Below the pieces are notes generated by a model that ran no database searches, was not told where the DNA came from, and saw nothing but the letters and a program-made list of their open reading frames with translations. 64,000 nucleotides of DNA from Pestalotiopsis fici W106-1 (Eukaryota > Ascomycota > Sordariomycetes > Amphisphaeriales > Sporocadaceae). The stretch lies in the NCBI RefSeq assembly GCF_000516985.1, contig NW_006917093.1, positions 3,038,001 through 3,102,000 of the forward strand, in the 5' to 3' direction. A program made the position numbers and the translations under genes. Shown here one piece after another: positions 1 through 64,000 of this stretch (its first letter is position 1; each line of letters begins with the position of its first letter).

Positions 1-1905
1 CCACTGGTCCGCCTGGAACAGACTTTCACGGGATATATGGCCAGCCTGCACGCACGAAAAGGGAACTTTATTGGCAGACAAATTATCAATCGAGGTGCCG
101 TCGATGAACTTGTGGTCAATGACCTGTATAACAAGCTCATTGAAAACCCCTTTGACATTGATCCAGCCTCCGACATTTCAGCTGATGTCATTTTCGTGGC
201 CTTCGAAAAGTTTGTCAAGATTGCTTGGCAAGAACAAATGGGTCCCATCATGTCGAGGAAGAACTTGGACGCGCTCCAGGAACGTGCCTCAAAGAGGGTG
301 CCTGGTGAATTCGCAGATTTTGTGCGTTTTCTCTTCGGAGATGTGGCTCCTCAGAACCGGCGCGCATTTACCGCCCTGATCAAACTCTTGGCCGATCTTC
401 TCGATGGATGTGCCAATGATGGCGACAGGGGTGCATTAACCTTGGGTTTTGCGGAACTTTTAATTGACGACGGCACTGCACACAATTACATCAACCTTCT
501 GGATCGGCTTGTACAGGATTGCGATCGCATATTCGACCAACCCACCTTTGACTTGGAAGCTTCGCTTAGCCAGGCAGGCGCTCTATACGACTCCTATACA
601 TCTGCTACCCGTGCCGGAAAATCACACACTGGATCGTTGACGTCGAACACATCTTCTCTTAGAAGGAAGTTGGGCTTTGACAACCTCTTGCGTCAGAACA
701 GCAAGAATGAGGATCGCCCATCCGTCTGGCGAACACTTAGCAAGCACGGCAGAAATAATTCTGTCACGGAAAGCTCCAGCTTATCCAAAGCTTCGAGATC
801 TGGAGATATGAGCCCTGGACCGAATAAGTTGAGACGTCCCGGCTCGCGAGATCGGCCCCCAATTGCTGGGGCTTTTGACGATACATGCTCGAGGCCCATC
901 AGTTCACATCGGTTAGAGACCATTGGAGAACCTGCAGAGGATGCTCCGCCCAGGACGCCCAGAAGGAAGCGTCGAAGTTCACTCTCTGACCTGAAGAGTC
1001 TTATGGCTGCTACCACTCTACAAGATGACGATGAGCCTTTGCAACCATTGTCTGCCATGAAAGAAAATTCCCAGAAGTTCAACCCGGGACCCAAACTTCC
1101 GACACCTACCAGGATACCAATGAGCCCGGCGAATAATGCCCGTCCAAATCGTCAACAGGAGAACGTGCTTGGCAGCCCATTTCAGACAGTACCAAGATTG
1201 TCCTCACCAGAGTCTCCTTTCAGAGCTCATAATAAGGGCTTGTCGACATCCAGCATCCCGACTCTTCAGTCGTTGAAACCACTCAAAAGCTCGTCGCCAT
1301 CAGTGGAATCCCCATCACGACCCCCCACGCGGCCTCCCTTGAGCCCTTCCAAAAGCTCAAGCGGCAGACTGCGCTTGCAATCTCCCCAGAAGCTCCGCGA
1401 GAGGCTGCAGTCCGAGAAACAGGCAGTAGAGGATGTAGATATGACGCTACAATCAGAGCTTTCGAGAATTTCAGCAGACATGGCCCGCTTCAACTCGTCA
1501 CTACCTCGATCCAGCACAGTGGATCTTCGCAAACTGTCATCGAGCGTTAGCGCTTTGGAATCGCGCATTCCTGTTCTCGTCCGTGAGATAACGGATAGAC
1601 AAGATGCGTTGCAGCGCGATATGGACAATACATTGAAAGCGACTGAGGCCAAGGTCAAGGAAATTGACCAGCTATACAAGGAGAGTACAGCCGAAAACGA
1701 GCTTCTCTACGAGAAATTCAACACGGAGCTAGTCAAGATTGTGCGTGCATTGAAGGGCAGAACGGGAGAAAAGGAAGAGATCATGACAAAGATGAAGGAA
1801 TCGTACGAAGAGACGGCCAGAGTCAAGAAGGAGAACGCTCGACTGAGGCGCGAGATGGCAAGTCTGAGAGCAATGGTGAAGGGAGCCACTACTGAAGCCG
1901 CCTAG
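1..1905 (+). CDS. RhoGAP-like domain protein, 3' part of gene (5' end outside window)
   Basis: The reading frame is open from base 1, so the gene begins upstream; 634 codons are visible and the first in-window ATG at 37 is probably internal. The first ~170 residues resemble the C-terminal half of a RhoGAP fold: a helix like FVRFLFGDVAP, then LIKLLADLL and a segment ending GFAELLID that matches the family's 'NLA...FAP.L' helix. The arginine finger would lie before the window and cannot be checked. Residues ~200-450 are low-complexity, rich in Ser, Pro and Arg, with many SP/TP sites. Residues ~460-620 are a long charged coiled coil. Role inferred: a GTPase-activating or scaffold protein for a Rho/Rac/Cdc42-type GTPase, probably phosphoregulated. 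No intron is needed in the visible part. The RhoGAP assignment is moderate; the coiled coil and frame are certain. Confidence 0.6.
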   Translation, partial: PLVRLEQTFTGYMASLHARKGNFIGRQIINRGAVDELVVNDLYNKLIENPFDIDPASDISADVIFVAFEKFVKIAWQEQMGPIMSRKNLDALQERASKRVPGEFADFVRFLFGDVAPQNRRAFTALIKLLADLLDGCANDGDRGALTLGFAELLIDDGTAHNYINLLDRLVQDCDRIFDQPTFDLEASLSQAGALYDSYTSATRAGKSHTGSLTSNTSSLRRKLGFDNLLRQNSKNEDRPSVWRTLSKHGRNNSVTESSSLSKASRSGDMSPGPNKLRRPGSRDRPPIAGAFDDTCSRPISSHRLETIGEPAEDAPPRTPRRKRRSSLSDLKSLMAATTLQDDDEPLQPLSAMKENSQKFNPGPKLPTPTRIPMSPANNARPNRQQENVLGSPFQTVPRLSSPESPFRAHNKGLSTSSIPTLQSLKPLKSSSPSVESPSRPPTRPPLSPSKSSSGRLRLQSPQKLRERLQSEKQAVEDVDMTLQSELSRISADMARFNSSLPRSSTVDLRKLSSSVSALESRIPVLVREITDRQDALQRDMDNTLKATEAKVKEIDQLYKESTAENELLYEKFNTELVKIVRALKGRTGEKEEIMTKMKESYEETARVKKENARLRREMASLRAMVKGATTEAA

Positions 1906-2998
1906 AAGGTCGGCTCGCTGCTTGCGAGAACCCTCAAAGGGTTGGCGTTTTGGTTGGTCTGGAAATTCCTGCGTGTCTATGATTGCTTTCGGACGGCGTT
2001 GGTGGGCAAAATAAGCGTTATATAATTATTTTGGAGTGCTTGCTGCTACTCTTTTGTTATTGCTACAACAGGACATTGGACATGCAGTTCGAATTTGGAA
2101 GATTCCCCCCAAATAGCAACGATATCCTACGAACTTGACTCGGAAAGAACCCCTTCTGTCTCTTCATGGCTGGTAGATTGCCAATCGAATGAAAAGAAAA
2201 TTATCAAAATTCAATCCTACCTCGAACTGTTTACGGTTCATGTTCACATATTCCAATATTCCCATGCACTCAAATAAGGTATAACGATGCAAGGTATTTC
2301 ATGGATTGATGAGCCATGAAAATCCTACCAGAGCAATTTGGTCAACGTGTTTTAGCTCGACTATCCCCTACAAGCATCAACAATCAAACCGACGACCAAT
2401 GTGAGAACGACCTATGCAGCCGCCCTTCCGACGCGAGCCATTAATCCGTCTGCTGGCAAGGTAGGAGGTAATGTAGCTTTGATCATTTCAAAACCTTCTC
2501 ACTCACCTAAGTCAGTCCCCGTCTCCACCATTCATCCTTTCTCCCCTCATCACTAGTGTATCGCTGACGTCTTTCTGACACAATGAGCAGTATATATATC
2601 GTCATCGATTATTTGTCTGCCCGCAAGAGAATGCAGTGAGAAGGGATTCATCCAATGTGTGGTCGTCTGTTTGCCTGATCGTTGTAGGTAGGATAGATAC
2701 TTGGCAAGTTGGCTCCAGTGATTAGTAAATGGACGGACAGTGGCTGCAAATATTAGCAACAACTAATCGCTTAGATTTAGACTTGAAAGAAGGGGTGGGG
2801 GGGATTTCTCTAGTTCATATCCAATTCCAAGTAGACATATATATAATCGACAAGGAGCTTCGTCAAGCACCTTAATGGCCTCTTCTTTATCCATTGCGCC
2901 ATCTGCGTCCAATCAAAACTTGCTCAAAGAATAATTCTGCTCAGTCGATTATCGAATCAAGACTCAAACCGAGACGCCCGTCTACTGCAAGCAAAACA
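1906..2998. other. Intergenic: RhoGAP-like 3' region and metallothionein promoter
   Basis: No supportable gene. The first few hundred bases should carry the 3' UTR of the upstream gene. The last part is the promoter and leader of the metallothionein gene, including a TATA-like run at 2836-2847. Short open frames here (for example 2095-2277) have no family resemblance. Confidence 0.6.
2836..2847 (+). promoter_or_regulatory. TATA-like element upstream of metallothionein
   Basis: The sequence catatatataat lies about 150 bp upstream of the metallothionein ATG at 2999. Strongly inducible small fungal genes often have a TATA box at such a distance. This is a position and composition call only; no metal-response element was recognised with confidence. 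Confidence 0.4.
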
Positions 2999-3159
2999 AT
3001 GGCATGCTCATGCAATACTTCTGGCACTTGTGCCTGTCAGTCGTCTGGTACCTGCCAGTGCGCTACTTCGTGCGGCTGCAGCAACTGCCCTGTACGTTGT
3101 CTCTCGGTATACTGCCTATATCACTCACAAATATACTAAATCTGTTCTAGAAGAAATAA
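2999..3159 (+). CDS. Copper-type metallothionein, 33 residues, two exons
   Basis: Exons 2999-3091 and 3151-3159. The 59-nt intron has a GTACGT donor, a TACTAAA-like branch site and a TAG acceptor. The product has 9 cysteines in 33 residues (positions 3, 5, 11, 13, 19, 21, 25, 27, 30), mostly as C-x-C pairs, and ends CSNCPKK. That tail resembles the CSNC-type end of Neurospora copper metallothionein. It should bind Cu(I), and perhaps Zn or Cd, as a cytosolic thiolate cluster for metal buffering. The ATG has a good context (caaaacaATGGC). Reading through the intron instead would append about 15 unrelated residues, so splicing is preferred. No aromatic residues are present, as expected for the family. 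The last exon encodes only two lysines and the stop. Confidence 0.85.
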
Positions 3160-3733
3160 GGAGGTGAAGTCAAGAAGGTTGCTACTGGGAATTATATGTG
3201 CTGTTGTAAACTTAGGCACATGTCACTCTGTATGTAGTTTCAATATGTACGCCTGCAACTAAGTTGGCAATCTTCCTACCTATGCTTTCCCCAAATAATC
3301 TACTCCGCTGTATCAAATTACGTCGCCATGGAAAAGGGTGAATACTGCCAATGTTCCCACTATATTAATCACTTAAACAAAAGACGTGCCAGGAAGCAGA
3401 TCTACCGCATCGTGTGTCATTACCTAATCTTGTTGAATGGGGGTTTCCTAGAAGAGAATCAGCTCTAATGGCCGGGGAACTATGACTTCTCTCCCCAAGA
3501 CTGTCCAAAGTTGGATACATGTCGTCATAATTTTTCTTGTTTTTTGTCATCTGAATGGCAAGCAGAGTGCCATATGTGTCTATCTACAGTGCTAGCCTCT
3601 CATGCCATCTCTCTTCTGTCTCATCGCTGAAAGAATATTCTATGTGCCACTGGAAGGATTTGTGATTGATCTCACAAATTGTAGTTCCTTTACTAGCAGA
3701 CTCTCTTACTGAAAAAGCTCGACCAAACTTGAT
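3160..3733. other. Intergenic between convergent genes
   Basis: This 574-bp gap separates the 3' ends of the metallothionein (+) and the karyopherin (-). It should contain both 3' UTRs. I see no gene or repeat in it. Confidence 0.6.
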
Positions 3734-6700
3734 TTACTGGGCCTGAGCGTGAGCCAAGGCTTGCAGCTTGGCCTTTTCATCATCTGAGAATCCACCATAC
3801 CATTCGCTGAAATTGGCAATATTTTCGTTGGCAGCCTTGACAAAGAACTCGGCTAGGTACTGTTGTGTTTCGTCGTCGCGGTTGCGCATGTTGTTTGACT
3901 CGAGGTAACCCATCAGGTCGCTTTTCGTGGCGCCCAAACTAAGGTCCACGGTATCGCCCTCGTCCTCCCAGCCGTCATCATCGTCGTCATCATCGACGAA
4001 CTGTGCGGCGGCAGCGGCGGCAGCAGTTGCGGCGCTCTGCATACCCGAGGCAGATGCAAGCTCATCCACCAGCACCTTGAGGATCTTGAGGGGAGCAGGG
4101 ATGATGGTAAACTGGTCCGGGTCTGAAAAAGTGTTAAACTGTGGTGCTTTGGGAGATGAAGAAGGATACTCAGACGTACTCTGCTTTGCCCGCGAGCGAG
4201 TCATTATCCTGTCGCTTGTAGGCATAATCATGTCGCCCTTGACCATGGTCTGAGCCAGTCTCGAATCATTAAGTGAATAGAGCTTCGAGAGCGCAATGAC
4301 ACTAGATATGTTAGCACTGTTGGTTTAAAAGGAGTGGGTGTAAGCTTACTTCTGTCGAATCTCATCGTAGCCAGAAAAGTTCACCGAGTTCTCCAGCCAC
4401 TTGCTGAACACAACTTGGAGTCCATTTTGGCCTTCAATCTGAATGGTTCCGAGGAACTCGACAACATCCTGTGCGCCAACGAGAGAAAGTCGTGCAAAGA
4501 CCAGAATCAACGATTGGATAAAAGGTGCAGCCTCTGCAGTTGCCAGTCGGTTTGCCACAGCTTGCAACAACTGAGGTAGGAATGGGCCCAAACGCTCATG
4601 ACCCGCCTTCTCGACCAACTCAGCGGCCAAACCACCGACCTCGGATGCGGCATTATCTTCAATAGAGGTACTGAGCAATCGGTCAATGATGCGCAAACAT
4701 ACTTCCAAGCCAGAACGTCCATTTTCATCCTGGTAGTTGAACATTTGTTCGTGGTCATGGGCCAAGAGATACTTGACAGACTCTGCGCCAGGTCGAAGGA
4801 TCTCTCCCTCGTTGCTCTCCGACAAAAGGCGGTTAAGTCTGGGCAGTGTCGTTGCTACAAACCCGGGAGGAAGAGGCTCCGTGCCATATTGAGTCAGGGC
4901 AGCCATCAATTCAGCGGCAAACTAGATCAATATTAGTCGCACTTCGAGACAAGCAGATTGTATAGGGAGATAAACATACAGTAACTAGCGGGTTGTCCGA
5001 TGTGACGTTAGCAACATCAAAAGCGCCCGTCAGAGAAGGGAGTACTTTGGCGCACAAGGCAGCGTAGGACGCAGGGTCAGCCATGTTCTGGACAATGTCC
5101 TCGAAAGCCTCGCAGATCATCATGGTCACCTGCCAGTTCGAAGCGCCATGCTTTGCAATGAGGAACAAAAGGTCCAATGCAGGGACATCAGGTGAAACGG
5201 CAATTCGGCGGTCAATGTTGATGGCTGCGCGGAGAGTCTCGGCCAGTGTAACCAAAAGATCATCAGCCTCCTCAATATCAGTCATGTCTTTGCTGGCGAT
5301 CCACTGCGAGACAGCATGCACGACGCTGGCCTGGGCTGGCTTCCGGATGGCGCCGCACCTGATAAATCCTTCGATGGCCTTGATGCAGGCTGCTTGGACA
5401 AGCTCGGACTCATCAGCAGTGATGGCATTCACAACCTGCTCGGCCAAGCCGGCAACGGCAGCATTGCTCTGAATCAAGACACCCGACACCAAATAGCCAC
5501 GGGCACGCAGTAGTGGCTCGTCCGGTCTGTTGATGGCATAGTTGACACATTCGAGATATGCTTGTGTGATCTCCATGGGGACTTCAGTATCAATGTCCAA
5601 GAAGTCTGCCATCATCATATTAAGCAAGTATAGCGCAGCCTCTTGTTTTCTCCAAGATGTCTCGGCTGTAAACAGTGTCTTAGTGTGCGCGAAGAGCCCT
5701 TCGAGTGCTCTTTGCTTCAGCCACTCGCCCAACTTGATCAAGATATCGCCGGAAGCAGTTCGAGGCGTGTAGTTTGCGCTGACTGACGTCTCTTCAGCCA
5801 GAAATAGACCGACGTCGATCTCCCAGAGCTCTTGCTCCTCGCGTGCAATCTGAGCGTAGGATGTAGCCAGCTTCATGAGATCCAAAACCCATTGCGTCTC
5901 ATGAACAGCGCCACTCTGGTCGATCTGGGCCTGTAGTTGTTTTTGCACGGGACCAGCCCTCAGACAGCCAGTCAAGAAGTCCAACTGCTCCAAAACAAGG
6001 AAGTCCAAAGTGTAGGGCAAACCGTCAGAGTCCTCGAGTCGGCCCTGAGCCTCATTTTCAATGTACATTCGTTCGTAGGCGGGCTCGAGAAGCGAGAGTT
6101 CTTGCCAAGCAGACTCGAAGAAGCCGGGCGTCTCTGGCAGCAGTAGTGCTGGGAATACGGCCTTGACCTTCATCAAGCACTTGACAACCTGCAGTTTGAG
6201 GGCAATGATGCCATTCCAACTCTCGGGTTGACCAGTGACCTGGCTGTCGATTTCTGGGAGAGGCGCTTTCATGACTTGGTGGAAGAAGGGGAACCAACCC
6301 TTGAGAGCTTCATCGGCAAAGCCCTTGACCTCCTTGGGGTGGTCGTCCTTGACTTGGTCCATGAGATCGAAGCAGCCCTTGAAGACTGAGATGGCCAGAG
6401 CTCTCAAGATGGGCTTTCGGTTCTCGTTGAGAGCTACATCATAGACGACCTTGACAATACTCTGCGCCATGCTGAAGAATTGCTCGTCGCTCAAACTCTC
6501 ATCGACCAGGTCACTCAAAACCCTGAGGGCGCCATGGAGTTGACCATCGGTTCCGGTCGGAATGACGTTGAGCAAAGTCGGGAGCAGACTTGGCCATTGT
6601 TCGGGGAAGTCGGCATTGGCAATCTTGCTCACGGCGAAACTGTCGTCAACACACAAGTCAGCTTATACTCGTTTGCTTGCGCATTCGACTGCTGGAATCC

Positions 6701-7120
6701 AGAATGGAGGTGCTGAGGTAGAGTCAAACAGTCCCACGAAAGCAGGGTCTGAGACATATGTGCGACCGCACTTTATTTTCCCACATACCTGGCGGCGGTT
6801 TTGATCTTTCGCTCCTCATCTGAACTGAGGGCAATCTCCAACACGACAGCTCGAACCTGCTCTTTCACCTGGTCGGAAATCGGTATCACTGGGCCCTCGT
6901 CGTTCTCTCCCGTCCAGTTGTGCTCAATGAACTGGCGCAGGGACGAAAGGGCGGATTGACGGATCTCGAGCGTCACTGATGCATGGCTGCCGATGTTTGC
7001 CAGCGATATGGGGAAAGCTGGGTTCGTTCGGGCATGCTTCAAGTCCAACTCGGCCTGCTTGCGAGGGCCCTCGGCGGCCGAATGCGTGTTGGCAAGGATC
7101 TGGACGAGTTGATCCTCCAT
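3734..7120 (-). CDS. KAP114: Importin-9 / Kap114-type karyopherin beta
   Basis: Exons, in transcript order: 7120-6789, 6639-4980, 4921-4350, 4301-3734, giving 1,043 residues. Human IPO9 and yeast Kap114 are about 1,000-1,040, so the gene is complete. The N-terminus (MEDQLVQILANTHSA...) is the usual importin-beta opening helix pair, followed by HEAT-repeat-like helices throughout. Near the C-terminus sits the acidic stretch DDDDDDDGWEDEGDTVDL, followed by SDLMGYL; this acidic loop next to an 'L.Y L' helix is typical of this subfamily. Family role: nuclear import of TBP, histones H2A-H2B and other basic cargo with Ran-GTP. Introns are 149, 58 and 48 nt with GTATGT, GTATGT and GTAAGC donors. Start chosen at 7120 because the conserved N-terminus begins there. 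Confidence 0.9.
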
Positions 7121-8335
7121 GTTGGGCCGATTTTGTTCTGCGCAGCTTCGTTGGAATGCGGATTGAAACTCTCTGTGAATCTCGTATGATGGACTGCGCA
7201 CCGTCGGCGGGCGACTCGAGGTGTGGATTGCTTTGTCGGATGCGGTGTACGTAGTAGTAGGTGGTGCAGGCCCACCTAAAACAACTAGGTTACTAGATGT
7301 ATGAACGAAGTTGGTGGATAGCAGGCAATAAAGTAATGCCAGGCTTGGAGTTTGTTGTGATTAATTGCGACCTGGCGGGTCGAGTCCAAGTACAAGGGAA
7401 CGAGTTTCCAAGGAAAGACCCGGGACTATAGAGACGGTGACAAGGTTCCTTCAAAAGAGGTGTTGATGTACCAAAGGATCTTTCTTGATGCCAAGGAAAA
7501 GGTCGAGGTGCGGGACGCGTTTGAGCGTTTGGGCCCCCGTCGATCCCGACTTTTTGGCAACTGCCGGACAAGCAGATACCCCAAGTGGGAAAAAAAAAAA
7601 GTGATATAGGCAGTGTATTCGTTTTGTTGGCATGCACAGAGGCGACGATGCCTACTACATTGGACAATTGGACTGAGATCACTTGAAATTCATAATCATG
7701 ACCACTATATTCTGTCTTCCAGGATCAGTAAAGATAGCATGAGCGGGTTGTCCCAGGAGGAAAAAGAAACCAATCGAGGACGAACTTAATTATTCGAAGT
7801 GCCTACAGAGTACACAAGCCCGTTGCTGCCTCGGTAGAGAGGTTTCACTATTTTAGCAGAGACCATCAGTATAACGGGGGCCATGGATTGATGTCTCAAT
7901 TACCTTGCAGCTCGTGTGTCGCGTCACCAATTACCCCTCTTACTACCCCTCTACGCGTCTGCCTCCCTCTAATTCTTTGGGGGCGCAATCCCCGTGCGCC
8001 CGGGCATTTTCGAGCTTCAGAAACAGCTAAACGGGGCCCCTAGAAAACAAAACCATTGATGGCTAAGAAACCCAGGCCGCCATGCATGTGATCTCATCGC
8101 AACGCTTGTCTTTTAGTGAAACGATGCAACATCAGTTAAAGCTGGAACTACTGCACCTTTGCCAGCAACCAGTTCGCATACTTTAGGTCGACCCACGAAA
8201 ACAGCCCATAGCGGTGAACTGTCCACTAATGGAGACCAAGCACACATGCATTTCTGTTGTCGCAGTATCTGGCTCTGTCTAGTGTATCTATAGTAGAGAG
8301 AGGTGCTGAACCGATTATACCAACCGGACTTCGCC
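7121..8335. other. Intergenic between divergent karyopherin and Rev7 genes
   Basis: A 1.2-kb divergent promoter region. It contains a short A run near 7590-7600 and no supportable ORF. Frames such as 7293-7682 (-) lack any family signature and use non-ATG starts or poor codons. Confidence 0.55.
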
Positions 8336-9207
8336 ATGCCATCGGAACTGCATCATGGCCCTCTCACACTCACCGTGACGCAGTCATCCCACCTCTTGCT
8401 CTCGTTTACGCATTTCCTGACTGTTGCCATTCACAATGTGCTGTTCTACCGGTCTCTATACCCACCCACAACCTTCCTCACCACCCGGGCCTACAACCTG
8501 GCAGTGCACCAGTCGCGCCACCCGGCCGTGTGCAACTGGATTCGCGATGCCGTCGACGCCATCCGTGCGCAGCTTGTGCTCGGCTCCGTCAGCCGCATTG
8601 CCATTGTGATCCACGCCCCAGACTCCACGGTACTCGAGCGGTGGATGATTGATGTGGCGCAATTCCCGGCCTTCAAGGGATACAAGGAACCCAGAGGTAA
8701 CCGCAGAGACGAGGAAGACGACGGTGTGGGGGCTCCGGAACGGGTCCCGATCCCGGGAGAGGACCGCGGCGGGGTCGACGCCGGGGCGCAGAGCAAGGCA
8801 CGACGGGTCAACTGGACCGATGTGGACGAGGCGTTCCGGGCTGCCGTCAGACGCATGGCGCTGGCTGGCGAGAAGATGTCGGCACTGCCAGAGGGCTGCA
8901 GCTTCACCGTCGCAGTAGAGCTTCGTGATGAGAGCGAGGCTCCGATCGGGGTAAGTGCACCACCATACTGACCTCGACAATATACGAGAATGCTAAAAAA
9001 GAAGAGCAGTACCCGCAATCTTGGATTCCATCTGAGCCTCATCTCCAGCCATCGTCCAAAGACAAACCTGTACCTGGTGGAGATATCGGCGGTGCCAAGA
9101 CCACACCCATAAGGTCAGTCGAGGTCGGGCCGTTATTCTTCGAGTGTTGGGTTGAAGAAGGGAAAACAAAGGGAGATTTACCCTCCTCAAGTACATCATC
9201 CGACTGA
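8336..9207 (+). CDS. REV7: Rev7 / Mad2B (MAD2L2) HORMA-domain protein
   Basis: Exons 8336-8950 and 9010-9207; 59-nt intron with GTAAGT donor and CAG acceptor; 270 residues. The N-terminal half is a HORMA domain: the helix FLTVAIHNVLFYRSLYPP, then YNLAVHQSRHP and the segment IAIVIH match Rev7-type proteins. The second exon adds VGPLFFECWVEE, which fits the C-terminal safety-belt strand. Family role: accessory subunit of translesion polymerase zeta with Rev3, and in shieldin-like or checkpoint complexes, acting in the nucleus. The region between ~125 and ~160 is a charged insertion (RRDEEDDG...) between HORMA segments. An upstream in-frame GTG at 8303 is not used; 8336 is the first ATG. Confidence 0.82.
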
Positions 9208-9540
9208 AGACCAAGCTACGCCACTCACAGGCTGCAAGCGAAAATAAAGTACTCCATGATTTTTCAATGAATGCATGAACTTTCCAGACATAAGTCGAAC
9301 TATAAAATTTGACAATGGAAACGAGTGAATACAGTCAATCAAGGTCATTTGCAAGGGTAGATATTGCTGGTGATGATACAATTGATTCATTAATTCATAA
9401 TCCGAGTGTAAACCCAATGACTCTTGGGTACCTCCCTTTTCCTTTTCGTGACTTTCATAACAATCTCATGTGCTTCTTTCTCAGCACCTTACTTGAATTC
9501 CCCTTAGTGTTCGTACAAGTTCCTAGAGCTTGGAACAACC
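9208..9540. other. Intergenic between convergent genes
   Basis: A 333-bp gap between the stop codons of the Rev7-like gene (+) and the PI31-like gene (-). It presumably holds both 3' UTRs. Nothing else is visible. Confidence 0.6.
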
Positions 9541-10668
9541 TTAGATGATGCCACCTCCGAATCCGCCGAATCCACCTCCGCTACCACCAAATGGGTTGTT
9601 GCCAGAGCCGGGGCCGCGACCACCCAATCGTGGATGTCCGCCCGGGCCGAGAGGATCATACCGCGCTCCAGGAGGTACTTGTGGGTCAAGCCCGGACGAT
9701 GCACCACCATCACCAAATAGATCGTCAAACGTCGGGTGCATACCTCGCGATCCTCCGGGTCGCGGTAGTCCGCCACCGCCGAGTGATGGTCGGAGGGGAT
9801 CGTGAGGACCTAGTCCCGGAGGATGAAGATCATCTGCTCCGAGATTCCCAAAGGGTGATATGCCTGGCGCCATCCCAGCACGAGGAGGGCGATGAATATC
9901 GTACGGATCCTCGAAGCCCGGAGGAGGGAAATCACCAGCCGGCACCGGGCGCCTTGGCGGGGGGTTCAGGGGGTCTTCGAAGCCGTAAGGGTTTGCTGGC
10001 TGCGGAAGAGGGTCGGGCATTTGTGGGTTTGGCCTGGGCCCACGACGGCCAGTCTCATCGGCATCTTGTATGGCGGCACGGTCGTCGGGCGATTCCTCAT
10101 AGCCCTCCTTTTGCAGTGAAGGCAGCAGCTTTTGAACAATCTGGACCTTGATCAAGTTGGCAAGGTCTGTGACGCGGCCGTCATTGATAAAGACTGCCAG
10201 CAGCTTCTCAGCCAAGTCGGATCGGTCCTCTTCAGAGTCGCTGGTCAAAGTAATACGGACGGGGAGAGATCCGTTTGAAACGTAGTCCTTGATAGTGACC
10301 TCGGCCCTTGCGATGCGGTCATCCTCGATTGCAACACCACGAATCTCTGCCTTGCCACCAATTCTGTCGACTTTGATAACAAACTTCAGTGCTGATTGCG
10401 AGTGCGCATAGACAAAAGAGCAAGTGTTGAAGGATGCGTTCCAGTTTTCCGGGAGGCGCGGGGCAAGCTCTCGGCATTTGGCTTCGATGGTCTTTTCCTC
10501 ATCGAAACCGAGTAGGCGAAAGCCGAGGGAGTCCATGCAGGCATGCGCAAAGAGGGCGAGAGCTTCGTGCGAGCTACTAAGGTCTGAATTTGTATCGCCT
10601 TTGGGGTGTGTGGGAAGAGCTTCAGCCATCCCCTTCAGGATGGCGGAAGAATGCAGAGGATTTGTCAT
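9541..10668 (-). CDS. PI31-type proteasome regulator
   Basis: Single exon, 375 residues. The N-terminal ~180 residues match the PI31/Fub1 N-terminal (FP) domain: LFAHACMDSLGFRLLGF, LPENWN, and FVYAHSQSALKFVIKVDR are in the expected order. The C-terminal half is proline- and glycine-rich, with the family motifs HPTFDDLFGD and ARYDPLGPGG. It ends in a Gly/Phe-rich tail GGGFGGFGGGII. Family role: binds and modulates the 20S proteasome core; yeast Fub1 is the fungal counterpart. The start is the first ATG of the frame at 10668; a longer GTG-started frame is ignored. The C-terminus is not an obvious HbYX motif, so how it docks on the proteasome is unclear. The Pro/Gly tail also produces long antisense open frames, which are shadows. 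Confidence 0.82.
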   Translation of the reverse strand: MTNPLHSSAILKGMAEALPTHPKGDTNSDLSSSHEALALFAHACMDSLGFRLLGFDEEKTIEAKCRELAPRLPENWNASFNTCSFVYAHSQSALKFVIKVDRIGGKAEIRGVAIEDDRIARAEVTIKDYVSNGSLPVRITLTSDSEEDRSDLAEKLLAVFINDGRVTDLANLIKVQIVQKLLPSLQKEGYEESPDDRAAIQDADETGRRGPRPNPQMPDPLPQPANPYGFEDPLNPPPRRPVPAGDFPPPGFEDPYDIHRPPRAGMAPGISPFGNLGADDLHPPGLGPHDPLRPSLGGGGLPRPGGSRGMHPTFDDLFGDGGASSGLDPQVPPGARYDPLGPGGHPRLGGRGPGSGNNPFGGSGGGFGGFGGGII

Positions 10669-12638
10669 TCTGCTTCCTTGGCTAATGGCCAACGACACGG
10701 AATTGCGATTATTTGTGAGGGTTTGCGACCGAGTTCCACTTCAGTCTTCCAGTGAGAATAGATCGACGTGAAAGATGTACAGAATGTGAAGTGATGATGT
10801 TTGTATCAATGAGAAAGCTTGTCGCTAGGCAGCTCGTTGGGCGACATATATATAAGGGAGCCTACGGCCCGGGGTGCCTCTGTGACTTATCTCAGTCCAG
10901 ACCATCCGCCTGGATCATATTGTGCAACTTTCACTGGCCATGGAATTTGTTGATGATTGGGGAGAATTTATGCCATGGGCAGGGGCTTTTGCACTATTTT
11001 CTCACTTCAAACTTATGCATTTTACATGCGCTGGATGCCACTCACCCGGCGCTTTCCCATGAACGACTTCTGGTGTGCGAGATAACCTATTGTGTGACAG
11101 GCTCCAGCTGTAAGCGTCATGTCTTGGTTGCCTCCATTGAGTGTGGGGGAATTCTAAAACTCGAATGATCAAATAATTAAGGTAAAATACGTTTGAAATT
11201 CACAACTGCTTGCCCATCAAATTACATCCTTGAAACATTTCGTTCTTATTTTTGAATTAATACCTAGATCGTAATATTCATTCCCCCAAAATTTAAAAAA
11301 AAAAGAAAAAAAAGTGTGTTTTCACTCTCTCTCGGGTATGACAGTAGTACCAAGTCCACTGTGACAAGGCTGCTTTTAGTTTTAGCTCCAGCTTGACCTT
11401 CCGGCTCTTAAATCACAGCTCTTCACACTTTACCTGACTTGATTCTCTTTGTAACAAAACGCAGCTCTTGTTGCGGAGCCCCCGCCGGCCGGAGCTACTC
11501 CTATCACCTCGTACCTGTTATTTTAAAAACCTACCTCACGCGAGCCTTCCTTTGACATCTGCACCAACACGAGGTTATGTCTCCCTTACCTGAGGTATCC
11601 AGGTCAGGCGCATTAGGGTGTCTTGGGGTTACCCCTTCTACTCATGGCCAACACCTTGGTCCTTGACATTCCCCGACACTTTCTTGTTGGCTGCTTCAGC
11701 CGCTTTTTTTCCGCAGTAGCTACCTGAACAATCTTCAAGTATCTGATTGAATACATGTAGTGACATAGACGTCAATCGCAGCAGCTGTCACATACGAGCA
11801 GTCGTATTCGTGGTTGCCGTCAGTAACATTCGTTTGCGCGCGCCATCACTGCTCTCGCTGTTTTGTTTCCAAGACGTTTGATAACATTCTTTTTTTTCCC
11901 TCCCGCCCACTTACTGCCAAAGGCGACGACATTGAAACGCCCCGTCACATGTACATCTCCTGTCACCAACAAACGACTTTACATTGCCATCATAATCTAG
12001 CCGCCTCAGCGACTCACTTTCTGCCACAAGGGTTGCAAGCCGGTTGTCTTTAAATTGAAGGAGGTTGTTTCTGTCCGACTGCACCGCTCACTCTCATCCG
12101 ATCGATCTCTCAGCCTCATTACTGCAACGTAAGTCCCAGCCTTTCCTTGGCATCCGGATACATAATTTCTTCCAACTGTGTCATTGGAAACATCAACTCG
12201 ACTTGGAGCGGCCTTGGGGGTAGTTGCTGTTGGCACGGCGTAATTCCTTTTGGCGCTTGCTCCACTCATCCGCGACCCGGAATCTATCACAACTATTGTT
12301 CCACAACCGCCTAGCTTCAAGCACATGAAAAGGCCGTCCCCCTCAAAGCTGCGTCACGCGATCTGGATTCATCACACTCGGCGTTGTCACCATTGCTCCG
12401 TAGCCCTTCATCTTTATCTGGAAGCAACGGGAAGCAGACAGGCGACAGAGCTGACTGTTTCCAGGCAGGATAATTCAAGAGAGCAGACGCACATACCGTG
12501 ACTTCGTGCCCCTGAGGGGGCTCACTCGGAGGGGTTCATCACCAATCAAGACAACATCCTACCGAGGCTTAGGTGTTTCCTGGGATATTATTTGTAGCGA
12601 GAACGAATATTGCGAGAACATCAGTCACGCAACCACAA
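10669..12638. other. Long divergent intergenic region / 5' leader of RBR ligase
   Basis: Nearly 2 kb without a convincing gene. The part near 11800-12600 is C/T-rich on the + strand and may be a long leader of the RBR gene. A GTAAGT at 12130 and a TAG at about 12594-12596 could bound a leader intron, but this is speculative. A poly-A-rich tract lies at about 11296-11312. Confidence 0.45.
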
Positions 12639-15381
12639 ATGGATGACTCCTCTATAGCAGGTGCAGACAAGACGTCATGCACTGACCAAGTCCAATTACT
12701 CTTCCAAGATATTGACCCAGAGCATCTAGAAGAGGTCGCTCGGCAGCACTTGTTCGACGTCCAGGCCACCATTGCAGCGATTCTCGACAGACAGGAACAA
12801 GGTGAGCATTACCCACGCCGGGCTAATTCCTTGAAACGCAAGCGCAGCTTGGGTGGTAGTGGGGAAGCAAAGGAAGAATACGACGAAGACAGTGACGGCA
12901 GTAGCCATGAAGATCCTAGTCGTGACGTGAGGGCCAAGATCGAGGACCCGCGGTACTTTCAAGAGACAGCCTCAGCCACAGCATACAAGAACATGGCAAT
13001 GACGCTCATAAGTCAGGACTTTCCTCTCGTTCCGAAGCGAACAATCAACCCCACACTGTTGCTTGACAACGACAACTCGTTATACAAGACCTACATTGCT
13101 ATTGATGAAGCGACGAGGAATTGGGATCTAAGCAAACCCAAATGGATCCCGAAGAAGACTCGCACGAAAGCCTTGGACGTCTACTCTCCATCGCGAATCC
13201 TGCACCTGGACCGAAGAAAATTTGGGCCAGAAGAATGTGTGGCGCTGGATGAGTTTCTTGCTGCGAGACGAGTGAAGGCCGAAAAGGACGCAGAGCAACT
13301 GAATTTGGTAGAGTCAAGAAAGAAAGGCGAGATGGAAGAATGCGGTTGTTGCTTCGATGAGTTCCCTCTCAACCGAATGGTGCACTGTGAAGGCACTACT
13401 TTACATGTGAGTAATTTTCTGGGTAATGTATCCCTCCCAATGGCAGAATTTGTAGCGCTGTTATAGCCCACGAGTCTCAATCGCAAGGTAGAAAAGACAA
13501 TCGCTGATCTTGTATATTGCAGTGGTTCTGCCGGCAGTGCATGAAACAGCAAGCGGAAACCTTGGTAGGTGTCGGACAGTTTCATCTCACCTGTCTCTCG
13601 ATGGATGGCTGTTCTGCTGGCTACTCTCGTGCTCAAAAGAAAACTTTTCTCGACAAAAAGCTTTCAGTTGCCATAGATAGGAATGAAGCAAAGGCTGCTC
13701 TCGAAGCGGCTGGGATAGAAAACCTCGAGACCTGTCCCTTCTGCCCAATGGCCATGGAATATCCTCCAATATCAGAGAACAAGGAGTTTCGCTGCACCAA
13801 TCCCAGCTGCGAGGCTGTGAGCTGCCGATGTTGTCGCAAGCAGACACACATTCCCAAGACTTGTGCCGAGGCTGCTGAAGATGAGGGCCAATCAGCAAGA
13901 CATACCATAGAGGAGGCCATGAGCGATGCAATCATTCGAAAGTGTAACAAATGTAACATAGCCCCAAAAACCCTCACATGCCTTTGAAAATGGCTAACGT
14001 ATAACAGGCACTCAGCCATATATCAAACTGGATGGTTGCAACAAGATTCGTTGCACACGCTGTGGTACACTTCAGTGCTACGTATGTAGGAAAACTGTTG
14101 ACAATTACTCGCATTTCAACGACTCGACGCGAGGGGGTAAGACCGGTCAATGTCCGCTATTTGACTCAACGGAGCAGCGTCATCAAGACGAAGTGAAGAC
14201 CGCAGAAGAGGCCAGTCGGACGCGAGTTGTGAGGGAAAATCCAAATTTGGTAATATCTCAATTTTCTTGATCATTCTCTACCTTATCCATCTCCTTTCTC
14301 TCTCGAAGAGAGATCGAGGACAGTATCAATCATATCGCTTGGCAGGTAATGCACCTGAACTGAATCAGCGATTTTATTACCTCTGATTGAGCAGTTCTCA
14401 TTATGGCTTAGCTTCCATTTCCACAGATAACCGAACGCTCCATGTTTAGCGATGCTTAGTTGGCGTTGTCCCCGATACACATCAATGCTCAATTCATACT
14501 AATTATTCATGGTGTAGACCGACGAGGCTCTGAAGTTCAAGGTCTCTCCTCGCGTCCTAGAAGACGACCAAAATCATCTCATGAGGGACGCAAATGGACA
14601 AGAACCACTACAACAAGAGCGCAACCGCTTGCAGAATTTATTTAGACGACGGCAGGAAGATGGTGGTCTGGCTATAGCTAGACATGCACAGTATCTAGGG
14701 GTCATTCAGAACAGGAATCAATTGCGCAGAGCAGAAGTTGGGCCTAGAAACCCCCAGCGGCCTGTTGCGCATAGACAGGGCGCACATCAAATATTCGTCC
14801 AAATGGGACATCAGCAACCATTCTATAATGACCAGCGCCCTGTACTCGACAATGCATTCAACAATGAACTCAACATTGCACTCGACAATGCTATCAATGC
14901 AGAAAATGAACTCGGCAATGGGCTCGAAAATGCTGCCAATGTACAAGCCGCACTTGGACAGGAACCACGACATCAAATCAGGCAAGCAATGCCTAAGAGG
15001 CTTCGAAATATGCCGCCTGGCCTACCAAATCATGCCCAGGCGGCCGTTGCGGCTTTCCCTCTGCCAGAGCCTGGTCAAACCGCCGCCAACCCGATCATCT
15101 TGGATAACAAGACGACGACAGTTGCAGATGATATGAATATGGCATTGCGTAATCGTAATGCCTTCCTTCCCCCCATGGTCCACCAAGACAACGAAGCACT
15201 AGCGCCGCTGGGACAAGATTGGATCCGTAATGAAAATCAGTTACCAAGACAGAATTATGGCCAACAGGGACCAAATCACGCACAGGGATTCGTATATATT
15301 CCTCCCTTTGGAGGCATACAGGCAGTTCCCCCAGGCGCAGAACCACACCCAGAGAACAGAGCTAGACCCGCGTGGACGTAG
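12639..15381 (+). CDS. RBR-type (RING-IBR-RING) E3 ubiquitin ligase, RNF216/TRIAD3-like
   Basis: Exons 12639-13406, 13523-13952, 14008-14249, 14518-15381; 767 residues. Residues ~14-50 look like a CUE-type ubiquitin-binding helix bundle (VQLLFQDIDPEHLEEVARQH). RING1 spans the exon 1/2 junction (ECGCCFDEFPLNRMVHC, then WFCRQCM). The IBR follows (CPFCPMAMEYPP ... CTNPSCEAVSCRCC). RING2 is CNKC-TQPYIKLDGCNKIRC-TRCG; its catalytic cysteine should be about C410 in 'LDGC', made possible by splicing T|GC across intron 2. Downstream, GGKTGQCPLFDS and the following charged helix resemble RNF216-type proteins. The C-terminal ~260 residues are N/D/Q-rich with repeated LDNA/LENA units and no known domain. 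Intron 3 is unusually long (268 nt). Role: HECT-RING hybrid ubiquitin transfer; substrates unknown. Confidence 0.85.
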
Positions 15382-15936
15382 GAGACCCGTTCTAACGATG
15401 CTTCGCACGGGGGAAATTCTTGGCCTGGCAAAGATGAGACATGATAGTGGCTGCTCTTATATAAGGCGTGGATGGTTACTGAGAGAGCGGAGTGCTTTGA
15501 CTGCCCCGGAGCGACGGGAGATCTTTTGTCAGCATCTTAGTCGACAGCGCTCGTATTTTGTATCTACATTAGCATATGACAATAGTTCTTCTCCTTAGCT
15601 GTAGTGAATGTTCACGTTACCAATCCTTGTGTGGATCTAGCCGAACCTGAATCACTGCACTTGGAACGGATATGAGTGAGTACGTACTTTCAGAAGATCA
15701 TTTATGTAAGAGCGCAACCAGGAGTGATTATTCATTCTTTGAAAATGGTGTCGTTCAACTTATATCTGTATAGAGCTATGCAGAGAAGTGGTAACAGTAA
15801 TTGCGCAGCAGAAGACGATTTGGTGTAAACTCAATCGCCACGAACACCACCACCACCACATGCTGAATGATTTTCGAGTTGATACGCGCGCAGAATGATC
15901 TTGCGCATGTATCCTACAGACAAGATGGAACACGTC
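15382..15936. other. Intergenic between convergent genes
   Basis: A 555-bp gap between the RBR gene (+) and the LYC1-like gene (-). It includes a short CACCAC run at about 15847-15860 and no gene. Confidence 0.55.
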
Positions 15937-17112
15937 TCACGACCAACAATACTTCTCATTTGCAACCCACTCGACCTGGCTGGCATCACCGTCTCCGAAC
16001 CACATCAAACTGGGGATGCTATCATTCTCCCGCTCGGCCACGTCGTGATCAAGGCCGCTCTCCTTGATCAGCACGTCCATGGCGGGCGTCGGGTTCCAGA
16101 GCTCAATCTTGCCGACCCGTGCCAGTCTGGCCTCGGCCTGGGCCTTGTGCATGATGGCGGCAAAGGAAGCAGCCAGCTCCTCGCGCGGCGCCGACTCGTC
16201 CTCGAACACCAGCCGCAGAATGTACATGGTATTCTTATCGACGGTCTCGGCGTTGTAAAAGCTCCGTGCCCATATGGCCCAAACACGCTTTCCCTCTGGC
16301 CCAGCAACCGCCCCCTTGACCTTGGCCAACTCCTGTCCCTTGAAGAGCCGGCTGGCGATGAATTCGTCTCTGAAAAGAGCCCACCGTAGAATATCGTAGT
16401 CGGGAGCAAAGGCAAACTGCGGCCTTGCTCCTTTTGCATTATTCAGTAGTTGTTTACGCAGCAGTTCTTCGTCACGCTTGCAAAACGACTCTAAATTCTC
16501 GTAGGTGATGACCTCAACTTGGTCAGGCGCTGGTGTCGGTACGCCATTTGATACTTGTTGGCTTGTTTCCGGGACCCGGAAGCTGACATGAAAGCTCGGA
16601 CATACGGCCCATCCGAGCTTGGCGTAGAAGGATTTGCCAATATCACTCCAGAGAGCGCTGGCAATGGGCTTGACATGCTTGCCATCTATGGTCTCAAAGC
16701 CCTTTTCGAGCTTTGGGATGAGCTCCTGCAGCATACGGCTGGCATAGCGTTTCCCTCGGTAGTGGGGGCTCGTGTATACGCTGCCGAGGCCGTAGGCAAT
16801 GCCCTCCCGCAGGGTGCCCGTCTTGGGGTCCGTGACCAGGACCCTCTTGCGCAGCGTCTCGCAGCTCGAGAGCACGGGGCGGCTGCCGGGGGCGCCCGTG
16901 GCCGTGGTCAGGATCCAGTACCGCAGTCCGCCATTCTCCGAGAGCGGTATGGAAGCCACATAGGGTTCTCTTTCCAGATAATCCTGCAGGCCGAGCGCGC
17001 CGCCCCATTCGGCGTGGTTCTGGATCCACGTCTGTCTCTTTTCCTCCTCGGTTGGGACGACGAGCCTCAGCTCGGGCGAGTTCGCGTCTGGAAACTCTCC
17101 AATCGAGCCCAT
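15937..17112 (-). CDS. LYC1-like GNAT-family N-acetyltransferase
   Basis: Single exon, 391 residues. A GNAT acetyl-CoA binding region lies at ~105-130 (GIAYGLGSVYTSPHYRGKRY); the RGKRYA segment is the pyrophosphate-binding loop. The C-terminal two thirds (WALFRDEFIA, VWAIWARSFYNAE, IELWNPTPAMD, IPSLMWFGDG) match fungal proteins related to Yarrowia LYC1, a lysine N6-acetyltransferase. The family's likely role is acetylation of free lysine as the first step of lysine catabolism, in the cytosol; for this protein the substrate is inferred from similarity only. The length fits the family. The ATG at 17112 is the first in frame, directly before a conserved-looking N-terminus. The gene lies downstream of and in the same direction as CCT1, about 2.2 kb apart. 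Confidence 0.75.
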   Translation of the reverse strand: MGSIGEFPDANSPELRLVVPTEEEKRQTWIQNHAEWGGALGLQDYLEREPYVASIPLSENGGLRYWILTTATGAPGSRPVLSSCETLRKRVLVTDPKTGTLREGIAYGLGSVYTSPHYRGKRYASRMLQELIPKLEKGFETIDGKHVKPIASALWSDIGKSFYAKLGWAVCPSFHVSFRVPETSQQVSNGVPTPAPDQVEVITYENLESFCKRDEELLRKQLLNNAKGARPQFAFAPDYDILRWALFRDEFIASRLFKGQELAKVKGAVAGPEGKRVWAIWARSFYNAETVDKNTMYILRLVFEDESAPREELAASFAAIMHKAQAEARLARVGKIELWNPTPAMDVLIKESGLDHDVAERENDSIPSLMWFGDGDASQVEWVANEKYCWS

Positions 17113-19299
17113 TGTGTCTTGAAATGAACGTTGGTCTAAAGGTCCAAAGGAAAAGGATGCCTCTCACGATGCACAGGTAGTGATCAGTAGGCAAGCATGT
17201 GATTTGCTGCGATAGGATAGCTAGCTGGCAGAGCAGATTGTAAGCTGCCGATATGATTAGATATGATGAGAGCACAGGACAAACTCGTAGGAGGTGCAAT
17301 AAATATATTAGACGAGAATGAATGCCAGGGAGAAGAAGACCTCATAGAGAATCCAGGGAAGCACAGGGAAGAAGAGCAGGTCAATCCCGCGGGCAGTGGG
17401 TCCCAGGGTTGCTAATGTATCCTTTTGGTTCATGTACTTTAGCCACAGTAGAGAGACGCAAGCTAACAAGAGTAAGGTCGTTATGTCCTGTACTAGGGGG
17501 ACAATCCCCCGGACTGTCATTTTTAAATCAAGCAAGTGCCTCTCTAATCCACAAGCGGTGCAATGGGCCACAGGGATGTCTTCGTGTACAACTGACGTAA
17601 GGTATAGGTACAGATGTAAGCCGCAACAAGGGGCCCCTGGTCGGATCTTGCTGCTATAAGGCCAGCCGATAAGTCCATGTGCATGGAAGAAATGGACGAG
17701 ATGGGCAGGCCAACGAGATGGAGGGCGGGCCCGGAGTGTCTCTTGTGTGTGTGTCGTCTTCATATTATTGTGCTGGTTGTTGAATTGCCCTTCTTCAGCC
17801 CCATTTCCAGGGTCCCTTTCCCCGGTCTTTCGCCCGTCTGTCTGCCTGTTGATCGGCTCCGAAAGGGAAGAGTGGCATTCCTTTTTTCTTCAAGCCAAGG
17901 GATAGTACAGAACACACTGCCGCGCCAAAATCGCCAACGTACAAACATCACTTCATCATAGCCCTACCCCGGAATCCGGCGTCACTCCCTCCCATCCTTA
18001 ATTTCCCCCCGCAAAAGGACGGGTAAGAAGTTAAGTGGCAGGGCTGAGGAAACTGGCGGGGGGTCACTTGACCTTGATTAGGGACCGAAAGATAGTCGCA
18101 ACGTGGAACTAAGAAGTTTATGTACATCAAAGCTTGCCTTTCTGTGCCCAGACACGCTGTCTTTGATAGCGGCGGGCCAATCACGCCGGCGCCCCAGGTC
18201 ATCGGTTGACAAAGAGAAACGGCAGGATCCGGAGGTGGGAACACGGAGAGCCATGCGGAGCCGATGGAAACCGAAAGAGTTCGGCTCTGGCCACCATATG
18301 GGCGGCGGGGAAGAAGGAACGAGTTTACAAGTGTCAGGCGACGCTTTGAATGGGCTCAAGCGACGGATCGACTGGTAATTTACTTGACGGCTACATTACC
18401 TAACCATACGATGCTGCTGACGCTTCGTTGAAACCAAAATCTGTCGAGGTCGTCGCCGTAGTCGATGGCGTTTCTTATCTAGAGCTTTAATCCCGGCGTG
18501 TACCTGCCGTACCTAGCTACCTGGAGCATGTATAAACCGATCATGTGCCCCTAAAAGTCGAGTCGCGATCCCGCTGACATGCAAGACAACATTGGACAAC
18601 ACGTATGAAGTGACTGTCTTCGGGATGCGATGCAAGTTTGTTCCTTCCAAAAAGAACGTGTGCCCGCATAAAATGACTGCAGACCTCAAACTCAAAATCC
18701 GGCCCCCTAAGAGGGACTGAGTCACCAAATTGTCATTCCTCGGATTCAGAGCTATTCACTTCGTGACAGAGCATGATCCAACCCATTCATGATACCTAGG
18801 CTACATGGCTATTCAATCTCGTGCTAGTGACTCAACTCATGTGTAAGACAAGAGACGAAAGTTGCATGCAGATGAGCTCTCAAGAAACATTCTCGGTTCT
18901 CTTAACCGCAGCTTATGAAACACAAAAAAAAAAAAAAAATGAAATGGCATGCCGAATACTAAACGTTGCGCTGATAGGGTGGGCCCAGCCAGGGGTATCC
19001 ATCGTCCATACCCAAGGGGGAACAGGATGGCTTCATTTGGCAAAGCAGGTCGTTGATTTTCCATCACACCTTGTAGTCGAAATGTGACCCAGGTATCGAC
19101 GGTGAACAACAGCAAGCATACTGTAGACCTGGGATATTGAATAACAAAACTTGCAGAGCAGGAACGCCTTAGTCAATTCTCATGTCTCATCCGTATTTTT
19201 ATTAGTGCTGCCAAGCGTTCCATCTCTATTGGGTACATCCATCTAGATTTTCATCCCTGGAAACGCCTCGCAACTATCAAGTACTTTATCCCAATCCCT
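17113..19299. other. Gene-poor gap, 2.2 kb
   Basis: Promoter of the LYC1-like gene at the left and 3' region of CCT1 at the right. Open frames such as 17308-17763 (-) and 18103-18378 (+) show no recognisable protein features or plausible splicing partners. A run of 13-14 A lies near 18925-18939. A non-coding transcript cannot be excluded. Confidence 0.5.
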
Positions 19300-21119
19300 C
19301 TAGTGGCCGTGGCCGTCGTCTTCCGGCCTTTCCTCCGGATCCAACTTAATCAGGGTATCAATTCTCATGATGGCAATAGTTGCTTCCACTGCACTCTTCA
19401 ACTGCCGGACCTTGCTGATTGAGGGTTCCAGAACACCAGCCTTGACCTCATCTTGAACCTTGCCCCGGGCCAGGTCGAGACCGTAGTTTCGGTAGCCCTT
19501 CATGCGCGCAATGGACTTCTCATCCAGAGAGGCATCGCCTTCTTGTGTCCGCTGCGATACAGCGTGTCTTGCTCGTAGTTGTGCTACCAACTCGCTGGCA
19601 TCCTTTGCCGCGTTGACGGCGAGCGTCTTGGGAATGACCAGGAGAGACTGGGCAAACTCGCCAATGGCCAGTTGCTCTCTTGAGCCGACTGTACCGGCGT
19701 ACTCCTCGAGGTAAATGTGCAGAGCCGTCTCAACTGCACCACCACCAGGGACAACCTTTCCGCTCTCAAGCGTGCGCTTCACGGCGCAAAGCGAGTCGTG
19801 TACGGAGCGCTCCATCTCGTCGAGGGTAAATTCGTTGGGTCCACGAAGCACGATAGATGCTGAGGAGTGCGCCTTTGTGCCCTTCACCAGGATACACTCG
19901 TCGTCCGAAATGCGCTCCTGTACAACCTCTTCTGCGTGACCCAGGTAAGAGGGCTCGAATTTCTCGTCTCCGTTCAGGTCGGAAAGCGTACTCAAAAGAG
20001 TACCGCCAGTGGCCCTTGCAATGCGTCTCAAGTCCTCCTTCTTGCACCGTCTCACAGCCATGGCACCACGCTCGACAAACATCTTCAAGCACATGTCATC
20101 GATACCCTTGGTGGTGAGGACAACATTTGCACCGGACTTCAGGATCATCTCGACTCTCTCGAGCACCATGCCAGACTCTCGCGCACGAATCTGCTCAAGT
20201 TGCTGGGGGTCGTCCACCGTGATCTGTACACCCAACTTCATGCGCTCCTTTTGCAGGTTCATGTCCAAAAAGGCAATCTTGGCGTCTTGTATCGAGGTGG
20301 GCATGGCCTGAGAAGCAACAGTGCAGTTGAGAGCATAGCCCTTGACCAGGACCGATTCGGTTGCAGACTTGCCGTGCGCCTTGAGAATGTTGACTGCCTT
20401 TACGGGGTACTTGACTTCACCCTTGTTCGTCGAGGTCTTGACAGACTGAATAGCGTCGACAACCATGTTGGCAAAGAAATCAGAGTCAGCTCCGATGATC
20501 TTGCTGGACATGGAGGTCTTTGCGATGCTAATGAGGGACTCGCGGCCCAGCTTCGCCACAGGGATGCTAATGTTGTCATTCATGTACTTGATGGCTTCTC
20601 TCTGTGCTAGTCGGTAGCCGGTAATGATGGTAGTTGGGTGGATTTTGTTCTTCATCAACTCGTTGCCGCGTCGCAGCAGCTCGGCGGCGATCAGGACCAC
20701 AGAGGTGGTTCCGTCTCCCACCTCTCTGTCCTGCTGGTGTGCCAGATCAACCAGAATCTTGCCGGCCGGGTGCTCGACATCGAGTAGGCTGAGAATCGTG
20801 GCGCCGTCGTTGGTCACGGTGACATCCTGGAGGCAATCATTGGTCAGCGCTGCTGCAGTGCGCCGTGGTTTCTCCTTTTCGCATTTCACTTACACCAATG
20901 TCGTCCACCATCATCTTATCGAGGCCACTGGGACCGAAGGAGCTCTTGACAACGTTGGCGATAGCTTGCGTAGCCAGAACTGCAACAAGTCAGCAAGTAC
21001 TCGACGTTCTATCGACATCAGATGAACCCACCATTCTGGTCTCTGATATCGGCGCCAGAAATCTTCTGACCGCCGAGGAACAGAGTCCCATTTCTGGGCT
21101 GTTCAAACATGGAAGCCAT
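19300..21119 (-). CDS. CCT1: T-complex protein 1 subunit alpha (CCT1)
   Basis: Exons 21119-21032, 20979-20894, 20826-19300; 566 residues. Introns are 52 and 67 nt with GTGGGT and GTAAGT donors. Group II chaperonin signatures are present: [26 protein letters not shown], the nucleotide-binding GDGTTS at ~95-100, and GGGAVE in the C-terminal equatorial part. The assignment to the alpha subunit rests on the N-terminus ([25 protein letters not shown]) and the stretch [13 protein letters not shown]. Role: one of eight subunits of the cytosolic CCT/TRiC ring that folds actin and tubulin with ATP. Length is normal. The start at 21119 ([11 protein letters not shown]) agrees with fungal CCT1 proteins; the first two exons are short, as is common in this gene. 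Confidence 0.95.
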
Positions 21120-22073
21120 TGTTGTGTGAAGAAAAGGGGGAAGCTTTTCGGCGGCAGCTCCAACAAGAAGTCGATGGGTCTTCGGGTGTTGGGAGGTTGA
21201 GGTTTTGTGGTGCTGCCCGGATGCCTAGCTCTTGAAGATGCTCTCTGTGTCTCTCCCTATTGACTTTGAGCTCTACGCACTCTGCTAGGTCTGCTCCCTA
21301 CTAAGCACTGGAGCCCAGGCTCTCACAAAAAATTGGCGGGGCTTCTAGTTTTTCCCGCGCCGGCAAGGAGCTAGGGAGGTACCGCCCGGCAATGGAATAT
21401 GTTAGGCTCTAGAATCTTCAGTTTAAGCACATGTTATTCACTAAGCGAGGGGCAGACTTGGGCGATGTTTGCCCCTGTCTATAGCACCCAAGTTTACCAA
21501 TTATAGGCCAAGTCCAGCACACCGTTTTGCACCTAAACAGTCTCTTTACCCCTCCAAAAATTCACAGGGTCCCTGTCCCTCTCCGCAAATCGCTCCTTCT
21601 CAATTGAGGGGCAGCAGCCGTACCAAATTTCGGAGGACGCGTTGACACAATTCAGGCCCAATCTGTCGCAGTGACTCAGAACGGTAATCAGCCTGATCCA
21701 AATAGTTAATTGAAACCGTGTCACGCCGAAGGGCTCATAGTCGTGGTTCAAAAGAAAAGGTGAGAGGTTCCTCGAGTTTTAGTTTGCAGTTTTGTCCAGA
21801 AATTTCTTTGGGAGAAAAAGCAATGTAGCCCGTCTTTTGATTCTCTTATCAACACAAATCACTGATACAAAAATGGGGTTTCATAGTGTCGGCGCCAACC
21901 CCGCCGAACAGCGAATAACCAGCAGCGCTCCCGTCGATAGCAACGACAACTTGAACATTATTTCCGGAAAGCTCTGGTTGAACAGCGATATCTTGATCCA
22001 TCCTGTGGAGCATTATTGGACTACCAACTTCGACACAACACATATCGAGCGAGTCAAATCGAATCAAGCCAAA
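21120..22073. other. Divergent promoter region between CCT1 and prolyl-tRNA synthetase
   Basis: Contains both promoters. The last ~280 bp upstream of 22074 stay open in the ProRS frame, from an ATG at 21873. I treat that stretch as 5' leader, because its predicted residues look unlike a transit peptide and the conserved protein starts at 22074. Confidence 0.5.
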
Positions 22074-23897
22074 ATGGCCGAGACTGTCGAGAAAGCCAAG
22101 GATGCCGTCGCCGCTGTCGCAGAGCAGGTGAAGAACGTTACTGTCGGATCCGGCGAGCAGTCCGCTGAGGGAGACAAGGGCCCCTCCAAGAGCGCCCAGA
22201 AGAAGGCCGAGAAGGAGGCCAAGAAGGCTGCTGAAAAGGCTGCCAAAGCTGCCAAGTTGGCTGCCGCTCCTGCTGCCAGCGGAAAGAAGCAGGAAGACAC
22301 CCTTGGTCTTACGGTCACCAAGACCGAGAACTTCCCGCAATGGTACCAGGAAGTCGTGCTCAAGTCTGAGATGATTGAGTACTACACTGAAATCTCGGGT
22401 TTCTTTGTCATGCGCCCCGCCACCATGTACATCTGGAACGTGATCCGCAAGTGGTTCACCGAGAGAATCGAGGCCATGGGCGTCGACGAGACAAACTTCC
22501 CCATGTTCCTGTCCTCCAAGTCTCTCGAGAAGGAGAAGGACCACGTCGAGGGTTTCGCCCCCGAGCTCGCTTGGGTTACCAAGGCGTAAGTCTCACCATT
22601 GTGCAAACTGATTTTCTTGCCGTAGCCTGCAGAGACTGACCATTTCTCCAATACTAGTGGTGACAAGGATCTCGAGGTCCCTGTTGCTGTCCGCCCGACC
22701 TCTGAAGCCGTCATGTACCCCTACTACTCAAAGTGGATTCGATCTCACCGTGATCTTCCTCTGAGACTGAACCAGTGGAACTCCGTCGTCAGATGGGAAG
22801 CCAAGCAAACCACTCCTTTCCTGCGTGCTAGGGAGTTCTTGTGGCAGGAAGGTCACACCGCTCATTTGACTGAGAAGCTCGCCGGCGAGGAGGTCCTTGA
22901 GATCCTCGAGCTGTACGCTGGTGTATATGAGCAGCTCTTGGCTGTTCCCGTCGTTCGGGGTACCAAGACCGAGAACGAGAAGTTCGCTGGTGGCTACTAC
23001 ACCACCACTGTGGAGGGTTACATTCCTTCGAACGGTCGTGGTATCCAGGGTGCCACCTCTCACTGCCTTGGTCAAAACTTCAGCAAGATGTTTGACATCA
23101 CCGTTGAAGACCCTGCTGAGAAGGGTAAGCACCTGAACGTGTGGCAGAACTCGTGGGGTCTCTCGACTCGTGTCATTGGTGTCATGGTCATGATTCACGG
23201 TGACGACAAGGGTCTGGTTCTTCCCCCAAGGATAGCCAAGGTCCAGGTCATTATCATTCCTCTGGGTATCACCAAGAACACTACCGAGGAGGCCAAGGCT
23301 GCACACTACGATCAGCTCGCTGACATCAAGGCCACTCTGAAGAAGAGCGGTGTTCGTGTCGAGGACGACCAGAGAGATGGTTACACCCCCGGCTGGAAGT
23401 TCAGCGACTGGGAGCTCAAGGGTGTCCCTCTCAGAATTGAGTTCGGCCCCAAGGATGCTGCAAATGGCGTTGTCACTTTTGCTCGTCGTGACAATGGTGA
23501 GAAGGGCACCATCCCCATTGCCGATGTGGCTGTCAAGGTCCCCGAGCTTCTGGAGACTATCCAGAGTGACATGTATAGGAGGGCTGAGAAGGCTTTTGAT
23601 GAGCACCGAATTGTGGTTGACGAGTGGGAGAAGGTCATTCCTTCTCTCGATGCCAAGAATGTTGTCCAGATTCCCTTCTGTCTCGAGCCTAAGTGCGAGG
23701 ACAAGATCAAGGAGCTCACCACTGGCAAGCAGGATCAGAACCCTGATCTTTCTGTTCCCCAAGCTCCTTCCATGGGTATGAAGAGTTTGTGTATTCCCTT
23801 CAAGCAGCCCAAGGAGGTTGTTGCTGGCCAGAAGTGCCTGAACCCCGAGTGTCAGGCCGAGGCCAAGAAGTACGTCATGTTCGGTCGCAGCTACTAA
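22074..23897 (+). CDS. Prolyl-tRNA synthetase, cytosolic (class II)
   Basis: Exons 22074-22585 and 22658-23897; 72-nt intron; 583 residues. An N-terminal Lys/Ala-rich helix (~40-65) precedes the catalytic core. Class II motif 2 lies around LRLNQWNSVVRWE, and motif 3 is in the region with the prolyl-specific stretch TSHCLGQNFSKMFDI. The anticodon-binding domain follows (KVQVIIIPLG). The C-terminal zinc-binding extension shows CLEPKC and CLNPEC pairs and ends KKYVMFGRSY, as in eukaryote/archaeal-type ProRS. Role: charging tRNA-Pro in the cytosol. The ATG at 22074 has a strong context (aaaATGGCC). A 420-codon antisense open frame over exon 2 is a codon-bias shadow. Confidence 0.93.
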
Positions 23898-24972
23898 GCG
23901 TCTATAATTCAATTTCCTTACATTGGCGTTCACGTCGGCAAGAAGGATCGACTTGGCATATGATTGCTTCGCAAAAACAAATGAGGACATGGCAATGCGA
24001 GATATCCAAACTAGTTGCTCAGGAGTTGGTGATTAGATCGTTTCGATCAATGGGTAAATAAACGGTAGATGATACAATCTCTTCCTATTTCACGAAATAC
24101 TGGTTCATCATAAATATGGGCGGCATTCCTAATGTCTTGTGAAGTTCCGGCCTGCCCCATTCGATATCCCTGAAAGGACGTGATATATGTTTTCGTCGTG
24201 CTTCCGAACACGAGAGGCGTACGAGGTCCCGACATTCCATGGTTGCCCTGGAATCTAAGCAATAGTAGAAGATCATGAGGGTACAAAAAATACTTGAAGT
24301 AGATGTTTCGATCCTCGATGATATTTACTGGAGCTGGTGCAATCATAAGATTAGGCGGCCTAATATTGGTTCATTCACGTTTGGCCAATTAGGATTCGGC
24401 TAATGTGAATCGCAAATCATCCATCACATCTCCAGAATGACAATTCGAATCAATATGACTGACACATCTACAAGCCCATGGGATCGCATTAGTAGAAATG
24501 ACAATGAACTATTACGAGAAGTCAAGACTAATTGGTGTCTGGTCAGAAAGAATACAATCAAACTTTAGTATCATCAATTGAAAATGTAATTGAAGCATTC
24601 TTGGTACAAATTTTCTGATGTAAGTGGTGGTCATAAGTTCATCGACGCATGAAGCAACATAAGCGATCTGCAGTACTCGCAATGCAGAGCAGCAGTCCTC
24701 ATACTATATGAGAAAGAAGAGAAGTTTTGTAACCGCAGGGGGAAAAAACAGAAACAGAAAAACGAAGTGACGCCCATGCTCGTCATATGCCCTAGATGCT
24801 TTTTATACCGCAAGAGACGCCGGTCCATTGGTCATCTCATACCTGAAAGGACGACTCGGAGAAAAGAAAAATAAATGCCATGGTGCCCCCGGATCTTTGG
24901 AGTCCTTTGCCTCCCTTTATGCAGATTTTGTGCATACAAACAAACGTATCAAATACAGTGGACTGACTGGAC
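23898..24972. other. Intergenic between convergent genes, AT-leaning
   Basis: A 1.1-kb gap between ProRS (+) and the AA9-like gene (-). No ORF with family features. It is somewhat more AT-rich than its flanks but lacks the RIP signature seen at 37-46 kb. Confidence 0.5.
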
Positions 24973-26354
24973 TTAGGCAGTGACTGTAACATAAACCGTC
25001 ACGGTCCTGAATCCAGTGCTGGCCGCAGAGGTAGCCTCGGTCGGGGCAGCAGTTACGATAGGGGAAGCCGAGTAGTCTGAGCTGGCATCATCCTCACCGC
25101 CGTTGTCGGTCTCATCTCCACCACCACTGCCGCCAAGATTATCCACGGCGGGCACCACGACGCCCGTGCGAACCTCGGCGTCGACGAGCTTTTGTCCCTT
25201 GTTGGGCGGGCCCTGGAAATCCCCAGACGAGCAGGCGTCCTGGATCCCCTGGCACTTGTCCTCCCAGACCTGGCAGTTGCGGTTGCCCGTGGGCGGGACC
25301 GAGTCGTAGCACACCTCGGCCTGGTCGTAGCAGTCTTCGCTGGCGGCCCAGCAGCCGTCCTCGTCGTCGTAGTCGGGCACCTCGACGCCGATCCAGTTGC
25401 CCTCCTTGATGAGGTAGTCGGACGGGACGAGGACGGCGCCGTTGGTGGTGGCATAGTCGCTGCGTTTGTCGCCGGATCCGGACGACGACGAAGACGAAGA
25501 GGAAGAGGAAGAAGAAGGAACGGTGTAGACTTTGGGTCCCGGAATCGGGTAAGGAAAGACGGGCGAGTAAATGTCAAAGGTTACGCTGGGCTCTCCGTCC
25601 TTGACGTAGCCAGGAATCGAGACGCTGTACTCGGCAGGGACATCGAGCGCCGTGGCCTCGCCGCCTTGCACCTGGATCTGGGCGCAGCCAGTGTAGAATT
25701 GCGGGTCGTTGGCATCGGGCACGTTCTGGAGGGCGAGCAGCTCGGGCCGGAAGAGGTAGTTGCCCGTGGGCAGGCCGCCGGGAACCTGGACGCTCATGAG
25801 GCCGCCATCGTCAATGAGCTTCTCGGTGCACCACTTGCCCGTAGTGTTGTCGTAGCCCTGTTCCCAGAGCTTGAACCAGCCATCGCCGGCCGCGGTTGTG
25901 GTTGACATATCGGCGACCTGCTTGGCGTAGACGGCGCAGGGACCTTTGTGCGAAGGGTCGATGGATCCCGGCTCCTCGAGATTGGCCCAAAGTCGCCATT
26001 CAAAGGTCAGCTTGTCACCAGGGGCGGCTGGACAAGTAAACGCGACGGCCTTCTCGCCCATTGAGCCTGGAGTTTTTCCATGTCAGTACTGGAATTGATG
26101 AAACAGGAAGTAGTTTGATGCCACCAAAGCATCATCAAGAAGATCAGTGAAAGGGGCCTGCAGGACATACCACAAGCCATATCATTGCTGGATAAGCTAG
26201 GAATCGGACTGCTGGAATTTTCCGAGTTCATGTTCATACGAACACAGGTGCCGTCGCCCTGTGAGATATCGTTGATGTAGATTGTCGTAAAGGTGGAATG
26301 GGCTGTCGCGAAGGGAGCAACAACGCCCATCAGGATCAAACCAAAGAGCTTCAT
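24973..26354 (-). CDS. Secreted AA9-type lytic polysaccharide monooxygenase with Cys-rich C-terminal extension
   Basis: Exons 26354-26171 and 26066-24973; 104-nt intron; 425 residues. A signal peptide of ~18 residues ends ATA and exposes His at mature position 1 (HSTFTTIYIND), the first ligand of a copper histidine brace. The second brace His is in DPSHKGPCAVY (mature H83). The axial Tyr lies in PQFYTGCAQ with the family's Gln two residues before it. The usual second-sphere His in the 'YLLRHE' strand is Pro here (YLFRPELLALQ). After the AA9-like domain come a Pro/Tyr-rich stretch, a Ser run, a Cys-rich segment with eight cysteines within ~50 residues (DGCWAASEDCYDQAEVC...), and a Ser/Thr-rich tail without a clear GPI signal. 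Family role: oxidative cleavage of cellulose or related glucans. Activity and substrate are uncertain because of the Pro substitution. Confidence 0.8.
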
Positions 26355-28887
26355 CGTGTGGATATACGTTGATGAAACCATGGAAGACACAATATCAAGG
26401 GATAATAGAAGTGAACCGGATCCACGATTAGTTGTAATGAATGACTGCCCAGTTTTATTGTTTCGAAACAAAGGACCGTAATACGACGAGGTCGAGTGAG
26501 CTGGGAGTTTCGATTAGAAGCGTACTCGAAGCTGTAAGTAGAAATGAATGACAGCCACTAGGGCGATGGTCGAGAAGTCAAAAGGGTTGAAAAATGTCCT
26601 CCTGGATCTGGTTCAATGTGAAGTAGGTAGGGAGTGACTGCATTCAAATATGAAAGGAAGGAATGAATGTATTTGCTTTCCTTGACCTCAGGGGAGAAAA
26701 AAAATAGGGTGAAAGAGAAAACGAATAAATAAAGTAATGAATGACTGAATGGAAACAGATGCTATCCAATCAAAAGAATCGAAGGGCGACCATGGCCGAG
26801 AAATAAGAGCAACTGTTGGCGGCAGAGGTTTCGTTGCCTCATATATGAACAAAGAGAGGACCGGGGTCTTTTAATTTAGGGGGGCGTTTAGATATCCTCC
26901 GACTATAAGCCAAGACAAAAAAGCGGCCGTGTCTTTAGTTGAAAGCCAGAGATGGAGGAGGAGAAGGAGAAAAAAAAATCGAGGGCGTACAGAGTAGGAT
27001 CATTTGATCAATTACCCTTTGTCTCGTCTTTAGAGAGTCTCGTCGAAATATTCCAAGCTAGCTTCTTTTTTTGGGATTGCATGATGGTGCTGTCATTTTT
27101 TGACGCCAGCCCGCCGATAGGTCAAAACTACCCGTACTCATTTATAACCTCGACAGGCGCCGATGTGGATGGACGCCATGGTGGTTAGGTATTCCAGAAG
27201 AAGCAAAAAAAGATGCTTAAAAATGCGGAGTCGCATATAACCAAACGACCGTACTAACGCAGGAGTCCTTTATAAGCTGTTTCATAATGGTACATTGTCG
27301 AGCGCCACAGAGATCTGCTGTCCTTTTTGCAATAATTACACAAAAGCAGTCACAGTTTTTTTACGCAAACGCCAATAGGATGGAATGTGCGGAGAAGCCA
27401 AAAGCGAGGTACCAAGGAAGGCGGCCGGCGTTTGGTGTGTTAGTTCGAAGCGCCTGCAAACACACAAGAAATGTTTCCTGGTCCGCATCAATCTATTCAA
27501 TCCACAGGTACGAGCTATATACCGACGAGACAGGGATATCGGCTCAGTGTTGGTGCGACACTCTAGCGGGAACCAGAGGCCAAGGCAAGACCCGAAGAGC
27601 AGAAGCCAAGCAACGTCGGCTCACTTCACTTTTGAAGGGGTGGTAAAAAGCGTTTCTTGTTCAAGGTTGATTCCACGATGTGATCTGCTGCTGAGCGGGT
27701 GTCTGATCGACGCCAGGTACTATCGAACATGTCGATCTCCGGATACATGAGTATTTGTTTTTTTTTGACTTCCCCCAGGCGATTCCATCAATCTTGGTTT
27801 TCGTCTACATATTGAGGTCATGACACTCGGCCGGAAAGTGACTGGGTTTGTTGATTCTAGAGGATCGGTTGTGCGCGACAAATACATTTTCCGATTGGCC
27901 CAAGAAGAAGAGTAAATGCGAGACTACGGAAGTCAGTTGGATTCCGGGGCTGTAAACGATTGGTACCTGCAAGGCACCACTACTGTATGGTTTTATTCCT
28001 TTTGCCAAGTTCATGACTGGGGAAAATTGATTGGCTCGTATAATCAAGAATGCAGCCCGCCTTCTCTCTGCCTCTCTCGGCCTGCGCTTCCGAATGCACG
28101 TCAATCCGCCCATCGTGGAGGGAGAGAAACCAAAGTCCCTTGATCTTTTCCCATTCCCTCCATGAAAGCAACAACTTTCAAACATCTCCCCCTTAGGCGG
28201 CCGGTGAAATGTCCCCTGATTTTGTATTGTTGCACAGGACCTTGGGAGCCAGTAACTCGCAAACGCCCCCCCGGATTGCCTTGCCAAGCCAAGACGGGAC
28301 ACTACCGAGCGCCTCTCGGTTACTGGCCTCGATTACGACAATCAAGTCAAGAGCAAGACTAATCCCTCTTGGAAATTCCCGTTCGTATCGCCGTGAGGCT
28401 TAAGATGGGGACACATGTCTGGCGCTGTTCCTCTGCCGAGTGACCAATAATCGTAGCCAATGCACCAGAGAAAGCTATCCACATCTTCCTTGACACAACC
28501 ATATCAGGCTTGCTTTCACAGCAGATGGGCAAAGGAATGAGACACAACGGCACCGAATAAAGACGTTGAGAATAATAGAGATAGAGAGCGGAGAAACCCT
28601 TTTGCTGTATCTAAACCGGTCCGGCCATATCGAGGTAAAATATCAATTTCCCCTTTCCGGGCCTTACAATAGCTTGAGACGCCTTCCACTTCCCAAAATG
28701 CCCTTTATTTCTGAGAATTACACCGCTCTATGCAAATGTGCCGGGTCCTGCACTTTCCTTTGGTTGTTTTCATCTCCTTAATTTTTGTACATGATATGAT
28801 ACATGATGGTTGTCATTATCTTCTTGGACTTCGTGGGTATTTTGACTTCCGTTGATGTTGGTTTTCTTGATTTTCGGGTTGTTTCTT
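26355..28887. other. Gene-poor gap, 2.5 kb
   Basis: Promoter of the AA9-like gene on the left; 3' region of Hsp10 on the right. Several short frames exist (for example 27385-27750 +, 27805-28302 -), but none has a domain, signal peptide or consistent splicing. No repeats noted apart from short A runs. Confidence 0.5.
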
Positions 28888-29448
28888 CTACTCGTTGATC
28901 TTGGCGAGAATCCTAAACGCACAATGTGATTAGTGACAAGGTAATCATTGAGTGATGCCATCGGAGTCGTCTTCAAGACGACCCCTCGGGTGGCCCAGAC
29001 TTACTCGCTGTCACGGAAGAGCTGGTACTCATCCTCGCCAACCTTGACGGGAGAGCCACCGAACTGGGGGATCAGGACTCTGTCACCAGCAGCGACACCC
29101 ATGGGCAGGCGCGAGCCATCCTTGTTCAGGCCGCCGGGTCCAACGGCCAGAACCTTGGCCTCGTTGAGCTCCTTGACGCTGGACTCGGGCAGGAAGATGC
29201 CGCTGGCAGTCTTGGTCTCGGCCTTGATGCGCTGGACAAGGACGCGGTCCAGGAGAGGGACGAGAGCCTTGATGGATCGGATAGAGGTGGCCTAGGGATC
29301 GAGGAAATGTGTCAGTCATATAGCTTGCAAGTATCGTCACTGCCAAGAGTATCCATGACGCGGCCGCCAGCCCAGCGCAAAAGCACAAAGGGCAGCTGCT
29401 GTCCGTCTACAAATGGGCTGCGCGTGTACAGGTAGGCCTGCTTACCAT
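28888..29448 (-). CDS. HSP10: Mitochondrial 10-kDa chaperonin (Hsp10/Cpn10)
   Basis: Exons 29448-29446, 29291-29005, 28912-28888; 104 residues. The first coding exon is just the ATG: a GTAAGC donor follows the start codon directly, and the next exon opens with ATSIRSIKALVPLLDRVLVQ. Cpn10 signatures follow: LLDRVLVQRI, the mobile-loop region KTASGIFLPE, KVLAVGPG, and the roof/base strands RVLIPQFGG. The last exon encodes EILAKINE. Role: GroES-type lid for Hsp60 in the mitochondrial matrix; the N-terminus acts as an uncleaved targeting sequence in this family. Lengths sum to 105 codons with stop, exactly as expected. Introns are 154 and 92 nt. No in-frame ATG near the start of exon 2 could replace the start. 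Confidence 0.9.
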
Positions 29449-30798
29449 TGTGAATAGAAACGAAGTGGTGGAGTTGATTATATATGATGTACTGTACGAA
29501 AGAATGCAACGGATGTCTTGATCAAAAGAATAAATCGGAGAGAAAAGTGGTGATTGCTTAATGGTTTGTAATAAATGAAGCTATCGCGAATGGTTCTGGA
29601 AAGCTTTCGAAGATCCAACACCCAATGGGAACTGAATCGGACCCGAACTTTTTTGATGCAGTTTTTCCGATGCCGACCCAATGCCGAGGGATGGACCTGG
29701 CCAGAGGGCTCTAGCTTGAGGTCCCAATTCCTCCTGTTGCAGTTGGTTGGTTGGCTGTCTAAAGGTTCCCCGTTCATGGGCGGAACATCCCTTTTGAACA
29801 GGGGCCCGGGCGCCAAGTGACCTAGGCTAAATTGGCCCGGACCAAGTAGTTTTCAGCGCCTCATTTTCTAGCGTGCATCTCCAGAGGCCAAAGGCCCCTA
29901 AAGATTGGAAATCAGTGATCCATCAACTATTCCAATACACACAGTAATATCTTGCATACATACTCACCCCATAAGGAAAATAGAGCAGGCTAATTGTACT
30001 CAAACAATCCTGGTTGCTAAATAGAATGAATCGAGTCAAGTTCCAGAGCAGTCGTGATATTTGCAACCTCACAATGACGGACGAATGAGCAATACATGGC
30101 TCGTACTTAATTAAGCATTCGAAGCGTGTTAGAAAATAAGAAATTACCTAGTATGGAATATCCCTATATTAGAGGCATGTTCCGAGTCCATGATGGCGAT
30201 TTTGTAGCATTGCAAATTTGTCGTCTTCCCCATTCGTTATTTCCCTGGACTTGAACTGTTGGTCACATCTCCTTGCTGTTGTGACTATATCCCTTTGTAA
30301 TCAATCTGATCGTCGTCTTTCTCCCGAAATTCTTAACCTCTATAAAAGCTTGAGCTCCCATCTCAATATTCCTAGAAGCTTCATCAAAACTTTGGTTCTT
30401 CATTGGGGACGTCTTCAATGTGGGACTACTACCACTTGATCGTATTGTCTTCTGGGTCTGGTAGTATACTGAAAACCTTCGATTTGTGTTGTTAATTCTG
30501 TCTGACCGGAAACTTGTAGTCTAGCGTCTAATTTGAATAGATTCTTTTCCCCTCTTCGACCCATGGGCATGCCGCGGCTGACATTGTCGAAGTAGAGATA
30601 AATTATGCCCGCGAATTGCGCCACCAGTTTCCAAACGTCTAAAAGCAGCGCTAGATGCAGAAAAAATGAAATCCGCGTTGCTGCGTAGAAATCGAGACCC
30701 CCTTGCTCTCCCATGGTCCCCAATGATGGTATGCTTGTAAGTGTTACACGGCTTGATAGAAATATCAAGTGGACTCCTGGTCCCAGACTGTAAGTCGA
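29449..30798. other. Hsp10 promoter and kinase 3' region
   Basis: A 1.35-kb gap. The left part is the Hsp10 promoter with a heat-shock-element-like core; the right part should hold the 3' UTR of the kinase gene. No gene recognised. Confidence 0.5.
29593..29602 (-). promoter_or_regulatory. Heat-shock-element-like motif upstream of Hsp10
   Basis: The core gTTCtgGAAa is a perfect nTTCnnGAAn pair about 145 bp upstream of the Hsp10 ATG. A further GAA (spacing 3) lies on one side and a TTTCGAA on the other. It is consistent with Hsf1 control of a chaperonin gene. Chance occurrence of a single pair is possible. Confidence 0.45.
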
Positions 30799-33660
30799 CT
30801 ATTTGGCCTGCGATGCTGGGGGCTCAAGAATGTGCGTGTGGTCTAGGGCCGGTTCTACGTTGCCCGGACCCTCCTGTCGGCAAATCACCGTATCGGATAC
30901 CCATGGCTCGTCAAGAATATCTTGCATGGTAGCTCGCTTCCGGGGATCAATGGTGAGCATACAACCGATAATATGTCTACTCTCACGAGGAAGCAATCGC
31001 AACAGCCTCCAAGGGCCCCGGATTACTTCCTTGGGCGGCGGGGCATCCTTTGTTGTGGAAGAGCCATTTCCGTTGGCTTGTGCCGACTTTGATGACGATG
31101 ATGCTACTTCAGACTTCTCTGATTTCTCTGGCTTCTCTGGCTTCTCTGGCTTCTCCGACTTTTCAGACTTCTGGACTTGATTCTCGCCCTGGTCATTCTT
31201 CTGCTTGGGTTGCTCCTCGGGAAACATGTCCCGCTGGGGGGTATTGGCCAAGTCGTTAGTTGATTTCGAAGGAAGAATGAGTTTCTTGGGATCATGCCCA
31301 GGCGTTGGCTCGGCAGCAAATAGTTTGTAGGAATTGTCTGTCAATCGAGGGACCTTCCAAGGAAATCTTCGCAATGACATGCAGCAGAAGATAATGGCCA
31401 AAGACCATATATCAACAGCCTGGGGATCGTACTTGCGTTCATCGTATACTTCTGGTGCTAAGTATGGATCAGATCCAACAATGCCTGTCACGCGTGTCAG
31501 TAATCTTTGCACACATATTTAAAATTCCAGAACTGGGCTTACCGGATGCCAACACAATGCCGCCCTCAAATGGGTACTTGAAAACATGGGCACTGCCGAA
31601 GTCGATGATCTTCATGATGCCATGCTCGCTAACAACAACATTGTCCAGCTTCAAATCCCGGTGCGCCAGACCCATGCTGTGGAGATATGTGACACCATTG
31701 AGTATCTGCAGGAAGCAGCAGGCGACTTCGGCTTTCGACATTTTCCCTGTCATTACGATGGCAAACAGATCGTACGGGGCATATTCCATAACCTCGTACC
31801 ACTTTCCTTTTTCCGACACAATATCCAAGGTTTCGATGACGTTGCCGTGATGCAAAGCTGATCCAATGCAAAATTCCGCTGTCAGTTTCTTAACGTACTC
31901 CTTCTCCGTCTCGTACGTATGCCTCGGGCGGAACTCCTTCACTGCAAACACTGTGTTGTCTTCGTGCCTCCGCATCAACTTTACGGATCCTCCAGCTCCA
32001 GAGCCCAACACTCTGCCAATCTTTCCATATTTAGAGGACAAGCCATGATCATCGGCAAAAGGTACCTGATAAGATGGTCGGCTTGCTGGGAGTTGGGGTC
32101 TGGCAGCGGCAGCAACCGGAGATTCTGACTTCTTCGCCTTATGACCACCTCCAACCTTGAAAAATCGCTTCAGATCTGACATTGACGCGTTGCGGCTATG
32201 TGTAGTCGAATCAGTGCCCGTATGCTGAAGATCATGATGGCTGCCTTTGTTAAGAACGCCGAGAAAGCCGGAATGCCGCTTCTCAGACTTATCGGGCTTG
32301 GCCAAATTCGTGGAGGACGACGAAGGGGAGCCACGTCCCTTTTTTCTAGAAAAGACGAAACGAGAATCGATATTTGCAGAGCTTCGACTTGCTGGGGCCC
32401 GTTTGCTTGCGGCATAAGGGTCGTTGAGATCTGCTGCTGGCGTGAATGGACGAGAGTAATACTGAGAGGCAGTTTTTCTCCCCGAGGGACTGCTTTCTCT
32501 CGAGACGGGAACAGATTCACTGCCAAGAGTGAACATGCCTTGTCGATGACCAGTGGGTCGACCTTCCCGCTCCTCCTGATTAATGTCCTTAAGTGCTGAA
32601 GGATCGTACGAGCTTGGTCGATGAGGAAGTGCGATCCGTGGTGAAGCTGGAAAAGAGCCTTGGCCAGAGGCCTGAGGCGTTATCGCTGAAGTGTCGACAC
32701 CACCATCTGACTGGGCGTTTACTGGCTTGAGACGACTTCCCGAAGCAGACTCAGGTGCCGTAGTACCGGCAGGAGTCAGAGGAGGTGACGCTACATCAAA
32801 GGCGTTGTTCATCCTTGGGGAGCGACGTCCCGTCGGTGTATGACTCTGTTGAGGAGTAGCAACGGCGGAACTGTCATGGGAAGGAACCTGAGATTGCGAT
32901 TAGCGAAGCTCGAGCAAGACAAACCATGGCACGTCTGAGTACGTGGTGACCATGGACCGCATATTGTACTACAGCTGATCTGCAACCTTGGCCCAACAGG
33001 AATCATGGGAATCTGCCCGCTTCTACCAGTCGTGAGGTAGTGCAGAATAGCCCAACGCAGCAGCAGGTGATATGGAGGCAGGCGGGAGCTCACGTACCCT
33101 GGATGGTGGCAGCGAAAATGCTTGGTATGAGAAACTCTTCATCCGCTGCTCCTGCAGATTTGTGTCGGCCAATGACTGGGATAGAGCCTTGATCTGTTCG
33201 GGTGTAACGTCTGGATTCTGGAGGAGGCCAGGAGCAGAGGGTTCTGGAGCTTGCTTGGTGGGCTCAAGTCTCGACTGGCCTCCATCAACATCATATTGCT
33301 CAACTTTTGAGGCGAAGCGGACGGCCGGCGCGGCCACCGGAGCATTGTCATTGTAGTCGGATTTACCGGGGGACTGATCAGAGGAGCCTGAATTTTGCAA
33401 GCAGATGTTAGTAGTCGCAAACAAAAAGGAATAAGGCGAGCCCAGACAAAGAAGATCAAATGCAAGGGAAGAAAGCCAAATATCAAGAATCTCTTGGCAA
33501 TATAGTATGTTACAGAGGCTGTATTTTAGAGTAGAAAAAAAGGTTGTTTCTTTTTGGAGTAGCTAGGTAGGTAGGTATAGGTGATGTCAAGAGAAAGGTT
33601 GGAGGGGGGGATGCTGTCCGTACCTTGCGACTCCTTTAGGCGATGCTGCGCACTCTCCAT
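30799..33660 (-). CDS. HAL5/SAT4-family Ser/Thr protein kinase
   Basis: Exons 33660-33624, 33387-33098, 32887-31543, 31484-30799; 785 residues. The first ~390 residues are a low-complexity Ser/Pro-rich region with many phosphosite-like motifs. The kinase domain begins near 395: glycine loop GSGAGGSV, catalytic Lys in [15 protein letters not shown] at ~517-525, and IIDFGSA at ~536-542. The junction of exons 3 and 4 ([16 protein letters not shown]) restores the activation segment and APE motif. The domain pattern and the long N-terminus match the fungal-specific NPR/HAL5 group (Sat4/Hal4, Hal5, Hrk1), which regulates plasma-membrane transporters and ion homeostasis. Within the C-lobe there is an inserted charged repeat ([15 protein letters not shown]). 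The short first exon ([12 protein letters not shown]) is joined through a GTACGG donor; frame continuity supports it, but the start is less certain than the rest. Confidence 0.85.
31110..31171 (-). repeat. Tandem 9-bp coding repeat in the kinase C-lobe
   Basis: Imperfect tandem copies of ttctctggc (seen on the + strand) encode alternating Lys-Pro-Glu / Lys-Ser-Glu units on the minus strand. The frame is kept. It lies between kinase subdomains, so it is probably a flexible insertion that can vary in copy number. Confidence 0.75.
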
Positions 33661-36600
33661 ATTGCTCAGGACGTTGCATGCAGCTGTTATGTATACTATC
33701 GTGGACTGCAACGAGAGATTGAAGATGACGATAGGGCTGAGCAGTGGGCTAGAAGTTTGCCGGGAGGAATCACGGGAGTAATTACTACGAATGAGAGAGG
33801 AAGAAAAAGATGATGCATGCTATGATGCCGCCAGAAGACGTCAAGTGAGAACAAGAGCGAACTGCGAAAAACGCTGGACGTGCCTACTTTACGCCGCCAG
33901 ACTGCTCCGAGCTTAAGGTGACCCGTCCCTCTTTGCATGGTGGGGCAGATTGACAGTTGCAGTCCAGACAGATGGTAGGGGTTACCGAGGCGGTACCTGG
34001 CTCGGGCAGCATGTGGGCAGCTACTTTGGCGCATAACAAGCTGCGCCAGCGCGGCCGAACAGGTACCCCAGAAGTTCTTCTTGGGGAGTTTTCGGCATGA
34101 GCGATCGACCAATGCAGGGATGACGGCGCTCTCTAGTCAGTTGTTCTTGTCGCTGCTGTTTCAATGTTTTTCCTCGTCAATGGCGGGGCATCCTTGGAAA
34201 GCCATTCTTGCTTGTCATCCACATGTGAAGGTGAAGAAGAAGTTGGCAGCCAGTCTCATCAATCTGTTCAGGGTTTGGCCAAGTATGTTTTTGTTTTTAA
34301 ATTGACTTTGGTCGAGACCTCAATGTATACACAAAACTGCAGACAGACTTGAATGAGTTGCAGTCATTGTGTGCCGTTGATAGACCTTGAGAGGTATTTT
34401 CCATCAAGAATTCGTGTCATTACGCAAGGAATAATTCATTGGCATACAGAGTTTCCAGCGACACTTGCAACTGCTCGCCTAGGGCTTGCCGGTTGAATAC
34501 CAGCCTGCCAGCCAGTTCCTATAGGCTTTTCCTCCCCATCGGATTGAAAAATAATCAATAACAACAATTGAAAACATATGGTTTCTTTCGATTGTAAATC
34601 TGCCTGCATCAATTGCCTTACCCGCATGCTTTCTATTCTGCCTGTCAGGCTGCTCTCATCTGCAACCCGAACTGGAAACGACCCGTGAGTGGGGGAATCA
34701 AGAGACAGATGATCTCACAGCCCCTCCACTTTAATCCATATCCACACACTGTATGCCGTAAGTCACAGGTCATACCCAGCAAGTCCAGTGAATTACGCCA
34801 GCCCCAGATCTCCGGATTTGGTGCCAATCGTCCCGCGCCTCGTCGCTGCTCACCAGCTGGCCCTTTTATTAACAAATCAACCATTCTATCGGATATACAA
34901 TCTCTCTTTTATGGCGTCCTTGTTGAGAAAATGGGTTGCAAGCCTACGTTAGTCATCTACTTACCCGGGAAACAAATCTATCGTGAGCCATTGGAGCAAG
35001 TAAAAACTATCAAATTCGGCAGTCGTACCCGATTTGGATACACCTCTTGCTCTCCAGAAATCACCCCGCGCTTTGACTCATGAGAACCCGCTATCAGGGA
35101 GGCGACTATCGGCCCAACGTCGCTGCGTTTGCGCGGGATTCTCGGCGGCGACCCTTTTTTTTCTGTCCTGCATATAAATAAATGTGCGATTGGTGATGGC
35201 AGCTGTCCTATCTAATCTGAATTTCGAACACCATGCCCTCAGTCAGCGCCTCTCTCCCAACATTACCTAGCATAGTAGCTACACAGGAAATAGAGCGGTG
35301 ATTACCCAAAATCCCTCCGGCAACGTAGGCAGGACAGTAGGTAATGTACCTAGCTTCCATGCAAGCCATGCCATGCGGCCTGCCGTGGCCCCGGCCCCCG
35401 GGTTCCCGGATTGGCATGAAAAATTGCAAGGATACGTACTCAATTCCTCATAGCTTCTCCAACCCAAACCATGAAAGGAAGAGACAGAAAAAGAAAAGAA
35501 AAAGCTTTTTTCTTGCCCGCTGCCAAACCGAATCAGTCATCAGCCGCTGACGGCAAGAGCGGCCGTTGCTCGGCGCATAACCATAATCTCCACCTATCCA
35601 AGAGAGACTTTGTGTCTCCATTTTGCTATACTATCAGTATATTTGCCCAATGATCGCCCGCCTTTTCCATTTTTTTCACCCGTTGAGCGCCACGGATAGA
35701 CGCGGTTCTAACCAGGAACACCAACTCTATTCGTGAGAGTTTACGCGACAAATAGGAAAATTCTTATCTCGGCCAAATTCCCGGTGCTGCTTCGAAAAGA
35801 AAAACTGAAACTGCAGCAGTTGCCCAACCAAAACGAGTACGCAGCAGGCAGTGAGTGGCATCTAGGCTGTGCGCCCATATCAGCAAGCCAGCAAGCCTAG
35901 CAACATTGAATCGTGCAGAATGCACTCTACACTAATAGTTCCGCGTGGAGGTGGATAGGTTGGACAAATTTGGGTCCTCAATGCAGCTGGCAGTGAGTCT
36001 CGAACCAAGCGGATCCATCATATCCTGCGGCGAGGTTGCAACTGCGCTGCATAAGGTAGCGATCAATGGGCTACTACTGTCACGGCTGCGTGCGTGTCTC
36101 GAACGGTCGTGGCCCATCGAAAGCCTCTCCCCCTCAGGAAAAAAAAAAAAAAAAAAAAAAAAAATTTTTTACCTAGCTACAGGTTGCATTTTATAACTAA
36201 TCCCCAGCTTTAATTCCTACGTGCTGAGTGGTCGTCCCAAAAAGGCACAAGAGGCGGTGCTGAAGGTCCAGAAGCGGACAATGAAACACGAGTTTTGACT
36301 AAGAACCCAACAGGTTTCTACCCAACATTGCTCCATTTATCATTGCCCAGCTGGTTTCCTTATTGACTGACTTGTTCGATCCCGGCGGAATTTTTTTGCA
36401 CGAAATCAATCAGCCCTAAACGTGCTTAGAATTGACGCCCGTTGGTCTAGACCATGGATATAAGTGGTGATCATGGCTGTAAGCTCAAAGCTCCACTAGC
36501 AACCCGTTCCGCTGGAAGCCCTAATAAGAGCTATGGTATTGGCAGGTATAGCTATCGTGCATAATCCCACTGTGTTGGCAAGAACACCTCAAAGCTACAA

Positions 36601-37329
36601 TGCACAACCCACTAATCAGATGATATTGAGTCGACATAGTCTCGACCAGTATGAATCGGAAATCATCCATGACGCCATCGCGAGGAGCTCAACGTCTGTC
36701 TAGAGGATGTGATCACCCCAACCACTACCATAGGACCGGATCCCTTTGTGTTTAGCCGGGCTGTCAGTGCCTACCCGACCGAGCATTCCGCCCATAGCTG
36801 AACAAGTAGTTCAAAACTTTCTACCACGTTACCGACGTCATATTCTGACTGACCCAGTACCATTTCAATAAGAATGGCTGGTTCATCTCGTACGTCAATT
36901 TGGGGTAAAGAGCCGCGTCTTCTAATTTAGTCTATAATCTAGCTAATGCCCATTCTGCTTGCGGTTCAGTACCAAGGTTGACTCCAATTCATCTCAGCGG
37001 CATCGATAGGGCTCCTAAGCTGATAGACTCCCGAGACACCATACTGAGGTCCACTTCCAGGTTTACGGAGGTGTCCCATTGATATGCAATCTTCGCGTGA
37101 GTAGCCGTAAGCAGAACATGCAAGGTAGCGTAAATGAGGATGTACAGTGATTTTCTTTTTGCCCTTTAGACCGCCGAAAAAGAGAAAGAAAAGAAAAAGG
37201 AGAAAGAAAAAGAAGAACAGGCTCTGAGTTGTGATGGTCAGAATAATCAGATTCACATGACTCAGCTCACGCAAGCACCTTTTTAGCAGTCGCCACGGTC
37301 GAGATTGATGTTGATCCATCATTTATCTT
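33661..37329. other. Gene-poor 3.7-kb flank between core kinase gene and AT-rich block
   Basis: No gene can be supported. The frame at 34613-35083 (156 codons) lacks domains and plausible codon context. A 26-nt A run lies at 36139-36164, followed by T6. A stretch at about 36640-36960 reads like fossil coding DNA with stops (fragment DQYESEIIHDAIA), but I could not identify a family. A/G-rich sequence lies at 37160-37215. Composition is ordinary until the abrupt change near 37330. Confidence 0.5.
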
Positions 37330-39079
37330 AATAAAAGAATAAGGCAATATGCGTCGGTCGGCGCGCGGAGTCTGCGTAAAAGTGCCCGGCGGTATAAGCT
37401 CGCCGTACGAATACGATTCTTTTTTGTTCCGAGCCTTCGGGCTTTATTTTCGTCGAATGCGACGCCGTATAAATTCGTGTTTTTTAGTAATAGCCTCGCT
37501 AACGTATTTTTTTATTAAAGCCCGTATATTTATAATAGCTTCGCTATAATATAATTTTTAATAATTATATTTTTGTACGGTATATATATAAGTTTATATT
37601 AGCTATTGCTAATTTAATCGGTACGGTATAAAGTATAGCGGCTTAATTTTTTTTTTATAAATATAAGGTTTTATTTTATATTAATTTGTTTAAAGCTATT
37701 TTTAATTTTTTTTTTAATTTTTATTATTTTCGATTTTTTTCCTCCCCGTTTTTTAAATATTTAATAAAACCGATTATATTTTTTATTATAAATTAAAATT
37801 ATATAAATTAATATTATTCCCCGTTAATCGAAAGCGTTTAAATTAATTGCTTTTTTTAAAATATTATATAAATATTATATATTTTTATTATAGTTTTTAC
37901 TTAAAAGCTAAATTTTTAATTTATTATAAAGGTTATTTATATAAAAACGATTAATACCCGGAAAATTATAGCTAAAATAAAAAATTTTTTTATTTTATTT
38001 ATTAAACCCGTCGTATGCTTTTATTTTTTGCCTTAAATATATTTTTTTTAAAAAGCCTAATAAAAAATAAAAAGCTTTAATTTAAAAAATATATTATTTG
38101 CTTAAATAACGCGATTTAATAAAAGGACGTAAATAAAAATAAAAATACGGTTTCGATCGATAAATTATACGATAAAAACTGCTTTTAACCGCTTTATTTC
38201 GAAATTGCGTAATAATAATACGGCTATATATACGTTTTTAAATAATAAAAAAAGGGTTATTTCGTCCGCGTATTAAATAATCCGTATTTTTTCCTAATCG
38301 GCCTAAAAAAGCCCGGTAGCGTGCGATTATATAAACCTTCCGATTAGCCCGTTTTATTATTATATAATATTGCCCCGGTTTTTTATAAAAGGCAAATTAT
38401 AATAAAAAATTAATTAAAGCGTATCGTATTAAATATATTAAAAAATAAAATTATATAAGCTAAAACGCTTTTTTTTTTAATAATATATCGTATAATTAGC
38501 TTTATATATTTTTAAGTAATATTAAAAATAAAAAAATAACGCTATTTAAATAGAAAAAAATTATTAATATCTTTAACCGAATTAAAGCGGCTTAACCTAT
38601 ATTTATATAGGCAATTTTAACGCCGATAATAATTATACTTATTTATTTATTATTAATTAATATTAAAGGTAAAAAAAAGTAATAGCAATTACGATTATAA
38701 ATTTACCTATTCCTAATTAATCCTAATATTAAGCGATTATTATATTAAATACTAATTTTAATACGGCGCTATTTATTTACGTATAATTAAATGCTATTTT
38801 TATTAAAAATTAGGTAGCGCTACGCAAAATCGCGAAAATAAATATTAATTTCGATTCGACCGGCAGCGATTCGGATATTAATATTAATATAATTAATATA
38901 TATTAAATTAGATTTATATAATATTGCTAAGCAAAATATAAAACGCCGTTGGTAACGAAAAGCTCGATTTTTTTAAGTATAAAAAAATATATATAGCGAT
39001 TAAAATTTTTTAAGCTAATTTTAGCTTTAATACGAAAAAATCTAATTATTTACGGTTTTTATTATTATTTAAACCGTTT

Positions 39080-39706
39080 ATTTTTATAAATAACGTATAA
39101 AAAGCTAGCGATATTACGGTCGAATTTATAGCTATTAGCTATAATTATTTTCGTAATAATTTTATATTTGCTTAAATTAGCGATAAATTATACGCGCTAG
39201 CAAAAGCTTTTATTAATTAATATATAAAATAACCTTTACGATCGAGCTTTTTTATATTTATTAGGCTTATTATAAAGCTTAAAATAGCGGAATTTATTAA
39301 TTCGTTTAAATTATTAAAAGATTTTATCGTCGAAAACTCGGATAATTCGGATATAGGCGAGTTTTTATTTGCTAATAAATATTTTTATAAACGGCTATAG
39401 CCCCGTTTGCCTTTTCCGGATATTCCTACGAAACGTTTAAATATAAACGCTTATAATCCTAATAATATAATATAGCCTAATAAGCGTTTACGTTTAAAAA
39501 CGATAATTACCAAATTTATTAAATAAAAAAAAAATATAAATTAAAATATTAGATTTTTAAATAATTCGATTATAATAAAACCGGCGCAAATTAAAACGTA
39601 CGAAGCCGATCCCCCGGATAAAATTACGTCGAATAATTTAGCGCTATTTAATATTAATAAAAATAAAGCTAAAAATAAAAAAGCGGCCGTATTTAATAAC
39701 GTATAA
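39080..39706 (+). pseudogene. Decayed reading frame of unknown identity upstream of the Helitron gene
   Basis: One + strand frame keeps long stretches with only a few stops, all at codons that RIP readily makes (TAA/TAG from CAA/CAG/TGG). Readable fragments include KASDITVEFIAISYNYF, KLYALAKAFIN, ENSDNSDIGEFLFAN and KTYEADPPDKITSNN, ending at a TAA at 39704-39706. The acidic/Ser-rich linker and Lys-rich tail look like real protein. I do not recognise the family. It could be a Helitron-associated accessory gene, a captured host gene fragment, or part of another transposon. Confidence 0.4.
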
Positions 39707-40389
39707 AAATTATAAAATTTTATATTAAACCGTATTATAATTATTCGATAATTAATTATATTTTATATTACGTATATATAATCCTTTATATTAAAATATT
39801 TTTATAAAATCGTTTTATTATATTTAAAATCGTATTATTATTATATTTGCTTTTATAGGCGTAATCCGCTTTTTTTTTTTTAATATTTAAAATATTAGAT
39901 TTTTATATTTAATGCAAAAAATATCGTTTTTTTACCGATTTCCGGATTAATCGATTAAACGTATAATATAATTTTTATATCGCTTATATTATAAATAATA
40001 ATAATAATTTTTAATATAATAATATCCTTAATATTAATATTTAAATATATAATAGGCGCGTATTATAATATACGAATCCGTAAATATATAAGCTAAAGCG
40101 ATTAAATTTAATAAACGATAATAATGCTTTAATATGCCAAATTATCCTAAACTCGCTAAAATAATATAAAAATAACGTTTTTATTAAAATCGGTATAACT
40201 CGGTCTAACGCCGTCTCTTTTTTTACGTATATTAATATAAACGATATTTTCCGTATTAAATTATACGATTTTAGGCCTTGCGGCGCTTTTATTTGCGATT
40301 TTTATAATATAAATTATTAAATAAAAAAAGGTGCTATATAATAAAATATAAAATAACCAATAAATTATTACAAAATAAGCAAAATCGAT

Positions 40390-43300
40390 TTATTATTTTT
40401 ACCGGAATTATTTATATTAATTTAAGACTTATTATGCCCGAACGGTATAATTAGGCGTTTTTTTAAAAATAATATTCGGAGTTATAACTTTATATTTGCC
40501 TTTACGTTAGGGTTTTGCAAAAAAAATTTTTTTTCGGAAACCGTCCAGGACCGAATATATTCCAAATTTATAATTTTTATTATTACGGAATCGGCCTAAT
40601 AAATATAAAACCCGGTTATATTTTTAGTTATGCTTAATTATATTTTTTTAATCCGAATAAAGCTAATTAAGCCTATATAATAAACTTTTAGTTAAATCCG
40701 ATAATATTAATTTTATTATTAAAATACCTGTATTTATATAATTTATATATTTAATCGTTTATATAAGCGAGGGAATTATTCGATAACGAATTACGACGAT
40801 TAAATAAAAACGGTTTAGCTTTTAAAAAGCTTTAAATTATTTTACGCTTTTTAATATAATTAATATTACGGAAAAAAGCGGATCGAAAAACCCAAAATTT
40901 GCTAATTATAAACGAAATTATTAGAATTATTATAAATAAAAATAATAATAATATAGTTATTCGTAAAAACCGCTAACGTAAAATCGTATTCGCATAAAAA
41001 CGCTTTAATTCGAACGGTTAAAAATAAAAATATTATTTAATAACGGTTAATTATAAATATTTAGCCTTTTTCGGTTTATAATACCTTATTATATTTTTTT
41101 ACGGCTTTAATAAATTTTAACCTAAAATATTTTTTGCAAAAACGCCCGGCCTAAAGCAATATATAACCTTCCGCGATTAATATTATTATTATTTATATAA
41201 CCGCGATTTAAACGATTTAATCCCGTTCGTATTTAATTAATTATTTTAATAATTTATTATAAACGTTTAAATAACGCAAAATTAAAATTAATTAAATTAA
41301 TTTTGTATAAATTAAGATAAAATTAATACGGATTTATACGATAACGAAAGTAATTTGGTACGACAAAACGATAATATAATAATTTTAAATATTATTTAGG
41401 TAATATTACTGGTTTTATATAAAGGCAATTTACGCTTTATATTACGGTGTTATTAAAATTTTATAGCTATTATACGCGAATTAGGCAAATTATTTAAATT
41501 TATTATTTTTACGGCAAACCTAAATTAATTTAAAATTATGCGTAAGCTAAAACCGGGCTAAACGGCTAATGATCGACTAAATTTAATTATAAAAGTTTTT
41601 TATATAAAAATTAATTAGCTTTTTTAAAATATAATTAAAGGCAAATTTTTCGGTAAATATATAAGCTATATTTAAACGATTAAATATTAAAAGCGAGGTT
41701 TACCGTATATATATTATTTATTATTTTTTAATAGCGAAAATCGGTAACGTTATTTAACCGAATCGAATATCGATTGCGTAATTTAAGCCGAGCTGCTATT
41801 AATTAATATAAATTTAAACGGACGATTATAACGAATCGTAAAATTTAATATATTTTATAAATTATATGGAAAGCATAACTTTTAAGCAATTTATATAATA
41901 TTAAAATTCCCGGATAATTTTATTTTAAATAAATTAGCTTTAGGCCGTTTAAATATATGCTATTTTAAAAAATTTCCGAAGCCTTTCGTATTTTATATAA
42001 TAATTAATAATAATAAATATTTATTATACCGCCGAAAAAATAATAGCGATTATATATATTGTAAAATATTCGAAAACGGTATATCGAAAAAAATTAAATT
42101 AGGTAATAATTAGGTTATCCCGTATAACCCCGTATTTTTTCTTAAATATAATATATATATTAATATCGAAATATGCGCTTTAATATAAGTTATAAAATAT
42201 ATTTATAAATATATTTTTAAAGGTATAAACCGTAATACCGTATTATTTTAACCGTTAACGATTAGTAATACCGAATAAAATGCTATAAGCATTATATAAC
42301 TTAAAATAATAAATAAAATTTAAAAATACCTTTTTATAAAATATTTTAATCCCGTTTAAAATATTTAGAATATTTACGGTTTTAAAATTAAATACTAAAA
42401 TCCGCCCGTTTAAAAACTAATCGTTTATTTGCCTAAAATCCGTAAATAAAATAATTATAAAAAATTAACGTTATAAGCTTTTTTTAATTATAATTAATAT
42501 TATATTAATTTACGGCAAATTTTATATTAGGATTTTTTTTATATTTATACGTTTTAAAAAAGCATTTATATATAAATACGCAAATAACGTTAAATTTATA
42601 TTATCGGCCGAATAAAATTCGTTTATCCGTTTTAAAATAAATGGTTTTATTTTAGGCTGTTATTTAATAAAATATCCGGTTTAATTTCGTTCGAGTTTTT
42701 ATAAACCGTTAATAATAAAATTTAGCTTAGCTTTAAATCTGCCTATTTTGTATTAAAATTTTTTTAAAATAATTAATATTAGTCGAAATTATTCGCGGAA
42801 TAAAAAGAATTATTATTAGTTTTTTAATTCCGTAAACTTTTTGCGTTTGCTATCGCGAAAAAAAATATAATCGACGTAATAGCTTTATAAAACGAGTTTA
42901 AATCGCTTTTATGCGATAATTTATTATACCGTTTAAATATAATTATAAAAAATTAGGTTTTAATAGGTTTGGAATTTCCCGAATTTAATTTCGGTTTTTT
43001 TAAAATTTAATAAATTTTAGCTTTGCACGGTATATCGATAAATAATACAAAATTACCTATTCTAATATATAATTAGGCGATTCGGTATAATAATTTATTT
43101 TTTAAAATTTAACTAAATTACGATATAAAAGCTAAAAGAAAATTATATAAATTAATTTATTATTAGCTTAACCCGGGATAATTCGCAGTTTATAATAAAA
43201 TTACGGAAGCGATTGATGCGGTATAAACCGGTATATTATTTTTTATATAAAACGGCGCCGGGATTAGGAAAACCTTTTTATATAAAGCAATTTATTACCG

Positions 43301-44480
43301 ATATCGCGCGCAAAAAAAAAATCGTAATTTATATAGCTTTATCCGGAATCGTAGTATTTTTATTATTTTTAGGCTAAATAATATATTTTAAATTTCGAAT
43401 CCTTATTCTGTATAATCCGAAAGCAAAGCCGAAAATACCGGATTTTTTAATAAATTTATTTAGCCGCACCTATTTAATTATTTAAAATAAAATTATTTTA
43501 TAAACTAAAAATTATTTCGAATATATAAATTATATATTTTAAAACGTATTTTAACAAAATAAACGATTTAACGGTATTCTTATTTTATTTAAAGGCGATT
43601 TTGCTTAAATCCTACCGGTATTAAAGGGTATAAAATTAAAAAATATTATATAAAATTATTTAAAGCACTTTTATTTTTAAAAATATTTGCGTAGGTTTAA
43701 ATTAATTTAAAATATACGGCTTAAATTAATAAATAAATAAAACTAAAAATATATAAAATAATTTTATAAGCTTTTATACGATTTAATTTTGCGCGGATTC
43801 GTAATTATTCTAAATAAAATCCGATTAATCCGAATAATTAAAGCTTTAGCCTAAATAATTTATTTTACGATCGAATTATAGTAATTAAAACTATTTTTTT
43901 TTCGAATTTCGATATATTTTATTACCGAAAAATAATACCGTATAAGCATTTAATATATTTGTATTCGAACGCTATAAAGGTAAAATTTACAAATATATTT
44001 TTATAAACTAAATCGATAATATCTTATAAATAAACGATAATATACCATTAATAAAATATTTATATAAAATAAACCTAGCAAATCTTCTTAATTACGAATT
44101 ATAATTATATTTCGGAATCCCGGTATTATTATTACGTAATTAAATACTAAAAAAAGGTTTATATAATAGCACGAAAATAATTATATTAAAATTAGGCCGT
44201 ATAAAAATAAAAATAAAAATCCTTAAAGGTTTATTTAATAAAAACGAAAAACTAATCCCGAAAATAAGGTTATTTTTAAAAAAAAGCTATAATAGCCATA
44301 AATAAAATTGATATTAATTGCTTTTAAAAATATATTTTAGTATAATTATATATAAAGCTTAAAAATAATCGTTTTAGCATATTAGAATTAATTTAGAATA
44401 AAACGTTTTTATATATAAATAATTTTATATAGCGATATTTCGAATAACGGATATACGAAACTTAATAATATTAATTCCGG
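40390..44480 (+). pseudogene. RIP-mutated Helitron replicase-helicase (Rep-Hel)
   Basis: Read on the + strand with RIP-type changes allowed, Helitron landmarks occur in the correct order. These are the N-domain segment NIRSYNFIFAFTL (about 40466-40506); F-I-x-F-T-A-N followed by M-R-x-L-x-P-G (41499-41560); the HUH region as RGLPYIYYLLFF, where both metal-binding His codons now read TAT (41694-41730); and YRRKN...VIPYNPVF (about 42020-42140). The PIF1-like helicase follows: Walker A region APGLGK at about 43255, KKIVIYIALSGI for the 'ASSGIAA' helix, LII-stop-NK for the Walker B 'LIIWDE', KGDFA for 'GGDF' (about 43590), FGIPVLLLRN (about 44110) and the C-terminal FYIAIFRITDIRN (about 44430). 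Many Gln and Trp codons are stops. The frame changes at least twice, so indels are present too. Non-functional; it would have encoded rolling-circle transposition. Confidence 0.85.
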
Positions 44481-46323
44481 AAAATAAAAAAAAAGGATTA
44501 AATATTATATAGCCTAAAATATTAATTAAATAAAATTTAAAAATACCGTATAATATTAATAATTTTAATTCGATTATTTAAAGGCGCTAAATATAATTAT
44601 ATTAAATTATAATTAATAATATATATATATATAAAATATTACGGATTTATATAAATTTTAATAATAAAATTATTATTTTTTAATCGGGCTGGTATTAAAC
44701 TAAAGGCCGGATTAGGGTATAGGCGTATAAATCCGTATAAATACGTACGTGCCTAATTAAAATAATTTAAACGCGTAAAAAAGCGAATAAATTAATACGA
44801 AGCTATATTAATTATTATTATTATTACCGTTATTATTTTTATTTTTAAATTTAAATTTTTTAGCTTTAGTATTTATTATAAATGCTAAAACGAAAATTAA
44901 TTAAATTTATATAATTTTAAATAAAAATGTTTATTTATAATACGGAATTAATTAAACGTAATATTAAATAAAAATTTTTTATAATTTTTAAATATAATTT
45001 TACCCGGGAGTTTACCGGGGGTATTAAATATAAATAAATTATTATTATTTTCGTATAAATATTAGCAAATATATACGAAATTATATAAAAAAAAAACCTA
45101 TTAGCGCAATTAAAAAAATAAAAAATTATAATTTAAATATAATTAATATAATAAATTTTATAATATAAATTAAAAATTAATAAATTAGTATAATTTTATA
45201 TTAAAAAATATAAAACCGAATTTATTAATATAATATTCGAAAATGCTATTGCTTTTAAAATAAAAATTATTAGTAACCGTTATAAAATATTTCGTATATA
45301 TAAAAATTTATACGGTGCCGTATATATATAATAAAGCTTAAATTAAATTTTGCTAACGCTTAAAATTAATTTTGCGTAAAGCTAAAAAATTATTATCCTA
45401 TTTAGTTTTTAATATAATTACGCGTAAAATAAAATAATTTTATATAAATTAATATAATATAACGCAATTAAATTTAAATTAATATAAATTTTAATAAAAA
45501 AAATATTTAATTAATTATATTAATCGGGGATATACGAGCTTTATTATAAACGTATTTGGTTAATTTAGGGTTAATAAAAGGAATAATTTTAAAAAATACG
45601 ATATTTTTTCTAATTTATATAGCGTTATTCGGAATCGTAAAAAATTATTATTTTCGAGCTAACCCGAATTATTATAATCGGGGTCGACCGAATTTATATA
45701 AACGTAAATAATTTTTTTAAAACTTTTGCTAGATTTTTTAATAATTTTAGTGGTATTGCTTAAAATTATATAAAATCGTATACGTTTTACCGGAAAAACG
45801 GAAAAATCGGAAAGATCCGGCTTATTACCGCCCGGGTTAGGCAAAGCGGTGCCGGGTATAATCGGATTTATACGAAAATAAATAAAACGGGAAAAAAAAA
45901 ACGAATTAGCGTAAACGCTAATTAAAAAAAAATAAATTTAAACGAATTAATATAAACGTAATTTTTTAACCTTAAATTTAAATAAATTAAAATATAAAAA
46001 TCGTAATATTTAATATAAAATTTTTATAAAAATTACGTTTTTCGTATAAATTCGTACGATTAATTTAATAAAAAATAATAAAATACTTATATATAATTTA
46101 ATAAAAAAAAAAAATTTCCGAAATTACGGAAAGGAACCCCTGCTTAAATAAAAAAAAAATAATTCTGCCGCTATTTTAAGAAGGCGGTATACGGTAGCAG
46201 GCTATTTTGCGCCCGCCCTACCGAGTAATAAAAGGTTAAGCTAATAGGCCACGATTTTTTTTTTATGCTATATAATTATATAAAATATAATGCTTTTATT
46301 TATTATTATGCTACTAGAGTGAA

Positions 46324-46344
46324 GCTTCGGCCGAAGGCCGAAGC
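46324..46344. repeat. Perfect 9-bp-stem hairpin at the right edge of the AT-rich block
   Basis: The arms gcttcggcc and ggccgaagc are perfect inverted repeats with a GAA loop. They sit exactly where composition returns to normal and 14 nt beyond the stop codon (46359-46361, minus strand) of the NRPS-like gene. Helitrons carry a short GC-rich hairpin just inside their 3' end; on the + strand this is where the 3' end of the Rep-Hel element would be expected. A canonical CTRR terminus is not seen directly after it. It could instead serve as a terminator-like structure for the neighbouring gene. Confidence 0.55.
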
Positions 46345-46358
46345 GTAATCTCGTTTTA

Positions 46359-49300
46359 TCAAAATCCCCACTGCTTACACCACTGCTTCATAAGATCAGG
46401 CGTGATAGACTGCGGTTGGCGCATGGTTGGACTTTGGGCCTCTGTTCGCTGCGTGGCGAAACGGGGAGACGGATGCCCTGATTCCATCGCAGCGACCATA
46501 CCACGGTACGTGTCGAGTAGTTTGATGCCTGGATTCAGGTCAATTTCCGTAGAGCTTTGCCCGCTTTCTTCCAGCCTGCGTGTCCATTCCTTGAAACTTA
46601 TAAGCTCGCGAATGCGACGAGAACCATAATAGTCCTTGATAGCTGCAGCGAGGGAATCCCACGTGGTCCGATGGGGGTTGACACCGTGGTAATAACCACT
46701 TATGTCTGCCGGATCCATCAGTTGTGTAATTCCGGCAAGTTCCAACACCAGAGCGGCAATCTTCTCGACTGGTGTCCAATCGATATCCGAAGCATTGTCC
46801 AGGTCAGAAGGCAGGGCTCCAAGATACAAGCTGCTGGCAATGAGGCTCGGTATCCATTCGTGCTTATTCCACGTTCCAGTCCCTTTCTCTGGGCCTGCGA
46901 TTTGACCAACACGAAGCACGGCTGCAGGAAAGTCGCCTGATGCCGCCGCGGCCTATTCATCAAAGGGTGTCAGTGATTGCTCAATTCGGGTCGTCAAGAT
47001 ACCAAAGCCATACTCCTAATTATACATCAATACGGAAGAAATGGCAACGATTACTAACCTCAAGAATCAGGCTTCCAACCATTTTGCTTCGACCATATCC
47101 CGCGGCCGCAAGACTCGTGTCAGTAAGTCGGCTTTCCGGAATCGGTCCATTGGTAGAATCCCATCTGCTTGCAGTACCAATGGACGATATGAATATGACT
47201 GCTACACGCTTGTTGGCCTGTGTCGCAAAATCGGCCACATTGCGCACGCCGCGGAGATGTGGCTCAAAAGATTCCAGTGGAATATTGAAATTGACAGGCC
47301 AAGCATTGTGAATCCATCGATCGGCATTGTGGAGGAGATCGCGAAGCACATCGCTTGGCAACCCAAAGCCTGGTTTGGATATATCAGCATGATGAAAGCT
47401 GGACTTTTCGGTAAAGTTGGAGCTGAGGCCGCGTTCTTTCATGCCCTGACGTTGTTGCTCCAATCCACCATCTTTGGCACGATTGAGACACACAATTCTC
47501 GATACTTGAGGGCTTCGGATCAGCAAATCCAGTAAGTAGGAACCGAGTTGGCCAGTGGAGCCGGTTAGAATGATTGTCTGAGCCTGATGGTATCCTTCGG
47601 GTCGATTTGGCTTCGATGAAGTGAAGTCCTTTGTGTATTTCTCAGTAAGCTGTTTCATCAATTGCTGCTGGACATCATCATCTTCAAATGCAAGACTAGC
47701 ATCATCATCATGAATTACTAGGCCCCGTATGTAGCGTCCAAGCCGGAAAGGCGTAGGATTACTATAGATGGTCTTTGGGAATAGCTTCTCGTCTATTGCG
47801 TGATGCCCGAGTTGGTGGACGCTCGCTTGCAGAAGCTTGGTGGCGTTGATCACTTGAAGTGAATCGACCCCTGAAATACATCAGTCTATTTTCAGATACA
47901 ACAGGTGAGGTCTGAAAGGCTGCTGATGACCAGCTCTCAAGAACAGCTTACCAAAGGCAAAAAGGTCGCTGTCTAAGTCTGGCAGAGAAACTCCCAGATT
48001 GGACCTGAACAAGCCTAGGACAGACTCGGCAGCCGCTTGATCTGAAGATAGATCCAACGGAGCAACATCCTCGCTGGAAATGACGCGATCTTGCTCGTAT
48101 AATTGGCCAATCTCCGCTTCGAAAAGCTTCAGGGCTGCGGCACGCTGGATGGTGCCTTTCCCAGCACGCGGGAACGTCTTTGTAGGATCAGTCAAGGCAA
48201 TCATGTGCCGCGCGATACGCCCATGGGCAACAGTGTCTTCATTAGCCTGGGAGACGAGCGACCACACGCTGTCCATCAAGGCCACTTTCTTTTCTTCGCT
48301 CTCGGGGGGTGACACGGGTTCAATGAGCAGACCAGCTTGGAATCGACCAGAGCCCACCACCAGTGCACCTTGAATCTGAGGATGCACCGTTACTACCTCC
48401 TCAATTGTCACAGGATTGAGCTTTTCGCCGTTGGAGAAAACGATAATATCGTCAGCCCGACCGTAGTATAGCCAATGATCTGCCAAAGTTGGGTGCGGCG
48501 TGAACAGATCATGGGTGTCGTACTCATTCTTGTCTGGAAATGTGTAGAAAACTCCCTGAAGACCAGGCTCTGCTCCCTGGCGCTTGATGACAAGCTTATA
48601 AGCGCCATCAGTATCACTTTTACGCCAATCTGCTCCCATAATGTCGGCGGGAATAATAAAGTACCGCCATAGCTCCGGCCGGGATTGGAAATAGAGGGGA
48701 TACGGCGAAAATCTGTTGTTGTCAGCAAAAGGAGCAGACTTATGAGGATAAGGTACCTACTCCGTCGATGAGATTGCATTCATCAGACGAAGACCTTCTT
48801 GAATAAGCTTTCTGCCAACCTCATTCGCAAGATTTCCTGGTTGGTTAATCGTGAGTTTGCGTTTCTGAATGTGGTGGGTGGTTGTGTTTTACCTGCACCA
48901 AAGACAACTATTTTGAGTTTCTTCAGAGCCCTCACGCAGTCGTCGTCTTGGCTCATTGCACTCAGGATAGATGGTGGAAGAATAGCAATGTCAACGTCCA
49001 AACGGTCAATTGACTCTGCCATGAGACCTGCCGACATTGGACGGTCCACACCAAACGCAAGTGGCCGATCCCAGTATAAACCAAGGTGGATAGACGAGAG
49101 GAGCCCGGCTGCATGAAACAATGGCACTGTCCAATTGATTGTTAGATTTCCATTAATACTGAATATATTGTAGAAATACTTGCTGGGAACGAAATGTCTC
49201 CTCGACTGTTCTGTCCACCCACGCATCATAAGGACAGTCCCATGTTTTGGCGGCAGATTGTGCATTGCATCTCCAGCAGCCACCATTCCCACCCGAGCTA

Positions 49301-49993
49301 CAACAGGCTTAGGCAACCCTGTGCTGCCACTGGTATGCAGTACGACGACAGGATCCATTTTAGCCTCTTGGAACGTCTTATCGTATGGAAAGTGAGGCCC
49401 ACTACTCAGCAACATGGTATCCAATGGTTCAACTTCCATTGTCATCATTGGGTAGTCATTTAGCCACGGCTGCACCATTGCATGTGAATTCTGGGGATAT
49501 GCGATGATTCTACAATCAGTCTGTTTGAATAAATGAATCTGGCCCTGGTGCGAGTTTCTCGGCGATATGAAGAATGCCTTGGCCCAAAGTCAGTTCCAGG
49601 TCCTCACAGTAGTATGGGACGGTTACTCACCTTGTAGCCCGCTTTAATGGCAGCCACCATCATCACCTGGCCAACAATCAACGACAAAGTACCTCTAAAT
49701 ATCGTTTTATGCTTACTCACTAGGTAGCGCACATCATTTGGGCCGATGTATGCAATCGTAGGAAATGTTCCCTGCGTTGGCTGCCCAAACTGGTCGATAA
49801 TTCGATACGCAACATGATTGATAGCAGTCGCATATGCGCTGGATGAAAGCACTTTCCAGCCATCGTTGGGATCACTTGAATTGGGGATCTGGAAGACCTC
49901 TTTGAGAGGATGATTGTGTGCCCATTCATCAATTATGGTAGGTAGCAGTCTCTCGCCAAATGGCGTCGGCTTGGCATCTTTGGAGTCCAACAT
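46359..49993 (-). CDS. NRPS-like carboxylic acid reductase, A-T-R architecture
   Basis: Seven exons: 49993-49721, 49666-49631, 49577-48893, 48836-48761, 48712-47952, 47870-47059, 46952-46359; 1,078 residues. The adenylation domain has GPNDVRYLV, the A3 loop TSGSTGLPK (~185-193), SSTE for the A5 region, YYGRADDIIVFSNGEKL (A7-A8) and the A10 lysine in GKGTIQR. The carrier domain has the phosphopantetheine Ser614 in FGVDSLQV. The reductase domain has the NADPH motif TGSTGQLGS (~713-721) and the catalytic Tyr869/Lys873 pair in GYGRSKMV. Such enzymes activate a carboxylic acid, load it on the carrier and release it as aldehyde or alcohol. The length equals typical fungal A-T-R reductases; there is no condensation domain. 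The substrate cannot be read here. The gene ends beside a RIP-mutated Helitron, so its expression may be affected. Confidence 0.88.
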
Positions 49994-50877
49994 GGTAAGG
50001 CAAGATTCATATATTGATAGGGTGATGCAAAATGCGGCAGATGAAACAGCAGTGACCTTTATTATATGCCTAGCCGAGAGAAAGTACTCTGTTGAGTCGG
50101 GCGCAGGTACTCAGGATGCAGATATTACTCAACGCTTGAATGCAGGGATCACAGCTTGAGGGTATCCAGGGTGCCTGATTCATGTTCAACTGTCGTAGTT
50201 ATCAGCTCAGGTGCAAGAACATATTATGCATGATATCCATTATTTTGCAGACCGCCTCAAGATCTTGATTTTTATACTGAAAAGACCTCTGCTAAGCCCC
50301 CCTACTACCCTGACTTGCCCTCACGTCATATAAGCGATCTGAGTGCCAATACGTTGCATCGCATCCTGCTCACTCATTGTCGTGTTGTACATTTGATCAG
50401 CCTTTAGTCAGGCGGTGACTCGTCATCTATGATATATTACATGCAGCAATATTCGACATCAGTAACCATTGATGAATCGGCCGATATATGGAGAATTTCA
50501 TAAGAAGTGGCTGCTCATCAGGATCTCACGTGAAACACAGTCAGCGCTAAGAAGAAAGAAGCAAATATATGATATTATTACAACACTTCCAGCTGCATGT
50601 CTTATCTAGGTAGCTTGTAACTTTCAGCCTTCGACCGATAAGATAGTCGGGGACGACGTAGCAGGGCGTCGCCATCACACTGAACCGGTCAGGTGAATCG
50701 TCGACGTTTTGAGCTACTCCCACAATTCTATGAAAGAGGGAGAAGAAGGGGGGAAATGATTTTCGATCAGACCGGTGCCACCCTTTCGGTGCAGATGCCG
50801 TGATGCCATTATAGTCTTCTTTGCCACTACAAAGATTTTGCGCCACCAATGTGCGGCCTCCCTGCAGTGAGCGTGCT
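49994..50877. other. Promoter of the A-T-R reductase and 3' region of the monooxygenase
   Basis: An 884-bp gap without a supportable gene. Small frames at 49914-50159 (+) and 50547-50933 (-) have no family features. Confidence 0.5.
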
Positions 50878-52450
50878 CTATGATGACGGCAAGGGAACAA
50901 CGGACCGTTCCATATGCAGTGGTGTAGTCCCAATTTTTAAAATTGGCATGTCTTTACTTTTCCCCCAATTGTGCACTGCCATGCCCTGTGCACGAGACAT
51001 GCGCACTTCATTGGACCCACGTTCCACGACTTCATCCACGTAGGTTTTCACAAAATCCTCCAAGCGCATCCGTTCATTCTGAACGTCTTTCATGCCAGAA
51101 ACAATGTTCAAAACGTCTTGCAGGGCATGATTCAAACCTTGAGCACGATCTGATTATGATATTAGTCAAAAGAATGATGAAGACGACGAGTTTGAGCAAC
51201 TTACGCGCTGTCATTGCGTGGGCAGCGTCACCTGCCAAGATGACTCTGCCTCCTTTATGATCCCACTGTTTGGTCTCCCAGATACCGTATCTGTCAGGAT
51301 TGATATAAGTACCCTCTGGCATGTATTCAATACCCAGACTGAACGGGTTGACAAATGCTTTGCCTGCCTCTTTCACGAGCTCAAATCTCTTCTCCGGGGC
51401 GTCTTCCTCTGGCTTGAGATCGGACGCAAAGGCCATGAAGATTTGGAACTTCCATGTCTCCGGCTTGTCCATATCCGATATGTCGAGAGCTATGAGATGG
51501 TTAGTATTCAATCTTAGTATTCAATCATGCCAGGTCAACCAAAAAAAAGAAAAGTAAAAGAAGGTAACGAAAAGAAGCAAAGGAGCTGCCAATGCCAGAC
51601 TTACGGATAAGGCCATAGTAGGTGCCGTTGGGATGGACAGCAATATCCATGAAATGACTCAGTTGCGACTTCACCTCCAGAGCCTGTTCTCTGGTATATT
51701 GCATCCAGAAGTTATTCAAAACAAACCCTGGAATGGGTTTCCATAGCGCGTCCTCTTTTTCTTCGAAGAGATGTTGTCTGGTGTCGGATTGACTTCCATC
51801 ACATGCCACGACAATTGATCCGCTTGCGGAGGTGCCATCCGCGAACGACACCTCTACTCCGTCTGACAAAACACGAATCTCCTGCAGAGCTTTGTGATAC
51901 TAATCATCAGTCAGTTGAGGCACTTCGTGGGACCCCTCAAATCACCCATACCTGTATCACCTCCTCCAAACCATTCACAAGAGCCTGTCTGATTTTTCGC
52001 TGGCTATACCGTCGGGCGGGGCCCAAAGGAATCGTCTTGATACTCTCTCCGGTCTGGCCATCGTGAAATAACACATGCTCCTGCTGTTTGGGATCCTTGT
52101 TGGCTATCACTTGCGCGTCCTGCAAGCGGGTCTCCATTCCATCAGGATAGAGATCAAGAAACTTGATCGCCCAGTGTGCTGTAACACCCCAATCGCGCGG
52201 ACGTCCTTCGGACCCATGTTTCTCGAAGATCTCGAATAAAATTCCAGCCTACGAAGCAGAAGCTGTGAGTACTTCTCTAGTGCAAGTAGTGAATGGAATT
52301 GCCTCTATATTGGTGAACTCACTTTGGTCAAGCCATGTGCCAAAGACAAGCCAGTAATGCCTGTTAAGTTGGTAAGCTGCTCTGCAGATGGCTCTGAACT
52401 CGGGACGTCTTAACAGCGCCAATGATGAGAACATTTGGTTTTCCAGCCAT
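50878..52450 (-). CDS. FAD-dependent aromatic-ring monooxygenase, probably disrupted at exon 1/2 junction
   Basis: Exons: 52450-52415, 52360-52323, 52248-51952, 51899-51605, 51489-51205, 51149-50878; about 407 residues expected. Exons 2-6 join perfectly in frame. The N-terminus MAGKPNVLIIGA and the next exon's GITGLSLAHGL together form the FAD-binding GxGxxG Rossmann motif. The second FAD motif VLAGDAAHAM is followed by AHRAQGLNHALQD, typical of salicylate or 3-hydroxybenzoate hydroxylase-type flavoproteins. Exon 1 ends GGC GCT directly before GTTAAG, while exon 2 begins with two bases (GC) of the missing Gly codon, so one base is lacking. No GT-AG alternative restores both frame and motif. 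It diverges from a gentisate dioxygenase, which suggests hydroxylation of a hydroxybenzoate to gentisate (inference). Either a pseudogene, an unusual splice, or a sequence error. Confidence 0.7.
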
Positions 52451-53130
52451 TTTTCTATTGGGCAAGTTATATTTCCTTCAACCGTACCAAGATCGGCATA
52501 CCTTGTGACGAAATCGGCTTTCCAAACAGCTCTCCACGGCAGTTATATGAACAAGAGTATTTTGTTGCCTACACGCAGGCGTGCCTGCACGTACCCGTCA
52601 AGCATAGCGCTGTATGGGTGGTGGGATGTGACTTAGCTCTAGCTTATCAGATTTGCCCACTATCGCTCGCCGCACAGTTCAATAGCGGCGGGAAGTATCC
52701 AGCATTTCAAAGTTGTTTTTCGGGGCGCTGTCCGGACCGGCCACTCCCCGAATGCCGACAACGCCGTGGTGGAGATGGACATGGGTCCGAAGACTCTAAG
52801 GCCCGAGAAGCCCGAATCAACCCTCGTGGTATGTGGTTTTGTGTCTACCTCGGAGCCATTCTAGGACACCTAGATTTCACATTGTAAATTGTTATCAACT
52901 AATTCAAACAGATTTTCCACCTATTTCACCTTCTGATCGGTAATCACGTTATCATCGTTTCGATCTCTCAGAGTGGACCATTGGAGTTTATCGAGACCAT
53001 CGTTGTATATTCTTTTGACTGTCATCCATCCCCACGACTACCAACCAGACTGAAGGAAGAGAGCAAAGAAGGAGAAAAACAGAGAGAGGAAAAGAGAGAT
53101 AGAGAAAAACTGGGTATCACATATGCGAAC
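52451..53130. promoter_or_regulatory. Shared divergent promoter, monooxygenase / gentisate dioxygenase
   Basis: A 680-bp region between the two start codons. Divergent arrangement suggests co-regulation. The last ~90 bp before 53131 are purine-rich (GAGAGA-type), probably the dioxygenase leader. No specific binding site was identified with confidence. Confidence 0.45.
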
Positions 53131-54206
53131 ATGTCTCCCACTAAAGAAGCACAGACTGCCGTCGAACAGGCTACAGCAAAGGTCATGGAACGCTGTAAAG
53201 AGAGCAATTCATACCCCATGTGGACTGTCACGGATAAAGTCTCCAAACTACAACCCAACCCGCGGGCTCTGCCGACACAATGGAAATGGTCCCAAATGAG
53301 GAATCTAATGCTTGAGGCAGGCTCGATTGTGCCCGAGGAGATGGCAGAGCGACGAGCATTGATGATGGTCAACCCTGGTATCCGTAAGTGCTAAAGATTG
53401 CCTCACATGATCTTGACAAAACATACCGCTGAGACCCGTGACGCATCAAGCCACACACAGCGGCGCCTCGCCGTATACTACCGACACCCTGTACGCTGGG
53501 TTCCAGCTGGTCTTGCCCGGAGAGACGGCTCCTGCGCACAGACACATGGCCTATGCCGTGAGGTTCGTCCTGGAGAGCAGCCAAGGCTTTACTTCCGTTG
53601 CCGGGCACAAAATGTACCTGCAGCCCGGGGATCTGGTGTTGACGCCGTCCTGGCAGTGGCACTACCATGGCAACGACGGCAACGGACCGACATTCTGGGT
53701 TGACTGCCTGGACATGCCGATGCACATGTTCGCCAAAGTCAATTTTCTTGAGCTGTACCCAACCGCCAAGGTGCCAGATCTGTAAGCAATAGTCGCCCTC
53801 ATGTCTTTTGTCCGTTGTAATGGTTTTGAAGAACTGCACCAGCTGGCTTTTGCATGGCTCTCGCGTCTTGAAAATAGGACAACCTTGCTGACTGAATACC
53901 ATTAGATTGACGCAGGGTAGTCCGTTTCACTTTTCGTGGAAAGACGTCAAGATGGAATTGGACTCTCAACGAGGATCGTACGCGGTATTTCATTATCGCA
54001 TTAATGGTAGCGCCTTTTCATGCACCATTGCCGCACAAGCCGAGCGCTTCGGTGCTGGCTCATCTACTTCTCCGCTTCGAGAGACAGTATCAAAGATCTA
54101 TGTGGTCCAGAGTGGTCGGGGATCTACCAAGATTTCAACACCTACCGGAGCGGAAGTCATCGAGTGGAGTGATAATGATGTATTTGTCGTCCCCGCTTGG
54201 TCGTAG
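53131..54206 (+). CDS. Gentisate 1,2-dioxygenase (cupin), truncated by in-frame TAG
   Basis: Exons 53131-53383, 53451-53781, 53906-54206; 294 residues to the stop. The N-terminal part ends MVNPGIPTHSGASPYTTDTL, as in gentisate/1-hydroxy-2-naphthoate dioxygenases. The first cupin has HRH (H114, H116) in PGETAPAHRHMAYAVRF and the third iron ligand His155 in SWQWHYHGNDG. The final exon starts a second cupin. At 54204-54206 the frame meets TAG, yet it continues for 40 more family-like codons (CGEDGDCYLFALTDRS, then ENLGLYR) to a TAA at 54327-54329. The full gene would be ~335 residues. Role: Fe(II)-dependent ring cleavage of gentisate to maleylpyruvate. TAG from TGG or CAG is a RIP-type change. 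Function after loss of the C-terminal strands is doubtful. Confidence 0.8.
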
Positions 54207-54573
54207 GTCGAACACATCTGTGGAGAGGATGGCGATTGCTATCTCTTTGCTTTGACAGACAGATCAATGCTCGAAAATCTTGGTTTGTATAGGGTGGGAT
54301 ATCCTGGTCAACTGGAAATTTCGGAATAACTATTGATACAATACGAGCCGCGGCGTCCCCCAGTGTCTATTATAGGTAGCAAGTACGTAACTACAACAAT
54401 CTGACAAAGGAAGTCACACTAAATGATAGACCAATTGAGCTGCTAATCCAAACTTGATGCTATGACATCCTAATATCTGCCGTCCGATCACCAGTGCCCT
54501 TGGCTTACTGAGATGACTCCGCATTATGCGCTGAGGTGGAACCTGGGAGAAGAAGATGCTGAGCGAAAATATG

Positions 54574-56357
54574 TTAGACAGCAGCATGGTGGTGGGTCTC
54601 AAAAGGTAGGAAGAATGAAGCCAACCCAACGCAAATCCAGAGTGAAGCCGCCACATAGATGGGGACCACACTGAAGTCGGTGTACGTTCCAATCAAAGAG
54701 GCACAGAGACCACCAAAGCGGAGGAGGGCTGAAGCAAAGCCGGATGCTAGACCCCGATTGGGCGCAGGAAAGGACTCGGGTGTGTAAGCGAATAAGACCG
54801 CATATTCTGGACGACCATGGTCAGCTGAGCCAAATCATGTGCTCGTTTCTACTACCAAGGAAATAAACTTACCAAGATTTCCGACCATGCCGAGAATCGA
54901 GGAGAATCCGAGGCTCGCCGCACTACTTCTAGCCGTGGTATACGCGAAAAGAAAGATACCGGTAGCAACAGACGAAATACCCATGACATATCGACGCCCA
55001 AGGAAAGTTTGGATCAAGAAAGCGGCCACAATCGGCCCTACCATTCCAACCGCCGATTGAATGCAATAACTTCGATATGTTGCATCAAGTGAGTAGTCAT
55101 CAACGAATAACTGGGAAAGGTACGTTGGAAGGAAGTTGAAATAGAGAGGATATGCAATTCCGATTGTCAGCCAGATGAACCAAATCATTGACGTATGCCG
55201 CACAAGTCTAGGAGTCGCAAAAAGCCTCTTGAAATTTGTTGATTTGTAGTCGGCAAGGTTTTCCTTGAGAATCTGCATTTTGGACAGGCGTCGAGGCCTG
55301 GCATCTTCGGCAACGGCAGCCAGACCCAGATCAATGTCAATTTGCTGCAACATGGCAATCGTTAGGGGCTCAGTCTTTCCGTTGAACCGAGCAATGAAAT
55401 TAACAGCCTCGACAGCCTCGGCGTCGCGGTTCTTGGCGAGAAGGTAGCGAGGTGACTCGGGCATTCGGAATACAAATATGCGCAGCAGAGCAGCGGCGAC
55501 AGTAATCGAACCTAGAGTGAACATGACGTATCGCCTGCTAGTTCATCAGTATCAGTCCTCCAGGGAAAGCTCGTAATATGACTACATACCAACCCATGTT
55601 GTCCTCCCTTAAACAAGTGCCTGTTGTTGTGTTGGATGGGCAGGTGAAATTTGCAATGAAACCCCAGCCAATCAAGGATACAACCAGCTGCCCAAAAATC
55701 CACCAGACAGAGAGAGCTGTGAGTAAGTACTGGTGGGATTCGGGAATAAACTCCAAAAATATCATATTGTCAACAGGAACATTGCCGCCAGCTGCTGTTC
55801 CAATGAAAGCCCACATAATGCAGAACGTCAGGAAAGAGTTGGATGCACCGGCGCCCAGGGCAAAGACACCGCCAATCAAGAGCGTCATATTAAAAGCAGG
55901 CTTACGTCCGATGAAGTCGGCAGAGATACCCCAGAACGACGACCCGAAAATAAGCCCAGCGTAAAAGGCTATGGAGCTCAAGGTCACTCGTGTCATGTCC
56001 TGAAACTCGAGACGAACAGCCGGCTGGACTGTACCGATCCCTTGAGACCAACTAGACAATAGACCCGTTAGTCGTCGAAAGAACAAATATGGATGAACAT
56101 GGCGGAGCAGCGACCTACAAGTTGTCAATCATGCCGCCAAAGCCTGCAACTATAAATAGGATCCATTGGAAACGACCAAAGCCGATCTTCGACATGCACT
56201 TGCCGACGAGCTCCGACTTGAGACGGTACGAATCGGAGATGGACTTTCCATAGAAGTCTCTGTTGACCGAGTCTTCTATATCGACGACATCACCAGCCGT
56301 GACGGAGTTGCGTCGTGTCTCAGCCGACTTTGTCTCGTGAGACTTTTCGGAAGTCAT
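54574..56357 (-). CDS. MFS transporter, sugar/aromatic-acid porter type
   Basis: Exons 56357-56119, 56051-55590, 55534-54873, 54806-54574; 531 residues. A ~75-residue hydrophilic N-terminus precedes 12 predicted membrane segments. MFS signatures include DFIGRKPAF in the 2-3 loop, the segment AFIGTAAGGNVPVDNMIFLEF, PESPRYLLAKNRDAEA after helix 6 and LGRRYVMG in the second half. Introns are 67, 55 and 66 nt. The long central loop and VPVD...E motif resemble SV2-like/SP-family fungal transporters. Its 3' end faces the gentisate dioxygenase across ~240 bp, so uptake of an aromatic acid is a reasonable inference; substrate not determinable. No lesion was found in this gene. Confidence 0.85.
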
Positions 56358-57025
56358 GATTGCAAAGAAATGGAGAATTGATCGTCGAGGTTCGTGTTGC
56401 CTTGAAATTTTGCTGCATGTCGTGACATTTTATATCGAGGAAGCACGTATAAAAAGACCTGATAACGTTCACCCTCGATGTGGAGGCAGCCTCGGAGCAA
56501 GGCTGAATGCTTGGTGAAATTACCCTGGTGATAGTCAAGGCAAATGATTGCTGCAGATAAGAGATGGGTCATGATGGAATATTTCCATCTATACTCAAGA
56601 AGGAATGGCGCGATCCGGCGCTATAGTGCCACTGGGTTGGATACTTTAGGTGCAAACTGGCGATAGCCTGGGGTATACTGTGGGTGGGGGTCCTGAACTT
56701 ATCGCCAGAATCGCCAATCTACTCTTTTCGCCGCAGATAGCGACCTCGGCCCGAACGGACTATGTTTCAGTTTTATTATTCAACTCCGAGAAGGTTGGAG
56801 TAGTCACTAATTCTTTTTCTTCTAATTTCTTATTATTAGTGTTATTATGGTTATTATGATTAGTTTTAGAATTGATATACCCTTATAACATCAAAGACTC
56901 AGAAGGGTAGATGACTTTCCATGTGCGCAAGATAGCAATCCGCAAGATCTATTGAATTCTACCAAGACTGAGTTGTTTTACCTACGACACATAATCAAGA
57001 AACGCGATTCGTGAATATTATCAAC
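56358..57025. other. Divergent promoter region, MFS / RidA-like genes
   Basis: A 668-bp region between two start codons, ending in AT-rich, T-rich sequence before the RidA-like ATG. No gene recognised. Confidence 0.5.
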
Positions 57026-57502
57026 ATGGCAGCCAACTCAATACTTCAAACGGCCAACCGAGCAGATGCGAAAGGTCTATCACCTACTTTCTCAGATCTG
57101 TCCATCGTATCATTCCCTTTGGACAAACTAGCCATTCGACTCATTCACACGGCAGGGCAGGTTGGCCTTCCCTCACCGGACTCACCATACAACGAGTTGC
57201 CGTCATCCTTTACCCAGCAAGCTCGGAACGCATTCGCCAACCTCGCAGCGTGCCTCGCGACTGGCGGCGCAACACCAAATGATGTTGTAAAGATAACCAT
57301 CTTTGTGGTGGACCTTGAGCTCTCCATGAGGGACGTTCTTGTAGAAGTGATAACTGACTTCTTTCGAACTCGTGAAAGCAATGGTCAGCAGGAGCAACAG
57401 CACGCCCCGCCAAGTAGCCTTATTGGGGTAGCTTCACTAGCACACCCGGATTTCAAAATCGAGGTGGAAGCGTCAGCCGTTATCAGTACCACCACTGGCT
57501 AG
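57026..57502 (+). CDS. RidA/YjgF/L-PSP-family protein
   Basis: Single exon, 158 residues. The fold signature is clear: IHTAGQVGL near residue 45, then TQQARNAFANLAACLATGGATPNDVVKITIFVVDL, and the C-terminal IGVASLAHPDFKIEVEASAVI. Bacterial and fungal RidA proteins hydrolyse reactive enamine/imine intermediates, and some relatives act as deaminases in aromatic degradation or in biosynthetic clusters. The protein is slightly longer than simple RidA (about 130) because of insertions at ~50-60 and a Gln-rich loop near 125. Start is the first ATG; a GTG further upstream in frame is ignored. It is divergent from the MFS gene. Confidence 0.82.
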   Translation: MAANSILQTANRADAKGLSPTFSDLSIVSFPLDKLAIRLIHTAGQVGLPSPDSPYNELPSSFTQQARNAFANLAACLATGGATPNDVVKITIFVVDLELSMRDVLVEVITDFFRTRESNGQQEQQHAPPSSLIGVASLAHPDFKIEVEASAVISTTTG

Positions 57503-58234
57503 ATATAGGCCGAGAACACCGCGATGATGCCTTAGAGGGACGCCGGGGACACTGTATTTGTGAAAAGATATGATAGGTATGGGTAATAGTTGATGTATTG
57601 ATTGAGTTGTTCATATCCAACAGAGGTCGGATGGTCAAAGATATATACATGTGTGGAGAAGCGCTCCACTTATTTCTACATTTTGACAGTATTCACCCTG
57701 CTTTCTCAGGGGTAGGGGCTATACATTGACGCCAGTGAATACATCAATTGAGCTAGCTGCGAGTCAATAGAGATTGTTGCTGTTCTCCCGACAGGAATCA
57801 GTTTCATCGCCAGCTAGATAGCTGGCTGAAGAGCGCCTACAGTTAAAATCACCCTGCGAACAAATAGTATGTCCCTGACCAGTATAACTGACAAGAACTT
57901 CTGAGCAAGACCCTGTAATGTTCACGTGTATGTAGACTTGACGGTAATAGCGCATGTTCAAACGCTTGCTTCCCTGGCTCTTCCCATTTGTAATTCTTGC
58001 TAAACCCTTGTATTCTGCCCGCTATATTCGAAGCCCTCGAAAGCCAACTTACGGTTCAACATTCTCGTAGAAGTAGATAGTTGTTCTTTATTCATCTTTC
58101 CGTGGCGTATCGCAACACTAATACAAATACAGTCCCTAATGTGCTCATGTCCAAGGAATTTCTTGACTTGAATGCAGATTAAACACTACCCACCAACGCA
58201 TTCTTCCGTCTAATAACAAGAGAGGTTTTATTTC
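57503..58234. other. Intergenic between convergent genes
   Basis: A 732-bp gap between the RidA-like (+) and P450 (-) genes. No supportable gene; a 65-codon minus frame at 57764-57961 has no features. Confidence 0.5.
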
Positions 58235-60131
58235 TTAGTCAAACATGCTTCTAAAACGTGACTCAGTTTCTCGGAGTTTAAAACAGACGGATGCTTCAAC
58301 ATCTGGATTGCGAAACTTTTGTGTCCACTGACCACATGGGTCAGGCTTGCCGTCGACGAATCTGATATCGTGTTGGACCAGAATCTGGACGAGACAAATT
58401 TTGATCAAGGCGGACGCAAAATGGCGACCTGGGCAGGCATGCCGGCCGAAACCAAACAGGAGATTATCCGGGCTGGTCTGGGAAAAGGTGTACTGCATGG
58501 CCGTTTCGGGTGAACTGCGCATACGGGCATACCGAAAGGCATCGAATTGAGTGGCATTCTCAAGAAAATCCTCATCAATGTGCCGCCCATGGGCAATGAC
58601 TCCGACCGAGGTTCCTCGGGGAATAAGAGTACCGTCACTCAGCTGGTAATCCTTGACTGCAAGACGTTCTAGCTTGACTGCCAGATCACAAATGTTCATG
58701 TCAGTTGCTAGCCTTGCTTCATAAACCCCGCCTGAGATAGGAGGGACAATGTATACTTACCAGCGCTCATAGGCGTCAGACGCGCAGACTCACGAATGAA
58801 ACTGTCCAATTTGACCAGGTTATCAATGCTTGCCTTCTTCCAAACTTGGGTGCCAACCGGTTTATCTCCGAGCACTGCGGCCATCTCTGCACGAAGCTCC
58901 TCTTGGATTTCTGGATGCCGAGACAAGTCGAATACGCACTCTACAAGCGTGACTGCCGGAGCATGGATAGCCGTGACATTGATTTGAATCATGCGCTGAG
59001 TTAGGATTTCAGGATCTCGCTTTTCCTCGGGTGTGATATCCAGGAGCCATTGTACTATCAGTTATTATATTAGCAGAGCGCGCAAAAGTTACCTCGCGAA
59101 TGCACTTTTCGCTGGTATTTTTCATGACTTACACGCATCTTCTGGTTTCTCGCAAGTATCTTTGGAATTTTTACTTTTCGCCATAATCTCCAGCCGCTCC
59201 TTGATCATCGGTACAAGAAATTTGCGTGCCGTCTGTTGCTGCTTGTTGCAATCCGACATAAAATACATGAGACTGCTTTTCACGAACTCGGGATAATTTC
59301 GAAGGACAGTTGCCGTGTTGAAAGTGGTTCGCGTGTAGTCTCCAGAGTAGTGTAGAAATTCATCATTCCTGCAGAGCTGCGGCCCGACAAGCATCCTGTT
59401 GGATATACGCGTGATGATCTTGGTTGCCAGAGGATACATTCGTAATGCCTTCCAGTCGTGTGACTTGCCACCCAACTCGACGCTGAAGGCATATCGACTT
59501 TCATGTACTAGATCGGGAATATTGTACGCTAGCGCCGAGGTGACTTTTGTCTTGACCACATTGAAGTGGTACGTGTCATGTACTAGGGTAGGATGGAATG
59601 TGTGCCTTGTCTGGAATATGATCTCTGCTGCGGCTGGTTGGCTAAGGTGTGTTTCGGGAGCCTTGCGGATCTCGTCGAGGAAATTGGTCGCTGCGATCAG
59701 GTATACCTGCTTGGGTGTCCTCAGCAGGAAGTGTTTGCCCTTCTTTGAATACTTGCATTCATGGCCCAATGGTTAGCATAAGTATGAGACTTGAATATGG
59801 ACACCAAGAAATGTAGCGGAAGGTTTGTCGGACTATTTGATGAGGGGATCTACAATACCTCGTTATAGCCTTTCATTATTGCACTCAAACTATCACTCAA
59901 GAATGCTTGTATATCATCGGCATCACCGGCTTTACCCCCTGGTTTATTGCTGATGCGAAGAAATTCCACGTCTGGGAGCCGCACACTTTTCGGTAACAAT
60001 ACACCAGCACCAATAATGAGGATAAAGATCCCCACTAATCCAAACGTCATCTCGTTGAAGAATCTGTGAGCGTCCAAACCAAGGGACTGGGTGGATGAAG
60101 AACCGTTGATGAATGGGCCATGTGACGCCAT
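58235..60131 (-). CDS. Cytochrome P450 monooxygenase, membrane-anchored
   Basis: Exons 60131-59859, 59751-59133, 59054-58761, 58707-58235; 552 residues. An N-terminal anchor (FGLVGIFILIIGAGVLL) is followed by a P450 resembling fungal CYP503/CYP68-like enzymes: YSKKGKHFLLRTPKQ, HDTYHFNVVKTKVTSAL, VGPQLCRNDEFL. The ExxR motif is ESAR in FIRESARL, and the heme-binding loop is FGFGRHACPGR with Cys487. The I-helix reads AIHAPAV where this type usually has AIHTTS, so the oxygen-activating Thr is missing. Introns are 107, 78 and 53 nt. Two ATGs are possible; 60131 (gacATGGCG) has the better context than 60188. It probably oxidises a hydrophobic metabolite at the ER. The gene lies between the RidA-like gene and the regulator, and all its exons keep frame. 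Confidence 0.85.
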
Positions 60132-60915
60132 GTCTGAATTGAATTGTTCCTTAGCCAGAGAGACAAATCGTGATATTTGATTACACATGAATGAACTTTG
60201 TGACCATTAGGTGTTCCTGATCGAGAGTGACAGGAAGATCAGAAAGAAAATATAGTATTCAAGTACGTAAGAAAGCACTTGACCCTCAGAATGTGAATCT
60301 GACATGACCCAAAAAAAAAAAAAAAAAAAAAAAAAAACATCATGGTCAATTCACGGCAATGAGTAATGAAAGCTACTTGCGGGTTCGCCAGATTCGTGTT
60401 GCTTTCTGGCCGAGTCTACATTCGACCTCGACAGAGCCCTTAACCGAGAACACCGAGAGTCCCGGGATAGATAAGATACTCGTCCTCACCGCCGCCCCTC
60501 TTGCAATGAAGCTTGAAAAAAAAAAAAAAGCACCTCAGGATATCTGAATAATCTCAATATAAGGTAATGATCAGCTTCATCAGGTGTTCATTCTTCGTTT
60601 TCAAACTCTCAATGGACAAAGTGTTCTACACAGGTGTCTTGGACTGCCTACATCAATAGGGGCCGAGAACATCAAAGGCTACTAAGAGATGGAAGTGATG
60701 TGCAATTTACAATTTATAATTTAGACATAGCGGTAAAGGATTTTAGTTAACAATTGTTTTCAATTTGTTTGGAGAACTTTGCTTTGTGAAATAATGTTCA
60801 ATTGATATGATGATCATGAATGAGGATACACCCCAAAAGACACGACAAGTCTCTCGGTGTATGGCATAGCAGCAATAACAAGCTTGTATCGCAACTTGTC
60901 CACAAGTAAACAGTC
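60132..60915. other. P450 promoter and regulator 3' region, with A27 run
   Basis: A 784-bp gap. It contains a 27-nt A run at 60312-60338 and a second run of about 13 A near 60517-60529. No gene is supported; the frame at 60359-60547 has no features. Confidence 0.55.
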
Positions 60916-62934
60916 TTAAATATTTACTTGATCACTAGATTCTGGCTGCTCAGAGTCAGTAATCCTCTCGAAAACTTGGCCAACCGTGGTGAAATCATCC
61001 AACCCACTACTGGCAAATGGATCGCCAAGCACATGGTCTGCGCCCCATGACAGCCGAAGCTGCCACAGATTGGCTGCATCCCTGCTCTTCTCCGCGTCCA
61101 CCAGCAAGTGTTGCAATGCAGAGAATCTAGCAGAGTTGCGCGTCATGATTGGGTATTGGTCAAGGAGTCCATCAACCACATGCCAGGCCCGTCTGGTCTC
61201 GAAGCTAAGCGGTCGAATCGCCAGGCTCTTGACTACAAACGTGGCCACGGACCACTGGGCATAAGAGGAGCTGAGCCAGCGCCACTGTTGTAGATGTTTG
61301 CTATTCTGGATGCCTCTCCAGAGCTCCAAGACTCGAACGGCGAGCAGGAACAGCTGATCGTATGTCCTGGGCGGTGGAGGACTTCCTTGACCCATATGCA
61401 CTAACAGACGCCGCTTGGCCAGAGCCATGGAAGCCACGTCGGCGGCGAAGCGGCCCAGTGGATGTTCATCAACTCCATTGCACAAGTACCGGGACTTGAT
61501 CATCTGCTGAGATAGCTTCAGTCGTTTCTCTGCCTCATTGATGGCTGCCTCATTCCGGTCAGGACTTTGTGCGTGTGCGCATTTGATATCGCCAAACGTC
61601 CTGGTGATTTCGTACTGAATGAGGCAGAAGCTCAATTCGGTGAATCTGCTGGAACACTCTTTGTCTCCGTCGTACTGAAACTCGAGCTCGTTGTCATTCA
61701 TGTTGGAGGGAAGGGCGGTATCGGCTCCAATGCTGGGGGCGAAACGATCCATACCAATGTCGTCGGGCTGATCAGCCAGATTGAGCAACTGCCACCATAG
61801 CCGCCGGCGGGACTCTAGCTCGAGACGAGACAGACCCATGGTCGTTCCATCGCGGTTCAGTCCTAGCTTCCTAGCCAATGATATCGCCACGGCACACATT
61901 GAGTCGAATCTTGTGTCATCCATGTGCTTTAAATAGTAAAGGAACAGCAAAAGTGCTTGAAGGGTCCTCAGGTCTTTGGCAGCCAAGAAATCTGCTGCCA
62001 TGAGTGCTTGTTCTGTATATGATGCACAGACTTTCAACAGCTCTTCCTTTTCCATATCTAATTGCGCCAACACATCTGCCTGGGACATTGACACGACAGC
62101 GATGAGACAAATCGCGTGGATGAGAGCCACGACAGCATGACTAAAATCAAGACAATGCGGTGTCTCGGTGGTAACAAGGGTCTCTGCAGTCGGCTTGTGC
62201 AATATCTTGACAATCGGATCCACGTTGGCGACATATCTACGCCAGCAGATGCGCCGGTGCTGTATGGGCAGCAGTGGCGGCGCTTTGCCTTTGCACTGCG
62301 CTGGTTTGAATGGGAACTCGGCATAAGATTTGCCTACTGAAAATAGTCCATCGTGATCATCTTCCTCCATAACAGACTGCGGTCCCTGGATATCCTGCTG
62401 GGAGGTCGAAATGCTCTCACTTGGCGATGTGCCGCTCGTGATAGTGTTGTGCATGAATGTGCCGAAGCGCGCGTTCGCCGTAGCATTTACAGCATCATCA
62501 GGCCCACTGTGATTAGGCTTCATGTGCGCCATCCGCCCAGACCCGCTATTGCAATCAGTATTGGCAGTGGTGGCAAAGCCCATGATTTCGTCGCTCATTT
62601 CGGCCAAAGGCTCGCCGTTGGTGAAGCTCATCGAAGGGCTGGCGCTGTTGAGGTTCAAATCGAAATGTGGATGCTGCTGCTGCTGCTGCTGCTGCCGCCT
62701 TTGCTTTTTGAGGCATGATTCCAAGTGACGGATCTTCTCAAGGAGATCGCTCTCTCTTTGAATGGGAGGTTGTTGCTTTGTCTTTGGGCGACGGACAGTA
62801 CGGAATTGGGGTGGAAATGAACAAGAGACTCCAGCCGACACGCAATTGTCACAGGGCAAGACCTTTTCGCACTTGACCTTGCGCTCACGACATGTCCAAC
62901 AGGCAGTTTTGAAGGTAGAACCCGAACAAGCCAT
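60916..62934 (-). CDS. Zn(II)2Cys6 transcription factor with fungal-specific regulatory domain
   Basis: Single exon, 672 residues. The zinc cluster is at residues 12-38: C12-x2-C15-x6-C22-x5-C28-x2-C31-x6-C38, with the basic stretch RERKVKC. A linker (RTVRRPKTK) and a dimerisation-type coiled segment with a Gln run (RRQQQQQQQHPH) follow. Residues ~270-560 carry the middle homology region: DFSHAVVALIHAICLIAV, FLYYLKHMDDTRFDSMCAVAISLARKLGLNRDG, and SRRRLWWQLL. This architecture is typical of pathway-specific regulators in fungal catabolic and secondary-metabolite clusters. The first ATG of the frame is 62934; an upstream GTG at 63006 is not used. It is divergent from the GGT gene and just downstream of nothing else, so it may control neighbours on either side. 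Confidence 0.88.
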   Translation of the reverse strand: MACSGSTFKTACWTCRERKVKCEKVLPCDNCVSAGVSCSFPPQFRTVRRPKTKQQPPIQRESDLLEKIRHLESCLKKQRRQQQQQQQHPHFDLNLNSASPSMSFTNGEPLAEMSDEIMGFATTANTDCNSGSGRMAHMKPNHSGPDDAVNATANARFGTFMHNTITSGTSPSESISTSQQDIQGPQSVMEEDDHDGLFSVGKSYAEFPFKPAQCKGKAPPLLPIQHRRICWRRYVANVDPIVKILHKPTAETLVTTETPHCLDFSHAVVALIHAICLIAVVSMSQADVLAQLDMEKEELLKVCASYTEQALMAADFLAAKDLRTLQALLLFLYYLKHMDDTRFDSMCAVAISLARKLGLNRDGTTMGLSRLELESRRRLWWQLLNLADQPDDIGMDRFAPSIGADTALPSNMNDNELEFQYDGDKECSSRFTELSFCLIQYEITRTFGDIKCAHAQSPDRNEAAINEAEKRLKLSQQMIKSRYLCNGVDEHPLGRFAADVASMALAKRRLLVHMGQGSPPPPRTYDQLFLLAVRVLELWRGIQNSKHLQQWRWLSSSYAQWSVATFVVKSLAIRPLSFETRRAWHVVDGLLDQYPIMTRNSARFSALQHLLVDAEKSRDAANLWQLRLSWGADHVLGDPFASSGLDDFTTVGQVFERITDSEQPESSDQVNI
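62672..62695 (-). repeat. (CAG)8 microsatellite encoding polyglutamine in the regulator
   Basis: Eight TGC units on the + strand encode the Gln run of the transcription factor. Such runs are prone to length change and may differ between strains. Confidence 0.85.
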
Positions 62935-63507
62935 GCCGATGATTGCACCATACGCGCAGAGGCAAGTCAACGTCAAAGAGACGATGTTGATGTCAAGGTT
63001 GCACACCTAGGTACCTAGACATCCTCAATACCCCACGAGAAAAGTGCAGGTAGTCCAGGCCAACCGCAACTATCCCGCACACCATGTGTGGGCATGTTGG
63101 AAAACCAGACTCTGACGTCCGAGCTCTCATACTATGCAAGTAGATACCACACACGGAGTCCTTCTGTCAATCTCCAGTCATGTCGATTGGCTCTAATTGC
63201 TATCGAGATATGATAGGGACGCCGTGTGCCGACAACACCGAGAACGCCGAGTGGGTTCTTATCTATCATTGATGGGCGTCCCCGGAATTGTCAGGATTAG
63301 GTTTGCGCAGGGGTGTCTTGCACCTACACCAGTAATGTAGTAGCCTACCTAACCTAGCACCTAACCTTAATTAGCTGCCAGTCGCATCGAGGTGCAACAA
63401 AGATATATACTGCTCGGATATATACCCTGGCTGCACTTTTTGTATTGTGGGATTCTGAGGTGTACGATTTGAAGTTTGAACTAGACAGAGACCTTCCTTG
63501 TTCCACT
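62935..63507. promoter_or_regulatory. Divergent promoter, Zn2Cys6 regulator / GGT
   Basis: A 573-bp region between the two start codons. No specific operator could be called; several CGG/CCG triplets are present, but their spacing was not tested against a known site. Confidence 0.4.
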
Positions 63508-64000
63508 ATGGCTGAATACACTGCCAGGGCCATTTTCCCTGATGACAACAACCACTATGTGCGATATCCAAGTCGGAGGAGCGTGGTCCATGGCACAAAT
63601 GGTCTTGTTGCATGTACACAACCACTCGCTGCAGAGGTCGGGCAAAGGGTCTTGAAGATGGGAGGCAATGCTGCTGTATGTTGGCTCTGTGTTTACAATC
63701 CTGAATCCAAATGCATGGGAATAATTGACTTTCTAACTCGCAGTCTTTAAAATCATAGGATGCCGCCGTGGCCGTGGGTATGACAGGAGCTCTCTGCCTA
63801 TCTCTCAACAATGCGCACGCCTGTCAAGAGACTGATCTATCGTATTCTATCTAGCTGCTGCCATGAATATGACGGAGCCTGCCTCTACGGGAATCGGAGG
63901 TGACATGTTCTGTCTCTACTTCGATAACACGACCAAGAGAGTACACGCTCTTAATGGCTCCGGACGCAGTCCTGCAGGTGCAACGCTTGAGCAAGTCAAG
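63508..64000 (+). CDS. Gamma-glutamyltransferase, 5' part (runs off window)
   Basis: Exons 63508-63675, 63759-63777 and 63855 to the window end. The product starts MAEYTARAIFPDD and enters the conserved Ntn-hydrolase N-terminal region: GTNGLVACTQPLAAEVG, then VLKMGGNAADAAVAVGAAM, and TEPASTGIGGDMFCLYF. Exon 2 is a 19-nt micro-exon (DAAVAV plus one base), confirmed by the unbroken GGNAADAAVAV block. There is no signal peptide or anchor, unlike secreted GGTs, so a cytosolic or alternative-substrate member of the family is likely. Family role: transfer or hydrolysis of gamma-glutamyl groups, for example from glutathione conjugates. The catalytic Thr and C-terminal subunit are beyond the window. 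Confidence 0.85.

Follow-up and report, generated by a model that had tools for sequence, protein, structure and literature searches.

The 64,000-nucleotide stretch of the Pestalotiopsis fici W106-1 genome analyzed here (the window; C3:3038001-3102000) contains a block in which the GC content falls to 0.20 (37501-46200) from 0.46-0.51 in the adjoining kilobases, and the question was which element lies in this block and what process mutated it. P. fici W106-1 is a tea endophyte belonging to the Sordariomycetes, and RIPCAL indices published for it point to heavy RIP, according to excerpts of its genome paper (PMC4320822). The reading favored here, with a probability of about 0.92, is that an autonomous-type Helitron (Rep-PIF1, 9.0 kb) was copied and that both copies were then mutated by RIP.

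The original prediction had placed a Helitron Rep-Hel, readable on the forward strand through heavy RIP, in the central part of the block. The coding landmarks located there were as follows (window coordinates).

40390..44480, + strand: Rep-Hel coding remnant, interval as first given (Pfam and PDB matches)
41184..41720, + strand: Helitron_like_N (Rep) domain (Pfam profile, E 1.4e-16), with 2 TAG and 14 TAA inside
41706..41714, + strand: HUH site with both His codons now TAT (Tyr), TAT-ATA-TAT (aligned with Helraiser HAH)
42198..42212, + strand: two kept tyrosines (TAT, TAT) opposite Helraiser residues 727 and 731 (Helraiser alignment)
43207..43785, + strand: PIF1 helicase domain (Pfam profile, E 3.7e-20), with 12 TAA inside
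44057..44194, + strand: Pif1 2B domain (Pif1_2B; Pfam E 2.6e-5, 24.3 bits, barely over the cut-off of 23.9)
44423..44461, + strand: C-terminal helicase motif FYIAIFRITDIRN (sequence reading)

For the Pfam scan, 18 frame translations from both strands of 37321-46354 were used with stops read as X. Matches were obtained in 3 of the 18 translations, all on the + strand inside 40390..44480, and the remaining 15 were without a match; Helitron_like_N, PIF1 and Pif1_2B appeared in this order, and no better LTR or LINE match emerged. When the Rep frame was compared with PDB sequences, Helraiser (7lcc) was the sole match at E ≤ 1 (E 3.9e-48, residues 258-972 of the X-read frame), with Helraiser HAH (chain residues 593-595 by count) opposite Tyr-Ile-Tyr of the window copy. 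Tyr727 and Tyr731 of Helraiser, opposite the two kept tyrosines, are catalytic residues. The order of the Helitron superfamily, Rep (HUH) followed by a PIF1-type helicase, is present, with the helicase part in other frames than Rep. From the Helraiser alignment and the ordered Pfam matches, it follows that the landmarks are real and in order. The predicted change of the HUH His codons to TAT and the C-terminal motif were thus confirmed, as was the GGDF-type motif, which reads KGDF at about 43591. The set does lie on a single strand as predicted, yet it is spread over three reading frames. The frame changes are near two one-base homopolymer length differences from the partner copy described below (about 43.3 and 43.9 kb), which may have arisen by late mutation or by sequencing error. 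Intact HUH histidines are missing from the window copy, both being Tyr, and this loss argues against activity but not against Helitron ancestry.

The predicted interval corresponds to the coding core, whereas the real unit is more than twice as long. Its extent and termini were determined as follows.

37326..46353, + strand: whole RIPed Helitron, 9,028 bp, GC 0.209 (homology ends with the copy on C8, shared termini)
37326..37337, + strand: 5′ terminus TCTTAATAAAAG, with A at 37325 before it (same in the C8 copy)
37326..37492, + strand: 5′ end stretch with near-normal GC (related short fragment at C6:1675375-1675557)
46324..46344, + strand: 3′ hairpin GCTTCGGCC-GAA-GGCCGAAGC (hairpin scan)
46350..46353, + strand: 3′ end CTCG, with T at 46354 next (same in the C8 copy)

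The hairpin was the only one in 37301-46400 to be returned by a scan that required a perfectly paired stem of 7 bp or longer, a loop of 2-6 nt and a stem GC of 50% or higher. It is followed by GTAAT, CTCG and then T, so that the stem stops 9 nt short of the terminus, slightly closer to the end than the about 10-12 nt quoted for the Helitron1 3′ hairpin in an excerpt of PMC5148889. The canonical 5′ TC of Helitron1 is present. The canonical 3′ CTRR is absent, both copies ending in CTCG, which is a counterpoint to the favored reading; because C-to-T mutation cannot make C, this departure is older than RIP. As judged from the flanking letters, insertion appears to have taken place between A and T at both copies (2 of 2), with no flank repeat seen, as in the Helitron superfamily. 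At the 5′ end, where Helitron2 elements also have a hairpin, no stem reached 7 bp, and one 5-bp stem is present within the first 210 bp. The ends look Helitron1-like apart from CTCG. GC was 0.469 over 37326-37500 and 0.359 over 46201-46353, versus 0.201 between them, and RIP appears weaker at the termini than in the body. A cargo gene was sought in 37.3-40.4 and 44.4-46.35 kb (12 translations), where even a threshold of E 1 gave no Pfam match; RIP may hide one.

The fragment at C6:1675375-1675557 is an isolated relative of the 5′ end with normal GC. It comprises 167 bp of the element and begins with a terminus like TCTTAATAAAAG with small differences; as in the C8 copy, A precedes it. When further element sequence behind this fragment was sought with R/Y coding, the score was no better than for shuffles. 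RIP is thought to need a longer duplication than these 167 bp offer.

A DNA search of the genome (51.7 Mb, 20 contigs) yielded, apart from the window itself, one long relative at C8:1953789-1962595 (- strand, 89%), the other 22 matches listed being short. The alignment with this copy runs over 37321-46307; in its 8,980 aligned columns the copies differ by 963 transitions and 8 transversions, and a further 20 columns are gaps. The small number of transversions indicates that both copies were nearly identical before C-to-T mutation, and the near-identical second copy implied by the original prediction was thereby identified. The last 59 bp (46296-46354) recur about 5.25 kb further on with 97% identity, so another AT-rich insert splits the C8 copy close to its 3′ end. 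This insert (about 5.25 kb; C8 about 1948.5-1953.8 kb) is LTR-element-like, its edges sharing sequence by eye, and one edge is less mutated than the other. When 14 kb of the window (35001-49000) was compared with 18 kb round the C8 copy, long homology began 5 bp upstream of the 5′ TC and stopped 1 bp past the 3′ CTCG; the flanks beyond differ.

The composite RIP index was 0.66-0.95 in the 16 one-kb windows fully within 37501-46000, 0.31 and 0.55 in the windows at the two edges, and from -0.22 down to -1.09 in six flanking windows, so the heavy RIP claimed at the outset was borne out by the sliding-window check proposed for it. Within 37700-46200, CpA and TpG were at 0.15 and 0.23 of expectation and TpA was at 1.15, versus 1.12-1.24 (CpA, TpG) and 0.64-0.68 (TpA) in the flanks, a pattern characteristic of RIP, as is the near transition-only divergence between the copies. 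Lost cytosines were counted at sites where either copy still has C, with both strands pooled and sites lost in both invisible, and amounted to 162 of 250 at CpA, 355 of 661 at CpT, 144 of 491 at CpC and 302 of 1,054 at CpG. Among these informative sites CpA ranked first (65%) with CpT near behind (54%). The loss, counted with doubly mutated sites invisible, is less CpA-specific than the classical pattern given in the available part of the P. fici genome paper (PMC4320822), which counts against the favored reading.

Rep loci were then compared over the whole genome. At least ten were found, of which nine contain stops, with GC of 0.20-0.26 over the fetched stretch, and one is open, with GC of 0.47. 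The mutated loci were grouped into subfamilies by the transversion fraction measured, for each pair, over the stretch that aligned best. Subfamily A consists of the window and C8 copies (5 transversions in 3,536 columns), subfamily B of four copies on C10, C3 (a second locus), C5 and C6 (transversion fraction 0.0005-0.0040), and subfamily C of three copies on C12, C2 and C4 (0.0006-0.0025). Between subfamilies the fraction was 0.057-0.064 for B versus C and 0.10-0.17 for A versus either, on stretches of 79-344 columns. A near-identical partner was present for all nine mutated Rep loci, the transversion fraction over the best aligned stretch never exceeding 0.004. The unmutated frame on C13, one of the ten loci, is without a full-length partner: apart from its own locus, it matched three short pieces (49-275 bp) of the genome. 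Partners for nine of nine mutated loci, with the C13 frame alone open, are what the duplication rule of RIP predicts; for Rep-bearing Helitron loci, RIP was found on duplicated and not on single-copy DNA. The family thus constitutes a compact within-genome test of that rule on a rolling-circle transposon.

The C13 locus (C13:96688-100560) carries an open frame of 1,290 aa that has DUF6570 and Helitron_like_N domains and in which the PHVH site is intact. No Pfam match was obtained in the three + frames of the next 2.4 kb, and the frame is either a Helitron that was truncated or a host gene of Helitron origin. It is flanked on each side by low-GC sequence (0.27-0.33 and 0.25), and the C13 neighborhood may therefore not be wholly RIP-free, a further point against the favored reading. 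The C4 and C6 copies had been taken as partnerless (nearest fractions 0.069 and 0.12); this was rejected, since high-copy repeats are nested in both loci, and on the best aligned stretch their transversion fractions were 0.0018-0.0025 and 0.0005-0.0028, respectively. The C4 copy is interrupted by a repeat of about 0.63 kb (about 4384.3-4384.9 kb) and the C6 copy by one of at least 1.37 kb (from about 685.1 kb); each of these repeats occurs in more than 30 other places (40 of 131-133 candidates scored). Subfamilies B and C end at the 3′ side in CTAG followed by T (C10 and C5 for B; C2 for C, where the end was read by likeness to B, the two fetched subfamily C regions sharing only 66 bp). The apparent 5′ end of subfamily B begins TCTATAG, but the bases found in front of it are C and T, which leaves the A|T rule unconfirmed for B.

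In a search for DNA methylases, four loci were detected: a DIM-2-like gene on C10 with BAH and methylase domains, RID-like genes on C5 and C7, and one further locus on C4. The RID-like gene on C5 is a single 739-aa frame, and among the best 120 of its 334 homologues, three were named 'RIP defective' or 'essential for RIP'. The second RID-like methyltransferase gene (C7:2921899-2922806) lies in two frames, through an intron or a frameshift. These RID-like genes carry PPCQ...EQT, an RID motif. Genes of both the RID and the DIM-2 type expected for RIP are thus present. In classical RIP, both duplicates lie in one haploid nucleus, before meiosis. A search for the mating-type alpha-box gave zero matches, but control genomes gave zero as well; the HMG-box search gave 8 matches, and four loci read by eye led to no MAT1-2 call.

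Other explanations of the block were weighed against RIP of a transposed Helitron. That it is some other RIPed transposon, LTR or LINE, with Helitron landmarks as chance readings in AT-rich DNA, draws on the many spurious short matches that low-GC sequence yields in DNA searches; with Helitron_like_N, PIF1 and Pif1_2B as the sole Pfam matches in the 18 translations and Helraiser as the only PDB match of the Rep frame, it was rejected and can be regarded as refuted for practical purposes. Both copies might also derive from a host region that carried a single old Helitron and underwent segmental duplication, and both element ends are indeed kept in both copies. No homology was found beyond 37321 or 46354 in the comparison of 14 kb with 18 kb, however, and flanks that differ between copies speak for transposition, so this origin is very improbable.

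The C-to-T load could also have arisen in a genuine Helitron by mitotic, DIM-2-dependent deamination in methylated heterochromatin instead of premeiotic RIP. The presence of the DIM-2-like gene and the loss of C before T and G agree with this, and in Zymoseptoria, Dim2 promotes C-to-T mutation at CpA in mitosis, as described in excerpts of PMC8016269. Against it stand the ratio of 963 transitions to 8 transversions, by which C-to-T changes far outran ordinary divergence, the partners of all nine mutated loci beside an unmutated single-copy frame, and the RID-like genes, none of which fixes the timing, and we consider the mitotic route unlikely. RIP is associated with sexual reproduction, according to a passage of PMC7882544. 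The claim that two copies had met in a sexual cycle is supported as to the second copy, and outruns the data as to the cycle: with mitotic C-to-T mutation known elsewhere (part of PMC8016269) and uninformative alpha-box controls, a past sexual cycle joining both copies is a reasonable and plausible supposition.

Under RIP of a transposed Helitron, rolling-circle transposition would have made a further copy of the 9.0-kb element, and the near-identical copies on C3 and C8 would have been recognized as a duplication and both mutated. C-to-T changes on either strand, most at CpA and CpT, would have turned both HUH His codons of the window copy into Tyr and filled the frames with stops, probably by premeiotic RIP through the RID/DIM-2 pathway, and the copies would now be dead. 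The identity of the element, its boundaries, its partner, the transition-only divergence and the same pattern in other Helitron subfamilies were directly established.

The bat Helitron Helraiser carries a 3′ hairpin near its end. The P. fici copy resembles Helraiser (PDB 7lcc) in this hairpin, in the Rep-Hel order and in keeping both tyrosines, and differs in having Tyr for both HUH His, stops throughout and 3′ CTCG instead of CTRR. Helitrons were said in the original prediction to be rarely described as RIP targets. RIPed Helitrons have, however, been published: RIP hallmarks were reported for FoHeli1 of Fusarium solani by Chellapan et al. 2016 (PMC5148889, in part), and RIP-like footprints were measured on Helitrons in Microbotryum, in which Copia, Ty3 and Helitron elements are less affected by RIP than other elements, as stated in an excerpt of PMC10502011. 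FoHeli1 is likewise a fungal Rep-Hel Helitron with a RIP signature; FoHelis, however, carry terminal inverted repeats that are asymmetric and ends of the Helitron2 type by the same excerpts, whereas in P. fici the scan returned a hairpin at the 3′ end only. In another ascomycete, Mycosphaerella graminicola, Helitron families 98 and 765 have a 3′ hairpin and CTRR, to which the CTAG end of P. fici subfamilies B and C corresponds, and the repeat estimates for that species covered families of at least 10 members, compared with two to four Rep-bearing copies per subfamily in P. fici (PMC4522978, excerpts). The element classes given for P. fici in its genome paper are LTR, LINE, MITE, TIR and unknown, 'Helitron' being absent from the available main text (PMC4320822). 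With FoHeli1 as precedent, the kind is known, and the P. fici family is a clear, fairly ordinary further case of RIPed Helitrons; no report of a Helitron in Pestalotiopsis fici was found in the open-licence papers searched.

A more speculative extension, which we regard as doubtful, is that RIP halts each P. fici Helitron subfamily once two to four copies exist, yet leaves the extreme ends untouched. With the 3′ hairpin and the first ~175 bp preserved as intact cis signals, dead copies could then be mobilized in trans by any active Helitron. If this were true, RIP would turn autonomous Helitrons into non-autonomous ones, not simply end them.

The 3′ end of the Helitron is 5 bp from the stop codon of an adjoining gene.

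46359..46919, - strand: last ORF of an adenylation-reductase (carboxylic acid reductase-like) host gene (aligned to the last residue of 8aep)
46359-49478, - strand: adenylation-reductase gene (ORFs match AMP-binding, AMP-binding_C_3 and NAD_binding_4)

GC was 0.51 over 46354-47353, and one of the seven homologues found was named carboxylic acid reductase. Judged by these matches, it is apparently a carboxylic acid reductase-like gene whose C-terminus is complete and whose GC is normal. An enzyme of the same class has been studied in P. fici, the likeness being at class level (PMC9605436, in part).
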